A DNA stretch of 64,000 nucleotides, from the NCBI GenBank assembly GCA_040388535.1, contig JAZKBR010000009.1:69736-133735 (forward strand). The letters are read 5' to 3'. A program made the translations under genes and the position numbers. The notes beneath the pieces are model-generated. The model ran no database searches. It saw nothing but the letters and a program-made list of their open reading frames with translations, and had not been told where the DNA came from. Shown here one piece after another: positions 1-64,000 of the stretch; the stretch's first letter is position 1, and every line of letters starts with the position of its first letter. The stretch is from Gemmatimonadota bacterium. Lineage in GTDB: Bacteria; Gemmatimonadota; Gemmatimonadetes; Gemmatimonadales; GWC2-71-9.

Positions 1-552
1 TCAGGCGTGCGTCACGCCGTCCTGGCAGCCCTGGGGCGGCGGTTCGGCGTCCCCATCGGCCGGCGTCGTCTCGCGGCGATCGACCAGCTGCTGCAGGGAG
101 GTCAGGGGAGCGTGTCGCTCGCTGCCCGTTTCGAGGCGGAACTGTTCGATGGGCGCCTGACGTTCAGGATTTCAGCGAGGCCGATGCGGCAAGCGGTTCA
201 GCTGGAGGCGGGGCGCCTGATTCGCGTGGGTTCGGCCGAGTTCAAGGTGAATGAAGGAATGGCGACGCCCAGCGACCGTGGTGGCTGGAGTGCCGAGTTG
301 GTCAGCGGGAAATATTTCGCCCGCGCGTGGCAACGAGGCGACCGGATTCGTCCCCTCAAAGGACAGGGCAGCCGCGCGGTCTCGGTCTTGCTTCGAGAAG
401 CACGAGTACCGGCAGGGCGTCGGCCAGAATGGCCGATCGTTGCCGAAGTGGCCAGCGCGACGATCGTGTGGGTACCGGGCATCTGCCGAGCGGATGCGTG
501 CATTCCAGAACCAGGAACCAAGGCCCTGCATGTCGACTGTGCTCTCGCCTGA
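1..552 (+). CDS. tilS: tRNA(Ile)-lysidine synthase, C-terminal part (gene cut by window start)
   Basis: This is the 3' end of tilS; the ATP-pyrophosphatase domain lies upstream of the window. TilS converts cytidine 34 of the CAU-anticodon tRNA-Ile to lysidine, which lets it read AUA. The visible 183 residues include the C-terminal substrate-binding domain, with the family pattern GDRIRPLKGQGS, then LLREARVP, then IVWVPGI near the end. Reading is open from base 1 and stops with TGA at 550-552. The last 23 bases overlap hpt, and tilS-hpt-ftsH-folP is a common bacterial gene order, which supports the call. The family assignment rests on the C-terminal domain and the neighbours only. Confidence 0.88.
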   Translation, partial: SGVRHAVLAALGRRFGVPIGRRRLAAIDQLLQGGQGSVSLAARFEAELFDGRLTFRISARPMRQAVQLEAGRLIRVGSAEFKVNEGMATPSDRGGWSAELVSGKYFARAWQRGDRIRPLKGQGSRAVSVLLREARVPAGRRPEWPIVAEVASATIVWVPGICRADACIPEPGTKALHVDCALA

Positions 553-1087
553 AATGAAGCGCCGCGCAGGCGGCCGTGAACTGCGGATCGTCCTCGATGA
601 GGCCACGATCGCCGATCGGGTGCGTCAGCTCGGCTCCGAAATCACGGCGGCATATCCGGATGGTGACCTGCTGGTGCTCGGGCTGCTCAAGGGAAGCTTC
701 ATCTTCCTGAGCGACCTGGTGCGACAGATCGACCGTCCGCTGCATCTGGATTTTCTGGTGGCGAGTTCATACGGCAGCGGCACGGTGTCGAGCGGCACGG
801 TGCGCCTGCTTTACGACCCGGAGACGCCGCTCGAAGGGAAGCACATCCTCATTGTCGAGGATATCATCGACAGTGGGCGGACGATGATCCACCTGTTGAA
901 GTTGCTTGAAGCGCGCAACCCGGCCTCGGTGGCGGTGTGCGCTCTGCTCGACAAGAATCTGTTGCCGGAGCCGATCCCCCAGATGCGCTGGGTGGGCTTC
1001 CCGGCACCGCCCGCCTTCCTGGTCGGCTACGGCCTGGATCACGCGGAAGACTTTCGCCATCTCCCGTTTATCGGTGACCTGATCTGA
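530..1087 (+). CDS. hpt: Hypoxanthine phosphoribosyltransferase
   Basis: This gene encodes a type I phosphoribosyltransferase of the purine salvage pathway, making IMP or GMP from hypoxanthine or guanine and PRPP in the cytoplasm. The 185-residue product has the PRPP-binding loop VEDIIDSGRTM and the upstream LLKGSFIFLSDLVR segment typical of HGPRT. The C-terminal WVGFPAPPAFLVGYGLD segment is also characteristic. The ATG at 530 lies inside the end of tilS; a second ATG at 554, just after the tilS stop, is an alternative that would remove eight residues. The stop TGA overlaps the first base of the ftsH ATG, so the genes are probably translationally coupled. Confidence 0.95.
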   Translation: MSTVLSPEMKRRAGGRELRIVLDEATIADRVRQLGSEITAAYPDGDLLVLGLLKGSFIFLSDLVRQIDRPLHLDFLVASSYGSGTVSSGTVRLLYDPETPLEGKHILIVEDIIDSGRTMIHLLKLLEARNPASVAVCALLDKNLLPEPIPQMRWVGFPAPPAFLVGYGLDHAEDFRHLPFIGDLI

Positions 1088-3072
1088 TGCCAGACCGCAA
1101 TGTGCCTCGCCCGCCGTCCAACAACCTGGGTGCCATGAGCAAGACGCTTGCTCTCTGGGCGCTCGGGGTGCTCATCGTGCTGGCGTTGTTCCAGTACATG
1201 CAGAAGCAGCGCTCGCCCAGCGAGTTCACCTACACCGAATTCTCGCGCCAGCTCGACGGCGGCAACGTCAGCGCGGTCGAGATCGTCGATGGCAAGGTGC
1301 TCAAGGGCGAGTTCCGCACGCCCGTCCTGCAGCAGACACGTCAGGTGAAGGTCTTCACCGTGCTGCTGCCGGTGGCGAATTCCTACGAGTTCATGCAGCG
1401 CCTCGAACAGGCTGGCGTGAATATCACGGCGAAAGAGGCCAAGGGCGGCCTCACGCTGCTGTTGCTGCAGGCGTTGCCGTGGGTGGTCATCATCGTGATC
1501 TGGTGGTTCCTCTTCCGGCAGATGCAGGCCGGCGGCAACCGCGCTTTCGCCTTCGGGAAGTCCAAGGCGAAGCTCCTGACCGGCGATACGCCCAAACTGA
1601 CATTCGCCGATGTCGCGGGCGCCGACGAGGCGAAGGTCGAGCTGCAGGAAGTGATCGAGTTCCTCAAGGATCCGCAGAAGTTCACCCGCCTCGGCGGACG
1701 CCTCCCCAAGGGCGCCTTGCTGGTGGGGCCTCCGGGCACCGGCAAGACGCTGCTCGCGAAGGCCGTCGCCGGTGAGGCCGGGCGTCCCTTCTTCTCGATG
1801 TCGGGCTCCGACTTCGTGGAAATGTTCGTGGGTGTCGGTGCCTCGCGGGTGCGTGACCTGTTCGAGCAGGGGAAGGCGCACGCCCCGTGCATCATCTTCA
1901 TCGACGAAATCGACGCAGTCGGGCGGCATCGCGGCGCAGGCCTCGGTGGCGGTCACGACGAGCGCGAGCAGACGCTCAATCAGCTGCTGGTCGAGATGGA
2001 CGGCTTCGAGTCGAACGACGGCGTCATCCTGATCGCCGCGACCAACCGTCCGGACGTCCTCGATCCGGCGTTGCTGCGGCCGGGCCGGTTCGATCGGCAG
2101 ATCGTGGTCGATGCACCTGATGTGAAGGGGCGCGAAGGGATCCTGCAGGTACATACCCGCAAGATTCCGCTCTCGGCCGATGTGCAGCTCGGCACCATTG
2201 CGAAGGGCACGCCGGGCATGGCAGGTGCCGATCTTGCGAACCTTGTCAACGAAGCCGCTCTCCTGGCCGCGCGGAACAACAAGTCTGCGGTCGATATGAG
2301 CGACTTCGAAAACGCCAAGGACAAGGTCATGCTTGGCGTCGAGCGACGTTCGCTGGTGCTGACCGAAGAGGAAAAGCGCCTGACCGCCTTCCACGAGGCC
2401 GGGCACGCCGTGGTCGCAATGAAGACGGCTGGGAGCGACCCGGTCCACAAGGTCACCATCATTCCGCGCGGACGAGCGCTGGGCCTTACGGCTTCGCTGC
2501 CCGAAACCGATCGCCACAACTACACCCGCGACTGGCTCATTGGCTCCCTCGCGATGTTCTTCGGCGGTCGCGCTGCCGAAGAAATTGTCTTCGGCCATGG
2601 TGCGGTCACGACGGGCGCTGGCAACGACATCGAGCGGGCGACCGCGCTGGCGCGTCGGATGGTCACCCAGTTCGGGATGAGCGATGTCATCGGGCTGATG
2701 GCTATCGGCGAGCGCGAGCAGGAGGTCTTCCTCGGCCGTGAGTTCGGCTCGCGCCGCGAGACGTCGGAGCAGACGGCGCAGATGGTCGATGGTGAAGTAA
2801 AGCGCCTGATCGACGAGGCCTATGCCACGGCGATGCGCCTGGTCACCGAGCATCGGGATCTGCTCGACCGCATTGCCCTCGCGCTGCTCGATCGCGAGAC
2901 GATCGATCGCGAGGATCTCGACCTGCTCGCGCGGAACCAGCCGCTGCCGCCGCGCGCGACGCTGCCACCACCGCCACCCCCGACGACGCCGTTTGCGGCG
3001 CCGCGGAATGAATCCAGCGGCATGCGCGCTCCAATTCTGGGGGCCCCGCCGGCCGAACCCGCCGGCGCGTGA
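1087..3072 (+). CDS. ftsH: ATP-dependent zinc metalloprotease FtsH
   Basis: FtsH is a membrane-anchored hexameric AAA+ protease that degrades misfolded membrane proteins and some short-lived regulators. The 661-residue protein has two membrane segments (about 20-36 and 124-143) around a small periplasmic domain. The AAA+ domain follows, with Walker A GPPGTGKT at 214-221, Walker B IIFIDEID near 269-276 and the second region of homology around LRPGRFDRQ. The zinc-protease site HEAGH is at 436-440. The C-terminal tail is rich in proline, as in many FtsH proteins. The start ATG overlaps the hpt stop by one base, and its own stop overlaps the GTG of folP by four bases. Confidence 0.98.
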
Positions 3073-4241
3073 TCGTTTCTCCACTCTCGGGTCGCGGCAC
3101 CGCGATCCGTGACGCCCTCCTGTCCCACGGATGGGAGGGCGACGTGTGTCGGCTCACCGCCTCGGGGCTCGAGGGTGCCGCCTTCCACGTCACCGGCCTC
3201 AGCAGCGACACCATCGAAGCAATGCTGATGGTGTCCGCGCGCCTCGGCCTCGAGCTCATCACTGGCGACGACTGGATCATTCTCGCGGGGGCGCGCTCCC
3301 GACTCGGCGCCTTTGCGCGGCCATGGGTGCAGCCCGAGCCGGTGCGCGAGTTGGCGAATGCGATCGGGATGGCGATGCCCGCGGAGCCGAGTGCCGGGTG
3401 GCGCCACGCCGGCGGGGTGCAGTCGCTCGCGCACGCCGTCATCATCGGAGTGGTCAACGTCACGCCGGATTCGTTCTCGGGGGGTGGAGTGCAACTCTCT
3501 GCGGAGGATGCGCTGCGCGAGGTAGATGCTCTGCTTGCCGGCGGTGCCACGATTGTCGATGTCGGTGGGGAATCCACTCGACCCGGTGCCGTGCCGATCG
3601 ATGCAGCCGAAGAGCTGGATCGCGTCATTCCGGTGATCGAGGCGATTGTCGCTCGTTTCCCGTCGCTGCCGATCTCGGTCGATACCGTGAGGAGTTCGAC
3701 TGCACTCGCGGCACTCGATGTCGGCGCGGTCATCGTCAATGATGTCACCGCGGGCCGGCATGATCCGACGTTGCTCGCGGCTGTCGCTGCACGTGGAGCA
3801 GGGGTCGTGCTCTCGCATTCGCGTGGTGCGCTGGGTGATCTCGCGTCGTATCGGCATGCCGAGTACGCTGGCGACGTGACCGATGCGGTGGCTCGTGAGC
3901 TGGCTGTGGCGCAGGCGGCGGCGACGGCAGCGGGGGTTGTGCCAGAGGCCATCGTCCTCGATCCCGGGTTCGGCTTCGCGAAGACGCCGGAGCAGAACTT
4001 CCACCTCCTTGGCCAACTGGACGCGATTGTCGCCCTTGGTGCTCCGGTGCTGGTCGGGCCTTCGCGCAAGCGATTCCTGGGCGACGCCACCGGTCGTCCG
4101 ATCGATGATCGTGAGCGTGCGACCGCGGCCGTCTGCGCCCTGGCGTATGACCGTGGCGCGAGACTCTTTCGACTGCACGACCCGGCGGCGTCACGAGACG
4201 CGCTCGCGATCGCGGCGGCGCTGCATCGGGGCGTCACCTGA
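3069..4241 (+). CDS. folP: Dihydropteroate synthase with N-terminal extension
   Basis: FolP condenses 6-hydroxymethyl-dihydropterin pyrophosphate with p-aminobenzoate in folate synthesis. The catalytic TIM barrel starts near residue 125 with IIGVVNVTPDSFSGGG, followed by DVGGESTRPGA, an SVDT segment and a C-terminal VGPSRKRFLG segment. The protein has 390 residues against about 280 in the usual enzyme. The surplus is an N-terminal stretch of about 120 residues with its own conserved look (ITGDDWIILAGARSRLG) that I do not recognise. The GTG start forms a GTGA overlap with the ftsH stop, and a later start would discard the extension. The 3' end overlaps the likely CTG start of the next gene. 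Confidence 0.95.
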   Translation: MIVSPLSGRGTAIRDALLSHGWEGDVCRLTASGLEGAAFHVTGLSSDTIEAMLMVSARLGLELITGDDWIILAGARSRLGAFARPWVQPEPVRELANAIGMAMPAEPSAGWRHAGGVQSLAHAVIIGVVNVTPDSFSGGGVQLSAEDALREVDALLAGGATIVDVGGESTRPGAVPIDAAEELDRVIPVIEAIVARFPSLPISVDTVRSSTALAALDVGAVIVNDVTAGRHDPTLLAAVAARGAGVVLSHSRGALGDLASYRHAEYAGDVTDAVARELAVAQAAATAAGVVPEAIVLDPGFGFAKTPEQNFHLLGQLDAIVALGAPVLVGPSRKRFLGDATGRPIDDRERATAAVCALAYDRGARLFRLHDPAASRDALAIAAALHRGVT

Positions 4242-6601
4242 TCGAGGAGCGCCCACCATACCGCGCCGCCGGGCTCGCAGCCGCGCTGGTCCTGCTCGGC
4301 TACCTGCTGACACTGGCGCCTTCGGTCACCTTCTGGGATGCTGGCGAGTTCATCGCCGCCGCCCGGACACTCGGCATCCCGCATCCGCCCGGCACCCCAC
4401 TCTTTGTCCTCATCGCCCACGTGTGGGGGGCGTTGCTTCCGTTCGGCGAATACGCCTGGCGACTCAATCTGCTGAGTGCGCTGTGCGGCGCGGTGGCGGC
4501 CGGATGCTGGTTTCTTGTGGCCGCCACGAGTCTTGAGCGGATGAATCAGGATGTTGGTGAGGCTCCCCGTCGGGTGATCGCACTGGGAGGGGGTGGGGCC
4601 GCGGCGCTCCTCACCGCGTTCACCTTCACGACCTGGCAGAACGCCGTCGAGACCGAGGTCTACAGCATCGCGATGTTGTCGATCGGGCTCGCGGCTTGGC
4701 TCGCCGTGCGCTGGCGCGCAGTTCGCCAGACCACCCACGGTGCGCGGCTGTTGTTGATGATGCTCTATCTCGGTGGCATCTCCATCGGCAATCACCTGCT
4801 CGCACTGCTGGTCGGACCGGCGCTTGTGGCGGGGCTGGTCGCAGAGGCACGGTGGCGCCCGCGCGCAACGCGAGAGGAAGCGGCGGCAGAGTGGACCCGG
4901 ATTGCCGTGGTCGCAGCTGTGTGGGCCTTGCTGATCGCGTTCGGACTGGGAAGCGCGGGACTGACAGCGTTTGCCGGGGGGCTTGTGCTCGCGTCGGCGG
5001 TCTTCGCGGTGCGGACGCGACAGTGGACTTTTGTGGCCACGGCGCTGCTGATCGCCGTCGTCGGAATCACGCCTTACCTCTTCCTGCTCATTCGTGCGCG
5101 CCAGGCACCGTGGCTCAATGAGGCCGATCCATCGACATGGCACGCGCTGCTCGGCGTGATCCGCCGCGAGCAATACGCCGTCCGCACTCCGCTCGACGAT
5201 CCGACCATCCTCCACGGTGCCAACAATCCTGGGCGGACGCTCACGATCTTCGGTTACCAGATGGCGAACTACGTCCAGTACTTCGACTGGCAATGGGCCA
5301 AGTCGATCGGCGTGACGATCGCTCCCTCGGTCGGTCGCCTGCTCGTTACCCTCGGGGCGTTTTCGCTTGGCCTGCGTGGCGCGCGCGCGCAGCATCGGAG
5401 TGATCGCCCGGGCTTCTGGCTGCTCTTCGTGCTGTGGCTGGTGACCGGCATCGGGCTCGTGGTCTACATGAACTTCAAGCCCGGGGCGACAGTCGGGTAC
5501 GATCTCTGGCCCAACGGCAGCGATCACGAGGTGCGTGAGCGAGACTACTTCTTCGTCGCGAGCTTTGTGGCGTGGGGCGTCTGGGCCGCGATCGGTATCG
5601 CCGATCTGGTGCGATCAATCATGCCGCGAGTACGCGGTGCTGCCAGGACGGCGACAGTCGCGCTCTTTGGACTCGCCCTGGTACCGCTCGTACTCAACGC
5701 CAGGGCGGCGACGCGCCGGAGTGGGCCAGAGGCGACACTTGCGCGTGATTTCGCCCGCGCACTGCTGCAGTCGGTGCCACCGGGCGGGATTCTCTTTACC
5801 TGGGGTGACAACGACACCTTCCCGCTCTGGTATGCCCAGTCGGTCGAGGGAGTGCGGCGCGACGTCACCGTGGTCTGCCTCGCGCTGGCAGAGACGCCGT
5901 GGTACATGCGCTCGATCCGCGATGCGAAGCGTGAGCCGGTCGATCGCGCCCGACTTGCCACGGTGTGGCGAGACGCGCTGGAGCCTGCGCCTGGCGGACC
6001 GCTCCACGACCTCAGCGATGCGACCATCACGGCGTTCACGCCGCAGCGGACGGGGCAGGACCTCGAAATGCCGCTGCCGGATGGGCGCTCGATTCACATT
6101 CCAGCGGGGACCGCGATCTACGGGAAGGACTTCGTGGTCCTCGCCATTCTTCGTCAGAATGCTGGCCGGCGACCGGTGGTCTGGTCGGTCACGGCCGCAG
6201 TACAGCTCTTCGGACTCGGGCCACAGCTGATCCAGCAGGGGCTCGCGGTGGGGTTGCCGCTGGCTCGCCCCGACAGCATGGCGCTGGCCGCCGGTCCGGC
6301 TGCCGGCCCCGGCGGGGCGCCGCTCGATATCGCTACCACGCGACGGCTGATGTCTGAAAGCTGGGATTTCCAGACCCTCTTCGCGGGTGATGTCGAACGC
6401 CTCGATGCCAACATCCGAGGGATGGCGAGCACCATCGCTCTACCCTACGCGCAGGTAGGCGTCGCCCTGGCCGCCCGGGGTGACACCGCGGGGGCGATTC
6501 CCGCCCTTGAGCGCGCCGCCCGGCTGACCTCCCAGCCCGGGGTCCAGGCCGCGCTCGACCGACTCCGGAAGGGCCCGGAAACCCCGCTCGGCCGACCCTG
6601 A
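4238..6601 (+). CDS. DUF2723 family multi-spanning membrane protein (TMEM260-like)
   Basis: This is a large polytopic membrane protein with the DUF2723 hallmark near its N-terminus: TLAPSVTFWDAGEFIAAA followed by GIPHPPGTPLF. Human TMEM260, which carries this domain, is a protein O-mannosyltransferase, so a lipid-linked sugar transferase is plausible here but inferred. About ten hydrophobic segments are followed by a soluble C-terminal half from about residue 480. The first ATG/GTG/TTG in frame is GTG 4421, which would delete the signature. The frame is open and conserved back to 4241, so I place the start at CTG 4238, giving a CTGA overlap with folP and about 787 residues. The start is uncertain; the gene is not. 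Confidence 0.85.
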   Translation: MIEERPPYRAAGLAAALVLLGYLLTLAPSVTFWDAGEFIAAARTLGIPHPPGTPLFVLIAHVWGALLPFGEYAWRLNLLSALCGAVAAGCWFLVAATSLERMNQDVGEAPRRVIALGGGGAAALLTAFTFTTWQNAVETEVYSIAMLSIGLAAWLAVRWRAVRQTTHGARLLLMMLYLGGISIGNHLLALLVGPALVAGLVAEARWRPRATREEAAAEWTRIAVVAAVWALLIAFGLGSAGLTAFAGGLVLASAVFAVRTRQWTFVATALLIAVVGITPYLFLLIRARQAPWLNEADPSTWHALLGVIRREQYAVRTPLDDPTILHGANNPGRTLTIFGYQMANYVQYFDWQWAKSIGVTIAPSVGRLLVTLGAFSLGLRGARAQHRSDRPGFWLLFVLWLVTGIGLVVYMNFKPGATVGYDLWPNGSDHEVRERDYFFVASFVAWGVWAAIGIADLVRSIMPRVRGAARTATVALFGLALVPLVLNARAATRRSGPEATLARDFARALLQSVPPGGILFTWGDNDTFPLWYAQSVEGVRRDVTVVCLALAETPWYMRSIRDAKREPVDRARLATVWRDALEPAPGGPLHDLSDATITAFTPQRTGQDLEMPLPDGRSIHIPAGTAIYGKDFVVLAILRQNAGRRPVVWSVTAAVQLFGLGPQLIQQGLAVGLPLARPDSMALAAGPAAGPGGAPLDIATTRRLMSESWDFQTLFAGDVERLDANIRGMASTIALPYAQVGVALAARGDTAGAIPALERAARLTSQPGVQAALDRLRKGPETPLGRP

Positions 6602-6644
6602 AGTCACCCCTTTCCGGAACCCTCCCCGGTTAGATTTACCGGCT

Positions 6645-7328
6645 ATGTCAGAAGCGGCCCTGGCCGACCGACTGGCCGAAGTGCGGGCCATCCTCGCCGG
6701 GCGCAAAGCGGCGGGCGGGTGGCAGCACGACCCCAGGATCATCGCTGTCACCAAGACCCACGGATCCGAAGCCGTCCGGGCAGCCGCAGGGGCGGGTCTG
6801 ACGATGGTGGGTGAGAACCGCGTCCAGGAAGCGCTGCCGAAGCAGGACGCCACCGCCGACATCGCCATCGAGTGGCATCTCATCGGTGGTTTGCAGCGGA
6901 ACAAGGTGCGTCACGCGGTCGGTCGCTTCGCGATGATCCACTCCATTGACCGGGTCGAACTCGCGGAAGAGATCCATCGGCGCACTGATCCGACGCGCAA
7001 GCAGCCGGTGCTGGTGCAGGTCAACTGTTCCGGTGAAGCGCAGAAGGGCGGCGTCGAACCATCCGAGTTGCCATCGCTGCTCGACAGTCTGCGCCACTTC
7101 GACCGGCTGCAGGTGCAGGGCCTGATGACGATGGCCGCCTTCACCGATGATGAGCGGGTGCAGCGCGGGACCTTTGCGCTACTGAGAACCTTGCGTGACA
7201 CGATGGTGAAATGGGGCCACACCCTGCCGGAACTCTCGATGGGAATGTCGGGCGACTATCCGGCAGCGGTCGAAGAGGGTGCCACCTTGCTCCGCCTCGG
7301 GACCGTGCTCTTCGGTGCCCGTGAATGA
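6645..7328 (+). CDS. yggS: YggS/PLPBP family pyridoxal-phosphate homeostasis protein
   Basis: This protein belongs to the single-domain PLP-binding family (YggS, YlmE, PLPBP) that keeps intracellular vitamin B6 and amino-acid pools in balance; no enzyme activity is known for the family. The 227-residue barrel has the PLP-lysine segment IIAVTKTHG (Lys37), then MVGENRVQEAL, EWHLIGGLQRNK and the phosphate-binding end LSMGMSGDYPAAVEEGATLLRLG. A 43-base gap separates it from the preceding gene, one of the few gaps in this run, so a promoter could lie there, but no convincing boxes are visible. Its stop overlaps the ileS ATG by four bases. A yggS gene near ileS is also seen in other bacteria. Confidence 0.94.
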   Translation: MSEAALADRLAEVRAILAGRKAAGGWQHDPRIIAVTKTHGSEAVRAAAGAGLTMVGENRVQEALPKQDATADIAIEWHLIGGLQRNKVRHAVGRFAMIHSIDRVELAEEIHRRTDPTRKQPVLVQVNCSGEAQKGGVEPSELPSLLDSLRHFDRLQVQGLMTMAAFTDDERVQRGTFALLRTLRDTMVKWGHTLPELSMGMSGDYPAAVEEGATLLRLGTVLFGARE

Positions 7329-10300
7329 CCCGAACCCGTGATGCCGTGACCGATCGCACTGCCACATCTGCTCCCGACGCGCGCCGCTGGCCGATCTGGC
7401 CCGAGGGCGGCGCCGACGCGCTCGAGCGCGAACTGCTGGCGACCTGGGACCGCGAGCAGCTCTTCGCCCAGGTGCAGGCCGCCAATGCGGAACTGCCGGG
7501 GTTCGTGTTCTACGAAGGGCCGCCGACAGCCAACGGTCGTCCCGGCATTCACCATGTCTTCGCCCGCACCATCAAGGACCTGATCTGTCGTTATCAGGCC
7601 CTGCTCGGCCATCGCGTCACCCGCATCGCGGGGTGGGATACGCACGGACTGCCGGTCGAACTCGAGGTCGAGAAGCAGCTCAAGTTCTCCGGCAAGAAAG
7701 ACATCGAGGCGTTCGGAGTTGCCGAGTTCAACAAGCGCTGCCTCGAAAGCGTCTTCACGTACAAGACGGAGTGGCAGGAACTCTCGAATCGTACCGGCTA
7801 CTGGCTCGACTACGACAACGCGTATGTGACGTACACGAAAGAATATGTCGAGTCGGTCTGGTGGCTCCTCAAGCGGCTGTACGAGCGCGATATGCTCTAT
7901 CGCGGCCATCGGGTCCTGCCCTATTGCCCCCGTTGCGGCACGGTGCTGTCGAGCCACGAATTGGCACTGGGGTACGACGAGGTCCGGGACAAGTCGATCT
8001 ACGTCACCTTCCCGCTTGATGACGACAGCCATCGTGAGCTGGTGGTCTGGACCACCACGCCGTGGACCTTGCCCAGCAACGTCGCCGTGGCCGTTCACCC
8101 GGATCTCGACTACGCCGAAGTGCAGGCACCGGCACATCCGGGCCGGATCTTCGTGCTCGCGCTGGCCCGGGTCGAGAAATCGGCCGAGTGGCTCGGCGAG
8201 GGCGTCGAGGTGATTCGCACCATCAAGGGGAGCGACCTCGCCGGGCTGCGCTATCGCCGACCGCTCGATGTGGTGCCACTGCCGAGCGACAAGGCGAGCC
8301 AGATCGTCGTGGCGGGTGATTTCGTGACTGCCGATGACGGTTCGGGCCTGGTCCATATGGCGCCGGCGTTCGGCGCCGATGACTACGCGGCGGGACAGAC
8401 GCACGGCCTGGCGTTGCTGCGCCCCGTGGCAGCCGACGGAACATTCGTCGGAACCACCTGGCCCGAACTCGAAGGGAAACTGGTTACTGCGGATGAGACC
8501 AACGAACTCATCATTCGCCGGCTCAAGGAGCTCGGGCGGCATCTGCGCACCGAGCAGTACGTGCACACCTATCCGCACTGCTGGCGTTGCCGCAGCAAGC
8601 TGATCTACTACGCTCGCGATTCGTGGTTCGTGCGCACGTCGGCAGTGAAGGGACGGATGCTCGAACTCAACGCCGGCATCGCCTGGCATCCTCCCGAAGT
8701 CGGCACAGGTCGATTCGGGGAGTGGCTCGGCAATAATGTCGACTGGGCCCTCTCGCGCGATCGCTACTGGGGGACGCCGCTGCCGATCTGGGTCAGCGAT
8801 CGCGATCCGTCGTACGTTGAGGTCATCGGTTCGCTCGAGGAGTTGCGCGAGAAGTCGGGATACGTCGCCACGGGCGACCTCGACGTCCACAAGCCGCTCG
8901 TCGATGAGGTCACCTGGCCGGCCCCTGGCGGCGGCACCATGCGACGTGCCCGCGAGGTGATCGATACCTGGTTCGATTCCGGAGCGATGCCGTGGGCGCA
9001 GTGGCACTATCCGTTCGAGAACAAGGAGCAGTTCGAGGCGCACTTCCCCGCCGATTACATCTGCGAAGGGGTCGACCAGACACGCGGCTGGTTCTACTCG
9101 ATGCTCGCGATTGGCACCACCGCCTTCGACGCGGCGCCGTATCGCAACGTGATCGTGAACGAGCTGATCCTCGACGCGTCCGGGCAGAAGATGTCGAAGA
9201 GTCGCGGCAACGTCGTGGATCCGTGGGCGCTGGTCGCCGCGCACGGCGCGGACGCGGCGCGTCTCTACCTGCTGATGGCGTCGCAGGTGTGGCAGCCGCG
9301 GCGTTTTGACGAGCGCCAGTTGGTCGAGACGGCCGGCGGTTTCCTCAATACGCTACGCAACACCTACCAGTTCTTCGCCCTCTACGCCGGGAGCGCCGAG
9401 GGGGCGCCGCCGGTGCCCGAGCGACCGCTTGCCGATCGCTGGATCCTCGGGCAACTCGACGCGACCACGGCAGCGGTCCGTGCGGCGTTCGACGACTACG
9501 ATGTCACCACCGGCGTGCGGGCGATCGTCGACTTCGTCTCCGACGACCTCTCCAACTGGTACGTGCGGCTCAATCGGGCGCGCTTCTGGGCCCCCGATCA
9601 GGACGCCGACGCCGCCGCGGTCGCGACGCTCCAGGAAGTGCTGACCACCGTGGCGGTCCTGCTTGCCCCGGCCGCGCCCTTCGTGAGCGACTGGCTCCAC
9701 CGGGCACTGCAGGGGACGTCGGTGCATCTCGCGCGCTTCCCGGTCGTCCACGGACGTCACGACGCCGGTCGGCACCTCGCGATGGATGCGGTCCGTCGAC
9801 TCGCTTCACTCGGCCGGGCCGCGCGGGAAACCGCATCGCTCAAGGTCAGGCAGCCGCTTGCCCGCATCAAGGTGGCGGTGCCGGCAGCCGTGCGTGGCCC
9901 GGATTTCGACGCCTTGCTGCCCTTGCTGGCGAGCGAAACCAATGTCAAGGCGATCGACGTCGTATCGTCGGACGAAGATCTGGTGCGACTCCGCGGGAAG
10001 GCGAACTTTCGCACCCTCGGCAAGCGCTTCGGGGCCGAGGTCAAGGCGGTGGTGGCGTACGTTGCCACCCTCACGCGCGAGCAGCTGCAACAGCTGGAAC
10101 GCGGTGAGAGCGTGCCCGGGAACTTCGAGATCTTCCCGGAAGATGTCGTGGTGGAGCGGGAGGTCGTGACCGACTGGCCGGTGGCGAGTGAAGGAGCCTA
10201 CGTCGTGGCGCTCGATCCGATGGTCACGCCGGAGCTGGCACGCGAAGGGGTGGCGCGGGAAGTCGTGAGCCGGCTGCAGCGACTCCGGAAGGACGCGGGG

Positions 10301-10546
10301 TTCGATGTCTCGATGCGGATCGAGGCATCGGTTACCGGCGACGACGGGGTGCTGGCGGCGGCCCGTGAGCACGCCGAATACATTGCTGGCGAAACGCTCG
10401 CTCGCGAGCTGATGGTGGGTAGTGCGCTGGTGCAGCCCGACCGGGTGGAGTCGGTCGTGATCGACGGACAGAATGCCGTGCTCGCGGTACGGCACATCGG
10501 GGACGGCCGGACCGCTTCCGGCCCAGAACGTGTGGATGAATCGTGA
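7325..10546 (+). CDS. ileS: Isoleucyl-tRNA synthetase, type 2-like, with G-I-H-H active-site motif
   Basis: IleRS charges tRNA-Ile and edits misactivated valine. The 1073-residue protein has the class I catalytic core near its N-terminus, the CP1 editing insertion, the KMSKS loop at residues 622-626 followed by RGN, and an anticodon-binding C-terminal region. The zinc-type motif CPRCG lies inside the catalytic half. Overall it resembles the eukaryote-like IleRS2 group. The first signature reads PPTANGRPGIHHVF: residues 74-77 are G-I-H-H, not H-x-G-H, so the first and third positions are exchanged. The ATG overlaps the yggS stop (ATGA), which leaves no room for a T-box leader. The 3' end overlaps the next gene by four bases. 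Confidence 0.97.
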   Translation: MTRTRDAVTDRTATSAPDARRWPIWPEGGADALERELLATWDREQLFAQVQAANAELPGFVFYEGPPTANGRPGIHHVFARTIKDLICRYQALLGHRVTRIAGWDTHGLPVELEVEKQLKFSGKKDIEAFGVAEFNKRCLESVFTYKTEWQELSNRTGYWLDYDNAYVTYTKEYVESVWWLLKRLYERDMLYRGHRVLPYCPRCGTVLSSHELALGYDEVRDKSIYVTFPLDDDSHRELVVWTTTPWTLPSNVAVAVHPDLDYAEVQAPAHPGRIFVLALARVEKSAEWLGEGVEVIRTIKGSDLAGLRYRRPLDVVPLPSDKASQIVVAGDFVTADDGSGLVHMAPAFGADDYAAGQTHGLALLRPVAADGTFVGTTWPELEGKLVTADETNELIIRRLKELGRHLRTEQYVHTYPHCWRCRSKLIYYARDSWFVRTSAVKGRMLELNAGIAWHPPEVGTGRFGEWLGNNVDWALSRDRYWGTPLPIWVSDRDPSYVEVIGSLEELREKSGYVATGDLDVHKPLVDEVTWPAPGGGTMRRAREVIDTWFDSGAMPWAQWHYPFENKEQFEAHFPADYICEGVDQTRGWFYSMLAIGTTAFDAAPYRNVIVNELILDASGQKMSKSRGNVVDPWALVAAHGADAARLYLLMASQVWQPRRFDERQLVETAGGFLNTLRNTYQFFALYAGSAEGAPPVPERPLADRWILGQLDATTAAVRAAFDDYDVTTGVRAIVDFVSDDLSNWYVRLNRARFWAPDQDADAAAVATLQEVLTTVAVLLAPAAPFVSDWLHRALQGTSVHLARFPVVHGRHDAGRHLAMDAVRRLASLGRAARETASLKVRQPLARIKVAVPAAVRGPDFDALLPLLASETNVKAIDVVSSDEDLVRLRGKANFRTLGKRFGAEVKAVVAYVATLTREQLQQLERGESVPGNFEIFPEDVVVEREVVTDWPVASEGAYVVALDPMVTPELAREGVAREVVSRLQRLRKDAGFDVSMRIEASVTGDDGVLAAAREHAEYIAGETLARELMVGSALVQPDRVESVVIDGQNAVLAVRHIGDGRTASGPERVDES

Positions 10547-10926
10547 CCAAGACTCAGCTGAAGCACCTCGAGGGACGGCTGCTCGAGGAGCGCACCCGCG
10601 TGATGAAGGAACTCGGCTACTACGACGAGGCCTTCAATTCGACGTTGCAGGGGTCGGACGGCGATCTGTCGTCGTACTCTTTCCATATGGCCGATCAGGG
10701 GACCGACGCCATGGAGCGCGAGAAGCAGTATCTCTTCGCATCGCAGGAAGGGCGCTACCTCTGGCACCTGAACGAGGCGCTTCGCCGGCTGTACAATCAG
10801 CCAGAGAAGTTCGGCAACTGCCATCAGTGCGGCACCAAGATCGATTTCGAACGACTCGATGCGCTGCCGCACGCGCGGCTCTGCATCTCTTGCAAGGAGA
10901 AGGAAGAGGATGGCAAGCGGCGCTGA
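10543..10926 (+). CDS. DksA/TraR-type C4 zinc-finger protein
   Basis: This 127-residue protein has an N-terminal helical hairpin rich in charged residues (about 1-75) and a C-terminal four-cysteine zinc finger, CHQCG followed by CISC about 20 residues later. DksA/TraR proteins insert their coiled coil into the RNA polymerase secondary channel and change initiation, often together with ppGpp. Which promoters this one acts on cannot be read from the sequence. The coiled-coil tip does not clearly show the DxxDxA motif of E. coli DksA, although ADQGTDAME occurs nearby, so I leave the symbol empty. The GTG start overlaps the ileS stop (GTGA) and the 3' end overlaps lspA by 17 bases. Confidence 0.88.
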   Translation: MTKTQLKHLEGRLLEERTRVMKELGYYDEAFNSTLQGSDGDLSSYSFHMADQGTDAMEREKQYLFASQEGRYLWHLNEALRRLYNQPEKFGNCHQCGTKIDFERLDALPHARLCISCKEKEEDGKRR

Positions 10927-11422
10927 TCGACGGCCCCCGTTCTGGGGGCTGGTGGCAATCGTGGTCGTGCTCGACCGGATCACCAAGATCCTTGCCGAGC
11001 GCGCCCTGGGCGCTGGCGAGAGCATTTCGGTGGTGGGCGAGACGGCGCAACTCCGTCTGGTACACAACCCCGGCGCGGCATTCGGACTGAATCTCGGCGA
11101 CTACTCGCGCTGGATCTTCATGGTCGTGGCGATGGTCGCGATCGTCTTTCTCTTCCGGATGTGGCGCGAGACGGCCGTGGCCGATCGCCTGCGACTCTAT
11201 GCCCTCGGCTTCGTGGCGGGAGGTGCGGCAGGGAACCTGATTGATCGCTTCATCTCGCCGCGCGGCGTGGTGGATTTTATTGATGTAGGGGTCGCGGGGC
11301 TGCCGCGCTGGCCGACCTTCAATGTTGCCGACATCGCCGTCTCCTGCGGGGCCGTGGCGCTGGCGCTGTCGCTCTGGCGCGAGGACGCGCGGCGAGCAGC
11401 AGCCGTCGTACCGCCCACTTGA
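10910..11422 (+). CDS. lspA: Prolipoprotein signal peptidase (signal peptidase II)
   Basis: LspA removes the signal peptide from lipidated prolipoproteins in the inner membrane. The 170-residue product has four hydrophobic segments and the family blocks VHNPGAAFGL, AAGNLIDRF, GVVDFIDV and FNVADIAV. The catalytic aspartates by family alignment are Asp122 and Asp141. I chose ATG 10910 because a strong purine tract, aaggagaaggaagagg, lies directly upstream; the frame stays open further upstream but only as out-of-frame sequence of the zinc-finger gene. The stop overlaps the TTG of the next gene. Its presence implies lipoproteins and so a diderm or at least lipoprotein-bearing envelope. Confidence 0.95.
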   Translation: MASGADRRPPFWGLVAIVVVLDRITKILAERALGAGESISVVGETAQLRLVHNPGAAFGLNLGDYSRWIFMVVAMVAIVFLFRMWRETAVADRLRLYALGFVAGGAAGNLIDRFISPRGVVDFIDVGVAGLPRWPTFNVADIAVSCGAVALALSLWREDARRAAAVVPPT

Positions 11423-12417
11423 ACCTCTGCGTCCTGGTTGAAAGTACCGAGCGGCTCGACCGCTTCCTCGCCGATCAATTGCAGATGTCGCGGACCGTCG
11501 CGGCCCGCCTGGTGGCCGACAAGGCCGTCACGGTCAACGCCGTGGTCGCGCGCGCTTCGCGGCTGATGCAGCGCGGCGATCTGGTTGAAGTCACCTTTCC
11601 GGAAAACGAAGCGCCGCGCACCTTCACGCCCAATCCGATCGGGCTCACCGTCGTCTACGAAGACGACGATCTCGCGGTTATCGATAAGCCCGCGGGGCTG
11701 GTCGTTCATCCTGCTCCCGGTCACTGGGACGACACGCTCGTCAATGCGCTTGTGGCGCGTGGCACCACGCTCGCCGGCGGCGCTGAAGGCCGGCCAGGGA
11801 TCGTGCACCGACTCGACCGTGAGACGAGTGGTCTCATCATTGTGTCGAAGACCGAGCTCGCCCATCGTCGCCTCGGCGCGATGATCGCGGCACGCAAGGT
11901 GGCCCGGGTCTATGCCGCGCTCATCTGGGGCCACCTGGACGAGCCGAAGATCACCATCGATGCGCCGCTCGGGCGCTCGCCGCGCGACCGCAAGCGGATG
12001 GCGATTCTCCCCGATGGTCGCCCGGCCAAGACGGACGCTTTCGGGATTGCGCATCTCGGACCGGTCGAGGTGGTTCGCCTCGAGCTCCACACCGGTCGGA
12101 CCCACCAGATACGCGTCCACCTCGAATCGATTGGTCACCCCATTGTCGGTGATCCGGTTTATGCCGGCGGTGGCTGGAAGCGCATTTCCGGGGTCGGGCG
12201 GGCCCAGGCCAGGCACCTCGATTCGCTGGCTCCCCGGCAGGCACTTCACGCCGCGCTTCTGGCGTTCCGCCATCCCATAAGCGGGGAGCCGATCCGCCTG
12301 ACCTCTCCCTGGCCGGTCGATCTCTGGCCGTTGCTGGAGACGGCCGCCGGGCCAGGGGTGTTGCCGTCGCGGGAGGAAGCACTCACTGCCATCGGTTTCG
12401 AGACCCAGCATGGCTGA
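11419..12417 (+). CDS. rluD: RluA-family 23S rRNA pseudouridine synthase
   Basis: This 332-residue protein has an N-terminal S4 RNA-binding domain (about 10-60) and the RluA-type catalytic domain with VIDKPAGLVVHP and the active-site block HRLDRETSGL, whose Asp133 is the catalytic residue. TGRTHQIRVHL is the third family block. RluD-type enzymes modify helix 69 of 23S rRNA; the choice of RluD over RluC is by length, S4 domain and position after lspA, a common gene order. The TTG start makes a TTGA overlap with lspA. The last eight bases overlap cheW. Confidence 0.9.
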   Translation: MNLCVLVESTERLDRFLADQLQMSRTVAARLVADKAVTVNAVVARASRLMQRGDLVEVTFPENEAPRTFTPNPIGLTVVYEDDDLAVIDKPAGLVVHPAPGHWDDTLVNALVARGTTLAGGAEGRPGIVHRLDRETSGLIIVSKTELAHRRLGAMIAARKVARVYAALIWGHLDEPKITIDAPLGRSPRDRKRMAILPDGRPAKTDAFGIAHLGPVEVVRLELHTGRTHQIRVHLESIGHPIVGDPVYAGGGWKRISGVGRAQARHLDSLAPRQALHAALLAFRHPISGEPIRLTSPWPVDLWPLLETAAGPGVLPSREEALTAIGFETQHG

Positions 12418-12772
12418 GGAGCTCCCGGCCGTTGCCGGACTGGTGGTCCGGGTGGCAGGGGTCCGCTGGTTCATTCCGGTCGCGGGAGTCGTGGAGGTCT
12501 TGCGGGATGCCCTGATCATCCGCGTCCCTGGTGCGGTGCCGGCCGTGCGCGGGATGGTGAACCACCGGGGCCGGATCATCACGGTGGCGGACCCGGTCCG
12601 GTCGCTCGATCTTCCGGGAGATGCGGGTGGGGCGGGGGAACTCGTCGTGGTCGAAGCGGAAGGCCGCCGCTTTGCCCTGGCCGTCGATGGTGTCGTGGAA
12701 CTGAACGCCGAGCCGCGCACGGGGCTTGCAACATTGGATCTGATTCAGGTCGCCCACGCGATCTTTGCCTGA
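12410..12772 (+). CDS. cheW: CheW-like coupling protein
   Basis: This is a single CheW domain of 120 residues: VVRVAGVRWFIPVAGVVEVL, then VRGMVNHRGRIITVADPV, then the C-terminal strand VDGVVELN. CheW normally links the histidine kinase CheA to chemoreceptors in a cytoplasmic array. No receptor gene is present in the window, so its partner here may be encoded elsewhere or may be one of the unusual neighbours. It begins inside the end of rluD and is the first gene of the chemosensory and GTPase run that goes on to 24064. Confidence 0.9.
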   Translation: MAEELPAVAGLVVRVAGVRWFIPVAGVVEVLRDALIIRVPGAVPAVRGMVNHRGRIITVADPVRSLDLPGDAGGAGELVVVEAEGRRFALAVDGVVELNAEPRTGLATLDLIQVAHAIFA

Positions 12773-12792
12773 CACTTGTCGCCGGAGGACCG

Positions 12793-13158
12793 ATGGCCCA
12801 GCGGATTCTGATTTGTGACGATGCCATCTTCATGCGCACCATGATCGCCGACATCCTGACCGGGGCCGGCTACGAGATTGCTGGCGAAGCCGAGAGCGGT
12901 TTGCAGGCCGTTGAACGCTACAAGGCGCTCAAGCCTGACCTCGTCACGATGGACATCGTGATGCCCGATATGGGCGGCATCGACGCGGTCCGCGCCATCT
13001 GCACCAGCGACCCGAGCGCGAAGATCCTGATGTGCAGCGCGATGGGGCAGCAGGCGCTGGTGGTCGAAGCAGTGCAGGCAGGCGCCAAGGATTTCGTGGT
13101 GAAGCCGTTCCAGCCGGCCCGGGTACTCGAAGCCGTCAAGCGCGTCCTCGAGGGATGA
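12793..13158 (+). CDS. cheY: CheY-like single-domain response regulator
   Basis: A stand-alone receiver domain of 121 residues. The acidic pair is Asp9-Asp10, the phosphoacceptor is Asp54 in VTMDIVMPDM, Ser82 is the switch serine and Lys104 the conserved lysine in VVKPF. There is no output domain, so it signals by binding a partner, probably after phosphorylation by the adjacent CheA. A good ribosome binding site, cggagg, lies about eight bases before the ATG. The stop overlaps the cheA ATG by four bases. Confidence 0.95.
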   Translation: MAQRILICDDAIFMRTMIADILTGAGYEIAGEAESGLQAVERYKALKPDLVTMDIVMPDMGGIDAVRAICTSDPSAKILMCSAMGQQALVVEAVQAGAKDFVVKPFQPARVLEAVKRVLEG

Positions 13159-14657
13159 CCGACGCGCGGCGGGCGCGCTACGTCGCGCTCTTCGCGGCCG
13201 AAGCCCGCTCGATGCTCGGCGGGGCACGGCGCACGATGTCGGCGTGGTTCGACACGCCGACCGACACCAGCCACGCCGAAGAAGTGTTCCGCGTGTTGCA
13301 CACCATCAAGGGAATGGCCGCCTCGCTGGATTTCACGGCGGTGTCCGACCTCACCCACACCACCGAGTCCTCACTGGCCACGGTGCGCGAGGGCGTACGG
13401 ATTCCCGACCGCAGCTGGCTGCGTGAGCTCGAGCGCGGCCTCGACGATATCGCAGCGGCGTGCGAGCGCGCGGTGGTGGGTGAGGGCGGGGAAGCGGTGG
13501 TCGGGATCAACGCTCCGGCGGCGCCGCGCATTGTCCGCGTCGATATCGACCGACTCGATGCGCTCTTCAGCGACCTCGGCGGGCTGGTCACGGCGCGGCA
13601 GGACCTGGAGCGCCACGCCTCGGCCGACGCGCTTTCCCCGGTGGCGCGTGCCGCCTCGGTGATGGCGCATCGACTCGACAATCTGCAGGACCGGATTCTT
13701 CACGTTCGCCTGGCACCGCTCACCGAAGTCTTCGAGCGGCTGCCGCCACAGATCCGGGACCTCGCGCGTCAGCTGGGCAAGGAAGTGACGGTCGAAGTGT
13801 CGGGTGAAGGGCTCGAGGTCGACCGGGCCGTCCTCGACCAGCTGCCTGAACCACTGATGCATCTGATTCGCAACGCGCTCGATCATGGCGTCGAAACGCC
13901 GGACGAGCGTCGGGCCGCCGGCAAACGCCCGACTGGACGGCTCACCGTGCGAGCCCGGCGTGATCGCGATGCGGTGGTGGTGGAGCTGACGGACGACGGT
14001 CGCGGGATCGATCGGGAGAAGGTGGCCGCGAAGGCCCGCAGCCAGGGTATTCTCGAAGAAGGGTCGACGCTGTCCGATGATGGATTGTTGGCGGTACTGG
14101 CCCGGTCGGGCTTCTCCACCGCCACTGCCGTCACCGAAGTCTCGGGGCGCGGAGTCGGACTCGACGTGGTGGTGTCCCGATTGCACGAAATCGGCGCGGC
14201 CCTCTCGTTGACGACCGTGGCGGGGAAGGGCACCGTCTTCACGCTGCGGCTGCCGATGCGACTCGGCATCGTTCGGGCGCTGGTGACCGGCATCGGGGAG
14301 GAGCGGTACGTGATGCCGTTGACGCATGTGGCGGAGCTGATTGCCTGGGACCCGGGAGCGATTCGGCAGGTCGATGGCCGCTCGGTGATCGAGCACGATG
14401 GCGACACGATTCCGGTGGTCGATCTGCGCCGACTGCTGTTGTATCGGGGCGAGGTCGCACCGGGGCGCCGGCCGGCGGTGGTTTTCGAGGCGAACGGGCA
14501 GCGTGTCGCACTCCTCGCCGATGCGGTGCTCGGACAGGTCGATGCGGTGGTGCAGCCGCTTGAGCGACCGAAGGGGATGCCACGCTGGATTACGGGCGCC
14601 GCGGTGCTCGACAATGGCAGGCCAGCGTTACTCCTCGATCTGGCCAGTGTTGTGTAG
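13155..14657 (+). CDS. cheA: Chemotaxis-type histidine kinase CheA without P2 domain
   Basis: This is a CheA of 500 residues. The Hpt domain (1 to about 105) has the phosphorylation site VLHTIKGMAASL at His49. The dimerisation domain starts near residue 122 (RIVRVDIDRLDALF), followed by the ATPase with HLIRNALDHGVETPDER, DDGRGID and GRGVGLDVV, and a C-terminal CheW-like domain. Only about 15 residues join Hpt and dimerisation domains, so the P2 domain that docks CheY and CheB in E. coli is missing; E. coli CheA has 654 residues. I chose ATG 13155, which overlaps the cheY stop; the frame continues upstream only as shadow. After the stop comes an 89-base spacer with an inverted repeat. Confidence 0.95.
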   Translation: MTDARRARYVALFAAEARSMLGGARRTMSAWFDTPTDTSHAEEVFRVLHTIKGMAASLDFTAVSDLTHTTESSLATVREGVRIPDRSWLRELERGLDDIAAACERAVVGEGGEAVVGINAPAAPRIVRVDIDRLDALFSDLGGLVTARQDLERHASADALSPVARAASVMAHRLDNLQDRILHVRLAPLTEVFERLPPQIRDLARQLGKEVTVEVSGEGLEVDRAVLDQLPEPLMHLIRNALDHGVETPDERRAAGKRPTGRLTVRARRDRDAVVVELTDDGRGIDREKVAAKARSQGILEEGSTLSDDGLLAVLARSGFSTATAVTEVSGRGVGLDVVVSRLHEIGAALSLTTVAGKGTVFTLRLPMRLGIVRALVTGIGEERYVMPLTHVAELIAWDPGAIRQVDGRSVIEHDGDTIPVVDLRRLLLYRGEVAPGRRPAVVFEANGQRVALLADAVLGQVDAVVQPLERPKGMPRWITGAAVLDNGRPALLLDLASVV

Positions 14658-14661
14658 GTAT

Positions 14662-14723
14662 CCATCATCCATCTTCCCTGATCCTTCGCGGATGATGGAT
14701 GATGGTTGGTGGAGGATGGATGG
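14662..14723 (+). repeat. Period-7 repeat with 12-bp inverted repeat between cheA and cheC
   Basis: CCATCATCCATC at 14662-14673 is the exact reverse complement of GATGGATGATGG at 14694-14705, with a 20-base loop. More copies of ggatggatgg follow to 14723. The sequence has a seven-base period and resembles the spacers near 60140 and 61206. There is no T-run after the stem, so it is not a classical terminator. It may still reduce transcription into cheC or shape the mRNA. Confidence 0.75.
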
Positions 14724-14746
14724 TCTTTCTTCAGCCTGGAGTTGGT

Positions 14747-15367
14747 ATGGCTTCGTCGGATGATATCGAAACGCTGCGGCGCGACGGATTGCGCGAAGTC
14801 GCCACGATTGGCGCAGGGCACGCCGCGACGGCGCTCTCGCAGCTGACCGATCGCCGGATCATGATCTCGGTGCCACAGGTGCGTCGCGTCAACTACGGCG
14901 AAGTCCCCCAGATGCTGGCGACCTTCGGCGATCACGTCGCCGTCGTGTCGATGCGGATGCTCGGGGATCTGACCGGCCGGGCGCTCCTGACATTCGGCGA
15001 GCAAGATGCCACCCGGCTCTGCGATCTGATTCTTCGCCGACCGGTAGGCCCGCCGCGCGCGCTCGGCGAGCTGGAGCAGTCCGGCCTCAAGGAGGTCGGC
15101 AACATCGTCTGTTCGGCCTATCTCACCGCACTGAGCAACTTCATGGGGATGATGCTCCTGCCATCGGTGCCATCGCTCACGGTCGGGCCGACCGCGCTTG
15201 CCATCGCGTCCACGGTCGACCCCAACGAGAGCGTCAGTGACCTCCTCTTCTGTGTCGATACCGCCTTCCGTGCCGAGGGCAACGAGAATCCCTTGACCGG
15301 GGCATTCCTGTTGATGCCCGACCACGCCTCGATCAAGGCGATTCTCGAGGCAATCCGGCTCGACTAG
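14747..15367 (+). CDS. cheC: CheC-type CheY-P phosphatase
   Basis: CheC dephosphorylates CheY-P in chemosensory systems. The 206-residue product has the two pseudo-symmetric halves of the family. The second active-site helix, SGLKEVGNIVCSAYL, keeps the S-x3-E-x2-N pattern. The first, DGLREVATIGAGHAA, has Thr where Asn is expected, so probably only one site works. I chose ATG 14747, which follows a cctggag ribosome binding site; an earlier in-frame ATG at 14699 lies in the repeat spacer and adds unconserved residues. It is separated from cheA by the spacer and ends one base before the next gene. Confidence 0.88.
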   Translation: MASSDDIETLRRDGLREVATIGAGHAATALSQLTDRRIMISVPQVRRVNYGEVPQMLATFGDHVAVVSMRMLGDLTGRALLTFGEQDATRLCDLILRRPVGPPRALGELEQSGLKEVGNIVCSAYLTALSNFMGMMLLPSVPSLTVGPTALAIASTVDPNESVSDLLFCVDTAFRAEGNENPLTGAFLLMPDHASIKAILEAIRLD

Positions 15368-15368
15368 C

Positions 15369-16511
15369 ATGACGGCGCCCCGACCGCGCGACGCCACGAT
15401 CGTCGCTGCGCTGGTGCAACGCCTCGGTGCCGCCGATGCGGCGACGCTGACCAACCTCGCGTGGTTCGCGGCACGGCGCGGCGCGATGACGATCGCTCTC
15501 GACGCCGTGCGGCATGCTGTGACGCTTCCCGGGGCGCCGCGCGCGGCATGGCGAACGCTCGAGCGCCTCGCCGTGGGTCGCACCGACCAGCTGCTGCTGG
15601 CGCTCCCCTCAGGCCATCCCTCGAACCAGAATGCTCACAGCGTAACCCATCCGCTCGCGGCTGCGGTCGCGGCGCACTCGCAGGGCGCGTTTGCGGTGGC
15701 GGAGGCGTGCTACTGGGCTGCCACCAGCGACGGCGCCGACGCCCCTGCCGCGTGGAACGGACTCGCCGTGCTGCACGAGGAACGGGGTGAACGTGCCGCG
15801 GCCGACGAAGCGTGGGGCCAGGTGGCGCATGCACCGGCCATCGCGACCATTCACGACCGGGCCCTCTCCTGGCACCGACGCGGCGAGACTCTGGGCGCAC
15901 GTGCCCTGCTTCGTGATGCGCTCGCCGCCTTTCCAGGTGCTGCTCCGCTGCTTTATCTCGCCGGCTATCTGGCGTACCTGGGTGGCGAGGCCGCTGCCTC
16001 CGTGCCGTTGCTGACGGCCGCGGTCGCCGTTGAGCCGGCGATGGCCCGCGCCCATTTCACGCTGGGCCTCGCACACGAACGCCTCGGCGCGCACACCCTT
16101 GCGGTGGAAGCGACGCGACGAGGGTTGCAGTGCTCGCCGTGGTTCGTCCCGGAAGTGTGGCTGCTCGAGAACGGCCGGCGCGGCGAACTACTCGAGGTTG
16201 CCCCGGAGCGGTCTGCCGGCACTGCTGCCGCCACCGATGAAGTGTTGCTCGCCCTCGGCCGCTCGCTGCTTGAAACGCTGCACCTCGGCGAGGCGCTCGC
16301 CGTCTTCGATCAGGTGCTCGTGCGTCAACCTGCGCACACGGCGGCGCTCTTCCATCGCGGTGTCGTGCTCGCCAAGCTCCGCCGCTACTCCGATGCACTC
16401 GCGGATTGGGAGGCCGTCGGACGGGCTGACGGCGAGAGTGTCCTCGGGGCGATGAGCAAGCGCCACGCACGTTCGGCGCGCGAACTCGCGACCCTGTTCT
16501 CGGGAAGCTAG
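15369..16511 (+). CDS. TPR-repeat protein of the chemosensory/GTPase run
   Basis: This 380-residue protein has no signal peptide and is built of helical TPR-like repeats, clearest from about 120 to 360 (for example APLLYLAGYLAYLGGEAAAS and AALFHRGVVLAKLRRYSDAL). TPR arrays bind other proteins, so a scaffold role is likely. The N-terminal 110 residues are helical and alanine-rich with no domain I recognise. It starts one base after the cheC stop and is followed six bases later by a DUF4388 gene. The function is not known; the position suggests that it works with the CheA or MglA components. Confidence 0.8.
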   Translation: MTAPRPRDATIVAALVQRLGAADAATLTNLAWFAARRGAMTIALDAVRHAVTLPGAPRAAWRTLERLAVGRTDQLLLALPSGHPSNQNAHSVTHPLAAAVAAHSQGAFAVAEACYWAATSDGADAPAAWNGLAVLHEERGERAAADEAWGQVAHAPAIATIHDRALSWHRRGETLGARALLRDALAAFPGAAPLLYLAGYLAYLGGEAAASVPLLTAAVAVEPAMARAHFTLGLAHERLGAHTLAVEATRRGLQCSPWFVPEVWLLENGRRGELLEVAPERSAGTAAATDEVLLALGRSLLETLHLGEALAVFDQVLVRQPAHTAALFHRGVVLAKLRRYSDALADWEAVGRADGESVLGAMSKRHARSARELATLFSGS

Positions 16512-16517
16512 GGCGCG

Positions 16518-17441
16518 ATGCACGGACCGTTGAGTGAAATTTCTCTCGTGGAAGTGCTGCAGCTGCTGCAGCGTGGCCAGCGGAGCGGTACGTTGCGGGT
16601 CACCGGCCCCGATCCGACGGCACCGCGCACGCTCTGGCTGCTCGATGGTGTTGTCGTGGCACTCGAGCCGGAAGCGAGCGATGCAGCGGTCGATGAGGGG
16701 TTGATCGCCCGAGCGCTTGCGAGCAACGATCCGGAAGATGGTCCGGCGACGGTTGCACCCTCGGTGCGCGATGCCCTGCGCTCTCGACTCGCGAGTGCGG
16801 CGCTCGGTGCAATGCTGCACTGGTCTCGCGGGCGTTTCGATTTCACCGAGGGCCCGGTACCGCCGGGGCCACTGAATGTGTCGCCCGATGCGCTGGTGCT
16901 CGACGTGGTAGAGTCCGAGATGCGTCGCGTGGACCTCGCCGGCGAGCTGGACGAATTCCGCGCGGTGCCCGCCTTTGCGCCGGCAGACCAGCTCGCAGCT
17001 GGCGAACTCCCCACCCTCGACCCGCTTGACTGGCGCCTGCTGGATGCCGTCGACGGCATCCGCAACGTCGCGGCCCTCGCCGCCGCCCTCGACGAGCCGC
17101 TTGATGCCGTGGCCGCTCGCGTTCGGGCGATGCAGGGCGCCGCTATACTTCAACTCGCCGCTGCGCCGGCCGATGTCTCGCTGGAGGCACGTGCTGCCAT
17201 CGAGGCAGGGCGGTATGATGACGCCGCGCAGTTGCTGCGCGCGCGGGTCGAGGCCGTCCCTGGCGATGGGGAGGCGTGGCGGACCCTCGGCCTCGCTGAG
17301 GTGGGGGCGGGAAGGTTCGATCGCGCCATCGGCGCGTGGGAGGCGTGGCGTGCGGCAGATCCGACCCGGGCCGACGAGGCTGCGTCGCTGACCCGCGCCG
17401 CCCAGACTATGGTGGAGGCGCTTCGCGACAGCCGTGACTGA
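16518..17441 (+). CDS. DUF4388 domain protein with C-terminal TPR segment
   Basis: Residues 1 to about 140 form a DUF4388 (PATAN-like) domain: the start LSEISLVEVLQLLQRGQRSGTL is typical, with the LWLLDGVVVALE strand and a later GRFDFTEG. PATAN domains occur in signalling proteins such as PatA and are thought to mediate protein contacts. The middle (about 170-215) looks like a winged-helix-type segment, and residues 225-290 contain a TPR pair. The product has 307 residues and is cytoplasmic. It overlaps the next gene by eight bases. A second DUF4388-TPR protein lies at 21609-23231, so two proteins of this rare architecture flank the GTPase genes. Confidence 0.82.
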   Translation: MHGPLSEISLVEVLQLLQRGQRSGTLRVTGPDPTAPRTLWLLDGVVVALEPEASDAAVDEGLIARALASNDPEDGPATVAPSVRDALRSRLASAALGAMLHWSRGRFDFTEGPVPPGPLNVSPDALVLDVVESEMRRVDLAGELDEFRAVPAFAPADQLAAGELPTLDPLDWRLLDAVDGIRNVAALAAALDEPLDAVAARVRAMQGAAILQLAAAPADVSLEARAAIEAGRYDDAAQLLRARVEAVPGDGEAWRTLGLAEVGAGRFDRAIGAWEAWRAADPTRADEAASLTRAAQTMVEALRDSRD

Positions 17442-18183
17442 TTCGACTCCGAGACTTCCCAGCACCACGCAGGGCCTCGCCTTTCTCGATCTCGGCGAGC
17501 GCCTGCGTCAGCGCGGCCAACTCGAAGCTGCCGCGACGGTGGCCATGGCCGGACTTGCTCGGTACCCGGCACTGGCGGATGCGCACGACCTGCTGGCGCG
17601 AATCCGCGCCGACCAGGGGGAGGATGCGCCAGCGATCAGCTCCTGGCACGCCGCGCTTGAAATCGAGCCCGCTCATGTCGGCGCGCTCAAGGGCCTGGCG
17701 TTCATCGCCTTCCGGGCCCGGGATATGGTCACGGCCGAGCGCCACCTCGAAGCCGCCGCCATGCAATCGCCGCACGATAGCACCATCATCGCAGCGCTCG
17801 ACCGCGTTCGTTCGGCAACCCCAGGGCCGTCGGCCGAGACGTTCCGTCTCGACGAACTCGGTAGTGGGCTTCTCCTCTTCGATGCGCAGGGAATGCGACT
17901 CACCGGTGGTGTCGGCCCTGGCACTGGCGAACCCGAGGCGGATGCCGCAGCAGCCGAGGCCTCCGGGCTGGCGCGGGAAGCAATCCGCGCGACGCGATTT
18001 CTCGGACTTGGGGCCTGGCAGCATCTGGTCCTTGAAGGTGCCGACGCACGCGTGGCGCTGGTGAGCATTGATGCGGATGCGACGCTGCTGGTGCGCCGCT
18101 CCGCCACCACGCCTCCCGGCCGGCTGCTCGCCTCGACTGCGCGCGCGGCTGATGCGGCCCGCGAATGGCTGGGCCACTCCTGA
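17434..18183 (+). CDS. TPR protein with roadblock-like C-terminal domain
   Basis: The 249-residue product starts at GTG inside the DUF4388 gene. Residues 10-125 carry about three TPR units (AFLDLGERLRQRGQLEAAAT; ALKGLAFIAFRARDMVTAER). After a linker, residues 165-248 have the alternating strand and helix pattern of a roadblock/LC7 domain: LGAWQHLVLEGADARVALVS, then a long last helix. Roadblock domains bind small GTPases of the MglA type and act as activators or adaptors. The roadblock part is weak by eye and is supported mainly by the two clear roadblock genes that follow. Confidence 0.7.
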   Translation: MTDSTPRLPSTTQGLAFLDLGERLRQRGQLEAAATVAMAGLARYPALADAHDLLARIRADQGEDAPAISSWHAALEIEPAHVGALKGLAFIAFRARDMVTAERHLEAAAMQSPHDSTIIAALDRVRSATPGPSAETFRLDELGSGLLLFDAQGMRLTGGVGPGTGEPEADAAAAEASGLAREAIRATRFLGLGAWQHLVLEGADARVALVSIDADATLLVRRSATTPPGRLLASTARAADAAREWLGHS

Positions 18184-18536
18184 TGAGCATTCCACGCTGG
18201 GAAGGGATGTTGCGTGAGATCACCGGCATCGTCGGGGTGCGCGGCGCGCTGATCGTCTCCTCGGATGACGGGCTCGTGGTCGCGGAGTCGGCGATGGACG
18301 GCCTCGAGACGACCGACGTGGCGGCGTTTGCCGCATCAGTCATTTCTCGCGCTCAGCGTACCGCACGCGCGATGCATTGTGCGCCGCCAACTCGGGTACA
18401 CATCACCGCCGAATCGGGCACCCTCTTCGCGGTGGCCGGTGCCGACCCGCTCTGGCTCGTGGCGGTAACCGACACCACCGTTGAGCTCGGTCGCCTTCGC
18501 CTCCTCCTCGGTGATCTGGCCGTGGTGCTGACCTGA
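18183..18536 (+). CDS. Roadblock/LC7 domain protein (MglB-like)
   Basis: This is a single roadblock domain of 117 residues. MLREITGIVGVRGALIVSSDDGLVVAE is the classic first helix and strand pair, followed by a central helix (ETTDVAAFAASVISRAQRT) and strands through VAVTDTTVELGRLRLLL. MglB, the best known member, is the GTPase-activating protein for MglA in polarity control of Myxococcus and Thermus. I chose ATG 18183, which overlaps the previous stop by one base, over an upstream in-frame ATG at 18165. The direct neighbourhood of an MglA-like gene supports a GTPase partner role. Confidence 0.85.
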   Translation: MSIPRWEGMLREITGIVGVRGALIVSSDDGLVVAESAMDGLETTDVAAFAASVISRAQRTARAMHCAPPTRVHITAESGTLFAVAGADPLWLVAVTDTTVELGRLRLLLGDLAVVLT

Positions 18537-19003
18537 TGCGCGTATTGGAGCCGTGGGTGGCAGACCCGCTCGCCGAATTCCTGCGCGAATCATCGGCGCG
18601 ACTCGCGCTGGTGATGACCAGCTCGGGGCAGGTGATCGCGCAGCACGGCTTCACGCGCTCACTCGACGTGATGGCAGCCGCTGCGCTGGGCGCCGGCATT
18701 CTCGCGACTACCGGTGAACTCGCCAACGTCGTCGGAGCCGAGCACGGGTTCGGGGTCATCGTGCATCAGGGGCAGGCGCAAGGCGTCTGGCTGGCGGGCT
18801 TCGATACTCCCCGTGGTCGCTGGATCGGGCTGGTGGTATTTGGTCGCGAATCGTCGGTCGGCCTAGTGCGACTCTTTTTCACGCGGTTCACCGAGCGTCT
18901 TGTCGCCGCGGCCCCGGTCACGGTGCCGGTGCGCGAAGTGCTCGCTGAGGGGTTCGAACGCGAACTCGACGAGTCGCTTCGCGCGCTCTTCGGGCGGAAC
19001 TGA
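18536..19003 (+). CDS. Second roadblock/LC7-type protein
   Basis: A 155-residue protein in which residues 15-125 fit a roadblock fold: ARLALVMTSSGQVIAQHGFT, a helix LDVMAAAALGAGILATTGEL and the strand pair GVWLAGFDTPRGRWIGLVVFG. A C-terminal helical tail of about 30 residues (VREVLAEGFERELDESLRALF) is longer than in MglB. Some family members form heterodimers, so this protein and the one at 18183 could pair; that is inference. The start and stop overlap those of its neighbours by one base each, and the next gene is the GTPase. Confidence 0.8.
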   Translation: MRVLEPWVADPLAEFLRESSARLALVMTSSGQVIAQHGFTRSLDVMAAAALGAGILATTGELANVVGAEHGFGVIVHQGQAQGVWLAGFDTPRGRWIGLVVFGRESSVGLVRLFFTRFTERLVAAAPVTVPVREVLAEGFERELDESLRALFGRN

Positions 19004-19602
19004 TGGCGCGCATCGTGGTTGACCGCCAGGAAATCACCGCCACGCTGGTCGTCTTCGGTGCAGCGCGCGTCGGCAAGAGCTCCATCCTGCGCTGTGTCCA
19101 GGATCGCGTGGCGCCGGCACGAATCGGCGAGCGATTTCCGCTCGGCTCGCCGCCATCGGGTGTGCCGCTGCTCGACTGGCTTCCGCTCGATCTCGGCCGC
19201 ATTTCCGGCTGGCAGGCACGAGTCAACTTGTATGGCGTCCCGGCCGAACGGCACGCCGACGCCACCCGACGACTCGTCCTCTCCGACGCCGACGGCATTC
19301 TCTTCGTGGTGGACAGCCAGGCGGCACGCCTCAACGAGAATGTCGACGCGTTGCGTGCGCTCGAGGGGCAGCTGCTCGATCGGGAAGGTGACTTCCGCGA
19401 TGTCCCGCTCGTCCTGCTCTATAACAAGCAAGACCTGCCGGCCGAGATGATCCTGACACCAGATGCGCTCGGTGAAGCGCTGAACTTCCGTGATGCACCG
19501 AGCTACGCCTGCGATGCGCTGCGTGGCGTGGGCGTTCTTGAAGCACTGCACACCGGAGTCACCCGGATGATGCGACGGATCGCACCGTCGCGTGCCGGGT
19601 AG
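19003..19602 (+). CDS. mglA: MglA-like small Ras-type GTPase
   Basis: A 199-residue GTPase of the MglA group. The P-loop is GAARVGKS at 19-26, and the base-recognition motif NKQD is at 141-144. The MglA-type block LDWLPLDLGRISGW precedes switch II, which reads YGVPAERHADATRRLVL. As in MglA, there is no Asp in the G3 motif. The catalytic Gln of MglA (TVPGQ, Gln82) corresponds to Glu82 here, and the preceding Gly is Ala, so hydrolysis may differ. MglA controls cell polarity and motility. Here it sits between roadblock genes and a tandem AAA+ gene, which suggests an MglA-type switch tied to the chemosensory proteins. Confidence 0.88.
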   Translation: MARIVVDRQEITATLVVFGAARVGKSSILRCVQDRVAPARIGERFPLGSPPSGVPLLDWLPLDLGRISGWQARVNLYGVPAERHADATRRLVLSDADGILFVVDSQAARLNENVDALRALEGQLLDREGDFRDVPLVLLYNKQDLPAEMILTPDALGEALNFRDAPSYACDALRGVGVLEALHTGVTRMMRRIAPSRAG

Positions 19603-19608
19603 CCGCCG

Positions 19609-21609
19609 ATGCTGAATCCCAATTCCCGATTTGCCTCGTTCGTCGTCGGGTCGTCCAACCGGCTCGCGGCCACGGCCGCCAAGGCGGTGGCCGAGGCCCC
19701 GGGCGCGGCCTATAACCCGCTCTGGTTCTATGCCCGGCCCGGGCTGGGCAAGACGCACCTGTTGATGGCAATCGGTCACGAGGCGCAGGCGATCGATCCG
19801 TCGCGCACGGTCGAGTATGTCACGGTCGATGACTTCGTCGAGGCGTACCACGCCGCGCTTGCTGCCGGACAGGCTGAGGCGTACCGCCGCCGCTTCACCG
19901 AGGCCGATCTGGTCCTCCTGGATGATGCGCAGTTGCTTACCGACCAGCGTGAACTGCAGAGCGAGCTCCTCCGTCTGATCGATGTGCTGATGGCAGGTGA
20001 CCGGCAGATCGTGCTGGCCGGCGATCGGCCACCGGAAGAGATCCAGTCGCTCGATGAACGCCTGATCCGTCGCTTCTCGGGTGGTCTCGTCATCGACATC
20101 GGCGCCCCCGATTACGAAACGCGACTGGCGATCCTCTCGCGCCGCGCGCAGGAGCGGCACGTCGGCTTCAGCACCGAGGTGCTCTCTGCCGTGGCGGAGT
20201 TGCCAATCACGACCGTGCGAGAGCTCCTCGGCGCGCTCAATCGGCTGATCGCCCAGCAGGCAGTCCAGAGCTCGCAGCTGAGTGCCGCAGAAGCACGGCA
20301 GCTGTTGGCCGGGCTCGGCCACGTCAAGGCAGAAGAGCCACCGTCGCCCGCCGAGTTGCTGTCGTCAGACGCAGGCTTCTCGCCGGCGAGTGCGGCCGAA
20401 GTGCGCACTGAATTGCCGGCGGTCACGGCGGCCGGCGGCGACGAGTTCTCGGATTTTCTTTCGGATCTCTCGGCGGCGGTCTCGCATCAGGTCGATCGCT
20501 GGCGTCAGCGAGTCACCGAGGCCTCGTTGCGCTATGTGGGCGAGGGGTTCCGGAACACCCGGCTCGAGTCCCTGCTCGCCGGCGAGATGGGAAGCGATCC
20601 CGAGGTCGCCCTCGAGGAGTTCGAGCGCGACGTCGAGGCGCTCCGCGCCTTGCAGCGCGAACTGAGAGAGCTCGCGCCATCGCTCCTCGGTGCGGGAGCG
20701 TTACACGACCCGGATCGGCTCGCCGAAGCTGAAACCCTGGTAGCCGAAGCGCGCGAGGCGGGTGAACCTCTGCCTGGCCCGATGGCGCGCTACACGCTCG
20801 AACTCTTTGGCGAGGGGCCCAGCACGCGCTCGGTCGTGGAGGCGATGCGCACGGCCGCTGGTGCACCGGGGCAGCGCTATAACCCACTGGTGATCGTCGG
20901 GCCGGCGGGCACCGGCAAGACGCATCTCCTGCATGCCTTCGGGCACGCCCTCCGCGCATCGGGGCTTGGTCGCGTTGCCGTGTTCGATGCCCAGCAGTTC
21001 GTGGATGGGCTCGTGGCCGCCCTTGGTGACGGCACAATCGCGCGGTGGCGGCAGCGTCTCCGTCGCGTCGACGCGCTGCTACTGGACGATGTCGGTGTCT
21101 TCGCCGGCAAGGAGCGCAGTCAGGAAGAGTTGTATCTCCTCTACAACCTGTTGCTCGAGTCCGGGCGCCAGATGGCGTTCACGGCGAGTGCGCCACCTGG
21201 GCAGCTCGAGGGCTTCGAGCCGCGGCTGGCGACACGACTCGCCGGCGGGATCGTTCTCGAACTCGGGCCCCCCGATCGCGAAGCCAAGCTGCACGAGGTT
21301 GCCCGACTGCTCGGCACGGCGGCCGAGGATGGTGACCTGGTCGAGTATCTCGCGGCACGCCCCGCTGCTTCGCTGCGCGACGTGCAACAGTTGCTGCAGC
21401 GCCTCACGGCCGCGGCCGAGGAACGGCACGCGACCCTCACGCTGGCCCTCGCTCGCACGTTGCTCGAGGGGTCGCCGGTGGATGGACCGCGACCACCGCG
21501 ACGTGGCAACGGACTCATGGCGCCTGGGAGTGGCGCGGTTCGTTCGCGCGAGAAGATGGTCGAGATCTGGCCCGATATTGCCGAGCGCCTGCTTGAGGAA
21601 TGGCGCTGA
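19609..21609 (+). CDS. Protein with two tandem DnaA-type AAA+ domains
   Basis: This 666-residue protein carries two DnaA/Hda-like ATPase domains. The first has NPLWFYARPGLGKTHLL (Walker A 42-49, with Ala in place of the first Gly), LVLLDDAQLL (Asp105-106) and DERLIRRFSGGL, which matches the DnaA box with the arginine finger. The second has YNPLVIVGPAGTGKTHLLH (Walker A 431-438), ALLLDDVG (Asp493-494) and PRLATRLAGGI. A linker of about 180 residues, partly coiled coil near 325-395, joins them. The DNA-binding domain IV of DnaA is absent, so it is not the replication initiator. It starts six bases after the MglA gene and overlaps the DUF4388 gene. I infer an ATPase acting on this module. Confidence 0.85.
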   Translation: MLNPNSRFASFVVGSSNRLAATAAKAVAEAPGAAYNPLWFYARPGLGKTHLLMAIGHEAQAIDPSRTVEYVTVDDFVEAYHAALAAGQAEAYRRRFTEADLVLLDDAQLLTDQRELQSELLRLIDVLMAGDRQIVLAGDRPPEEIQSLDERLIRRFSGGLVIDIGAPDYETRLAILSRRAQERHVGFSTEVLSAVAELPITTVRELLGALNRLIAQQAVQSSQLSAAEARQLLAGLGHVKAEEPPSPAELLSSDAGFSPASAAEVRTELPAVTAAGGDEFSDFLSDLSAAVSHQVDRWRQRVTEASLRYVGEGFRNTRLESLLAGEMGSDPEVALEEFERDVEALRALQRELRELAPSLLGAGALHDPDRLAEAETLVAEAREAGEPLPGPMARYTLELFGEGPSTRSVVEAMRTAAGAPGQRYNPLVIVGPAGTGKTHLLHAFGHALRASGLGRVAVFDAQQFVDGLVAALGDGTIARWRQRLRRVDALLLDDVGVFAGKERSQEELYLLYNLLLESGRQMAFTASAPPGQLEGFEPRLATRLAGGIVLELGPPDREAKLHEVARLLGTAAEDGDLVEYLAARPAASLRDVQQLLQRLTAAAEERHATLTLALARTLLEGSPVDGPRPPRRGNGLMAPGSGAVRSREKMVEIWPDIAERLLEEWR

Positions 21610-23231
21610 TGGCAATCAAGGGCTCGCTCAAGGAGGCCTCGCTCCCCGATGTGGTGCAGTTGCTCTATCTCGGCCGCCGCACCGGTTGCCTGTCCGTCGC
21701 CAACGATCGCAACTTCGCGTCGATCTGGCTCGACGACGGCTGGATCGTTTTTGCCGGCATGGTCTCGCGTCCCGACCGACTCGGCGAGCGACTGGTGGCC
21801 GCGGGGAAACTCACGTCGGAGCAACTCGAATCGGCGGTCGCGACGCAGGCGTCGTTGCCCGGTCATCGGCTCGGCGCCGTGCTGGTCCAGCTGAACTACC
21901 TCAGCAACGCCGAGCTCGAAGGCGAGTTGCGCCGTCAGGTTGAGGAGACGGTGTACACGCTCTTCACCTGGGCCAGTGGCACCTTCTCGTTCGAAGCCGG
22001 CATCTCGCCTGATGATGCCGAAGGAACGGTGCGACTCAATCCCGAGGGCCTGCTGCTCGAAGGTGCGCGTCGCGTCGATGAATGGAGTGTGATCGCCAAG
22101 AAGATTCCTTCGCTTGATGCGGTCTTCGCGCTCGAGGGCGAGGGAGATATCGACCTCAAGGGCGACGCCACGCTTGTCGACATCGAGCGCCGGGTCCAGC
22201 CGCTGATCGACGGTGCGCGAACGGTACGCGAAATCATGGAAGCCACCGGCCTCACCGATTTCGAAGTCTGCCGCGCACTGTTCGGCCTGACGACGGCGGG
22301 GCGCCTGCGCCGGGTGGCAACGGCGGCGCCAGTCGTACCTCGGCAGGGAAATGCGCGGCTCGAAGAGCACCGCAATCTTGGTGTAGCGTTCTACCGCACC
22401 GGGATGCTCACCGAGGCCGAGCGCGAGTTCAAGCGGGTCGCCGAACTGCGCCCCGGCGATGGCGAGCCATCGTTTCAGCTCGGCCTGATCGCCTTGCGAC
22501 AGGCCCGGTGGTCCGATGCGCTCGACCAGTTCCAGCGTGCCATCGAGCGCGCCGGACCACGGCCGGCGTTGTTGCACAATCTTGCGCTTGCCCTGGAATC
22601 GCTCGGCCGGGTTGACGAAGCGGATGCTGCGCTTGCCGATGCCGTCCAGCTCGATCGCGACGATCCGCGTCTCTGGACTGGCTGGGGACTGCTCGCGCTT
22701 CGTCGGAGTGAGCCTGCGAAGGCCCTCGAACGCTTCGCGCGGGCCCGTGACCTCCTTGGGTCGCGCCGGGCCCCCGCACACTGGTACTGGGGTTGTGGCT
22801 GGGCTCAGGCGCTTTCCGAGGCGTGGCAGGACGCGCTGGCCACCATTCGCGATGGCGTTACCGCTTATCCCGACCACCCAGTGCTGCGGACGACGCTCGG
22901 CGTGCTGCTCGAAGGGACGGGCGAAGTAGGTGAGGCGGAGGCGCACCTGCGCCATGCACTCGGTGAAGATCCGACGATTCCGCAGATTTCCAAGAATCTC
23001 GGCGACCTCCTCTACCGTGCCGGGCGCTGGGATGAGGCAGAGGAGTCGTACGAGCGTGCCGCGAAGCTCGCACCATCGCTCGGCGATGACCTCTATTTCA
23101 AGCTCGGCAACCTCGCCTGTCGTCGCGGCGACATGAGTACCGCGCGAGGCCACTGGGCGGCGGCACTCGCGCTCAATCCTGAGCATGCCCTGGTCCGCGC
23201 GAATCTTGCCGGCTCCGGTGCGGCGTCGTGA
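21609..23231 (+). CDS. DUF4388 domain protein with TPR array
   Basis: Residues 1 to about 150 are a DUF4388 (PATAN-like) domain: MAIKGSLKEASLPDVVQLL, RTGCLSVAN, the strand IWLDDGWIVFAGM and GTFSFEAG. Residues 190-245 look like a winged helix (LIDGARTVREIMEATGL). From about 255 to 535 there are about eight TPR units (for example LGVAFYRTGMLTEAEREFKR). ATG 21609 overlaps the preceding stop (TGATG) with a gaggaa site upstream; ATG 21600 is nine bases earlier and equally in frame. The product has 540 residues and no signal peptide. It is the larger relative of the protein at 16518. Confidence 0.84.
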   Translation: MAIKGSLKEASLPDVVQLLYLGRRTGCLSVANDRNFASIWLDDGWIVFAGMVSRPDRLGERLVAAGKLTSEQLESAVATQASLPGHRLGAVLVQLNYLSNAELEGELRRQVEETVYTLFTWASGTFSFEAGISPDDAEGTVRLNPEGLLLEGARRVDEWSVIAKKIPSLDAVFALEGEGDIDLKGDATLVDIERRVQPLIDGARTVREIMEATGLTDFEVCRALFGLTTAGRLRRVATAAPVVPRQGNARLEEHRNLGVAFYRTGMLTEAEREFKRVAELRPGDGEPSFQLGLIALRQARWSDALDQFQRAIERAGPRPALLHNLALALESLGRVDEADAALADAVQLDRDDPRLWTGWGLLALRRSEPAKALERFARARDLLGSRRAPAHWYWGCGWAQALSEAWQDALATIRDGVTAYPDHPVLRTTLGVLLEGTGEVGEAEAHLRHALGEDPTIPQISKNLGDLLYRAGRWDEAEESYERAAKLAPSLGDDLYFKLGNLACRRGDMSTARGHWAAALALNPEHALVRANLAGSGAAS

Positions 23232-24064
23232 GTCCCGATCTGCTGGGCCCGATGCGCGCGGAATACCAGCGTCTCAACGAGCGGCTCGCCACGCCGATGG
23301 CGCCGCCAGAACGCGATGCTGTCCGCGCAGCGATCATCGCCCTCTTCAAGGAGGCCGACGGGCTGCTCACGGAGGTTGCCGCGTTCAAGGAATCGATTCG
23401 CGCACTGGTCGATGGCTTCAAGTCGCTGCCGGTGGATGCTCCCGCGACGATCCGTTACGACCATATCGGCGCCTCCACTTCCATGGAGCGTGGCTGGAGT
23501 GACCTTGCCGGGGCGCGCTGGGTCAACGCAGAGGGACATTTCCGCGAGGCCGTCGCCCGAGACCCTGGCAGCACTGATGCCCAGGCATTGCTCGGTTGGT
23601 CGTTGATGCATCAGCAGCGCCACGACGAAGCACTGCAGTACTGCCTCCAGGTCCTGATGCGGGAAACGGAGCACGGGCTCGCGCGCGTCGCGCTGGGTGT
23701 CATCTGCCTGCGGAAGGGGATTACTGGCGAGGCGATGGAACATCTCTCGCGCGTTGCGGGACGTCCCGGGGATGCCCGGGCAATTCTCTACGCCAATTAC
23801 TGGCTCGGGGTCGCCTACATCGAGCGGGAGATGGACACCGACGCGGTGGAACTGCTCCGGCGCGCGGTGGCACTGGGGCCGAACCTCGCCGAGGGGTGGG
23901 CCGACCTCGGGCGGGCGCTCTGGTTTCGCGGCGAACCAGATTCCGCCCGCGCGGCCTGGGCGACCGGAGCGGCCGTTCGGCACTCGCCGTTCTCGGAGCG
24001 AAGCGCCACTCTGCTGGAGGTCACCAAGGCCGGAGGAGTGCCACCACGTTCCGCCTTTCGCTGA
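23228..24064 (+). CDS. TPR protein ending the chemosensory/GTPase run
   Basis: This 278-residue soluble protein starts at GTG in a GTGA overlap with the DUF4388-TPR gene. Residues 1-75 form a helical, possibly coiled-coil segment (RDAVRAAIIALFKEADGLL). Residues 85-265 hold about five TPR units (DAQALLGWSLMHQQRHDEAL; YANYWLGVAYIEREMDTDAV; EGWADLGRALWFRGEPDSAR). No catalytic motif is visible. Its position suggests that it serves with the upstream TPR proteins as scaffold. The peptidase gene that overlaps its stop is unlike the rest of the run and may be a separate function. Confidence 0.78.
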   Translation: MSPDLLGPMRAEYQRLNERLATPMAPPERDAVRAAIIALFKEADGLLTEVAAFKESIRALVDGFKSLPVDAPATIRYDHIGASTSMERGWSDLAGARWVNAEGHFREAVARDPGSTDAQALLGWSLMHQQRHDEALQYCLQVLMRETEHGLARVALGVICLRKGITGEAMEHLSRVAGRPGDARAILYANYWLGVAYIEREMDTDAVELLRRAVALGPNLAEGWADLGRALWFRGEPDSARAAWATGAAVRHSPFSERSATLLEVTKAGGVPPRSAFR

Positions 24065-24993
24065 GCCTGCTCCTGGCGCTCCAGAGCCAGGCGCCCCAGC
24101 TGGCGGGGCCGCCGATGCCCGAGCTGCGCATCGAAGTCGGGGATGTCACCGTACTGGTGGACCGGAAGCACGCGGCGCTGGGGACCGAACTTGGCGAGGC
24201 GGCGGGGCGGGTTCGCGACTGGTTCGGGCTGGGTCGACTCGACCTCGGTGAACTCGTCCTGGTGGTGGTGGCGGACACTGGCGCATTTGGTGGCTGGTCC
24301 CGGGGCCGCGTCCCGGCGTGGGGAGCCGGCCTGACACTGCCCGGCAGCCGCCTGGTCGTGGTGCGGGTCGATGCCGGCGACCCGCTAGGGACCCTCTGGC
24401 ACGAACTGGCGCACGTCGCGCTCCACCAGCAGGTCCGGGGTCGGGTGCCGCTCTGGTTCGACGAGGGTTACGCCGTCCTGGCAGCCGGGGAGTATGGTCG
24501 GCTCGCCGGCCTCCAGCTGAACCTTTCGGTGGCATCCGGGCGGGTGCCGACGCTACGGGCGCTTGACGGGGCCCTCCGCGGCAGCAGCGGCGACGCCGAG
24601 GAAGGGTACGCGCTGGCAGGCTCGGCCGTGTCCTACCTCGCCCGCCGGCACCCCAGCGGCTCCCTGGTGCCGCTGATGGAGCGGCTCAAGGCCGGAATGC
24701 CGTTCGACGAGGCGGTCCTGGCCACCACCGGGCTGAGCGAAGATCGCTTCGACGAGGCGTGGCACCGCGAGGTCCGCAAGCGCTACAACTGGCTCATCTG
24801 GCTCGCGACCGGTGGGGCCTGGCTGATTGTGACATTGTTGCTGGGCTGGGCTGCAGCCTGGCGGCGACATCGAGATGCACCACGCCGTGCCGCCCTGAAC
24901 GAGGGATGGGTGATCGAGGAGCCAGATAACGAGGAGATTACAACTGCCGAACAGGCGCCCAATCGGCTTGACCGAGGGGACTCTGGCGGCTAG
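24061..24993 (+). CDS. Membrane-anchored gluzincin peptidase (peptidase MA-like)
   Basis: The zinc site HELAH with the downstream glutamate in LWFDEGYAVLA marks a gluzincin metallopeptidase of the MA-like group. A membrane helix near the C-terminus (LIWLATGGAWLIVTLLLGWAAAW) is followed by a charged tail. The N-terminus FRLSLSLLLALQSQA looks like a signal peptide, so the catalytic domain should lie outside the cytoplasm. No ATG, GTG or TTG precedes it in frame nearby; the first ATG is 24115, inside the mature part. I put the start at CTG 24061 (CTGA overlap), giving 310 residues. A ggaggag site at 24032-24038 would better fit ACG 24046. The start is uncertain; the substrate is unknown. Confidence 0.8.
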   Translation: MSLLLALQSQAPQLAGPPMPELRIEVGDVTVLVDRKHAALGTELGEAAGRVRDWFGLGRLDLGELVLVVVADTGAFGGWSRGRVPAWGAGLTLPGSRLVVVRVDAGDPLGTLWHELAHVALHQQVRGRVPLWFDEGYAVLAAGEYGRLAGLQLNLSVASGRVPTLRALDGALRGSSGDAEEGYALAGSAVSYLARRHPSGSLVPLMERLKAGMPFDEAVLATTGLSEDRFDEAWHREVRKRYNWLIWLATGGAWLIVTLLLGWAAAWRRHRDAPRRAALNEGWVIEEPDNEEITTAEQAPNRLDRGDSGG

Positions 24994-25005
24994 CCTCCTC
25001 AGCTT

Positions 25006-25197
25006 ATGCCATCTACTGACCAGGTCTCCGTGCCGTCGTCGACGCTCTTCACGCGCCGCAATCTGCTCCTGATCGCCGTGGCATTGGCGAGCATCGGAGC
25101 GGGGTATGCCGTACTCGTCGGTGGTTCGCCTGGTGCGGCTGCCGTGCTGCTGGTCGCTGGATATTGCGTCCTCTTTCCCTTGGCGTTGCTGGCCTGA
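25006..25197 (+). CDS. Small two-helix membrane protein, DUF3098-like
   Basis: A 63-residue protein: a short polar N-terminus, then FTRRNLLLIAVALASIGAGYAVLV and a second hydrophobic helix AAAVLLVAGYCVLFPLALL. The pattern of an FxRRN segment followed by two helices recalls the small DUF3098 proteins. It starts 12 bases after the peptidase gene and ends 12 bases before tRNA-Val. No clear ribosome binding site is visible. Function unknown. Confidence 0.65.
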   Translation: MPSTDQVSVPSSTLFTRRNLLLIAVALASIGAGYAVLVGGSPGAAAVLLVAGYCVLFPLALLA

Positions 25198-25209
25198 ACT
25201 TCAGGACGA

Positions 25210-25283
25210 GGGCGAATAGCTCAGCTGGTTAGAGCGCCTGCCTTACACGCAGGATGTCGGGGGTTCGAATCCCTCTTCGCCCA
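25210..25283 (+). tRNA. tRNA-Val (anticodon TAC)
   Basis: A full cloverleaf: acceptor GGGCGAA pairs with TTCGCCC at 25276-25282, the anticodon arm is CCTGC-CTTACAC-GCAGG with TAC as anticodon, and the T arm carries GGTTCGAATCC. The discriminator is A at 25283. CCA is not encoded and must be added by the nucleotidyltransferase. Confidence 0.97.
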
Positions 25284-25294
25284 TCCGCAACGTG

Positions 25295-25325
25295 TTGGAA
25301 GCGTGGGCCGTACCCGTCTTATAGT
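25295..25325 (+). promoter_or_regulatory. Possible sigma70-type promoter for the secreted TPR gene
   Basis: TTGGAA at 25295-25300 and TATAGT at 25320-25325 are separated by 19 bases, slightly long for a housekeeping promoter. The boxes lie between tRNA-Val and the ATG at 25350, which has a ggaggt binding site at 25337-25342. Seen by eye only. Confidence 0.4.
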
Positions 25326-25349
25326 CTGAACCTCACGGAGGTAGCTGGG

Positions 25350-27062
25350 ATGTTCCAACAGGTGTCGTCGCTTGTTCTTCTCGCCGTCCTGACCACGGCC
25401 GTGCCCGCTCCCGCAATGCAAATCCGCGGGACGATCAGCGGTGGCACACGGCAAGTGCCCAAGACGCTGGTGTTGATCGCGAATCCGTTCTCTGCGTCAC
25501 CTCCGGATTCCGTGGTCGCCGTTGCGATCGGAACGGCGGCGCGTGAACGTCTCGATAAGACGGTCGGCACCGACTATCGCATCATCACCCGCAAGGAGAT
25601 GAACGATGCGCTGACGACCTACGGCTACGGCACAGACGCGATCCTGACGCCACTGTCGGCAGGCCAACTCGCGCGGCAGCTGACGTCACGCTACTTCATC
25701 ACCTCGACGCTCTCGAAGTCGGGCGGCAACATCACGGTGACCGCGCGTCTGGTCGGTTCCAACATCGACGTCGGTCAGGTCGTGACGGTGACGGGGGCGG
25801 CTGGTCCTGAGGTGGGCAACAAGCTGGGCGATGCACTGACTGCGGTGATGAAGGCGATTGCCGACGCGAAGAGCTGCAGCGATCTCGCCGCGACCAAGCC
25901 GGAGAAGGCGATCGAATCGGCCAACAAGGCGCTCAAGGTCGTCCCGAATTTCGGCCTGGCCGAGTGGTGTCTCGCCGAGATGGCGCTGAAGAAGGATTCG
26001 GTGGGTGCCGAGGCGATCACGCACCTGGGCAATGCGGTCAAGGGCGACCCGCTGTCGCTGGTCGCGATGGACCAGATGGCGCAGATCTACCAGAAGAAGT
26101 CCGACAGCGTCAAGGTGATCGAGACCTACCAGGCGATGCTGCGCGCGGCTCCGACCAACAAGCCGTTGCTCGAGACTGCATTCAAGCTCTTCCTGCGGTA
26201 CGGCAAGCCGGAGTCGGCAATGTCAGTCGCCGATGAGGGGATCAAGCAGGATCCGGCGAACCCGGACTGGTTCGACCTCAAGAGCAACGTCTGCTTCGTG
26301 AAGGAAGATTACGCCTGTGCGGTCACCGCGCTGGAACAGGTATTCGTGGTCGACAGCACGCGTGCGGACACGGCGTACTTCAACAAGATCCTGTACGCCG
26401 CAGCGCAGAAGCCCGACACGGCGAAGTATCTGGCGTTCGCACTTCGTGCCATCAAGCGGTTCCCTGACAACGCGGGACTGCTGGAAGAGGCGGGGAAGGC
26501 GTACGCCATCGCGGGGCAGACTGACTCCACCGTCGCGGTGACGCAGCGGCTGGTCAAGATCGATCCGAGCAAGACCGACGCGGTTCTGCGCGTTGTCAAG
26601 CAGCTTTTCGATGCCAAGAAGTCGCACGAGGCGATCCAGTTTGCGCCCCAGATCAAGCAATTCGGGGATGAGGACGCGAAGAACAATTTCTCGAACCTGA
26701 CGTTGCAGGCAATGCAGGCGGCTGCGGGCGCCAAGCCGCCAGAGAGCGCCGCTCTGATCGAGATGGGCGAAGCGTCACTCTCTGTCGGGCCGACGAATCC
26801 GAACATTCTCGTGTTCACAAACTATTTCTATGCGGTTGGACTCCAACCGCAGCTCAGTGAACTGGCCACGACGTCGCGCGCGCAGAAGTCCTGCGAGCTG
26901 GCCAAGAAGGAACAGGAACTGCTCGCGAAGCTGGAGCCGGCGGTCACGCTGGCAGCGTCGAGCACCAACACCGGCGTGGCGGCCTATGCGAAGCAGCTGT
27001 TGGCCTCGGTGGTTTCCGAGAAGCCAGCCGTGACCCAGATGATCGGCTCCTTCTGCAAGTAA
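25350..27062 (+). CDS. Secreted or periplasmic TPR-repeat protein
   Basis: This 570-residue protein begins with a signal peptide (MFQQVSSLVLLAVLTTAVPAPA). Residues 30-165 form an alpha/beta domain with TLVLIANPF, RIITRKEMNDAL and RYFITSTLSKSGGNITVTARLV, which resembles the domain of envelope proteins that assess or assemble partners (FlgO/TolB-N-like), seen only faintly. From about 185 to 440 there are TPR-type helical pairs. I chose ATG 25350 because a strong cggaggt site lies just upstream; the frame is open further upstream through the tRNA. It stands alone between two tRNA genes. Function unknown. Confidence 0.85.
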   Translation: MFQQVSSLVLLAVLTTAVPAPAMQIRGTISGGTRQVPKTLVLIANPFSASPPDSVVAVAIGTAARERLDKTVGTDYRIITRKEMNDALTTYGYGTDAILTPLSAGQLARQLTSRYFITSTLSKSGGNITVTARLVGSNIDVGQVVTVTGAAGPEVGNKLGDALTAVMKAIADAKSCSDLAATKPEKAIESANKALKVVPNFGLAEWCLAEMALKKDSVGAEAITHLGNAVKGDPLSLVAMDQMAQIYQKKSDSVKVIETYQAMLRAAPTNKPLLETAFKLFLRYGKPESAMSVADEGIKQDPANPDWFDLKSNVCFVKEDYACAVTALEQVFVVDSTRADTAYFNKILYAAAQKPDTAKYLAFALRAIKRFPDNAGLLEEAGKAYAIAGQTDSTVAVTQRLVKIDPSKTDAVLRVVKQLFDAKKSHEAIQFAPQIKQFGDEDAKNNFSNLTLQAMQAAAGAKPPESAALIEMGEASLSVGPTNPNILVFTNYFYAVGLQPQLSELATTSRAQKSCELAKKEQELLAKLEPAVTLAASSTNTGVAAYAKQLLASVVSEKPAVTQMIGSFCK

Positions 27063-27088
27063 CACTTCCCCCGACGGGGCAGCTTCTA

Positions 27089-27094
27089 TATATT
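27089..27094 (+). promoter_or_regulatory. Likely -10 box of the tRNA-Asp promoter
   Basis: TATATT occurs 16 bases before the tRNA-Asp gene, in a short AT-rich stretch (cttctatatattc) that stands out in this GC-rich DNA. A -35 box at the right distance is poor (TTCCCC at 27066). Confidence 0.45.
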
Positions 27095-27110
27095 CGGCGG
27101 CTGTCCTTGG

Positions 27111-27184
27111 GGGGCTGTAGCTCAGTTGGTTAGAGTGCCGCACTGTCACTGCGGAGGTCGCGGGTTCGAGCCCCGTCAGCCCCG
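27111..27184 (+). tRNA. tRNA-Asp (anticodon GTC)
   Basis: The acceptor GGGGCTG pairs with CAGCCCC at 27177-27183, the anticodon arm is CCGCA-CTGTCAC-TGCGG with GTC as anticodon, and the T arm is CGGGTTCGAGCCCCG. The discriminator is G at 27184, as expected for Asp. CCA is not encoded. Confidence 0.97.
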
Positions 27185-27193
27185 TCCCGCTCG

Positions 27194-27230
27194 CCACCCC
27201 GTCCGTTTTACGGACGGGGTGGTTTGTTTT
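27194..27230 (+). terminator. Strong intrinsic terminator after tRNA-Asp
   Basis: CCACCCCGTCCGT at 27194-27206 pairs perfectly with ACGGACGGGGTGG at 27210-27222 around a TTT loop, followed by tttgtttt. This 13-bp stem and T-tract is the clearest terminator in the window. It ends only 11 bases before the rsmH ATG, so it also sits in the leader of the cell division cluster. Confidence 0.9.
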
Positions 27231-27241
27231 CCGGAACCCTC

Positions 27242-28156
27242 ATGACCAACCCGCTCCTCCACGTCCCCGTGCTCCTCGAACCGATCCGGGCTCGCGCCCT
27301 CGGCTCGAAGCGCGTGGTAGACGCCACGCTGGGCCACGGCGGCCATGCGGCGGCCTTCCTCGCTGACGGCGCCAAGGTCCTCGGCATCGACCGCGATCCC
27401 GACGCCATCACGACCGCTCGGGCCCGGCTCGGGGAATCCGGGATCGAATACCTGCAGGCCGCCTATGCCTCTCCGGAGGCGCTCGCAGCAGTGGCCCGGT
27501 TCCGGCCGGGGTTCATCCTGCTTGATCTCGGTGTCTCCTCCCGGCAACTCGACGAGGCCGACCGCGGCTTCACCTTCCGGGCCGGGGCACCTCTCGATAT
27601 GCGGATGGGCCCCGACGCCCCGACCGCTGCCGAGTGGCTCGCCGAGACCGAGGAGGGGGAGCTGGCGGATGTCTTCTACCAGTACGCCGACGAGAACCGC
27701 TCGCGGCGGCTCGCAGCCGAAATCGTCCGGCGCCGGGGGAACGCCCCTTTCCTGGTCAGTGACGATCTTGTCAACGCGATCCGCGGAGCCCTCGGCCCCA
27801 AGAGCGGCCCCCCCGACTTCGCCCGGATCTTCCAGGCGGTCCGGATCGCCGTGAACGAGGAACTGACCGGACTGGAGGAGGCGCTCCCCGCCTTCCGGGA
27901 CGCTCTAGTACCTGGCGGTACCCTCGCGGTGATCAGTTATCATTCGGGCGAAGACCGGTTGGTGAAGGGAGCGTTTCGTGATTGGGGTTCGGGATGTGTC
28001 TGCCCCCCCGGGTTGCCACAGTGCGTCTGCGGTCGCGAGCCGCAGGGTCGCGCCGAACCTCGCAAGGCGATCGTTCCCGATCAGGCAGAACTGATCGCCA
28101 ACGTACGTTCCCGCAGTGCCAAGCTACGCTTCTTCCGGATCAATGATGCAGGTTAG
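27242..28156 (+). CDS. rsmH: 16S rRNA (cytosine1402-N4)-methyltransferase
   Basis: RsmH (MraW) methylates C1402 in the ribosomal decoding centre with S-adenosylmethionine. The 304-residue product shows VDATLGHGGHAAAFL, VLGIDRDPDA, FILLDLGVSSRQLDEADRGF and the C-terminal ISYHSGEDRLVK and CVCPPGLPQCVCG blocks. I chose ATG 27242 because the family begins with a few residues before HVPVLLEP; the frame is open upstream into the terminator. It is the first gene of the dcw cluster here; mraZ, its usual neighbour, is absent and a tRNA precedes it. Its last 14 bases overlap ftsL. Confidence 0.97.
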   Translation: MTNPLLHVPVLLEPIRARALGSKRVVDATLGHGGHAAAFLADGAKVLGIDRDPDAITTARARLGESGIEYLQAAYASPEALAAVARFRPGFILLDLGVSSRQLDEADRGFTFRAGAPLDMRMGPDAPTAAEWLAETEEGELADVFYQYADENRSRRLAAEIVRRRGNAPFLVSDDLVNAIRGALGPKSGPPDFARIFQAVRIAVNEELTGLEEALPAFRDALVPGGTLAVISYHSGEDRLVKGAFRDWGSGCVCPPGLPQCVCGREPQGRAEPRKAIVPDQAELIANVRSRSAKLRFFRINDAG

Positions 28157-28427
28157 GGGACGCCACCTGGTGCTCGCCTGGACGGCAGTGTTCCTCGCTG
28201 TCGCCGGAGTCATCGTGTCACGCGACCGCCGCGCGTTCGCGCTGCAGGGCCGCCTGCGCACGCTTGACGATCACGTCAGCGCGCTCATCTCCGATCGCGA
28301 CCGTCTTGCCGCGACGATTGCCCGCCTCTCCACGCAGGAACAGCTGCAACCTCGAGCCGAGGCCATGGGGCTTCGGATCGCCTCCGATTCGGAAATGGTC
28401 GCGCTTCCCGTCACGCCGGCGCACTGA
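28143..28427 (+). CDS. ftsL: FtsL-like division protein
   Basis: A 94-residue protein with one N-terminal membrane helix (LVLAWTAVFLAVAGVIVS) and a periplasmic coiled-coil stretch (LQGRLRTLDDHVSALISDRD). That topology, together with the place between rsmH and ftsI, is the signature of FtsL, which scaffolds FtsQ, FtsB and FtsWI at the division site. The sequence itself is poorly conserved in this family. Two ATG codons, at 28143 and 28146, are possible; both lie inside rsmH. Its stop overlaps the ftsI ATG. Confidence 0.8.
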   Translation: MMQVRGRHLVLAWTAVFLAVAGVIVSRDRRAFALQGRLRTLDDHVSALISDRDRLAATIARLSTQEQLQPRAEAMGLRIASDSEMVALPVTPAH

Positions 28428-30394
28428 TGGCGAAGCCCGCAGCGCGGATCGTCGTGCTTCAGGCGCTCCTCGCGCTCGGCGGCGCAGCCGTGTTCTGGAA
28501 ATCGTTCCGGTTGCAGGTGGTCGAGCATACCACCTGGAAGGCACGCGCCGAGAAGTACCGCTACAAGACATCGCCGGTGCCGGCGCCGCGCGGCCGCATC
28601 TACGATCGCAATGGCGTGCCGCTCGCGGTGACGGATGAGGGCTACCGCATCGCGGTGGCGCAGAATCAGCTTGTCGATACCGCCAAGGTGATGGCGCTGC
28701 TGGTGACGAAGCTCGGCATCCCGCGCGAACAGGTCATCAAGGAATTCAGCGACAACGACGCCTTCTTCAATACGCTCTATTCGGCGAGTGAAGTCGAGCC
28801 GATCCGGCGCATCAAGGGGGTCTACCTGATTCCGGTGCGTGAGCGGACCTATCCGGTCAAGTCGCTCGCGACGCGCCTGCTTGGTCGGCTTGATGACCAG
28901 GGTAAGCCCTCCGGCGGCGTGGAGCGCATGCTCGATTCGTTGCTTGAGGGCACGCCGGGTGAGGCGCGCTATCAGCTCGATACGCGTGGCCGGGCCGTCG
29001 AAGCCCCCGACTCACGGCTCAAGGAGCCGAAGCCCGGGCGCGATGTCTACCTCACCATCGATCGCAATGTGCAGGCGATTGCCGAGGGCGCACTCCGGCG
29101 CACGGTTGAAACCAGCCAGGCGCGCGGCGGCGATGTCGTGATCCTCGACCTGCGCACCGGCGAACTGATCGCCATCGCTTCGTTGCGGAGCGATCCGGTG
29201 ACGCACGAGGTCCAGCCCTCGGCGTCGGCGATTGTGGAGCCGTTCGAGCCCGGCTCGACATCGAAGATCTTCACGGCCGGCGCCGTGCTGCGCTTTCACG
29301 GCGACACCGCACCGGTGCCTGGGATGGGGGGGATCTGGAGAATGCCGGTGAGTGGACGGAGCACTCGCACCATCGAGGACGAGCACAAGACCACCGATCT
29401 TCTCACCCTCGGCCAGACGATCAAGTTCTCGAGCAATATCGCGATCTCGCAATTCTCCCGGCGCATCAGCGGAGAAGAGCAATACCGCGCGATTCGTGAC
29501 TTCGGCTTCGGTACGGTGCCGGGGATCGGCTTTCCTGGTGAATCGCCAGGGGGGATCGCCTTGCCGGCGACGCGTGCGAACATGGCATTCACCCAGCCGT
29601 CGTGGGCGCAGGGCTACGAGTGGACCACCACCGCGCTGCAGATGGCCGCTGGCTACGGGGCGATTGCCAACGACGGCGTGCTGCTGGCTCCGCAACTGCT
29701 GCGCGAGGTGCGCGACGGGAGTACGGGCCGAGTGCTGTACCGCACGAAACCTCAGGTGCTGCGCCAGGCGATCGCGCCGGAGATCTCGCGGCGACTTCGG
29801 GAATACCTCCGACTCGCGACCGACAGCGGCGGAACCGGCACACGTGCCCAGCTCGATGTCTATTCGGTGATTGGCAAGACCGGCACCGCGAAGATGGCGC
29901 CCTACGGCCCAGGGAACTATCGCGCTTCGTTCGCGGGAATCTTCCCCGGCGATGATCCGCAGTGGGTCGTCTACGTGATGATCGACCACCCGACCGCAGG
30001 GTCGCATTTCGGTGGCTTCGTGGCGGCGCCTGCCGTGCGGTCGATGCTGCTGCAGGCACTGGCTGCGTCGTCCTCGCCGCTCGATCGCAGCCGGATCACT
30101 GCGGAGGCGGCAGCGACGCCACCGGTTGCGAGAGCGGCAGCATTTCCTGAATCGGTCCCGGTCGAACGGGTTCGACTCCCGCTGTCGGCGCCAGCCCACG
30201 CTGCTGCGGGCGCCGCGGTGGCGATGCCCGCGCTCGCAGGCTCATCGGCTCGCGAGGCCGCATTCACACTGCATCGGCTTGGCCTCGAGGTCCGGCTCAC
30301 CGGTCGGGGTCGAGTGCGTTCCACCATTCCTGCGGCGGGCGACACGCTGGCCCGCGGCGAAACCGTCACCGTCTACGCCGACTCAACCCGATGA
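28427..30394 (+). CDS. ftsI: Septal peptidoglycan transpeptidase with one PASTA domain
   Basis: FtsI (PBP3) cross-links septal peptidoglycan. The 655-residue protein has an N-terminal membrane anchor (about 5-25), a pedestal domain with RGRIYDRNGVPLAVT, and the transpeptidase with the active serine in STSK (277-280), SSN and KTG (484-486). After an alanine-rich linker, residues 595-655 form one PASTA domain. PASTA domains are familiar in the division PBPs of Gram-positives and of some diderm phyla, whereas the proteobacterial enzyme lacks them. The ATG overlaps the ftsL stop, and the end overlaps murE by four bases. Confidence 0.95.
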   Translation: MAKPAARIVVLQALLALGGAAVFWKSFRLQVVEHTTWKARAEKYRYKTSPVPAPRGRIYDRNGVPLAVTDEGYRIAVAQNQLVDTAKVMALLVTKLGIPREQVIKEFSDNDAFFNTLYSASEVEPIRRIKGVYLIPVRERTYPVKSLATRLLGRLDDQGKPSGGVERMLDSLLEGTPGEARYQLDTRGRAVEAPDSRLKEPKPGRDVYLTIDRNVQAIAEGALRRTVETSQARGGDVVILDLRTGELIAIASLRSDPVTHEVQPSASAIVEPFEPGSTSKIFTAGAVLRFHGDTAPVPGMGGIWRMPVSGRSTRTIEDEHKTTDLLTLGQTIKFSSNIAISQFSRRISGEEQYRAIRDFGFGTVPGIGFPGESPGGIALPATRANMAFTQPSWAQGYEWTTTALQMAAGYGAIANDGVLLAPQLLREVRDGSTGRVLYRTKPQVLRQAIAPEISRRLREYLRLATDSGGTGTRAQLDVYSVIGKTGTAKMAPYGPGNYRASFAGIFPGDDPQWVVYVMIDHPTAGSHFGGFVAAPAVRSMLLQALAASSSPLDRSRITAEAAATPPVARAAAFPESVPVERVRLPLSAPAHAAAGAAVAMPALAGSSAREAAFTLHRLGLEVRLTGRGRVRSTIPAAGDTLARGETVTVYADSTR

Positions 30395-31839
30395 CCTTGC
30401 AGCAGTTGGTCGCTCTGCTCCGCCGCCACGATCTCGTGATCGAAGCGCCCGACACCGACGTGCCGATCGAAGGGATCGCGGTCGATTCCCGACAGGTGAA
30501 GCCCGGGGTGCTCTTCATTGCCGTGCGCGGGTCGGTCGTCGACGGCCACAGCTATATCGCGAAGGCGATCGCGAGTGGCGCAGCTGGCGTGATCGCGGAG
30601 CAGGGGAGTACGGTCGGCGTGCCACTCGTCGTGGTGCGGGATGGCCAGCGTGCCGCGCGGCTGCTGGCGGAGGCGTGGTACCGCTCGCCGGCAGACTCGC
30701 TGCAGCTGGTGGGCGTCACCGGCACCAATGGCAAGACGACGACGACCGCCCTGATGCGCCACTTGCTCAACGCCGTGCACGATTCCGGAAGCATTGGCAC
30801 CCTCGGCGCGTTCGACGCGAAGAGCCGCCAGGTGCCATCCACGGCGGGCTCCCTGACGACCCCAGGGCCGCTCGACCTGCAGGCGACGCTTCGGGCCCTG
30901 GTCGATGCGGGGGTGCGGCGCGTCACGATGGAGACGTCGTCTCACGCGCTCGATCAGGGACGGCTCGACGGCCTCGCCTTCGCAGCCGGCATCTTCACCA
31001 ATCTCACTCGCGACCATCTCGACTATCACGTCACGATGGAGCAGTACCTCGCCGCCAAGCGTCGACTCGCCGACCTCGTCACCAGCGACGGCGTCCTGTC
31101 GGTGAATGCGGATGATCCGGCGTGGCAAGGGCTGCACGCCGACAAGCGCACCATCACCTGGGGGCTCGCTCCAGATGCTGCCCTCCGGGTCGAGGATGTG
31201 ATGTCGGTCGCGGCGGGATCCAGGTTCACCCTGTCGGGACGGTTCGGCAAGGCGGAAGTGTCGATTCCATTTCCCGGTGACTTCAACGTCGCGAATGCGG
31301 CGGGTGCAGCTGCTGCCGCACTCGGCCTCGGCATTCCCCTCGCGACCGTGGTCGAACGCCTTGCCTCTTCGCCGCAGGTACCTGGGCGAATGGAAAAGAT
31401 CGTGGACGCGCCATTCCACGTCCTCCGCGACTACGCTCACACACCAGACGCGCTCGAGCGGGCGCTTGCGACGCTCCGGCCACTGACACCGCGTCGCCTG
31501 ATTGTGGTGTTCGGATGTGGTGGCGATCGCGACAAGGGGAAGCGACCGATCATGGGGAGGATCGCGGCCGCCGGTTCGGACCACGCCATCGTGACCTCCG
31601 ACAATCCGCGCACCGAGGATCCCGATCTGATCATCGATGACATTGTGGCCGGGATGCCGAAGTCCGGCTGGGAACGCGAGACCGACCGCTACGTTGCCAT
31701 CGCGTTGGCGGTAGGGCAGGCCGGGCCTGGCGATGCGGTGCTGCTCGCGGGCAAGGGTCACGAGACCTACCAGGTGGTCGGCACTGAGAGTCTGCCGTTT
31801 GACGAGCGTGACATCGTGCTCGGGCTGCTCGGTCGATGA
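30391..31839 (+). CDS. murE: UDP-MurNAc-L-Ala-D-Glu:meso-diaminopimelate ligase
   Basis: MurE adds the third residue to the peptidoglycan stem peptide. The 482-residue protein has the Mur ligase ATP loop GTNGKTTT at 111-118, the central domain with YAHTPDALERAL, and the DNPR motif at 404-407, which in this family marks use of meso-diaminopimelate, not lysine. That tells us the likely cross-link chemistry of this cell wall. ATGA overlaps join it to ftsI before and murF after. Confidence 0.97.
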   Translation: MTLQQLVALLRRHDLVIEAPDTDVPIEGIAVDSRQVKPGVLFIAVRGSVVDGHSYIAKAIASGAAGVIAEQGSTVGVPLVVVRDGQRAARLLAEAWYRSPADSLQLVGVTGTNGKTTTTALMRHLLNAVHDSGSIGTLGAFDAKSRQVPSTAGSLTTPGPLDLQATLRALVDAGVRRVTMETSSHALDQGRLDGLAFAAGIFTNLTRDHLDYHVTMEQYLAAKRRLADLVTSDGVLSVNADDPAWQGLHADKRTITWGLAPDAALRVEDVMSVAAGSRFTLSGRFGKAEVSIPFPGDFNVANAAGAAAAALGLGIPLATVVERLASSPQVPGRMEKIVDAPFHVLRDYAHTPDALERALATLRPLTPRRLIVVFGCGGDRDKGKRPIMGRIAAAGSDHAIVTSDNPRTEDPDLIIDDIVAGMPKSGWERETDRYVAIALAVGQAGPGDAVLLAGKGHETYQVVGTESLPFDERDIVLGLLGR

Positions 31840-33191
31840 GCGTCCGCTTCACGGATGCGTGGGTCCGCGCCGCCCTGCACCTCGCGGGCTCTGCGGATGG
31901 TGGCTACGGTGCCGTCGTCACCGATACGCGTGAGATGATGCCCGCGGCACTTTTCGTGGCGCTGCGCGGAGAGCAGTTCGATGCCCATCGCTTTCTTGAG
32001 CAGGCGCGCGATGCTGGCGCCACCGGCGCGGTGGTGCTCGAGGGAACTCCGGCGGTACTCGGCCTCAATCTTTACCCGGTGTCGGATACACTCCGAGCGC
32101 TCGGCGACCTCGCGGCCGCCGCACGCACTCAGATGACGGGGCCCGTCATTGGCATCACCGGACAGAATGGCAAGACCTCGACCAAGGAGATGGTGGCGGC
32201 AGTGCTTGCCACCCGGTGGCGCACCCACAAGACACGCGCCAATCTCAACAACCTCATCGGCGTGCCACGCACCATTCTCGAGGCGCCGGCGGACACCGAG
32301 GCGCTGGTGGTGGAGGCAGGGGCAAATCTTCCCGGTGAAATCGCCCGGTACCGCGAAATCATCTCACCCGACATCGCACTGGTGACGAATGCCGGGGCCG
32401 GGCATCTCGAAGGGTTCGGTACGGTCGCTGGTGTGGTGCGGGAGAAGCTCGCCCTCACGCGCGAGGTGCCTCTCGCGATCGTGGGAACCACGCCGCCGGA
32501 ACTCGCACCGGGCGCCCGTGAGCGGGGCGCCAAACGCGTGATCACCGCCGGCCTCGATGGCGCCGAGATCCACCCGACGAGCGTGGAAATCAGCGCCGAT
32601 GGGCGACCGATCGTCTCCATCGATGGCCGAACTTTCACCCTCGCCGCGCGCGGCCGGCACCAGGCCGGTAACGCGATGTTTGCGTGGGGTGTCGCGCGAG
32701 AGCTGGGACTCGACCTCGATGCCGTCGCGCGATCGCTCGAATCATTCACGGTACCGGGCGGACGCGGCGAATTGACGCAGGTCGGCTCGCTCACCTTGCT
32801 CAACGACAGCTACAATGCGAACCCGCAGTCTTTCGCGACGGCGATCGCGCTGGCGCGGGAGCTGAGGCCTGGGAGACGACTGGTGTTCGTCGCCGGGACG
32901 ATGCGGGAACTCGGCACCGACTCGGCGCAGCTGCATCGCGATGTTGCCGCTGAGCTCGCGTCGCTCAAGCCCGACCTGCTCGCGCTGGTCGGCGATTTTG
33001 TGCCTGCGTTCAGCGGCTATCGCGCGGGCTTCGGGGGTACCCTGCTGGAGGCGCCCGACGCCGAATCGATGGGCCCGCTCCTGGCGGCAGAGTTGCGGGG
33101 CGACGAACTGGTGGTCCTGAAGGGTTCGCGGGGGGTCACCCTCGAACGTATTCTTCCCGCGATTCTCCCCCGCGCCGCCACGACGACCTGA
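31836..33191 (+). CDS. murF: UDP-MurNAc-tripeptide:D-Ala-D-Ala ligase
   Basis: MurF adds D-Ala-D-Ala to complete the pentapeptide precursor. The 451-residue product has the N-terminal substrate domain (VVTDTREMMPAALFVALRG), the ATP loop GQNGKTS at 109-115 with GITGQNGKTSTKE, TRANLNNLIGVP, and the C-terminal ND-SYNANP block. The ATG overlaps the murE stop by four bases; mraY follows after six bases. Confidence 0.97.
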   Translation: MSVRFTDAWVRAALHLAGSADGGYGAVVTDTREMMPAALFVALRGEQFDAHRFLEQARDAGATGAVVLEGTPAVLGLNLYPVSDTLRALGDLAAAARTQMTGPVIGITGQNGKTSTKEMVAAVLATRWRTHKTRANLNNLIGVPRTILEAPADTEALVVEAGANLPGEIARYREIISPDIALVTNAGAGHLEGFGTVAGVVREKLALTREVPLAIVGTTPPELAPGARERGAKRVITAGLDGAEIHPTSVEISADGRPIVSIDGRTFTLAARGRHQAGNAMFAWGVARELGLDLDAVARSLESFTVPGGRGELTQVGSLTLLNDSYNANPQSFATAIALARELRPGRRLVFVAGTMRELGTDSAQLHRDVAAELASLKPDLLALVGDFVPAFSGYRAGFGGTLLEAPDAESMGPLLAAELRGDELVVLKGSRGVTLERILPAILPRAATTT

Positions 33192-33197
33192 GGCCAG

Positions 33198-34325
33198 ATG
33201 CTCTACCATCTTCTCGCGCCCCTCGGCAAGTCGAACCTGCTGTTCAACCTGTTCAACTACATCTCGTTCCGGGCGGCGGGCGCGATGGTCACGGCCCTGC
33301 TGATCGCCTTCGTGGTCGGGCCGGGGATCATTGCCAAGCTGCGGGAGCTGAAAGTCGGTCAGGTCATCCGCGCCGAAGGGCCGGCGACGCATCAGGTCAA
33401 GCGTGGCACGCCGACGATGGGCGGACTCATCATCATCGCTGCCACCGTGATCCCGACGCTGCTCTGGGCGCCGGTCACGAACCGGTTCGTGCTGGTCACG
33501 GTCATCGCGATGCTCTGGTGCGGCGCCATCGGCTTCATCGATGACTACCTCAAGGTGGTGGAGGGGCGTCCGCGCGGTCTCGTGGCCAAGTGGAAGCTGA
33601 TCGGGCAGGTCTCCTTCGGTATCACGCTGGGCGTGATGCTGGTGAAGTTCCCGGTGGTGCCACCGGCCACCATTCCGGCTGCGGCGACCACGGTACCGTT
33701 CTTCAAGTATCTCCTCGTGACATTCGCCCCATGGCTCTACGTGCTCTTCGTGACTGGCGTGGTCACCGGCTTTTCCAATGCGGTCAATCTCACTGACGGG
33801 CTCGATGGGCTCGCGACAGGGCTCTCGATGATCGGAGCCTGCGCATTCGCGTTCTTCGCCTATGTTCTCGGCCGAATTGATACCACGGGCTACCTGAACC
33901 TCTTCTACTTGCCCGGCTCGGGTGAGCTCGCCGTTTTCTGCGCTGCCCTGATGGGCGCCTGCCTGGGTTTCCTCTGGTTCAATGCCCACCCCGCGAAGGT
34001 GTTCATGGGTGACACTGGATCGCTCGCGCTCGGTGGCGCGTTCGGGACGATGGCGATTCTCCTCAAGTCGGAGTTCCTGCTCGTCATCGTCGGCGGCGTC
34101 TTTGTGGCCGAAGCGGTGTCGGTGATGCTGCAGACCTCGGTGTACAAGTACTTCAAGCATTCGCGCGGTCGCGAGTACGCCGATTCCCATCGGGTGTTCC
34201 GGATGGCGCCGCTGCATCATCACTTCGAGAAGCTTGGCTGGGCTGAAACCACCGTTGTGGTCCGGTTCTGGATCCTCGGAATCTTCTGCGCGCTGGCGGC
34301 GCTCGCCACACTCAAACTGCGATGA
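33198..34325 (+). CDS. mraY: Phospho-MurNAc-pentapeptide transferase
   Basis: MraY transfers phospho-MurNAc-pentapeptide to undecaprenyl phosphate, making lipid I at the inner membrane. The 375-residue protein has about ten membrane segments. The family motifs are all present: GTPTMGG, FIDDYLKV, NLTDGLDGLATG and the late loop PLHHHFEKLGW, which holds histidines of the active site. The stop overlaps the murD ATG by four bases. Confidence 0.98.
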   Translation: MLYHLLAPLGKSNLLFNLFNYISFRAAGAMVTALLIAFVVGPGIIAKLRELKVGQVIRAEGPATHQVKRGTPTMGGLIIIAATVIPTLLWAPVTNRFVLVTVIAMLWCGAIGFIDDYLKVVEGRPRGLVAKWKLIGQVSFGITLGVMLVKFPVVPPATIPAAATTVPFFKYLLVTFAPWLYVLFVTGVVTGFSNAVNLTDGLDGLATGLSMIGACAFAFFAYVLGRIDTTGYLNLFYLPGSGELAVFCAALMGACLGFLWFNAHPAKVFMGDTGSLALGGAFGTMAILLKSEFLLVIVGGVFVAEAVSVMLQTSVYKYFKHSRGREYADSHRVFRMAPLHHHFEKLGWAETTVVVRFWILGIFCALAALATLKLR

Positions 34326-35623
34326 GTCGCCTCACTGTCTGGCAGCAGGATCGCCGCGAGGTTGCGGTGGCCGGCTTGGGGCGCAGCGGGATGGCTGCGG
34401 TGCGACTGCTCGAGTCGCTCGGCATCGCAGTCTATCCTTCCGATGCCGCGCAGGAGGGGCACGATCTGCTCCGCATCGCGAAATGTCAGGCGCTGATCCT
34501 TTCGCCCGGCATTCCCCCGGAAGCTGAGGTGGTGCGAACGGCGCTGGCTGCCGCTGTGCCCGTGCTCGCCGAGGCGCAGCTCGGCCTCGATGCGCTCGCC
34601 GGGATCCCGTACGTCGCGGTCACCGGCACCAATGGCAAGACAACCACCACAGCACTCGTCGACCAGATCTTCCGCGGCGCGGGGCGGGCGAGTGTGGCCG
34701 CTGGCAATATCGGTCTGGCGCTCTCCGCGGTCGCGCTGCAGGAGCCGCGTCCCGAGTGGCTGGCGGTCGAACTCTCGTCTTTCCAACTGCACGATATGCC
34801 CGATCTGGCTCCGACAGTTGGCATCCTCACCAACCTCGCCGCCGATCACCTCGATCGCTATCCCGGTATCGACGCGTACTATCTCGACAAGGCCCGGCTC
34901 TTCACCAACGCCTCACCATCCTCGATCTGGGTGAGCAACCTCGATGACCAGGATTCGCGGGTGATGGTCGGCGGCGTGCAGGGGCGACACCTCGCGTTCA
35001 CGACGCGCTCAGGTGCAACCGCCGACGCCTGGTTCGATCACGAGGCACAACTGTTGATGCTTGCGGGCCGAGCGCTGCTGCCGCGAAGCGAGTTGCCGCT
35101 GCTGGGCGATCATAACGTGGCGAATGCCCTCGCGGCTTCGCTCGCGGCGCACGCGACGGGCGTAGGGCACGAGGCGATTGCTGCAGGCCTGCGAGCCTTC
35201 CGCGCCCTGAGTCATCGGGTCGAGCCGGTGCGCGAGGTTGATGGTGTGCTGTGGATCAACGACTCGAAGGCCACCAATATCGCATCGACGATGGTTGCGC
35301 TGCAGGCAATGACGCGCCCCTATGTGTTGCTGCTTGGTGGCCGTCACAAGGGTGAGCCGTACACCGGACTCCTTCCTGCACTGAAGCCGCACTGTGTCGC
35401 AGTGGTGGCCTACGGCGAGGCCGGTGACCTGGTCGAGGCGGATCTCGCGGCGAGCGTCCAGGTGGTGCGCGCTGGCGCCTTCGAGGAAGTTGTCGCCGTG
35501 GCCAAGAGGCTCGCGCCCAGAGGCGGCGCGGTGCTGCTCTCGCCGGCCTGCTCCAGCTACGACATGTTCAAGAACTATGAGGAGCGCGGCGCGACGTTTC
35601 GCCGGCTCGTCGAGGCGATGTGA
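34322..35623 (+). CDS. murD: UDP-MurNAc-L-alanine:D-glutamate ligase
   Basis: MurD adds D-glutamate to the stem peptide. The 433-residue enzyme has the N-terminal Rossmann-like domain (VAVAGLGRSGMAAVRLL), the ATP loop GTNGKTTT at 102-109, LSSFQLHDM, LAADHLDRY and the C-terminal motifs NDSKATN and LLGGRHKG, with SPACSSYDMFKNYEERG near the end. It is overlapped at both ends by neighbours. Confidence 0.97.
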   Translation: MSRLTVWQQDRREVAVAGLGRSGMAAVRLLESLGIAVYPSDAAQEGHDLLRIAKCQALILSPGIPPEAEVVRTALAAAVPVLAEAQLGLDALAGIPYVAVTGTNGKTTTTALVDQIFRGAGRASVAAGNIGLALSAVALQEPRPEWLAVELSSFQLHDMPDLAPTVGILTNLAADHLDRYPGIDAYYLDKARLFTNASPSSIWVSNLDDQDSRVMVGGVQGRHLAFTTRSGATADAWFDHEAQLLMLAGRALLPRSELPLLGDHNVANALAASLAAHATGVGHEAIAAGLRAFRALSHRVEPVREVDGVLWINDSKATNIASTMVALQAMTRPYVLLLGGRHKGEPYTGLLPALKPHCVAVVAYGEAGDLVEADLAASVQVVRAGAFEEVVAVAKRLAPRGGAVLLSPACSSYDMFKNYEERGATFRRLVEAM

Positions 35624-36768
35624 GCGGCCCGTCGGTCCGTCACCCCGGTGAATTCCGCTGGGAGACCCGGCTGCTCGCCGTGGTGACGCTCACGCTCACG
35701 GGCTTCGGTGTGGCGAACTGTCTCGCAGCCGGCACCTATCTCGCCACCTCCTATCGCGAGGCAACGCAGCAGGCGCTCGCCGCGCTGGTGGGCGGCGTGG
35801 TCTTCATCATCGCGGCCTACACTGACTACCAGCTCTGGCGCCGCCTCGCCAAGCCGCTGCTCTACGCCACCCTTGCGGGACTGATCGTCCTCGCGATCCC
35901 CGCGCTGATCTGGCGGAAGGAACGAGCGCCGGGGTTTGTCGAAGCAATCGCCCCGCTGAAGCTTGGCGCGAGGCGCTGGCTCCGCCTCGGCATCCAGCTC
36001 CAGATTTCAGAGATTGCGCGCTTTACGCTCGCAGCCTGGGTCTCGATGCGGCTCGCCGAAATGGGAACGAAGATCCGGAACCTGCGAGAAGGCTTTCTGC
36101 CGATCGTCGGTGTGATTGCGGGAACTGCCGGCCTTGTTCTGGTTGAACCTTCGGTGACAATGGCGGTCGTACTTACTGCGACCTGCATCGCGATTGTGTT
36201 CACGGCAGGTGCCAGGATTCCACATCTGTTGGCACCGGTGGCCATCGGGCTGGGCGGGCTCGCCGCCATCATGGCGATCGATCCGGTGCGCGCCAAGCGG
36301 TTGCTGGCGTTCTCCGAGCCATGCGCCGCGATCGATCAGGTCTGCAATTCGCTGATCGGTATCGGGAGTGGCGGGGTCACCGGCCTCGGGTTCGGCCGCG
36401 GGAGCGCCAAGCTCGGGCACTTGCCGTTCAGTTACTCGGACTTCCTCTTCTCGGTCGTCGCCGAGGAATGGGGCTTCGTTGGCGTGATCTTCGTGGGGAT
36501 CTGCTTCGGGCTCTTCTGCTGGATGGGTTTCCGGATAGCCAAGACGGCGCGCGACCCGTTCGGCACTTTCCTGGCTTCGGGGATCACTCTTGGCATCGGC
36601 GTGTCCGCGTTCATGCACGCGGCCGTCGTCACCAATCTGATGCCGGCGACGGGGCTCACGCTGCCCTTCATGTCGGCCGGGCGGGTCTCCCTCATTCTCT
36701 GCCTCTTCTCGGCCGGAGTACTGGTGAGCATCGGGCGACGGCGGGGTCGGCCCGCGCGAGAGAAATGA
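35620..36768 (+). CDS. ftsW: FtsW/RodA-type peptidoglycan polymerase with divergent motifs
   Basis: FtsW is the SEDS glycosyltransferase that polymerises septal peptidoglycan from lipid II together with FtsI. The 382-residue protein has about ten membrane helices, LGARRWLRLG at 115-124, and SLIGIGSGGVTGLG. The Asp of the LPFSYSDFLFSVVAEEWGF loop (Asp274) matches the essential Asp of the family. Two normally firm motifs differ: EPSVTMAVV stands where QPDxGT is usual, and LPFMSAGRVSL where LPFxSYGGSSL is usual. It starts at GTG in a GTGA overlap with murD and ends in the ATGA of murG. Confidence 0.93.
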   Translation: MSGPSVRHPGEFRWETRLLAVVTLTLTGFGVANCLAAGTYLATSYREATQQALAALVGGVVFIIAAYTDYQLWRRLAKPLLYATLAGLIVLAIPALIWRKERAPGFVEAIAPLKLGARRWLRLGIQLQISEIARFTLAAWVSMRLAEMGTKIRNLREGFLPIVGVIAGTAGLVLVEPSVTMAVVLTATCIAIVFTAGARIPHLLAPVAIGLGGLAAIMAIDPVRAKRLLAFSEPCAAIDQVCNSLIGIGSGGVTGLGFGRGSAKLGHLPFSYSDFLFSVVAEEWGFVGVIFVGICFGLFCWMGFRIAKTARDPFGTFLASGITLGIGVSAFMHAAVVTNLMPATGLTLPFMSAGRVSLILCLFSAGVLVSIGRRRGRPAREK

Positions 36769-37859
36769 CGACGATTCTCTTTGCCGGCGGCGGGACTGGT
36801 GGCCACCTGATGCCCGCGCTTGCGATCGCGGCAGAGGTGGGCCGACTGGAACCGTCATGGCGCCTCGTGTTCGCCGGAGCGACACGAGGCATCGAAGCTG
36901 CGGTGCTTCCGGAGCGAGGGCTACCGCATCGACTCCTTCCGCTGGAACCGTTCTACCGGCGTCAGTGGTGGCGCAACGCGCGCTGGCTGGTGCAGGGGCC
37001 GCGATTGGTTGCAGGAGTGCGCAGCCTGCTCCGCGACGAACAGCCCGCTGCCGTGATCGGTACTGGCGGCTATGTGAGCGGACCCGTGGTGTGGGCGGCT
37101 TCGCGGCAGGGCATCCCGACCGGCATCCTCGAACTGGATGTCCACCCCGGCTTGGCGACGCGAATGTTGTCGAGCCGGGTGCGGGAAATCTGGACGGCGA
37201 CGCCCGAGGCGATCGAGGCGCTCGCTCCGGCGGCTCGTGCGCGTGCGATGGTGACCGGGGCGCCGATCGTCCCGCCGGACGCTGAACGGCGCGGCGCAGC
37301 CATGCTGCGCTTCGGACTCTCCGACCAGCGACCGGTGCTGGTGGTGACCGGCGGCAGTCAGGGCTCCCTCGCCATCAATCGCCTCGTTGCAAGCTGGCTC
37401 GGCGCCGGAGGGGCGGCAGAGGCGCACGTGATCTGGGCCACGGGGCGAGCGACGTATGAGGAGTTTGCGGCGCTGCACCATCCGCCGCACGTTACCGTGA
37501 CGCCGTTTCTCGAGCCGATGGCCGATGCCTGGTCGGTCGCCGATCTCTGCGTTGCACGGGCGGGAATGATGACGATAGCCGAACTCTGTGCCTGGGGAAT
37601 TCCCTCGGTACTGATTCCGCTACCGACCGCGGCGGCCGATCATCAGACGCGGAACGCGTCGGCGCTCGCGAGTGCAGGCGCCGCTGTCCTCCTCCAGCAG
37701 GGCGGGCTTACCGCGCACAAGCTCGGCGAGACGCTCGACCACCTACTCATCGACGGAAGCCGTCGCGCAGCGATTGCTACCGCGGCGCGATCACGGGGAA
37801 GACCCGAAGCGGCCGCCGCCATTGCCCGACGCGTGGTACAGCTCGCCGCGCAGGGGTAA
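36765..37859 (+). CDS. murG: UDP-GlcNAc:lipid I GlcNAc transferase
   Basis: MurG converts lipid I to lipid II on the cytoplasmic face of the membrane. The 364-residue GT28 enzyme has the first glycine loop FAGGGTGGHLMPALAIA, IGTGGYVSGP, the second loop VTGGSQGS and the donor-site segment ARAGMMTIAELCAWGIPSVLIP. I chose ATG 36765, in an ATGA overlap with ftsW; the frame is open much further upstream only as shadow of ftsW. It is the last gene of the first dcw block; murC, usually next, is 6.5 kb away. Confidence 0.96.
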   Translation: MTTILFAGGGTGGHLMPALAIAAEVGRLEPSWRLVFAGATRGIEAAVLPERGLPHRLLPLEPFYRRQWWRNARWLVQGPRLVAGVRSLLRDEQPAAVIGTGGYVSGPVVWAASRQGIPTGILELDVHPGLATRMLSSRVREIWTATPEAIEALAPAARARAMVTGAPIVPPDAERRGAAMLRFGLSDQRPVLVVTGGSQGSLAINRLVASWLGAGGAAEAHVIWATGRATYEEFAALHHPPHVTVTPFLEPMADAWSVADLCVARAGMMTIAELCAWGIPSVLIPLPTAAADHQTRNASALASAGAAVLLQQGGLTAHKLGETLDHLLIDGSRRAAIATAARSRGRPEAAAAIARRVVQLAAQG

Positions 37860-37895
37860 TCGCACCACCCACGCAGCAACCCGGAGCGCGTTCCG

Positions 37896-39530
37896 ATGTC
37901 GAACTCCCGACGGTCCTTTCTTGCTTCCAGTGGCTCGGCCCTCTTCGCCCTCGGAGCATTTCCGCGAATTCCCGTGCGGCGCGCCACGTGGGACATCGTG
38001 ATTCGTGGTGGCACCGTATACGATGGCCTGGGGCGTGCCGGGGTGGTTCGCGATCTGGCGATCGCGAATGGCCGCATTGCGCGCATCGCGGCGCGGATCC
38101 CCGAGCGAGGGAAGGAAGAGTTTGCGGCACGCGATCTCGCCGTGGCGCCGGGTTTCATCGACATTCACTCCCACGGAGACGGATCGCTCGAGCAGGACCC
38201 CCGTGCCGAGTCGCTCATCCGGCAGGGTATCACGACTATCGTTGCGGGCCAGGATGGTGACTCTCGCGCCGTCGGTATCGACGATCGCTCGTTCACCTCG
38301 ATGTTTGCTGCGCTCGACAAGGGAAGGCCCAGCGTCAACGTCGCGGCGATGATCGGGCTCGGCTCGGTGCGTGGCAAGGTCATCGGGGCAGGGGATCGCC
38401 CCGCGACGTCGAGCGAGCTGGCCGAGATGACGGCGATGGTCGAGCGAGCGCTGGTCGAGGGGGCGTGTGGTGCCTCGAGCGGACTTGAGTACACGCCTGG
38501 AGCATTCGCGTCCCGCGAGGAACTGATCGCGCTCTGTCGGCCCCTGGCGCGTCGCCGGCTGCCGTACGCGACGCACATGCGCAACGAGGACGACCGACTG
38601 CTCGAGGCGGTCGACGAAGCGATCGCCGTGGCCCAGGGCGCCGGGTGCCCATTGCAGATCTCGCACCTCAAGACGCAGGGCCCGGCCAATTGGGGCAAAC
38701 TGGATGCCGTGTTTGCGCACATCGACACCGCACGCCGCGCCGGGCTCGATGTCGCCTTCGATCGATACCCCTACCTCGCCTACCAGACCGGGCTCACGAA
38801 TCTCTTTCCCGTCTGGAGTCGCGACGGCGGCACTGATGCGTTTCTCGGGCGACTCGCCGACAGCACAGTTGCACGGCGGGTACGTCAGGAGGCGCTCGCC
38901 AAGGTGGCGTCGATCGGGGGCTGGGAGAACGTCCTGGTGACCGGCGTGCGCGCGACGCAGGACAGCGTGGTTGTCGGCAAGCGCCTCGGCAGCGTGGCCC
39001 AGGAACTTGGAGTAGACCCGTTCCAGCTCGCGATGGACTTGCTGCGGCGGAGTCGCGGCAATGTCGGCATGGTGGGCTTCGCGATGAGCGAAGCCAACCT
39101 TGAGCGGATCCTCGCTCACCCGCTGGGGATGGTGTGCAGCGATGGCGGAGCGGTGGCGATCGATGGACCCACCCGCCGCGGTTCACCGCATCCGCGATCG
39201 CTGGGAACCTTTCCGCGCGTGCTCGGGCGTTACGTGCGGGAGCGCAAGGTCCTCAGGCTTGAGCAGGCCATCCACAAGATGACGGCTCAGCCGGCAGCAA
39301 GGGTGCATCTCGCCGACCGCGGACAGCTGGTCGTGGGAGCGGCTGCCGATGTCGTGCTGTTCGACCCCGCCACAGTCAACGACAAGGCGACCTTCGAAGC
39401 GCCGTTCCAGTACCCCGTCGGGATCGACACAGTGATTGTGAACGGCACCGTGGCACTCCATGCTGGCGATCGCGTCGGCAGTGGCCGCGGCACTTCACTC
39501 CGACCGATCGCGGTAGCCCGGCGCCGTTGA
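37896..39530 (+). CDS. Tat-exported amidohydrolase, N-acyl-D-amino-acid deacylase type
   Basis: A 544-residue metal-dependent amidohydrolase. It begins with a twin-arginine signal (SRRSFLAS, Arg5-Arg6), so it should act outside the cytoplasm. The metal-site motifs are GFIDIHSHGDG (His91 and His93), ATHMRNEDD, ISHLKTQGP and VCSDGG. The best relatives are N-acyl-D-amino-acid deacylases (D-aminoacylases), which free D-amino acids. The usual metal-ligand Cys after the first helix is missing: the segment reads IVAGQDGDS. A role on D-amino acids from cell wall turnover would fit the place inside the dcw region, but that is inference. A cggag site precedes the ATG. Its stop is one base from the convergent usher gene. 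Confidence 0.85.
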   Translation: MSNSRRSFLASSGSALFALGAFPRIPVRRATWDIVIRGGTVYDGLGRAGVVRDLAIANGRIARIAARIPERGKEEFAARDLAVAPGFIDIHSHGDGSLEQDPRAESLIRQGITTIVAGQDGDSRAVGIDDRSFTSMFAALDKGRPSVNVAAMIGLGSVRGKVIGAGDRPATSSELAEMTAMVERALVEGACGASSGLEYTPGAFASREELIALCRPLARRRLPYATHMRNEDDRLLEAVDEAIAVAQGAGCPLQISHLKTQGPANWGKLDAVFAHIDTARRAGLDVAFDRYPYLAYQTGLTNLFPVWSRDGGTDAFLGRLADSTVARRVRQEALAKVASIGGWENVLVTGVRATQDSVVVGKRLGSVAQELGVDPFQLAMDLLRRSRGNVGMVGFAMSEANLERILAHPLGMVCSDGGAVAIDGPTRRGSPHPRSLGTFPRVLGRYVRERKVLRLEQAIHKMTAQPAARVHLADRGQLVVGAAADVVLFDPATVNDKATFEAPFQYPVGIDTVIVNGTVALHAGDRVGSGRGTSLRPIAVARRR

Positions 39531-39531
39531 G

Positions 39532-42090
39532 TCAGTGCGCGGCTGTGGCGCGCGGCTCGAGACGGAGCCGCACGCCGTCGACGATCGCGCCGTCGGGGCT
39601 CGTGACGATCCGGATCGGCACTGCCGCGGAGGTCATCGCGAGGAGGTCGAGTTCGCCCGCATCGGGCGTAAGGGTCCAGGTTCCTGGTCGCAGCCCTACC
39701 GCATAGAAGCCACCGTCCACGAAAGTGCGCAGCGAGATTCGTTCCGCGCTCCCGGCGCGTGTCAGGCGCAGCAGCAGGCCGGACACTCCGGCACCATCGT
39801 TTCGTTGCACCGTGCCTTCGACCACACCGCCGACAGACAAGGGCAAGTCGAGCGTGACAAAGCGATTCGCCGAGGGGGTCACCATCGCCTCGCGAAACGG
39901 CGGCACCAGATACGGCGCTGACAACGAGGTCGTGTCGATCGACACGCGCGTCGCCGTGTAAGGGGTGAGGTCCCAGATGTTCCAACGGCCATCGGCATCG
40001 GTCGTTGTCGCGACGCCCGCCGCCACCACGCGCAACCCGGCAACCCCTTCTTCCGAAGCAACGCAGCGGCCGTCGCCATTGGCGTCGATGCAGGCACGAC
40101 CGGAGAGTCCGCCGCGCGAGAGCGCGGGCTGGGCGCGCGTGACGACACGATTGCGTGTGGCGTCGACGACCAGGGAGCCCTGCACGCTCTGCTGGACCGA
40201 GGCGGTGCGGCTCTGGTCTATCGACGTCGTGGTACGGAACGATGGCAGGTCACCGACCATCAACAGGGTGAAGTGGGCACCGCGCTGGCCAGCGCGCCAC
40301 GATACACCGGTTTCGATCCGGACGTTCCGGCTTACTCCGACGCCGGTCGCGAGGCGGAACTGATCGCTCCCGGCCAGACTGGAGAAATCGATTCCCGCGC
40401 GAATGGTCGCCCGTCGCAGGATCCCCGAACCGAGTGACGCGGCGAAGGCGTCGAGTCCCGCGGTGAGCGACCCCGTGCGCGGACCGCTGCCGCTCCGGCT
40501 CTGGTCGGCACGGACGGAAGCCAGCCATTGCAGCCGGCCGATGCCGGTCGAGAGCGCGATGCGGCCCCCGACTGCGCTGCCGTCGCCGCTGCGGTACCGC
40601 TCGAGATTGGCGTCGAGCGATGTCGCCCCATGCCGCCAGCCGATCGTCGCTGTGACCTGGTCTCGACGCGCGAGTGGTGTGAGCAGGGGATCGACTACAC
40701 TGGTGTCGTATTGTGCCGCGGTGAGCGACGTGCGAAGCGAGCGCGTGGGCGACCAGGTCAGCGTCGCCTGGGTGACGGCGCGCGAGACAGTCGTCAGGTC
40801 GACATCGAGCCCGGGCGTCACCGCGCCGTAGAGCGCCAGGTAGGGATGCGAGAGACGGCCCGCATCACCGCGCCAGAATTGCTCAATGCCGGCGCGGGCG
40901 GTCCAGCCGCGATGCACGCCGAGGCGCAGGTCTGCGTTCAGCGTCGCATTGCAGCGGTCGCTCCGACACGCGCCGGCAGAGAGACCCCAGATCAGCTGAC
41001 CACTCGCGACCGCATCGGGATGGACACCCCATGCCCGGGAGAAGCGTCGCACTTCGCCGAATGGGCCGTACGCGACGAACTCCACCGCGTTTTCGCCATA
41101 CTGGACGGGCACATCGAGCCGGAAGCGCCCCGAGGCATCGACGGAGTCTTCGGCAACGAGCCGGCCGCCGCGCCACGCTTCGATGTCCCACCCCGGCGCG
41201 ATGTTGCCACCGAACGGCAGCAAGCCGTAGTCGTCGGGGCGAGCGAGCGGCGCATTCGAGACCGCAAAGCCGCGCGCCGTGCGCGCGTGGGGCCCGGTGG
41301 TGACCGCATCACCGATGGCCAGCTGGGCGATCCCCGTTGCCGACGGCCAGGCCTTGAGCCAGCTCGCGTCCACTCTCTGACCGCCACCCGCGCTGTGCGA
41401 AAGTGTTGCGGTGATCCCGCCACCGAGCAGCTCACTGCCACCACCGAGATTCCAGCTGGCATCGCGCGTCGAGAAGTGCTGTAGTGGCGATTCGACTGCG
41501 TAGTCGATCACCAGCCCGGAAAGGTGCGATGGCGCCGGGGCAATCGCCACCGGGGTCATGGTCGCATCGTCGGCGAGTGCAGCAGCCTGGCGAAGGGCAT
41601 CGCGCCGGGCACGCTGCGCAATTGGCAGCGCGTCGGGGTCGAGCAGCGTCACCGTGAGGTCTTCCCAGTCGACCTGCAGGTCGGTGCCGATCAACCCGCC
41701 GAGAAACCGGCTCGAGATGTAGGGCTCGCCGCCGAGGACGGCCGACGAGCCTGCTGGAACCCGCACGCCTCGCTTGCTGTGCTGGTTCGGTGCCGGCGCG
41801 AAGTCGAGGATGACCCATTCGCCTGTGAGGGTGGAGCGGAACGTGAGCCGCGACGGTCCGAGATCGGTGGCCGCAATCTCGGCGAGTCGCAGCACCTCAT
41901 GGATCGGTAGCAGTGCATCGCCGCTGCGCCGGTACGCCGTCATCGTCTTGCTGGCGAGCCGTCCGATCCGGACTTCGACCAGCGTCGCCTCGTCCGGAGT
42001 CGCGGTGGTCGTGTACCGATTCCCCTGCTGGGCAGGCAAGCCTTCGGCTGCCCCCGCAAGGAGGGTCAGTACTACCAACCACCGGAGCAT
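39532..42090 (-). CDS. Outer membrane usher-like protein of a chaperone-usher pilus
   Basis: An 852-residue exported protein (signal MLRWLVVLTLLAGAAEG). Its order is an N-terminal domain, a long barrel-like region of alternating strands with many aromatic, Arg and Ser residues (about 200-620), and a C-terminal beta-sandwich region. In the last part, GRACIDANGDGRCVASEEGV has the Ca-loop look of SdrD-B or carboxypeptidase-regulatory-like domains, and a second such domain follows. WGVHPDAVASGQLIWGLSAG and FGEVRRFSRAWGV match usher-type plug surroundings. Ushers translocate and polymerise pilus subunits at the outer membrane. The ATG overlaps the stop of the chaperone gene, and two DUF4402 subunit genes lie upstream, which decides the call. 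Confidence 0.82.
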   Translation of the reverse strand: MLRWLVVLTLLAGAAEGLPAQQGNRYTTTATPDEATLVEVRIGRLASKTMTAYRRSGDALLPIHEVLRLAEIAATDLGPSRLTFRSTLTGEWVILDFAPAPNQHSKRGVRVPAGSSAVLGGEPYISSRFLGGLIGTDLQVDWEDLTVTLLDPDALPIAQRARRDALRQAAALADDATMTPVAIAPAPSHLSGLVIDYAVESPLQHFSTRDASWNLGGGSELLGGGITATLSHSAGGGQRVDASWLKAWPSATGIAQLAIGDAVTTGPHARTARGFAVSNAPLARPDDYGLLPFGGNIAPGWDIEAWRGGRLVAEDSVDASGRFRLDVPVQYGENAVEFVAYGPFGEVRRFSRAWGVHPDAVASGQLIWGLSAGACRSDRCNATLNADLRLGVHRGWTARAGIEQFWRGDAGRLSHPYLALYGAVTPGLDVDLTTVSRAVTQATLTWSPTRSLRTSLTAAQYDTSVVDPLLTPLARRDQVTATIGWRHGATSLDANLERYRSGDGSAVGGRIALSTGIGRLQWLASVRADQSRSGSGPRTGSLTAGLDAFAASLGSGILRRATIRAGIDFSSLAGSDQFRLATGVGVSRNVRIETGVSWRAGQRGAHFTLLMVGDLPSFRTTTSIDQSRTASVQQSVQGSLVVDATRNRVVTRAQPALSRGGLSGRACIDANGDGRCVASEEGVAGLRVVAAGVATTTDADGRWNIWDLTPYTATRVSIDTTSLSAPYLVPPFREAMVTPSANRFVTLDLPLSVGGVVEGTVQRNDGAGVSGLLLRLTRAGSAERISLRTFVDGGFYAVGLRPGTWTLTPDAGELDLLAMTSAAVPIRIVTSPDGAIVDGVRLRLEPRATAAH

Positions 42091-42911
42091 CAGAGGAGAA
42101 TGTCGAATTCAGCGCGAACAGGGGGCGCCTGAATCAGCGCGCCGACATCGGCATCCGGGCGTTCGGTCCGGGCTTCGAGGCGGAGGCGGTAGTGACCTGC
42201 GCCAAGGCCGGCAGACGGGAACTGCAGGCGAGGCTCAGCCGACTGATAGACGGCGATCGGGAGTCGGCCTTCGCGCACAACGCGCCCGGCGCTGTCGACC
42301 AGCGTCGCGTGTACCTGGCCGATGAATGCGGCATTGCCATCACGGTGCATCAGGAGCCGGAACGCCACCGAGTCCTCCAGGCGCGAAGCGGAGGCAGCAT
42401 CAAATGAGAGTGAGGTGGTCATTGGTCCCTTGCGATAGTAGATCGGCAATAGCGTGCGGACTTCGAGAGCGAGGCCGACCTGGATCCCGGCCGAGTCGGT
42501 GCGCTCGACCGGCGTGCTGGCAGCGCGGGTGGTGACGGCAAGTCGTGCCCAGTATTCGCCGCCCGACAACTCCTGCGGCGGCCGGGCGAGCAAACGGACG
42601 GTCTGGCGTGCGAGCGGGGGCAGCGTGAACCGCCGCGGATACGCCGTGATCCAGCGCGAGGCCGACCCGGTGGTCGAGTCGTCGAGACAGCGGAGCGTGA
42701 ACTGGCCGGTGCTGTCGGTCACTGGAAAACCGTACGCCGTGCCGACGGTGACTTCGATCGGCAGCGCCCCGGGGTTGTAGAGCGTGACCGTGCTCGAACG
42801 CAGCCGATCATCAATGACCACGGCATGCGGGGCGATACTGGCGCCTTGCGCGGCTGCAGCGGATGGCGCTGCGGCAAGGAGGGCGAGTGTCCAGCGAGTG
42901 AATCGAGTCAC
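42090..42911 (-). CDS. PapD-like periplasmic pilus chaperone
   Basis: A 273-residue protein with a signal peptide (RWTLALLAAAPSAAAAQ) and the N-terminal immunoglobulin-like strand pattern of fimbrial chaperones: APHAVVIDDRLRSSTVTLYNPG, RRFTLPPLARQTVRLLARPP and YWARLAVTTR. It would hold pilus subunits in the periplasm for the usher. The start is a GTG forming a GTGA overlap with the preceding subunit gene; the frame is open upstream, but only as shadow. The stop overlaps the usher ATG. The C-terminal half is divergent and rather long for the family. Confidence 0.82.
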   Translation of the reverse strand: MTRFTRWTLALLAAAPSAAAAQGASIAPHAVVIDDRLRSSTVTLYNPGALPIEVTVGTAYGFPVTDSTGQFTLRCLDDSTTGSASRWITAYPRRFTLPPLARQTVRLLARPPQELSGGEYWARLAVTTRAASTPVERTDSAGIQVGLALEVRTLLPIYYRKGPMTTSLSFDAASASRLEDSVAFRLLMHRDGNAAFIGQVHATLVDSAGRVVREGRLPIAVYQSAEPRLQFPSAGLGAGHYRLRLEARTERPDADVGALIQAPPVRAEFDILL

Positions 42912-43384
42912 TGCAGTACCGCCACGGTCAGTGTAATGGTGCCGGTGTAGACACCGGATTGCTGGTTGTTCTTCGGTTGCACGGTCCCGCCGATCTTCAC
43001 GAAGATGTCCGGCGACGTGGTGTAGCTGTATGTCTTGCTGCTGCCGGGATTGAACGTCGTCGTGGTACTGCCGGTGCCGATCGTCTGGATCGCAGCTGAG
43101 GTCGATGAGTAGGCGACTTTCAGCGTCGCACCGCCGCTCTTCACCAGCGTGGTCGGCAGCGTAAACGTGAGCCGAACCTGTCCGCCTACCCGATGCCTCA
43201 CATAGAATCGTCCTGCGTTGACCGCGTCGGTCGGAGCGATGGTGCGATTCACTCCCGGTAGGTTGAACCCGAAGGTGAGTCCCTGCTGGCCCTGCACGGT
43301 GGCCTGGGCAACGCCGCGTTGCGTCATCGTCAACATGACGAGCAGCGCGACCAGAGATCTCACCCCACTGCGCGCGATCCACAC
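42908..43384 (-). CDS. DUF4402-type pilin-like subunit, second copy
   Basis: A 158-residue exported protein with a hydrophobic leader (SLVALLVMLTMTQRGVAQA). The mature part is strand-rich and Ser/Thr-rich, with the C-terminal pattern VKIGGTVQPKNNQQSGVYTG typical of DUF4402 and spore-coat-U-like fimbrial subunits. It has the same layout as the subunit encoded five bases upstream. The start is most likely GTG 43384; GTG 43363 is also possible. Its stop overlaps the chaperone start. Confidence 0.8.
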   Translation of the reverse strand: MWIARSGVRSLVALLVMLTMTQRGVAQATVQGQQGLTFGFNLPGVNRTIAPTDAVNAGRFYVRHRVGGQVRLTFTLPTTLVKSGGATLKVAYSSTSAAIQTIGTGSTTTTFNPGSSKTYSYTTSPDIFVKIGGTVQPKNNQQSGVYTGTITLTVAVLQ

Positions 43385-43389
43385 CGAGG

Positions 43390-43896
43390 TCAGAAGTAGG
43401 CGACGGTGAGTGAGACTGTGCCGGTATACGCCCCGGCGACCTGAGCCGCCGTCGGCGAGACGGTCGCGCCGACGAAGACATACAGGTTGGTGGCGCCGCC
43501 GACGGTGGCGTTCGAGGCCGACGCCGACGGCGTGAAGGTGGTGCACCCCGAGGTCGTGTTGGTCGCATTCCAACAGCCATTCCAGCTGCCGATCGCGAGC
43601 GAGTTGGCGCCACTCGCCAGCGTCGTGGGGAGGGCGAAAGTCAGGGAGACGGCCTGACTCGCTTCAGCGACGATGTCGAACCGACCACTGGTGGCGGCAG
43701 AGACCGCGACGCTCTTGTTGACGCCAGGAAAGACATTGGCGAAATCGAGGTTCCGGGCTCCGGAGATGGTGATGGGGCGGAAGACCGTGGCGGTTGCCGT
43801 GATCGAGGCGCTCTGCGCAGCCATGGGGGTGGCCACAATGGCCAGGGCGAAGAGCGCGCTGATGCGCCGGCCAGCAGCTGCATAGAAATTCGACAT
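43390..43896 (-). CDS. DUF4402 domain pilin-like subunit, first gene of the operon
   Basis: A 168-residue protein with a signal peptide (ISALFALAIVATPMAAQ) followed by a DUF4402 domain: SITATATVFRPITISGARNL, LDFANVFPG, and the C-terminal VFVGATVSPTAAQVAGAYTG. Two cysteines in WNGCWNATNTTSGC may form a disulfide. DUF4402 proteins are related to fimbrial or coat subunits secreted by chaperone-usher systems. I chose the ATG at 43896, which follows an agaggga site; the frame is open upstream, but its residues there do not look like a signal peptide. Being first in the operon and best translated, it is probably the major subunit. Confidence 0.87.
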   Translation of the reverse strand: MSNFYAAAGRRISALFALAIVATPMAAQSASITATATVFRPITISGARNLDFANVFPGVNKSVAVSAATSGRFDIVAEASQAVSLTFALPTTLASGANSLAIGSWNGCWNATNTTSGCTTFTPSASASNATVGGATNLYVFVGATVSPTAAQVAGAYTGTVSLTVAYF

Positions 43897-44329
43897 TACG
43901 GTGTTTCCCTCTGAGACGTTGTGGGTGAAATAGCGTGGCGATACGGGGAGGCGCCGCGTTGTTAGACAGCAAGGGCAGGAGGTGTGCCGCGTCGAAATGG
44001 CGATAGTTAACATCCTACTAAACAATAACTTACGTAGTCTATCCACATCTGACATCGGCGACTGTCGTTAAGCTAAGCGTCTAGAAGGTCGACACTCGGC
44101 AAAAATTCGGAAAGCTTTAGCTGGTACCCTAAACTATTTGACAGCATCCGGTTGCATCGTTTTCCACAGCCCGCGGAGACCCCTCGCCCAGGGCACCGAT
44201 GCTCACGTCGGTTCCGAATCGTGGTTTTTTGCGGTGATCTGCTCCCTTTCTCCTTTTTCGCGGTAGCACAATTGTCGAGAAGATTGACAGGTGAATCCGC
44301 CGAGGTAGATCGGTTATTCTTCGCGCCTC
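43897..44329. promoter_or_regulatory. AT-richer divergent intergenic region between pilus operon and murC
   Basis: The longest non-coding stretch of the window (433 bases). Positions 43998-44145 are distinctly richer in A and T than the surroundings, with tracts such as gttaacatcctactaaacaat and caaaaattcggaaagcttt. It must hold the promoter of the reverse-strand pilus operon and that of murC. For the pilus operon I see a binding site before ATG 43896 but no firm -35/-10 pair. Small palindromes (gtcgac, aaagcttt, ggtacc) occur. I see no coding sequence or RNA gene in it. Confidence 0.7.
44284..44320 (+). promoter_or_regulatory. Candidate promoter of murC-ftsQ-ftsA-ftsZ
   Basis: TTGACA at 44284-44289 is a perfect -35 box. 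TAGATC at 44306-44311 follows after 16 bases, and TATTCT at 44315-44320 is an alternative -10. With the latter, transcription would begin about at the GTG of murC (44330), which has no ribosome binding site before it, so the message may be leaderless. Confidence 0.5.
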
Positions 44330-45703
44330 GTGGCTTCCCTCTTCGATCCGGCCGACCCCAGACCACTCCACTTCGTCGGAATCGGCGGGGCAGGGATGAG
44401 TGCGCTCGCACTTGCCGCGCGTCGTCGCGGCGTGGCAGTCACCGGTTGTGATGTCGAGGACACCGCCTTCGCCGATCTTGAGCGCGCGGGCGCGCGAACG
44501 CAGCTCGGTCCCGATGCCGCTCATATCCTCGGTGCGCGCGCGGTGGTCGTGACGGCCGCCGCCGCACAGGATCATCCTGAACTCGTCGCGGCGCGGATCG
44601 CCGGTATTCCCGTCGTCCCGCGCAAGGAAGCGCTGGCGGCCCTGGTCAATGGTCAGACGCTCGTGGCGATTGCCGGAACGCACGGCAAGACGACCACCAC
44701 CGTGATGACGACGGAAGCGCTGCGAGCGGCCGGGCTACACCCTTCCGGACTCGCGGGTGGGCGAGTTGGCTCCTGGGGCGGCAACGCGTTGCTGGATGGC
44801 GACACGCTCTTCGTCGTTGAAGCGGATGAGTACGATCAGGCCTTCCTGACGCTGCAGCCGACGATTGCCGTCATCAACAACGTCGAGCCGGATCATCTCG
44901 AGTGCTACGGGTCGGTCGATGCGATGGAGGGCGCCTTTGTCGAATTCGCGCGCCGCGCCGACCGGGTGCTCGTCGGCACGGCAGACCAGGGGAGCGATCG
45001 AGTCGCGCAGGCGATCGGGGCGAAAGCGTGGCGCTTCGGGGTCGAGCAAGGGGACATCCTCGTCGTACCGCGTGACCTCAGCGCGAGCGGGTCAATCGCT
45101 GACGTCACCTTTCCGGATGCCCAGCGGGTCACGCTTCACTTGCAAGTACCAGGCGTTCACAACCTTCGCAATGCGACGGCGGCGCTCGGTGTTGCCTTCG
45201 CGCTTCGTGCGCCACTTGAGCCGGTACTGACAGCGCTGCACGAGTTCGCCGGCGTCGGCCGGCGCTTCGAGCGGGGCGGCGTCGTGGCAGGTGTCGAGTT
45301 CGTCGACGACTACGCCCATCACCCGACCGAGCTGGTCGCCACGCTGGCGGCCGCGCGTCAGGCCTACCCCGACCATCGTCTTGTTGCTGTCTTCCAGCCG
45401 CACCTCTACTCGCGCACCCGCGAGCACGGCGAAGCGATGGGGCGTGCGCTCGCCGCGGCCGACCTTGTCGTCGTGGCCGATGTCTATGGCGCGCGTGAGC
45501 AGCCGATGGAAGGAATCACCGGCAAGCTGGTGGCCGATGCCGCCGTCGCCGCTGGTGCCTTCGTGCTGTATGAGCCGAAGCGGAGCGCACTCGCCACTGA
45601 AGTCGCCGGCTTGCTCCGCGAGGGCGATGTCGTCTTCACTCTCGGCGCGGGCGATATCACCAGGGTCGGTCCCGAGGTGCGGGCCATTCTGGAGGCACGG
45701 TGA
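44330..45703 (+). CDS. murC: UDP-N-acetylmuramate:L-alanine ligase
   Basis: MurC adds the first residue, L-Ala, to UDP-MurNAc. The 457-residue enzyme has HFVGIGGAGMSALA, the ATP loop GTHGKTTT at 116-123, EADEYDQAFL and VDDYAHHPTE. The start is GTG 44330; no ribosome binding site is visible before it, and the family N-terminus allows few other choices. It opens the second block of the dcw cluster, next to the divergent pilus operon. It overlaps ftsQ by four bases. Confidence 0.96.
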   Translation: MASLFDPADPRPLHFVGIGGAGMSALALAARRRGVAVTGCDVEDTAFADLERAGARTQLGPDAAHILGARAVVVTAAAAQDHPELVAARIAGIPVVPRKEALAALVNGQTLVAIAGTHGKTTTTVMTTEALRAAGLHPSGLAGGRVGSWGGNALLDGDTLFVVEADEYDQAFLTLQPTIAVINNVEPDHLECYGSVDAMEGAFVEFARRADRVLVGTADQGSDRVAQAIGAKAWRFGVEQGDILVVPRDLSASGSIADVTFPDAQRVTLHLQVPGVHNLRNATAALGVAFALRAPLEPVLTALHEFAGVGRRFERGGVVAGVEFVDDYAHHPTELVATLAAARQAYPDHRLVAVFQPHLYSRTREHGEAMGRALAAADLVVVADVYGAREQPMEGITGKLVADAAVAAGAFVLYEPKRSALATEVAGLLREGDVVFTLGAGDITRVGPEVRAILEAR

Positions 45704-46380
45704 CGCGCGGCGTGAAGGTGCTGGTGGCTGCACTCGTGCTGGCTGTGTCCGCCACGGTAGCGGTTGCTGCGCCGCGCATCCTGCACCGCGCCCGTTTCTT
45801 CCGGGTCCACGAGATCGAGGTCACCGGCCTGCGCTATCTCGACCGGGATGAAGTCGTCCGACGTTTGTTGCTCGCGCGTGATGCCTCGATCGCCGATCCG
45901 ATTGCTCCAATCCTCGCGGCGGCCGAAGCCATCCCAGGGGTGGTCGCGGCCTCGGTCGAGAAGCGGATGCCCGGCACGCTGCGCGTCACGCTCCTCGAAG
46001 CGACGCCGGTGGCGCTCGCGGCGCAGTCGGAACGACTCGTCCTGCTGGATCAGCGGGGGCGTGTGTTGCCGTTCGATCCGGCGCGTGTCCCCGTCTCGCT
46101 TCCCATCGCCGAGCCGGACTCGGCCACGGCGGCCGTGCTGACTCGCGTGATGACAACCGACACCGGCTGGTTCGCGCGGATCGAACGAGCGCATCGCGAG
46201 GGTGGCGATGTGCTCTTCGACGAGGGGCCACACCGGGTCCGCCTGCGCGTCGGTGCGACCGCCGCAACCCTCCGCGCCATCTCGGCGGTGCGCGACTACC
46301 TTGACCGCAAGTCTGTCAGTTGGCGTGAAATCGACGCTCGATATCAGGACCGGGTCTTTGTCCGGAAGGGTTCCGCGTGA
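45700..46380 (+). CDS. ftsQ: Cell division protein FtsQ
   Basis: A 226-residue bitopic protein with one N-terminal membrane helix (VLVAALVLAVSATVAVAA) and a periplasmic POTRA domain starting FFRVHEIEVTGLRYLDRDEV. FtsQ recruits the FtsB-FtsL pair and regulates septal wall synthesis. Sequence conservation is low in this family, but topology, POTRA domain and the place between murC and ftsA are all right. GTG start in a GTGA overlap; the stop overlaps ftsA. Confidence 0.92.
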   Translation: MTRGVKVLVAALVLAVSATVAVAAPRILHRARFFRVHEIEVTGLRYLDRDEVVRRLLLARDASIADPIAPILAAAEAIPGVVAASVEKRMPGTLRVTLLEATPVALAAQSERLVLLDQRGRVLPFDPARVPVSLPIAEPDSATAAVLTRVMTTDTGWFARIERAHREGGDVLFDEGPHRVRLRVGATAATLRAISAVRDYLDRKSVSWREIDARYQDRVFVRKGSA

Positions 46381-47633
46381 CCGTACCAGTGCAGCGGCTC
46401 GTCGCCGCAGTTGATCTCGGCAGCACCAAGGTGACTGGACTCATCGGTGAGGTGACTGGTGATTCCCGTTCCTGGGGGCTGCGCATCCTCGGCGTCGGCG
46501 TCGAAAAGTCGACCGGGTTGCGCCGCGGAGTAATCCGTGATTTCGAGGAAGTCGTTCGCGCCGTGCACAAGGCGATGACCGATGCCGAACGTGTCGCCGG
46601 GATCGAAGTCGGGACCGTCTATTGCGGGGTCGCGGGCGAACAGATCTCGCAACGTGTTTCGCACGGTGTGGCGAGCGTCCCTGGCAGTGAGATCCGGACC
46701 TCAGACCTCGCACGCGTCAATGACGTTGCCAGCAACGTTTCGTTCGGGCACGATCAGGAACTCCTCCACGCGATTCCGCACGACTATCGGGTTGATGGAC
46801 AGCCCGGCTACGCCGATCCGATCGGGATGACCGGTGAGAGGGTCGAAGCCGAGGTGTATCTCATTACCGCCCGGTCGAGCGCGCTGGCTCACCAGCGGAA
46901 GGCGATCGAGAAGGCGGGGTGGCACGTCGGCGAGTTCGTCCTTGAGCCGCTGGCGGGGTCGCTGGCGGTCCTCAGCCCCGAGGAGCGCGAGGACGGGGTG
47001 GTGATGGTCGAACTTGGCGGCGGGAGTACCACTGTCGCCATCTTTCAGGGTGGCAAGCTGCGCCACTCGGCCTCCCTCCGTTTTGCCGGGGGACACGTCA
47101 CCGCCGACCTCGTCCACGGGCTGCAGGTGACGCAGGCCGAGGCCGAGCGGATCAAGGAGACGTGGGGGGCAGCGTACGAGTCGGTCGTCTCGGAGAACGA
47201 GGTGATCGAACTGCCTGCGAGCGGGGTCCACCCTGCCCGGCATGCCCCCCGGCAGTTGGTCGCGCACATCATGCGGATGCGGCTCCAGGAAGTGATGGAG
47301 CTGGCCTTCGATGAGATTGCCCGGAGTGGCTGGGCCATGGCAGGGCTGCCGGGGGGGGTCGTCCTGACCGGGGCGGCTGCGGCGGCCCCGGGAATGATCG
47401 AGCTCACCCGCGATGTCTTCGCGGCGCCGGTCCGGATCGGCGTTCCGGCCGACGGATTGCGTGGGCTTACGGACAGGGTCGCTTCGCCGGGCTTCGCGGT
47501 ACCGGTCGGATTGGCCCTCTACGGTGCACGTCAGGTCGCCCTCGGGGGCGGGTTTGGCGCCGGTGGTCGCACGTCACCGGCGGTCGAGCGGATGTTTGCG
47601 CCAGTAAAGCGGTGGTTGCAGGATTTCTTCTGA
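46377..47633 (+). CDS. ftsA: Cell division protein FtsA
   Basis: FtsA is the actin-like ATPase that ties FtsZ filaments to the membrane. The 418-residue protein begins with the phosphate-1 loop VAAVDLGSTKVTGLIGEV. The 1C insertion follows, then phosphate-2 MVELGGGSTTVAIF, and the adenosine motif near GVVLTGAAAAAPGM. The last residues VERMFAPVKRWLQDFF form an amphipathic helix that suits the membrane-targeting tail. GTG start with GTGA overlap to ftsQ. A 32-base gap separates it from ftsZ. Confidence 0.96.
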   Translation: MTVPVQRLVAAVDLGSTKVTGLIGEVTGDSRSWGLRILGVGVEKSTGLRRGVIRDFEEVVRAVHKAMTDAERVAGIEVGTVYCGVAGEQISQRVSHGVASVPGSEIRTSDLARVNDVASNVSFGHDQELLHAIPHDYRVDGQPGYADPIGMTGERVEAEVYLITARSSALAHQRKAIEKAGWHVGEFVLEPLAGSLAVLSPEEREDGVVMVELGGGSTTVAIFQGGKLRHSASLRFAGGHVTADLVHGLQVTQAEAERIKETWGAAYESVVSENEVIELPASGVHPARHAPRQLVAHIMRMRLQEVMELAFDEIARSGWAMAGLPGGVVLTGAAAAAPGMIELTRDVFAAPVRIGVPADGLRGLTDRVASPGFAVPVGLALYGARQVALGGGFGAGGRTSPAVERMFAPVKRWLQDFF

Positions 47634-47665
47634 CCGGTCCTCGGGGGGGCGGTATGGTCGATGGG

Positions 47666-48862
47666 ATGATTTTCGAGCTCGAGGAGCAGTCGGCGCAAAA
47701 CGCCCGGATGAAGGTCGTTGGCGTCGGCGGCGGTGGCGGCAATGCCGTGAACCGTATGATTGAGGAACACCTGGCCGGAGTGCAGTTCATCTCGGTCAAC
47801 ACCGATGCTCAGGCGTTGTCGGGCTCACGGTCAGACCTCAAGGTCCAGATCGGGAAGAAGCTGACTCGCGGGCTCGGTGCCGGGGCACGCCCCGAGATTG
47901 GTCGTCAGGCCATCGAAGAGAATCGCGACGAGGTGCTCGAGCATCTCCAGGGTGCCGACCTGGTCTTCGTGACCTGCGGCATGGGCGGCGGCACCGGTAC
48001 GGGTGCCGCGCCGATCATCGCCCAGATCGCCAAGGACATCGGGGCGCTGACCGTCGGAATCGTGACGAAGCCGTTCCTGTTCGAGGGACGGAAGCGGATG
48101 AAGCAGGCCGAGATGGGGATCACGGAGCTGCGTCGAAACGTTGATACGATGATCGTCGTACCGAACGAACGACTGCTCGCCGTGGTCGGCAAGGGGATCC
48201 CGTTTCAGGATGCATTGAAGAAGGCCGATGAGGTGTTGCTCAATGCAACGCGGGGGATTGCGTCGCTCATCACCTCGACGGGCATCATCAACGTGGACTT
48301 CGCCGATGTGCGTACCGTGATGCAGAACGGTGGCGCCGCGCTGATGGGCACCGGCATCGGGCGGGGCGAGAATCGGGCACTCGAGGCGGCACAGCAGGCG
48401 ATCTCGTCGCCACTGCTCGACAACGTGTCGATCAATGGCGCGAGCGGTGTCTTGATCAACATCATCGGCGGCGACGACCTGACGCTCGGTGAGGCAACGC
48501 AGATCAGCGAGATCATCCACGATGCGGTGGGTGATGATGCCCAGATCATTTTCGGTGCGGGCAGCGATCCGCGCCTGGTGGGTGAGGTTCGCGTTACGGT
48601 GATCGCGACGGGCTTCGATCGTGCCGTGACCGGAGAGCCGGTGGTGGAGCGGAGTGTGCCGGGGCAGGTGCTCCCGTTCACGCCGCGCCGGCCGCAACCG
48701 AATGTGGCTTCGACGCCGATTGCGCCGACGACCATACCGGCCGCGAGCACCCCGGCACCACAAGCGGTGCCGTTTGTCCGACCGGCGCCGCCCGCACGAC
48801 CGGCAGCACCTGATGTGTCCGATATGGAGATTCCGACCTTTATCCGGCGGCAAATGGACTGA
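47666..48862 (+). CDS. ftsZ: Cell division GTPase FtsZ
   Basis: FtsZ is the tubulin homologue that forms the division ring. The 398-residue protein has VVGVGGGGGNAVNRM, the tubulin signature GGGTGTGAA at 107-115, the T7 loop with NVDFADV, and a proline-rich linker from about 318. The end IPTFIRRQMD is the conserved peptide that binds FtsA and other partners. ATG 47666 matches the usual N-terminus (MIFELEEQ); ATG 47654, four codons earlier, is also possible. Confidence 0.98.
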   Translation: MIFELEEQSAQNARMKVVGVGGGGGNAVNRMIEEHLAGVQFISVNTDAQALSGSRSDLKVQIGKKLTRGLGAGARPEIGRQAIEENRDEVLEHLQGADLVFVTCGMGGGTGTGAAPIIAQIAKDIGALTVGIVTKPFLFEGRKRMKQAEMGITELRRNVDTMIVVPNERLLAVVGKGIPFQDALKKADEVLLNATRGIASLITSTGIINVDFADVRTVMQNGGAALMGTGIGRGENRALEAAQQAISSPLLDNVSINGASGVLINIIGGDDLTLGEATQISEIIHDAVGDDAQIIFGAGSDPRLVGEVRVTVIATGFDRAVTGEPVVERSVPGQVLPFTPRRPQPNVASTPIAPTTIPAASTPAPQAVPFVRPAPPARPAAPDVSDMEIPTFIRRQMD

Positions 48863-50130
48863 TGCTTTCACGACGCGTACTCCAGCTTCCCATCGCCGTT
48901 GCCGTTCTCGGCGCGGCCGCGATGTTCGCGGTCCGCGGCGAATGGCCCTGGACGCGTCTGACTGATGTCCCGACTGCCCGCCCGATTGTGGTGACCAATC
49001 CGTTCCGGATTGTTCGCGACACGCTGCAGAGTGGCGAGACCGTATCGGCCCTGCTGGCACGTCAGGGCGTTACCGGCTTGAATGTCGCGACCCTCGCGAG
49101 CGTGGTGCGCTTCGATCCACGCCGGATCCGCGCGGGCCTCGAGTTCTTCGTGCGGCGCAATTCCGACACCGACGAGCCAACCCACGTTGAGTTCCGACCG
49201 ACCCCGGAGCAGCGGGTGCGGTTCGTTCGCGCGTCGAGCGGCGAGTGGAAGGGTGAGGCGGTACCGATCTACTGGGCAACCGATACCATTCGGGTCGGCG
49301 CCGGGATCGAGAGCAACCTCTATGCAGCGATGGACCGCGAGGTCAGCGAAGCAACGCTCGATCACAATGAGCGGGTGCGCCTCGTCAACGAGCTGGCCGA
49401 TGTCAACGAATGGACGGTCGACTTCTCGCGTGACATCCAGCCGGGCGATCGCTTCGCTGCGGTCGTCGAGCGGCTGGTCTCCGAAGAGGGCGAGGTCCGG
49501 TTCGGGCGCATCCTCGCCAGCGAACTGGTGCTCGGCGGCAAGACGCTCAATGCCTTCCGTTTCGGCGCAGCGGGCACGGCTGCAGCGTTCTACGATGGCG
49601 AGGGGAAGGCGCTGAAGCGCTCGTTCCTGGTGACCCCGGTCGAGTTCCGCTACATCTCGAGTGGCTTTTCGCGGGCACGCTTCCATCCGGTGCTCGGAAT
49701 CATGCGCAAGCACGAAGGGCTCGACTACGCTGCCGCCACGGGAACACCAGTTCGCGCGGCCGGTGACGGCACGGTGCTGCGCGCCGGCTATGGTGGCGGC
49801 TACGGCAACCTGGTCGAGGTTCGTCACCGTGATGGCGTGACCACTCGGTACGGTCACCTCTCGCGCATCGCGACGGGACTGCACCCGGGGATGCACGTGA
49901 CGCAGGGACAGGTCATTGGTCGCGTCGGGATGACCGGGCTCGCCACCGGACCGCATCTGCATTACGAATTCCGCGTCGACGGTGTCGCGCGAGATCCGCG
50001 CTCGATCAAGAGCGAGGCTGGCGCTCCGCTGCCGGGGAGTTCCCTCGCATCGTTCCGTTCCCAGCGCGATGTCCTGCTCCAGTTGCTCGGCCGCCGTGCG
50101 CCGGGCAACTCGTCGCCACTCGCCGGGTAG
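48862..50130 (+). CDS. M23 family (LytM-type) peptidoglycan endopeptidase
   Basis: A 422-residue envelope protein with an N-terminal hydrophobic segment (LPIAVAVLGAAAMFAV) and a LysM/OapA-like region around DTLQSGETVSALLARQGV. The C-terminal M23 domain has HEGLD (His284, Asp288) and HLHYEF (His365, His367), the four zinc-site residues of active LytM enzymes. It cleaves peptide cross-links in peptidoglycan, or at least binds there. The ATG overlaps the ftsZ stop by one base, so a role in septum splitting or elongation is likely. Confidence 0.93.
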   Translation: MLSRRVLQLPIAVAVLGAAAMFAVRGEWPWTRLTDVPTARPIVVTNPFRIVRDTLQSGETVSALLARQGVTGLNVATLASVVRFDPRRIRAGLEFFVRRNSDTDEPTHVEFRPTPEQRVRFVRASSGEWKGEAVPIYWATDTIRVGAGIESNLYAAMDREVSEATLDHNERVRLVNELADVNEWTVDFSRDIQPGDRFAAVVERLVSEEGEVRFGRILASELVLGGKTLNAFRFGAAGTAAAFYDGEGKALKRSFLVTPVEFRYISSGFSRARFHPVLGIMRKHEGLDYAAATGTPVRAAGDGTVLRAGYGGGYGNLVEVRHRDGVTTRYGHLSRIATGLHPGMHVTQGQVIGRVGMTGLATGPHLHYEFRVDGVARDPRSIKSEAGAPLPGSSLASFRSQRDVLLQLLGRRAPGNSSPLAG

Positions 50131-50145
50131 CTCCTCCGCATCTTG

Positions 50146-50877
50146 ATGGACCTCTATCCTGCTATCGACCTGCGCAGTGGCCGCGTCGTGCGCCTGTCGC
50201 AGGGCGAGGCTGAACGCCAGACGGTGTATGGGAGCGACCCTGCGGCGCAGGCTGCCGCGTTCGTCGACGACGGCGCCCGATGGGTACACGTGGTCGACCT
50301 CGATCGCGCCTTTGGTGGTGGCGAGAACGACGCCGCGGTTGCGGCCATTGTGGGCGCGGTGGCAGGGCGTGCGCGCGTACAAGTCGGTGGCGGTGTTCGA
50401 TCGCTCGCGCGCGCGGCGGCTCTGATGTCCCTTGGGGTCAGCCGAGTCGTGGTCGGCACGGCGGCGGTCGAACAGCCGGAATTGCTCGACGCCATGGTGA
50501 ATGAAGTTGGCGCCAGGCAGGTCGCTGTCGGCATCGATGCGCGCGATGGCATCGTCGCGTTGCGCGGGTGGACCGAACTCTCGCCGATCCGCGCGATCGA
50601 TCTCGCGCGGCGGGTCGCCGATCAGGGAATCGGGACCGTGATCGCGACCGATATTGCGCGCGACGGCATGCTCGGCGGGCCCGACATCACCGGATCGCTG
50701 GCCATCGCCGCGGCACTTGCAACGGCACCCGACCCAGATCTCATCGTTTCCGGCGGCGTTGCCACGCTTGATGACCTGCGCACCATCGCTGCCGCCGGAC
50801 TCGGTGGTGCCATCGTGGGGCGTGCGCTCTACGAGGGCCGCTTCACGCTGCGTGAAGCGCTCGAGGCGGCGGGATGA
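50146..50877 (+). CDS. hisA: HisA: ProFAR isomerase of histidine synthesis
   Basis: HisA isomerises the phosphoribosylformimino intermediate of histidine synthesis. The 243-residue barrel has catalytic Asp8 (YPAIDLRSG) and Asp131 (GIDARDG), VQVGGGVRS, and the second phosphate site TDIARDGMLGGPD and VSGGVATLDDL. ATG 50146 is preferred over an adjacent TTG at 50143. No other his gene is near; an orphan hisA could in some bacteria also serve tryptophan synthesis (PriA type), which I cannot decide here. Its end overlaps the VWA gene by four bases. Confidence 0.93.
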   Translation: MDLYPAIDLRSGRVVRLSQGEAERQTVYGSDPAAQAAAFVDDGARWVHVVDLDRAFGGGENDAAVAAIVGAVAGRARVQVGGGVRSLARAAALMSLGVSRVVVGTAAVEQPELLDAMVNEVGARQVAVGIDARDGIVALRGWTELSPIRAIDLARRVADQGIGTVIATDIARDGMLGGPDITGSLAIAAALATAPDPDLIVSGGVATLDDLRTIAAAGLGGAIVGRALYEGRFTLREALEAAG

Positions 50878-52655
50878 CGTTGCCGGTCATCGTCTCGCTG
50901 CTGGTCGCGCTGGTTGTCGGTGCGGGGACGGCGTGGTGGAGCTGGCGCGACCGGCTCGACGCCTGGCCGGAGCGCGTGGCGGCGTTCGCACGCGCGCTGG
51001 CGATCGCGGCCCTTGTGCTGCTCCTGCTTGATCCTGGTATTGCGGGCCGCGTGCTCGGCCGACGAGCCATTGTACTACTCGACAATTCGGTATCGATGCA
51101 CGCCGCGGGCGGGCACGCGCAAACGGCGGCGGCGCTGGCAGCTACTCTCGGCGACACGACGACCTTTGGCGAACTCGCGCCGGGGGAGCCTGGCGCGCAC
51201 GCAACGCTGGCCGACGCGCTCACTGGGGCGCTCGCGGGCGGGAGGCCGGTCGTTGTGGTCACCGACGGCGAGATCGCCGACACCGCCGCAATTCCTGCCA
51301 CGACACGCGAAGCGATCAGCGTGCGCGTCACGCCGCGAACTCGCGGTCCTGATATTGCCGTCGTGGAACTCCGGGCGCCGGCGCGGTTGAGCGCCGGTGA
51401 TACTCTCGCCATCGAAGTTGAAGCGATGCGAACTGCGGACGCGCCCGATTCGGTCGCGATCGAAGTACGCAACGGGAAGAGTGTCCTGCTGCATGGTACG
51501 ATCCGCTTTGCCGGCGCCCTGCGTGGCAGGATACGCTTCAGTGGCGCCCTGCCGGCTGGTCTCTCGGGTGTGCAGTGGCTCGAGGTCGCGCGCGCCGGTG
51601 GCGCCGACGCGGAACCGGGCGACGATATCCGCTGGTGGCTCCTCACCATCACACCGACGCCCGGCGTCGTTGTGCTGGCCGCGACGCCCGACTGGGATGC
51701 TCGCTTCCTCTACCGCACGCTCCGTGAAGTGGTCGAGGTCCCGGTGCGTGGCTATGTCCAGCTCGAACCCGGTGCCTGGCGTCGAATGGATGACCTGCGG
51801 CGGGTCGCGGTCGCCGAAGTCACCGCGGCCGCGAAGAGTGCTGATCTGCTCGCTGTGCGTGGTGTCACCGCACCCTGGCAGACCGCTGGACGCGCACGCC
51901 TGCTCTGGGCGCCCGGAGAAACTTCAGGCGATTGGTACCTGGGTGCCGCTGGTGCGTCGCCGGTTGCGGGAGCGTTCGTCGGCGCACCGATCGATTCGCT
52001 CGCCCCGGCAAGTGCGGTCACTGTGCTCGACGCGCCGACGGGAACGGGCTGGGTCGGGGCGACCGCCCGTCTGTCGCGGCGTGGGGCCGAGGTGCCGGTG
52101 CTCGTGGGCCGCGATGGGCCCGGGGGGCGTACGGCCGTGCTCGGCGCTGATGGCCTCTATCGCTGGGCGTTCCGTGGTGGTGTGAGCGAGCAACTCTGGC
52201 GCGGGCTCATTGCCGGGACCGCCTCGTGGCTTCTGGCGGCCCCAGGCGTCGATGGCGCGCGCGCCTTGCCGGTGGCAAGTGTGACCGAGCGCGGCCGACC
52301 GGTCCGATTCCGCTGGACCGGTTCGGGTGCGGCCACACCGATTCCAGCGCGCCTCGACAGCGACGGCGCGACTCTTCACGATACCCTGCGTTTCGACGGG
52401 AGTGGTGAAGCCACCCTCGCGCTGCCGGTGGGTCACTATCGTTACACGCTTGATGGGGGAGGTTCTGGGGCGTTCGGTGTCGAACCGTTCTCGGTCGAGT
52501 TGTTGCCAGCGGCGATTTCCCTGCCGGCACACACTGCGACGGTTACACCGACTCCGCTCCCCCGTTCGCTGCGAGAGGCATGGTGGCTCTTCGCCCTCGC
52601 CGCGTTGGGCCTCGTGACGGAATGGCTGTTACGTCGGCGCTTCGGGCTGCGCTGA
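50874..52655 (+). CDS. BatA-like membrane protein with von Willebrand A-type domain
   Basis: A 593-residue membrane protein with two N-terminal helices (VIVSLLVALVVGAGTAWW; AFARALAIAALVLLLLDPGI), then a VWA-like domain that begins AIVLLDNSVSM (the DxSxS metal site) and has VVVVTDGEIAD. A glutamine-amidotransferase-like or Ig-like region follows, with a last helix near the C-terminus. The layout of two helices and a VWA domain resembles BatA and related proteins of unknown role. It overlaps hisA (ATGA) and lies 15 bases before ftsY. Confidence 0.8.
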   Translation: MTLPVIVSLLVALVVGAGTAWWSWRDRLDAWPERVAAFARALAIAALVLLLLDPGIAGRVLGRRAIVLLDNSVSMHAAGGHAQTAAALAATLGDTTTFGELAPGEPGAHATLADALTGALAGGRPVVVVTDGEIADTAAIPATTREAISVRVTPRTRGPDIAVVELRAPARLSAGDTLAIEVEAMRTADAPDSVAIEVRNGKSVLLHGTIRFAGALRGRIRFSGALPAGLSGVQWLEVARAGGADAEPGDDIRWWLLTITPTPGVVVLAATPDWDARFLYRTLREVVEVPVRGYVQLEPGAWRRMDDLRRVAVAEVTAAAKSADLLAVRGVTAPWQTAGRARLLWAPGETSGDWYLGAAGASPVAGAFVGAPIDSLAPASAVTVLDAPTGTGWVGATARLSRRGAEVPVLVGRDGPGGRTAVLGADGLYRWAFRGGVSEQLWRGLIAGTASWLLAAPGVDGARALPVASVTERGRPVRFRWTGSGAATPIPARLDSDGATLHDTLRFDGSGEATLALPVGHYRYTLDGGGSGAFGVEPFSVELLPAAISLPAHTATVTPTPLPRSLREAWWLFALAALGLVTEWLLRRRFGLR

Positions 52656-52670
52656 CCAGGGAGTGGAGTA

Positions 52671-53588
52671 ATGGCGCGAGCAATTGGCGGCAAGCTGGGA
52701 ATCTGGCAGCGGATCAAGCGACTGGCGCTCACCGACGTGGGTGCACTTGCGCGCGGACTCAAGGCAGACGATCTCGAGCAGGTCGAGCGCGTCCTGCTCG
52801 AAGCAGACTTCGGCGTTCCTGCCACGCTCGAGCTGGTGGATTTTCTCGAGGGCGAAGTTCGCAAGGGAAAGGTCAAGAACGATACCGACCTGCACGCAGC
52901 GCTGGTGGACCGGCTCGCGAGCATGCTGGCGGGTAACGGCGATCCTGCGATGCTGGCAGCTCCAGCGAGCGGCCCCACGATCGTGCTGGTGATTGGTGTC
53001 AATGGTGTCGGCAAGACCACGAGCGTGGCGAAGCTGGCGTACCGGCTCTCGAAGCAGGGGAAGCGCGTCCTGCTCGGCGCGGCCGATACCTATCGTGCTG
53101 GCGCCATCGCCCAGCTCGAAACGTGGGCCGAGCGGCTAGGGATTCCTTGTGTCTCGGGGGCATCGGGCGGTGATCCTGCGGCGGTCGCGTTCGACGCGGT
53201 CGAAGCCGGAATGGCGCGCGGTGTCGACGTGGTACTGATCGACACCGCTGGCCGGCTGCACACACAGGAAGGGTTGATGGCCGAACTGAGCAAGGTAGTT
53301 CGCGTGGTGGCCAAGAAGCTCCCTGGTGCTCCGCACGAAGTGCTGCTCGTGCTGGATGGCACGGTGGGTCAGAACGCCGTGCAGCAGGGGAAGCAGTTCG
53401 CCGAAGTGGTTCGCCCGACCGGATTGATCGTGACCAAGCTGGATGGCACGGCGCGGGGTGGGGCAGTGGTCGCGCTGCGTCGGGAACTGGCTATTCCGAT
53501 CCGGTTCGTCGGTGTGGGCGAACGCCCCGAAGACCTGACCCCGTTCGACGGTCGGGCCTGGTCGGAGGATCTGCTGGCGGAGGGGTGA
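52671..53588 (+). CDS. ftsY: Signal recognition particle receptor FtsY
   Basis: FtsY is the SRP receptor GTPase that delivers ribosomes making membrane proteins to the translocon. The 305-residue protein has the N domain (LEQVERVLLEADFG) and the GTPase with GVNGVGKT at 109-116, DTYRAGAIAQLE, DTAGRLHT and TKLDGTARGG. The acidic A domain of E. coli FtsY is missing, as in many bacteria. A gggagtggag binding site precedes the ATG. The stop overlaps the next gene by four bases. Confidence 0.97.
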   Translation: MARAIGGKLGIWQRIKRLALTDVGALARGLKADDLEQVERVLLEADFGVPATLELVDFLEGEVRKGKVKNDTDLHAALVDRLASMLAGNGDPAMLAAPASGPTIVLVIGVNGVGKTTSVAKLAYRLSKQGKRVLLGAADTYRAGAIAQLETWAERLGIPCVSGASGGDPAAVAFDAVEAGMARGVDVVLIDTAGRLHTQEGLMAELSKVVRVVAKKLPGAPHEVLLVLDGTVGQNAVQQGKQFAEVVRPTGLIVTKLDGTARGGAVVALRRELAIPIRFVGVGERPEDLTPFDGRAWSEDLLAEG

Positions 53589-54064
53589 GCGTGCACCGTG
53601 TCCGGAGTGCGGCACTCGCAGCAGTGGTGGCTGGAGTCCTCCTTGTCGGAGCTGCATACCTTGCGACCTGGGCTGGTCGCGCGCCGGCATTCGCGCTCTA
53701 CGCGATGATCGCCGGCATTGCGCTCCAGGTGAGTGGGATCACCATCCTCGGCGGTGCGCGACCCGGGCGAACGAATCGACCTGTCCTGATTGCTGCAGGC
53801 TTCCTGGCCGGCGTCATCATTCTCGGATTCGGCGCGGCGGCGCTGCTGCCGCCCGAGAACATTGCCACAGGACCATACTTCCTCGGACTGCCTCGTCGCG
53901 CCGCGATCATCCTCCTCGGCGTCGGCGTACTGCCTTTCCTTGTGCTGCCGTTCCTCTATGCCGCCGATTTTGACGCCGGTGGGCTCGATGAGAGTTCGCT
54001 CGAGCGCCTGCGAGACGAGTGTCGGCGACTGCGCGAGACCCACACTGGCAAGTCCTCCTCGTGA
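53585..54064 (+). CDS. Small membrane protein of unknown function
   Basis: A 159-residue protein with about four hydrophobic helices (AALAAVVAGVLLVGAAYLA, FALYAMIAGIALQVSGITI, LIAAGFLAGVIILGFGAAA, AAIILLGVGVLPFLVLPFL) and a charged C-terminal tail (SSLERLRDECRRLRE). No motif is recognised. GTG start in a GTGA overlap with ftsY, and its stop overlaps the GTG of the symporter gene, so it is translated in line with both; it may be an accessory of the symporter, which is inference only. Confidence 0.75.
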   Translation: MSVHRVRSAALAAVVAGVLLVGAAYLATWAGRAPAFALYAMIAGIALQVSGITILGGARPGRTNRPVLIAAGFLAGVIILGFGAAALLPPENIATGPYFLGLPRRAAIILLGVGVLPFLVLPFLYAADFDAGGLDESSLERLRDECRRLRETHTGKSSS

Positions 54065-55575
54065 TCGGGGTCGAACTGTTGCTGCAGACGCGGGCACTCT
54101 CGGTAGCCGCGGATCCTGAAATCGTGTGGGTCGCGCTCTTCTACCTCATCGTCTGCGCAGCCATCGCGATCTGGGCCGTCCGCCGAACCCGCGATGCGCG
54201 CGACTACTTCGTGGCGGGCCGGGGCGTCGGGCTCTGGGCGCTCGCGATCGCCGCCATGGCCTCGGCCCTGTCGGGTTTCGGCTTCATCGGTGGCCCGGGG
54301 CTGGTCTATACCATCGGCCTCGGCGCGGTCTTCATTGTACTGCCGGCGTCCATCACTGGGGCGATGACGGCATGGGTGTTGGCCAAGCGGATGCGATTGC
54401 TCGGCGAAGTGCGTGGATTGATCACGATTCCTGACGCGCTTGGCGCGCGCTATCGCTCGCCTGCGCTGCAGGGACTCGCGGCGGTGGCAATTCTCATCGC
54501 GATCATCGGGTATGCCGCGACGAACTTCCTCGCCCTTGGATTCATTCTCGACGCGGTCTTCCACACCGGGCTCAGTCGCGGCATCTGGATCGGCGCGGCA
54601 CTGATCCTGGCGTATACCGCGCCCGGCGGAATGCTGGCGGGGATCTACACCGATGTCTTTCAGGGGAGCGTGAAGGCGGTGGCGTCGGCTGCCGTCTTCA
54701 TCACCGCACTTCGGAGCGGGGGCGGGATGCAGCGGCTCGCCGAGACCATCAGCGGCAGCGACCCGGCCTGGTTCGGGCCGTGGGGAAAGCTTGCGCCGGT
54801 TGCCGCGCTTTCGTTCTTCTTCGTCTTTGGGCTGGGTGCGTTGGGGCAGCCCCACGTGCTGCACAAGTTCTATATGCTGAAGGATGCGCGGCGGCTGAAG
54901 TGGTACCCGCTGGTGATGACGGGCGCGATGCTGCTGGCGCTGCTACTCTTGGTCGGCGTCGGCTTTGCCGTCAAGGCCGCGGTCGTGCGCGGAGACCTCG
55001 CGGCACTGGGGCGGCCGGATGATGCCACTCCGACGTTTCTGCTGCACTTCGCGACACCCCTCCTCGCCGGTGTGGTCTTCAGCGGGGTAACCGCCGCGAT
55101 CATGAGCACCGTGAACTCCTTCCTGAATGTCGGGGCGGCTGCGGTCATGCACGACCTCCCGATCGCGTTCGGGCGGCGGGTGACGCGCGAGCTGTTTGTG
55201 GGGCGCGCGGTCACCGTCGTGATCACCCTCGCGGGAGTGGTCCTCGCCCTCAAGAGCGGGGTGCTGATCGCGCTGCTTGGGATCTTTGGCTGGGGACTCT
55301 TCGCATCCACGCTGGTCCCTTCACTTGCCCTCGGCCTTTGCTGGCCGGGTGCGACGCGGCGCGGCGCCATCGCATCGGTCTGGGTGGGGCTGGTGGTCAC
55401 GCTGCTTGGGGAGACACTGGTCTGGTCGAAACGGCTCCTCCTCCCCGCGGGCATCACGGCGTCCGGGCTCGCGCTGCTGCTGTCGCTGCTCACGTTTTTC
55501 GTGGTCTCATGGCTGACACGAGCCGATGCCGCAGGCGATCTCGATCCGGATGTTCGACTGATCATGGAGGGGTAA
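54061..55575 (+). CDS. Sodium:solute symporter family (SSS) transporter
   Basis: A 504-residue polytopic protein with about 13 hydrophobic helices. The SSS pattern is visible in DARDYFVAGRGVGLWALAIAAMASALSGFGFIG, LAYTAPGGMLAGIYTDVFQG and FSGVTAAIMSTVNSFLNV, which includes the sodium-site Ser/Thr region. The substrate cannot be told; the family includes proline, pantothenate, acetate and sugar importers. I chose GTG 54061, which makes a GTGA overlap with the preceding gene; an earlier ATG-like start at 54019 would lie inside that gene. It ends one base into the next gene. Confidence 0.87.
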   Translation: MIGVELLLQTRALSVAADPEIVWVALFYLIVCAAIAIWAVRRTRDARDYFVAGRGVGLWALAIAAMASALSGFGFIGGPGLVYTIGLGAVFIVLPASITGAMTAWVLAKRMRLLGEVRGLITIPDALGARYRSPALQGLAAVAILIAIIGYAATNFLALGFILDAVFHTGLSRGIWIGAALILAYTAPGGMLAGIYTDVFQGSVKAVASAAVFITALRSGGGMQRLAETISGSDPAWFGPWGKLAPVAALSFFFVFGLGALGQPHVLHKFYMLKDARRLKWYPLVMTGAMLLALLLLVGVGFAVKAAVVRGDLAALGRPDDATPTFLLHFATPLLAGVVFSGVTAAIMSTVNSFLNVGAAAVMHDLPIAFGRRVTRELFVGRAVTVVITLAGVVLALKSGVLIALLGIFGWGLFASTLVPSLALGLCWPGATRRGAIASVWVGLVVTLLGETLVWSKRLLLPAGITASGLALLLSLLTFFVVSWLTRADAAGDLDPDVRLIMEG

Positions 55576-55982
55576 TGCGATTCGCGGAGCTGGAGATCGG
55601 AATGGCTGCGGAGGTCTCGAAGATGATCGGGATCGAAGAGATCGACGCGTTTGGGGCCCTCACCGGCGACCGGAACCCGCTGCATTTCGATCAGGACTTC
55701 GCCGAGCAGAGTCGCTTCGGGGGGATCATCTCGCACGGGATGCTGACCGCGAGCCTCCTCTCGACCGTGCTCGGAATGAAGCTTCCGGGGACGGGGGCGG
55801 TCTATGTCAGCCAGAGCCTGAACTTTCTGGCCCCAGTGCGGCTCGACGACACGGTGACTGCGAGCGTGGTGGTGGTCGAGTTGGTGCCGGGGCGGCGCCG
55901 GGTCCGGCTGCAGGCGCGCATTGCGAACCAGCGGGGCGAAACGGTGATCGATGGGGAAGCCTGGATGTTCCTGATGGAGTAG
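55575..55982 (+). CDS. MaoC-like (R)-specific enoyl-CoA hydratase
   Basis: A 135-residue single hot-dog domain. The hydratase motif is complete: ALTGDRNPLHFDQDFAEQSRFGGIISHGML, with catalytic Asp32 and His37. Such enzymes hydrate trans-2-enoyl-CoA to the R-3-hydroxy form and often feed polyhydroxyalkanoate or fatty-acid pathways. ATG 55575 overlaps the symporter TAA by one base and has a ggaggggta site; the frame is open upstream only as shadow. A 30-base gap precedes recG. Confidence 0.92.
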   Translation: MRFAELEIGMAAEVSKMIGIEEIDAFGALTGDRNPLHFDQDFAEQSRFGGIISHGMLTASLLSTVLGMKLPGTGAVYVSQSLNFLAPVRLDDTVTASVVVVELVPGRRRVRLQARIANQRGETVIDGEAWMFLME

Positions 55983-56012
55983 CTGGGGGATTCGCTCCGC
56001 TTACTTTCCACT

Positions 56013-58076
56013 GTGCCCCAGCTTCGCCCTGACACCCCCGTGCAGTTCCTCAAAGGAATCGGCGAGAAACGCGCCGAGGCGCTCGCGCGTCTGGGTGTGC
56101 TCAGCGCGCAGGACCTGCTGCTCCACCTGCCACATCGCTATCTCGATGCCTCTACCGTGACGCCACTCGCCAAAGCAAAGGTAGGCGAGGACGTTGCGTG
56201 TATCGGAACGGTGGTGAGCAAGGGGATTCTGCCGACCCGGAAGGGGCTACGGATTTTTCACGCGGTGCTCAAGGACGCCAGTGGGGTTCTCGAGTGCGCC
56301 TGGCCCGGTCAGAGCTTCCTCGACCGCACGATCAAGGAGGGGCAGCTTTTGTTGGTGGCCGGGCCTGTACGGTTCTACCACGGCCGACAGATGGCACCGC
56401 GCGAGATGGTCATTCTGGGCGATCCGGATGACCCGTCGGCCGCGGGCCGAGTGCTACCGGTCTATCCCGCGACCGAAGGTCTGTCGCACAAGCAGATCCG
56501 GGCGCTGATCGACACGCACCTTGAGTCGCTCATCCCGCTGGTGCCGGACATCCTCCCTGAAGAACTGCGACTCCGTTTCAAGCTGCCACCGTTGAGCGAG
56601 GCGCTGCGCGCGGTTCATCGCCCCACGACGGTGGCCGAGGCAGAGGCGGGGCGCCGGCGGCTGGCGGTGGATGAGCTCTTTGATCTGCAGCTCACGCTGG
56701 CACGAGCGAGGCACGTCGCGAAGACGGGCCAGCGGGGGACGCGGTTCACCGCGCACCGCACGCTCACGACGGCGCTGCGCGAGGCGCTGCCGTGGGAGCT
56801 CACGGGCGACCAGAAGCAGTCCATTCGCGAGATCTTTGATGACATGACCAGCGAAGAGCGGATGCACCGGTTGCTGATGGGTGATGTCGGCACCGGCAAG
56901 ACCGTCGTGGCGCTCTTCGCGATGCTGCTGGCGCTCGAGAACGACTATCAGGCCGCGTTGATGGCTCCGACGGAGTTGCTGGTCGAGCAGCATTTCCGGA
57001 CGCTGTCCTCCTTGCTGGCACCGCTCGGGCTGGTACCTGAGCTGCTCATCGGCCGCCTCGGCGCCGCCGACAAGCGCGCAGCCCGAGCCCGGCTCGCCTC
57101 GGGCGAGACGCGACTGGTGGTAGGAACGCATGCGCTGGTGCAGGAGTCGGTGACGTTTCACAAGCTCGGCCTGGTGGTGATCGACGAGCAGCATCGCTTC
57201 GGGGTGGAGCAGCGTGCCGCGCTGATGGGGAAGGGCGAGGCACCGGATGTGCTGCTGCTGACGGCGACGCCGATTCCGCGATCGCTGGCACTCACGCGGT
57301 ACGGCGACCTCGATATGTCGGTGCTGCGCGCGAAGCCGCCGGGGCGGGGCACGATCAAGACGGCGATACGCACGCCGGCGCACCGCGCCAGAGTCCTTGA
57401 CTTTGTGCATAACACGGTGCGCGAGGGTGGGCAGGCGTACATCGTCCTGCCGGTGATCGAGGAGAGCGAACGGGCCGACCTGCGGGCCGCCGAGACGATG
57501 GCGGCGACGCTCACGGCACAGTGGGATGATGTGAGCATCGGGCTAGTGCACGGGCGGGTGAAGCCACCGGCTCGCGAAGAGGTGATGCGCAACTTCCGCG
57601 ATGGCAAGGTCGGCGTACTGGTGGCGACCACGGTGATTGAAGTGGGGATCGATGTCCCGAACGCCACCGTGATGGTGATCGAGCATCCCGAGCGCTTCGG
57701 CCTGGCCCAGTTGCATCAGCTGCGCGGACGAGTGGGGCGGGGGAGCAAGGAATCGCACTGCATCCTGCTCACGAATTCCGATTTCGTTCCGGAGCGGCTC
57801 CGTGCCTTTGCGCTCACCGATGATGGCTTCAAGATCGCGGAACTCGATCTGGAAGAGCGGAGCCACGGTGACCTGCTCGGCGCGCGACAGAGCGGGGGCG
57901 TCGATTTCAAGATCGCGCGCTTTCCCGATGATACGGATCTCCTCGGTGAAGCGCGGGCGCTCGCGCGCGCGGTGCTCGATGCCGACCCTGTGCTCGAAAA
58001 GCGGGAAAACCGGCCACTGCGCGAACGGGCGCTTGCCCGCTACCCCAGAGCCGAAGCGCTTTTCCGGGTGGGCTGA
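56013..58076 (+). CDS. recG: ATP-dependent DNA helicase RecG
   Basis: RecG reverses stalled replication forks and moves branched DNA. The 687-residue protein has the N-terminal wedge domain (LKGIGEKRAEALARLGV, LLHLPHRYLD), then the helicase core with Walker A GDVGTGKT at 290-297, the DEQH box in VIDEQHRFGVEQR, TATPIPRSLALT, and the C-terminal helicase block HGRVKPPAREEVM and QLRGRVGRG. The GTG start follows a short gap; no binding site is obvious. The TGA overlaps the ATG of the first zinc-ribbon gene. Confidence 0.97.
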   Translation: MPQLRPDTPVQFLKGIGEKRAEALARLGVLSAQDLLLHLPHRYLDASTVTPLAKAKVGEDVACIGTVVSKGILPTRKGLRIFHAVLKDASGVLECAWPGQSFLDRTIKEGQLLLVAGPVRFYHGRQMAPREMVILGDPDDPSAAGRVLPVYPATEGLSHKQIRALIDTHLESLIPLVPDILPEELRLRFKLPPLSEALRAVHRPTTVAEAEAGRRRLAVDELFDLQLTLARARHVAKTGQRGTRFTAHRTLTTALREALPWELTGDQKQSIREIFDDMTSEERMHRLLMGDVGTGKTVVALFAMLLALENDYQAALMAPTELLVEQHFRTLSSLLAPLGLVPELLIGRLGAADKRAARARLASGETRLVVGTHALVQESVTFHKLGLVVIDEQHRFGVEQRAALMGKGEAPDVLLLTATPIPRSLALTRYGDLDMSVLRAKPPGRGTIKTAIRTPAHRARVLDFVHNTVREGGQAYIVLPVIEESERADLRAAETMAATLTAQWDDVSIGLVHGRVKPPAREEVMRNFRDGKVGVLVATTVIEVGIDVPNATVMVIEHPERFGLAQLHQLRGRVGRGSKESHCILLTNSDFVPERLRAFALTDDGFKIAELDLEERSHGDLLGARQSGGVDFKIARFPDDTDLLGEARALARAVLDADPVLEKRENRPLRERALARYPRAEALFRVG

Positions 58077-59128
58077 TGTATTCCACCTGCCTCTTCTGCA
58101 CCAAAGCTCTCGGCCGGAACGAGGTCATCGAGACGCTGCCGATTGGTCGACGGATCGCCTTTGACGCGGCTCAGGGACGGCTGTGGGTGGTGTGCCGACA
58201 CTGCGCCAAGTGGAACCTGGTGCCGTTCGACACTCGGCTCGAGAGTATCGAGACGGCGGAGGGACTCTTCCGCAGTACCCGGGTGCGTTTTTCGACCGAC
58301 AACATCGGCATTGCGCGTGTCCGGGAAGGTCTGGAACTGGTGCGCGTAGGGCCAGCGCTGCGACCCGAGTTTGCCGCGTGGCGTTACGGAGATCAGTTCG
58401 GGCGCCGGCGGAAGCAGAATCTCCTCATCGGCGCGGGGCTGGCGGCTGTGGGTGTCGGCCTGATCGCTGGTGGAGCAGCGGTTGGGATCGGTGCAGGCCT
58501 CGGACCACAGCTGGCACGCGCGGTGATCAAGTCGATTCGTGGCCGTCGCATCATCGTGCGTGTGCCACGCGAAGGGGCCGATCCGATCCAGCTGACGGCG
58601 GCCTCAGCCGACCGCGCTCGATTTCAGGCGTTGACTAGTGGCGGATGGGGGATCCGCACGCGGCTCGATGCGAACCGGATCTTTGGTGTGCGGACCTCCC
58701 GTAGTGGCGAGGATGATCAGGTGATCACCGGCCCCGACGCCGAGCGGGTGCTTGCCGGAATCCTGGGGCACACCAATCGGTGGATGGGGAAGAAGGCGGA
58801 GGTGCAGGAGGCCGTGGAACTGGTGGAATCGAAGGGCGACCTGCACGAACTGGTGACCGGGATCGACGAGTACTCCCGGTACTCGCGGCTCCGGCTGGTC
58901 AAGGATCTTCCCAAGACCTGGCGACTCGCCACCGAGATGGCGCTGCACGAGCAATCGGAGCGCGACGCGCTGTCCGGTGAACTCGCCCTGCTCGAGTGGC
59001 AGTGGAAGGAAGCTGAGCGGCTGGCGCACATCAGCGACTCGCTGGCCATCCAGGACTCGGTCAACGCGGATCTCGCCGAGCTCCAGAACGCTCGACGATC
59101 CTCGATCGACGATCAACGCGGCGTCTAA
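58076..59128 (+). CDS. Two-CxxC zinc-ribbon membrane protein, paralogue 1
   Basis: First of four related proteins. The shared domain (about 1-120) begins MYSTCLFC and has a second pair in WVVCRHCAKWN: Cys5, Cys8, Cys40 and Cys43 should bind one zinc. FSTDNIGIARVREGLELVR and LRPEFAAWRYGDQFGRRR follow. A glycine- and alanine-rich hydrophobic stretch (about 121-145) may be one or two membrane helices. The rest (about 150-350) is variable with a shared end, a helix like ALLEWQWKEAERLAHISD. I know no name or function for the family. It overlaps recG by one base; the link to recG may be only transcriptional. Confidence 0.75.
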   Translation: MYSTCLFCTKALGRNEVIETLPIGRRIAFDAAQGRLWVVCRHCAKWNLVPFDTRLESIETAEGLFRSTRVRFSTDNIGIARVREGLELVRVGPALRPEFAAWRYGDQFGRRRKQNLLIGAGLAAVGVGLIAGGAAVGIGAGLGPQLARAVIKSIRGRRIIVRVPREGADPIQLTAASADRARFQALTSGGWGIRTRLDANRIFGVRTSRSGEDDQVITGPDAERVLAGILGHTNRWMGKKAEVQEAVELVESKGDLHELVTGIDEYSRYSRLRLVKDLPKTWRLATEMALHEQSERDALSGELALLEWQWKEAERLAHISDSLAIQDSVNADLAELQNARRSSIDDQRGV

Positions 59129-59131
59129 GTC

Positions 59132-60172
59132 GTGTACGCCACCTGTCTCTTCTGTAACGCCTCACTCGGCCAGAATGAAGTGCTCGAGTCGCTCCCCGTG
59201 GGGCGACGCCTCGCGTTCGACGGCGCCAATGGCCGGCTCTGGATCATCTGCCGGAGTTGTGCCCGCTGGAACCTGGTCCCATTCGAGTCGCGACTCGAAA
59301 GCATCGACGAGGCGGAGCGACTCTTTCACGACACGCGTACGCGTTACTCCACTGGCAACATCGGACTCGCGCGACTGCGCGAAGGGCTCGAGCTGGTGCG
59401 CATCGGCCCGGCGTTGCGACCGGAGTTTGCGGCGTGGCGGTATGGGGCGCGGTTCGCGTCGCGGCGGAGGCGGAACCTGCTGGTGAGCGGCAGCCTCGCA
59501 GTGGGCGTTCTCGCAGCGTATTTCGGAGCTCGTGCGGCACTAGGGGGAGGAACGGTATGGGTTCAGGGATTGATCCACGTTCCGAAACTCTGGCAGAAGC
59601 GGCGAATCCGGGTCCGGCACCGACTCGAGACTGGCCAGCAGCTCACACTGACGCACGCCGATATCAGCGGAGCCTGGCTGCGCCATTGTGACCGAGCCGG
59701 ATTCACGCTTGAGGTGCCTTCGCGGCTCGATGTACCAGGGGCGTGGACGAAAGGAAGCCGGGTCCATGATAGTGTCGAATTCAAGGAGCAGGACGCCGAG
59801 GTGCTCCTGACCAGGATGCTCCCTGTCATCGCTGGTACTGCGGGCTCGGTCGCCGAGGTACAGGGTGCGACGGAACTCCTCGCTACTCATCGTTCGATCA
59901 TTGCCCTGGCAAATGCCAACCATCACTCTGCTTGGGAATCCCACACGCTCGGTGGCACCAATTCTGTATCCCGCCTCGCAATGGAGATGGCGTCCAACGA
60001 AACCACGGAGCGAAGAATTCTCGAGGGCGAGCTCTCCCTGCTCGAGCGCCAGTGGGAAGAAGCCGATCGCCTCGCGAAGATCAGCGACGACCTCGCGCTT
60101 CCCGAGTCGATTGATGAGCAGCTGGTCATCCGACAGAACGCCCATCGCCCATCGCCCATCGATCAGCCATGA
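59132..60172 (+). CDS. Two-CxxC zinc-ribbon membrane protein, paralogue 2
   Basis: A 346-residue relative of paralogue 1, starting at GTG three bases after it. The ribbon reads TCLFCNASLG and WIICRSCARWN, followed by YSTGNIGLARLREGLELVR. The hydrophobic part (LLVSGSLAVGVLAAYFGARAAL) is shorter, and the variable region differs strongly from paralogue 1. The shared end SLLERQWEEADRLAKISDDLA is present. The last codons (HRPSPIDQP) are encoded by GCCCATC heptamers of the repeat at 60140, so the repeat has grown into the 3' end of the gene. Confidence 0.72.
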   Translation: MYATCLFCNASLGQNEVLESLPVGRRLAFDGANGRLWIICRSCARWNLVPFESRLESIDEAERLFHDTRTRYSTGNIGLARLREGLELVRIGPALRPEFAAWRYGARFASRRRRNLLVSGSLAVGVLAAYFGARAALGGGTVWVQGLIHVPKLWQKRRIRVRHRLETGQQLTLTHADISGAWLRHCDRAGFTLEVPSRLDVPGAWTKGSRVHDSVEFKEQDAEVLLTRMLPVIAGTAGSVAEVQGATELLATHRSIIALANANHHSAWESHTLGGTNSVSRLAMEMASNETTERRILEGELSLLERQWEEADRLAKISDDLALPESIDEQLVIRQNAHRPSPIDQP

Positions 60173-60200
60173 TCCACCATCCATCATCCCGAATCCATCC
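60140..60200 (+). repeat. Heptamer repeat across the end of paralogue 2
   Basis: GCCCATC occurs three times in a row at 60140-60160, followed by related blocks (ccatgatccaccatccatcatcc) up to 60200. The stop codon of paralogue 2 is at 60170-60172. The unit is the reverse complement of GATGGGC, found in the tract at 61214. Confidence 0.75.
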
Positions 60201-60225
60201 CGGCCGACCCCGGGCGTCGTCGTAG

Positions 60226-61215
60226 ATGTACTCCACCTGCCTCTACTGCACTCGCAGCCTTGGCACGAACGAGGTGATCGAGACGCTGCCCGTCGGGCGG
60301 CGCATTGCGTTCGACGCGGCGCAAGGTCGGCTTTGGGTCGTGTGCCGCCACTGTGCCAAGTGGAACCTGGTGCCGTTCGATACCCGACTCGAGAGCATCG
60401 ACGCGGGTGAGCGTCTCTTCCGCGATACCCGAGTACGCTTCTCCACCGACAACATCGGGATCGCGCGGCTAAAGGAAGGGCTGGAACTTGTGCGCATTGG
60501 TCCCGCACTCCGACCCGAGTTCGCGGCGTGGCGGTACGGGGACCAATTCGGGAGGCGCCGGAAACGTGCGTTGGCCGTCGGCGCAGGTGCGGCTGTGTTG
60601 AGTGGCGGAATCTTCGCGGGCGGATTGGTTGCCGGCGCGTCGCTTGCCCTCGTGCCGATGCTCCTGTATGCCTCCAACAGTCTCGTGCGCGGGCGCCGGG
60701 TGGTACTCAGGGTGCCTCGCTCGGAAGGGGCGCCGATCGAGTTGACGCGGAATCAGGTGGATCAACTACGAATTCAGTGGCGTCCAGATCGGACCTGGGG
60801 GGTACGCACCCACTGGGGCGGGCGAGACGAGTTCGGTTATGCAAGCGCTCGTACTCCCTCTCCCAACCGGCTGATGACGGGGCGCGATGCCGAGGTACTC
60901 CTTGCAAGCGCCCTGGCCCACGCCAATCGATGGGTCGGTGATCGAAACGAGGTGAGAGGCGCGGTTGATCTTCTCGATGATCGTGGGACCTCTCGGCGGA
61001 TCATCGAATTGCTGCCGGCCGAGTTCCGCTTCGCACATATTGTCGAACTGCGCCGAATTCCCGGTGAAATGAGGCTCGCGATGGAGATGGGGTTTCACGA
61101 GGAATCGGAACGCGAGGCGCTCGCGGGGGAACTGACGATGCTCGAATGGCAGTGGAAGGAAGCAGATCGGCTTGCGAAGATCAGTGACGGGCTGGCGATG
61201 CAGACAGAAGGGTGA
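60226..61215 (+). CDS. Two-CxxC zinc-ribbon membrane protein, paralogue 3
   Basis: A 329-residue relative of paralogue 1; the first 115 residues are nearly the same (TCLYCTRSLG, WVVCRHCAKWN, STDNIGIARLKEGLELVR, FAAWRYGDQFGRRRK). The hydrophobic stretch is a longer alanine- and glycine-rich one, followed by GRRVVLRVPRSEGAPIELT, which resembles GRRIIVRVPREGADPIQLT in paralogue 1. The C-terminal helix TMLEWQWKEADRLAKISDGLA is kept. Paralogues 1 and 3 are therefore closest to each other, with 2 more distant. The last bases lie in a repeat and the permease gene faces it. Confidence 0.73.
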   Translation: MYSTCLYCTRSLGTNEVIETLPVGRRIAFDAAQGRLWVVCRHCAKWNLVPFDTRLESIDAGERLFRDTRVRFSTDNIGIARLKEGLELVRIGPALRPEFAAWRYGDQFGRRRKRALAVGAGAAVLSGGIFAGGLVAGASLALVPMLLYASNSLVRGRRVVLRVPRSEGAPIELTRNQVDQLRIQWRPDRTWGVRTHWGGRDEFGYASARTPSPNRLMTGRDAEVLLASALAHANRWVGDRNEVRGAVDLLDDRGTSRRIIELLPAEFRFAHIVELRRIPGEMRLAMEMGFHEESEREALAGELTMLEWQWKEADRLAKISDGLAMQTEG

Positions 61216-61382
61216 TGGGTGATGGGCGATGGGTGATGGGTGGAGGAGAGGCGCGGAGGGTCGCTCCTTCGACTGCGCTCGCCCGCGGCTCGCTTCGCTC
61301 AGGATGACAGTGGGAATCCATCACCCATCACCCTTCTCCCATCACCCTTCTCCCTTCTCCCTTCTCCCTTGACCCTTCTCCC
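61206..61382. repeat. Heptamer tracts and 20-bp inverted repeat between convergent genes
   Basis: Positions 61206-61225 and 61318-61337 are perfect inverted copies (20 bp). The left arm runs into four GATGGGT/GATGGGC units (61214-61241). The right arm runs into CCCTTCT units to about 61372. The 92-base loop holds cttcgactgcgctcgcccgc and aggatgacag, wording that looks like a dispersed intergenic repeat. The block could end transcription from both sides, since paralogue 3 and the permease converge here. Confidence 0.75.
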
Positions 61383-63176
61383 TCACCCATCCGCTGCGCC
61401 CACCAGTTCCGCCGGCCCCGTGTGCATCGCGCGCCATGCACCAGGCAGCGCCGCCAGCAGCGCGACCGCGATCAGGATCCCGCCGTAGCGAATGATCAGT
61501 GTTGGTTCCCACGCCGGTAGCCCCGGTATCACTGTGGTGAAGATCTGCCAGGCACCCGGCCCGAACCAGAGGGCGCAGGCAACGCCACCGACACCGGCGA
61601 GCGCGGCGCGACCTGCTACCGTGATGAAGATGTGCCGCCGACGCGCACCCACGGCGCGACGAACGCCGAGTTCGGGGATCAGGGCGCCGATCCAGAGTCG
61701 CACCAGGACCAGCGTCCCGAGCGCCGCGATGAGCCACCCGGCCCAGCCCTCGATCGTGATCCATCGCGCAAACCAGCGGAGTGGAGCCAACTGCGCCGCG
61801 CGCATGGCCGCCTCGCTCATCGTGAGCGGCATCCCGGCGATGGAATGCAGTGTCGCCGCGATCACACCGCCGGCGTCGGAAAGTGTTGTCCCCGGGTTGG
61901 CGCGGACCATCACTTCGAGCTGCGGCGTGCGATGCTGCAAGACGCTGAGGTAGACCGCGTACCGGGGCAGCAACGACGCGCCGAAGCCGGCCGCGACCGG
62001 TTCATCGACGACGCCCACCACCGTGTACCATCCGTCGACTCCGTCGAGCTGCAGGCGCCGGCCGATTGGCTCGCCGTACTGGAAGTGCCGGCGCGCGAGG
62101 GCGCGATTCACAACGGCGACGCGTTGACTGCCGGCGACATCCGCGCTGGTGATACCGCGGCCGGCAACGACACTGGCACCGATCGAACGGAAGGAGTCGG
62201 CGCTTACCAGATGACGAACGGCAGTGGTGAGCCTAAACGGGAGGTGCATGTTCGCCTCCGAGCAATCGCCGCAGTCGGTGGTGAGTCCGCCGACCTCGCC
62301 GAGCCCGAGGGCGACGCCGGGCGTCGCAATGCTCGCAGACAGGACTCCGGGGGTCGCGCCGAGCGCGCCGAGGAGCGACTGATAGTCGGGCAGCTCCGCA
62401 TGGCTGGCATCGACCCGATAAATCGCTGCCGAGCTGGTCGATATTGCCGGAGCCGTGAGCATCGCCTCAACATGCCGCGAGAGCAGTGCGCTCGCCGTGA
62501 CGACCAGCAGGCCGATCGAGAGAAGTGCTGCCGCGAGGTAGAGTTCGAGCGGCGGCCCGCTGGCAACGCGCACGTAACTGCCCCGCGCCGGAACCATCAC
62601 GAAGAGCGCGCCGAGGAGAAAAGTTGCGAGAAAGGCTGCGACCACCAGTGCGGCGGGGAGCCCCGGCAGCGCTGATGCACCAGGCCACTCCGCCCGCGCG
62701 AGCCGGAACGCCACCGTGGCGAAACCGCCACTCGCAAAGCAGGTCGCGCCGGCGAGCAGCGCGGCCTCGACCATCGCCATCAGGGTGAGCGCCCCGCGTG
62801 ACGCACCAACCGCACGGCGCACGGCGATCTCGCCGGAGCGCTGACCGGCGCGTGCCGCACTGCCGACAAGAATCGTGATGGCAGCAAGCGCCAGGGCACC
62901 GGCAGCGGCCCCCAGGAGTGGAGCGAGAAGCGCAGCGAGGGCACGTTGCTGGAAGACCGCAATCGGTGTTGCCTGCGGCGACCAGGTTCCGTTCAACCCC
63001 CGGACCATCCCGCCGAGCTCGAGGCCGCCGGCCAGCGCCACGACCGGAGCCGCCGCGATGAGCGCCACAATCCCCGCGACCACGGCGAGGAGTGCACCGC
63101 GCCAGTACATCCGGAGCCCGTCGCCGGCGGTCGTATGCGCCACCCTGATTGCCGCTCTCGCTGTCGCTAGGGACAT
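61383..63176 (-). CDS. FtsX-type ABC transporter permease
   Basis: A 597-residue permease with two FtsX-like halves, each marked by the family phrase: GEIAVRRAVGASRGALTLM and ELGVRRAVGARRRHIFITV. A large outside domain between them (about 235-460) resembles the MacB core domain. Such proteins act with an ATP-binding partner to move or release hydrophobic substrates or as mechanotransmitters; no ATPase gene is in the window. I chose ATG 63176 (with GGAG before it) over upstream ATG 63197. It lies in reverse orientation inside the zinc-ribbon array. Confidence 0.85.
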   Translation of the reverse strand: MSLATARAAIRVAHTTAGDGLRMYWRGALLAVVAGIVALIAAAPVVALAGGLELGGMVRGLNGTWSPQATPIAVFQQRALAALLAPLLGAAAGALALAAITILVGSAARAGQRSGEIAVRRAVGASRGALTLMAMVEAALLAGATCFASGGFATVAFRLARAEWPGASALPGLPAALVVAAFLATFLLGALFVMVPARGSYVRVASGPPLELYLAAALLSIGLLVVTASALLSRHVEAMLTAPAISTSSAAIYRVDASHAELPDYQSLLGALGATPGVLSASIATPGVALGLGEVGGLTTDCGDCSEANMHLPFRLTTAVRHLVSADSFRSIGASVVAGRGITSADVAGSQRVAVVNRALARRHFQYGEPIGRRLQLDGVDGWYTVVGVVDEPVAAGFGASLLPRYAVYLSVLQHRTPQLEVMVRANPGTTLSDAGGVIAATLHSIAGMPLTMSEAAMRAAQLAPLRWFARWITIEGWAGWLIAALGTLVLVRLWIGALIPELGVRRAVGARRRHIFITVAGRAALAGVGGVACALWFGPGAWQIFTTVIPGLPAWEPTLIIRYGGILIAVALLAALPGAWRAMHTGPAELVGAADG

Positions 63177-63203
63177 CGTCGCTCCGCTGATTGTCATCCG
63201 GCT

Positions 63204-63219
63204 GTTACGCCCGTGTAAC
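63204..63219. promoter_or_regulatory. Palindrome in divergent promoter region
   Basis: GTTAC-gcccgt-GTAAC is a 16-base inverted repeat in the 118-base gap between the permease ATG (63176, reverse) and paralogue 4 (63295, forward). It could be an operator for a dimeric repressor. Nothing else supports this. Confidence 0.3.
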
Positions 63220-63294
63220 CTCACTGCCAGCCCGCTGCCATCCCCCGGACGGAACTTCCTGAGGGAACGTGTCACTCCCGTTCGGGGGGCGCCG

Positions 63295-64000
63295 ATGTAC
63301 CGCACCTGTCTCTACTGTACCCACGATCTCGAAGAAAATACCGTACTCGGCAGCCAGGCGGTGGGTCGGCGCTTTGCCTTCGACGCCGCCCTCGGCCGCC
63401 TGTGGGTCGTCTGCCCCCATTGCGCCAAATGGAATCTGGTCCCGTTCGAAACGCGGCTTGAATCCATCGATGCCTGCGAACGGCTCTTCCGCGATACCCG
63501 TGCGCGCTACTCGACAGACAACATCGGACTCGCACGTCTCCCTGCCGGCCTCGACCTGATCCGCATTGGCACCGCACTCAAGCCCGAAATCGCGGCGTGG
63601 CGTTACGGGCGGGTCCTCGCCCGAAGGCAACGCAGTACTTCATCGCTGCCACTCGTCGAAATGTTTCGTGGCATCCGGCGGGCCTTCCACAATCAGCATG
63701 TGCTGCGTGATCCGTGGACCGATCAGCTGGTGCAGGTTCCCCTCGCGGCGCTCCTGCACGCCACCCTTGCCGCTGACGACAACGGTACCTGGCGCCTCGA
63801 GGTGCCGTACCGGACTGGTCTGGAACGGCTCTTCGGGCCGCGTGAGCCGGTCCTGCCGTCGATTCGGGACGTGCCCTCCCTCGGACTCTTCGACGGCCGG
63901 GAGCTCTTCCCGACCCTCGGTCGGCTGCTGCCGGCGCTCGATCCGGGGGCACAGGGGAGCGAACAGGTGGATGAGGCGCTGCGGCTGGTGGAATCGGCCC
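63295..64000 (+). CDS. Two-CxxC zinc-ribbon protein, paralogue 4 (cut by window end)
   Basis: Open from ATG 63295 to the window end, about 235 residues seen. The ribbon is TCLYCTHDLE and WVVCPHCAKWN, followed by FETRLESIDACERLFRDTRA, YSTDNIGLARL and EIAAWRYGRVLARRQ. It keeps the cysteines of the other three but has a short basic stretch (RRQRSTSS) where they have a hydrophobic segment, so it may be soluble. The later part is different from its relatives up to the cut, apart from a stretch near VDEALRLVESA that matches QEAVELVES of paralogue 1. It diverges from the permease gene. Confidence 0.75.
   Translation, partial: MYRTCLYCTHDLEENTVLGSQAVGRRFAFDAALGRLWVVCPHCAKWNLVPFETRLESIDACERLFRDTRARYSTDNIGLARLPAGLDLIRIGTALKPEIAAWRYGRVLARRQRSTSSLPLVEMFRGIRRAFHNQHVLRDPWTDQLVQVPLAALLHATLAADDNGTWRLEVPYRTGLERLFGPREPVLPSIRDVPSLGLFDGRELFPTLGRLLPALDPGAQGSEQVDEALRLVESA

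Follow-up and report, generated by a model that had tools for sequence, protein, structure and literature searches.

The DnaA clade of AAA+ ATPases is regarded as a replication machine, which includes the initiator, Hda and the helicase loaders. In E. coli, DnaA assembles head-to-tail, and Arg285 of one protomer contacts the ATP bound by the adjacent protomer (PMC5742627). In Myxococcus, type IV pili are activated and controlled by MglA (PMC7519303, PMC7668184), and PATAN regulators of the cyanobacterium Synechocystis are reported, in work cited in PMC9090330, to bind the pilus motor PilB. The presence of MglA genes near PATAN genes has been noted earlier (PMC4316618). A literature search for DnaA joined with MglA, roadblock proteins, Gemmatimonadetes, PATAN or type IV pili found no description of such a combination.

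The window, which is the whole stretch of 64,000 nucleotides that was analysed, stems from a Gemmatimonadota bacterium and carries a gene for a protein with two DnaA-type AAA+ domains, D1 and D2, within a chemosensory and GTPase operon (Table 1). A first-pass annotation of this DNA had proposed two DnaA-family domains fused in one protein, and this reading is borne out: both halves lie above the curated cut-off of the Pfam family Bac_DnaA (PF00308, 23 bits) with 161.5 bits (E 4e-47) for D1 and 130.1 bits (E 2e-37) for D2, and the closest solved relatives of both are DnaA structures (8bv3, 8btg, 1l8q, 2z4r), with Hda far behind. The NPL...GKTH, LLDD and box VII arginine motifs on which it had relied are present in both halves. 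A family search with each domain separately, suggested at the same time, gave higher scores for DnaA (TIGR00362) than for Hda, namely 245 versus 82 bits for D1 and 157 versus 88 bits for D2. It had been considered that D2 might prove to be another AAA+ clade or that the Walker sites might be dead in all relatives; neither was found, and a different clade for D2 is ruled out by PF00308, the scores for TIGR00362 versus Hda and the tree described below.

Table 1. Coordinates of the tandem gene, its features and the neighbouring operon genes in the window.
Feature	Position	Strand	Remarks
CheW-like	12410..12772	+	PF01584
CheY-like	12793..13158	+	
CheA-like (start inferred)	13155..14657	+	PF01627/02518/01584
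CheC-like phosphatase (start inferred)	14744..15367	+	PF04509, NF041093
TPR protein	15369..16511	+	
DUF4388 (PATAN)-TPR protein	16518..17441	+	PF14332
TPR-roadblock protein	17434..18183	+	PF03259
Roadblock protein	18165..18536	+	PF03259
MglB-like roadblock protein	18536..19003	+	NF052242 below cut-off; weak PF03259
MglA-like small GTPase	19003..19602	+	PF00025; TIGR00231 below cut-off
Tandem DnaA-type AAA+ gene	19609..21609	+	ATG start, 666 aa
D1, DnaA-clade AAA+ (residues 1-235)	19609..20313	+	PF00308; TIGR00362 245 bits
D1 Walker A ARPGLGKT (42-49)	19732..19755	+	Lys48 in 77/77 orthologs
D1 Walker B LLDD (103-106)	19915..19926	+	both Asp in 77/77
D1 box VII R151...R155 (E. coli R281/R285)	20059..20073	+	
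D1 sensor-2 R204 (E. coli R334)	20218..20220	+	
Disordered stretch (239-278)	20323..20442	+	pLDDT mostly <50
Helical linker domain (279-384)	20443..20760	+	family-conserved, without known relative
D2, second DnaA-clade AAA+ (about 396-625)	20794..21483	+	PF00308 130 bits; TIGR00362 157 bits
D2 Walker A GPAGTGKT (431-438)	20899..20922	+	intact in window protein, lost in 14/77
D2 W-R-x-R motif (480-483)	21046..21057	+	invariant in ATPase-dead D2
D2 Walker B LLDD (491-494)	21079..21090	+	
D2 box VII R539...R543, putative trans arginine finger	21223..21237	+	75/77; 14/14 in dead D2
C-terminal tail REKMVEIWPDIAERLLEEWR (residues 646-666)	21544..21606	+	persists after loss of D2 and linker
PATAN + MshEN-like (c-di-GMP) insertion + TPR	21609..23231	+	PF14332; NF053729 48.1 bits
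TPR protein, conserved operon member	23228..24064	+	

Outside the AAA+ domains, Pfam detected neither DnaA_N (domain I) nor domain IV nor any other domain, in line with the earlier statement that the protein lacks the DNA-binding part. The ORF begins directly at the AAA+ domain, leaving no room for an N-terminal domain I. The genome contains exactly three Bac_DnaA matches, namely D1, D2 and a canonical DnaA of 463 amino acids encoded elsewhere (G000:C2), so that the tandem protein is not the initiator of this genome. The NCBIfam Hda equivalog is missed as well (164 bits for both domains together, cut-off 194.8). A regular expression for an Hda-type β-clamp-binding motif gave a single loose match, at a non-matching site, within residues 235-410 of 77 orthologs.

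The interdomain region comprises around 160 amino acids and not the roughly 180 that were first estimated; it is largely helical, as stated then, between residues 279 and 384 (pLDDT 90), and disordered between residues 239 and 278. Searches of Pfam (23 members), PDB profiles and Foldseek for a known domain in the linker returned only coiled-coil-like noise, and neither the PDB profile search nor Foldseek provided a PDB match. The predicted D1 fold matches domain III of B. subtilis DnaA (8bv3) with a target-normalised TM score of 0.93 and 40% identity. The arrangement of D1 and D2 in the AF2 model of the full protein is unusable (pTM 0.46). The C-terminal tail looks like a docking peptide and persists more than any other feature except D1. 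Among the compared loci, its motif (EK-VW-WPD...R-IEE) was detected at the C terminus of proteins of this family and nowhere else.

In most relatives, the gene order is RluD-CheW-CheY-CheA-CheC-TPR-PATAN-TPR/roadblock-roadblock-MglB-MglA-tandem-PATAN/TPR-(receiver protein)-TPR-peptidase, and the genes of the window operon nearly abut from CheC onward. The operon end is occupied by a conserved Peptidase_MA_2 protein (24115-24993) with an apparent C-terminal hydrophobic segment. The window operon is preceded by ileS-lspA-rluD and followed by rsmH-ftsI (27224 on), which represents a cell-division neighbourhood. In the genomes of one clade, f5, only a roadblock gene upstream and a PATAN-TPR gene downstream adjoin the tandem gene, and neither CheA nor MglA was found adjoining it; in four f5 loci (L092, L094, L112, L117), the gene lies downstream of genes for a DivIVA-like protein, ileS, lspA, rluD and a roadblock protein. 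The operon does not require the tandem protein, since three loci (L150, L153, L154) keep MglA or MglB without a gene for D1 or D2.

A search of 200 genomes of the phylum found full-length relatives in several families of the Gemmatimonadota. When the GTDB species set was scanned, they appeared in this phylum only, although the patterns used were taken from the window protein and could miss distant relatives in other phyla. About half of the sampled phylum genomes lack the tandem protein, and many of those have DnaA alone. The linker domain was absent from 299 genomes of one other phylum, and four marginal matches (21-22 bits) among 398 genomes of a second phylum were taken as chance coiled coil. 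An unrooted tree separates D1, D2 and canonical DnaA into three groups, with support values of 100/97 for D2 and 100/99 for the joint group of D1 and the D2-less proteins. As D1 and D2 each form a well-separated group, the tandem is old and inherited and not a recent fusion, and since dozens of genomes share this architecture, a fusion by chance or by misassembly is ruled out. An origin of D2 by internal duplication of D1 was also considered; the three-group tree fits a copy of D1 and a separate origin from DnaA alike. In one MAG contig (L051:1593-4234), D1 and D2 are split between two overlapping frames, probably due to an assembly indel.

D2-less forms are present in four groups, which are f9 (L103-L105, 392 aa), g33 (L145, L146), f6 (L147, L148) and g34 (L149, 283 aa), the last of which has also lost the linker. 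On the phylogeny of the adjacent PATAN-TPR protein, the D2-less state requires four changes, three of which are forced by supported branches, and the D1 sequences of f9 nest within the tandem D1 sequences in the AAA+ tree; the D2-less forms are therefore the result of losses, of which there were at least three. These proteins keep D1 and, mostly, the C-terminal tail. In g33, f6 and g34, the box VII arginines of D1 decay partly or fully, and Walker A stays. In L146 (4146-5666, minus strand), a low-complexity stretch rich in VVAPVV/VVSPVV is found in the place of D2, between the linker domain and the tail.

The two domains are conserved in different ways across the ortholog set of 77 distinct tandem sequences. 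The Walker A lysine and both Walker B aspartates of D1 are invariant in this set, and its own box VII arginines are kept in 72-74 of the 77. The position of the first Walker A glycine of D1 is occupied by Ser, Ala or Gly (35, 23 and 19 sequences, respectively); the alanine seen in the window protein had been pointed out before and is indeed there, but this variation speaks against its use as a mark of inactivity. The ATP site of D2, i.e., the Walker A lysine and the Walker B aspartates, has been lost in 14 genomes, which all belong to f5 and hence represent a single event. Among the columns that are conserved in intact D2, those at 431-439 and 493-494, which cover Walker A, the next histidine and Walker B, show the ancestral residue in 0-36% of these 14 genomes, while R539, R543, W480, R481, R483, Q505, E507 and G547-V549 are kept in 100% and R503 in 93%. 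A dead D2 that keeps its arginine-finger face is the pattern expected if this face serves another ATP site, and D1 would be the obvious recipient. The asymmetric ATP sites fit the proposal in the first-pass annotation of one active and one regulatory site; however, the built-in dimer that it envisaged is not an invariant core, since D2 is dispensable and D1 persists together with the C-terminal tail. The H/B residues with which DnaA binds ssDNA are replaced in D1, with a change of V211 to His in 19 of 37 and of R245 to Glu in 31 of 37 sequences, so that D1 is unlikely to bind ssDNA in the manner of DnaA. D2, including the ATPase-dead form, mostly keeps Ile or Val at V211 and Arg at R245 and may either bind ssDNA or use this face for protein contacts.

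The stop codon of the tandem gene overlaps the start codon of the PATAN-MshEN-TPR gene (TGATG). The protein encoded by the latter (21609-23231) is a candidate c-di-GMP receptor; a helical insertion in its PATAN domain matches the MshE-related c-di-GMP-binding model NF053729 with 48.1 bits (cut-off 38), and the corresponding insertion in L155 matches the MshEN model below the cut-off. Five loci (L150-L154) contain Che/roadblock/PATAN operons, whole or partial and some with MglA, in which the DnaA-like gene is absent. The MshEN-like insertion measures 5 amino acids in all five of them versus around 58 nearly everywhere else, and these operons form one clade (SH-aLRT 99), so that the co-loss falls on one stem branch and counts as a single event. 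The shortest insertion elsewhere, of 34 amino acids in L018, is probably a fragment. Because the insertion shrinks where the DnaA-like gene is missing, the PATAN-MshEN-TPR protein is the best candidate for a partner. MglA and the roadblock proteins are plausible partners too, but the specific comparative signal favours PATAN-MshEN-TPR.

In a set of 61 genomes, PATAN proteins occur in 33 of 33 genomes with the linker domain versus 6 of 28 others, and the former encode more PilT-family copies (median 4 versus 1, mean 3.7 versus 1.5), although both associations are confounded by ancestry. Joint absence was nevertheless seen in scattered genomes (G015, G027, G028) within one and the same family and order, suggesting that co-loss happened more than once. 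In the genome of the window, four PilT-family proteins exceed the cut-off, and seven chemoreceptors are encoded. The likeliest output of the system would be the control of pili or polarity.

The preferred reading, to which we assign a probability of about 0.5, is that a DnaA-clade AAA+ nucleotide switch has left replication and serves the Che/roadblock/MglA/PATAN operon, most likely in the control of type IV pili or surface polarity. D1 is proposed to bind and hydrolyse ATP, and D2 would pack head-to-tail on D1 like neighbouring DnaA protomers, so that D2 would act as a built-in Hda or GAP whose box VII arginines R539 and R543 reach the ATP of D1. The partner contacts of D1, of the helical linker domain and of the WPD tail might then depend on the ATP state; the best guess for this partner is the translationally coupled PATAN-MshEN-TPR protein, and c-di-GMP and MglA/Che signals could be combined before they act on the pilus motor. 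Where D2 has been lost, D1 would function as a simpler switch between ATP-bound and unbound states. More tentatively, it can be imagined that an initiator ATPase was duplicated, fused and rewired, D2 being an attached GAP-like subunit for D1, and that the pair couples PATAN-MshEN c-di-GMP sensing and MglA/Che signals to the pilus machinery. Judged from the sequences, contacts between D1 domains are equally possible, as box VII of D1 is kept.

These D1 arginines, together with the repeated loss of D2 from proteins that retain D1 and the tail, could also mean that D1 is the sole working unit and oligomerises across molecules; D2 would then be a structural or partner-binding remnant whose face contacts another protein and not the ATP of D1. 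This is rather unlikely, since the dead D2 keeps precisely the DnaA-type arginine-finger pair and the surrounding motifs, and since the box VII arginines of D1 decay too in the D2-less groups g33, f6 and g34. Alternatively, an arginine finger of the tandem could act on DnaA-ATP in a RIDA-like manner, which would make the protein an Hda-like replication regulator that ties motility or cell cycle to initiation. A separate Hda is missing from the genome, whose Bac_DnaA matches are confined to DnaA and the tandem, the Hda model covers D2 over its full length, and the gene is located between ileS-lspA-rluD and the rsmH/ftsI cluster. Such a role is improbable nevertheless, given the missed Hda cut-off, the one stray clamp motif among 77 orthologs, the many phylum genomes with DnaA alone and the linkage to PATAN.

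The protein might instead form filaments on DNA or RNA as a nucleic-acid scaffold, in which the H/B residues of D2 hold ssDNA, and their retention even in ATPase-dead D2 would be in accordance with this; the reversed charge of the B motif and the loss of V211 in D1, the missing domain IV and the location in a signalling operon make it distinctly improbable. Weaker matches to IstB/DnaC profiles would speak for a helicase loader or an IstB-type ATPase; this is barely conceivable, as the DnaA profiles win widely for both domains and neither a helicase nor a transposase is encoded nearby.

If the more tentative reading of a rewired initiator ATPase is true, this would be, to our knowledge, the first DnaA-clade AAA+ protein shown to have its role in motility or polarity and not on DNA. 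That the family is deeply conserved in a chemosensory and GTPase operon suggests that signalling systems can take over the DnaA switch. Within a single phylum, relatives have the tandem intact, with a dead D2, reduced to D1 or not at all, a natural series that makes the role of a trans arginine finger directly testable. The Gemmatimonadota thereby gain a candidate module for the control of motility, which appears to be little studied in the literature found. The domain is known, but its architecture and context are new, and the comparative signal is unusually clear.

Among known systems, domain III of DnaA shares with the tandem the AAA+ clade, Walker A and B, the box VII arginines and sensor 2; the tandem differs by two AAA+ domains per chain without domains I, II and IV, by a D1 without the H/B ssDNA residues and by the position of its gene in a signalling operon. 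Hda and HdaA are likewise DnaA-type AAA+ proteins without a DNA-binding domain, and the likeness extends to the working idea of an arginine finger that is given to another DnaA-type ATP site. Hda, however, is a single-domain protein with a clamp-binding peptide, whereas the tandem fuses the donor to its presumed target, and D2 keeps the equivalents of R281 and R285 and scores under the Hda cut-off. The tandem protein thus resembles DnaA and Hda in its proposed trans arginine finger but belongs to neither. The polarity system of Myxococcus xanthus (MglA-MglB-RomR/SgmX/Frz) has a small GTPase, roadblock and TPR proteins and a CheA-type system in common with the operon and acts on type IV pili, but a DnaA-type AAA+ switch is not described for it in the literature searched. 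The cyanobacterial PixE/PixG and PatA systems share PATAN and Che-like components and govern type IV pili without a DnaA-type ATPase; unlike the cyanobacterial regulators, the PATAN protein of the Gemmatimonadota has TPRs in addition to an MshEN-like insertion, and its gene is coupled to that of the tandem.
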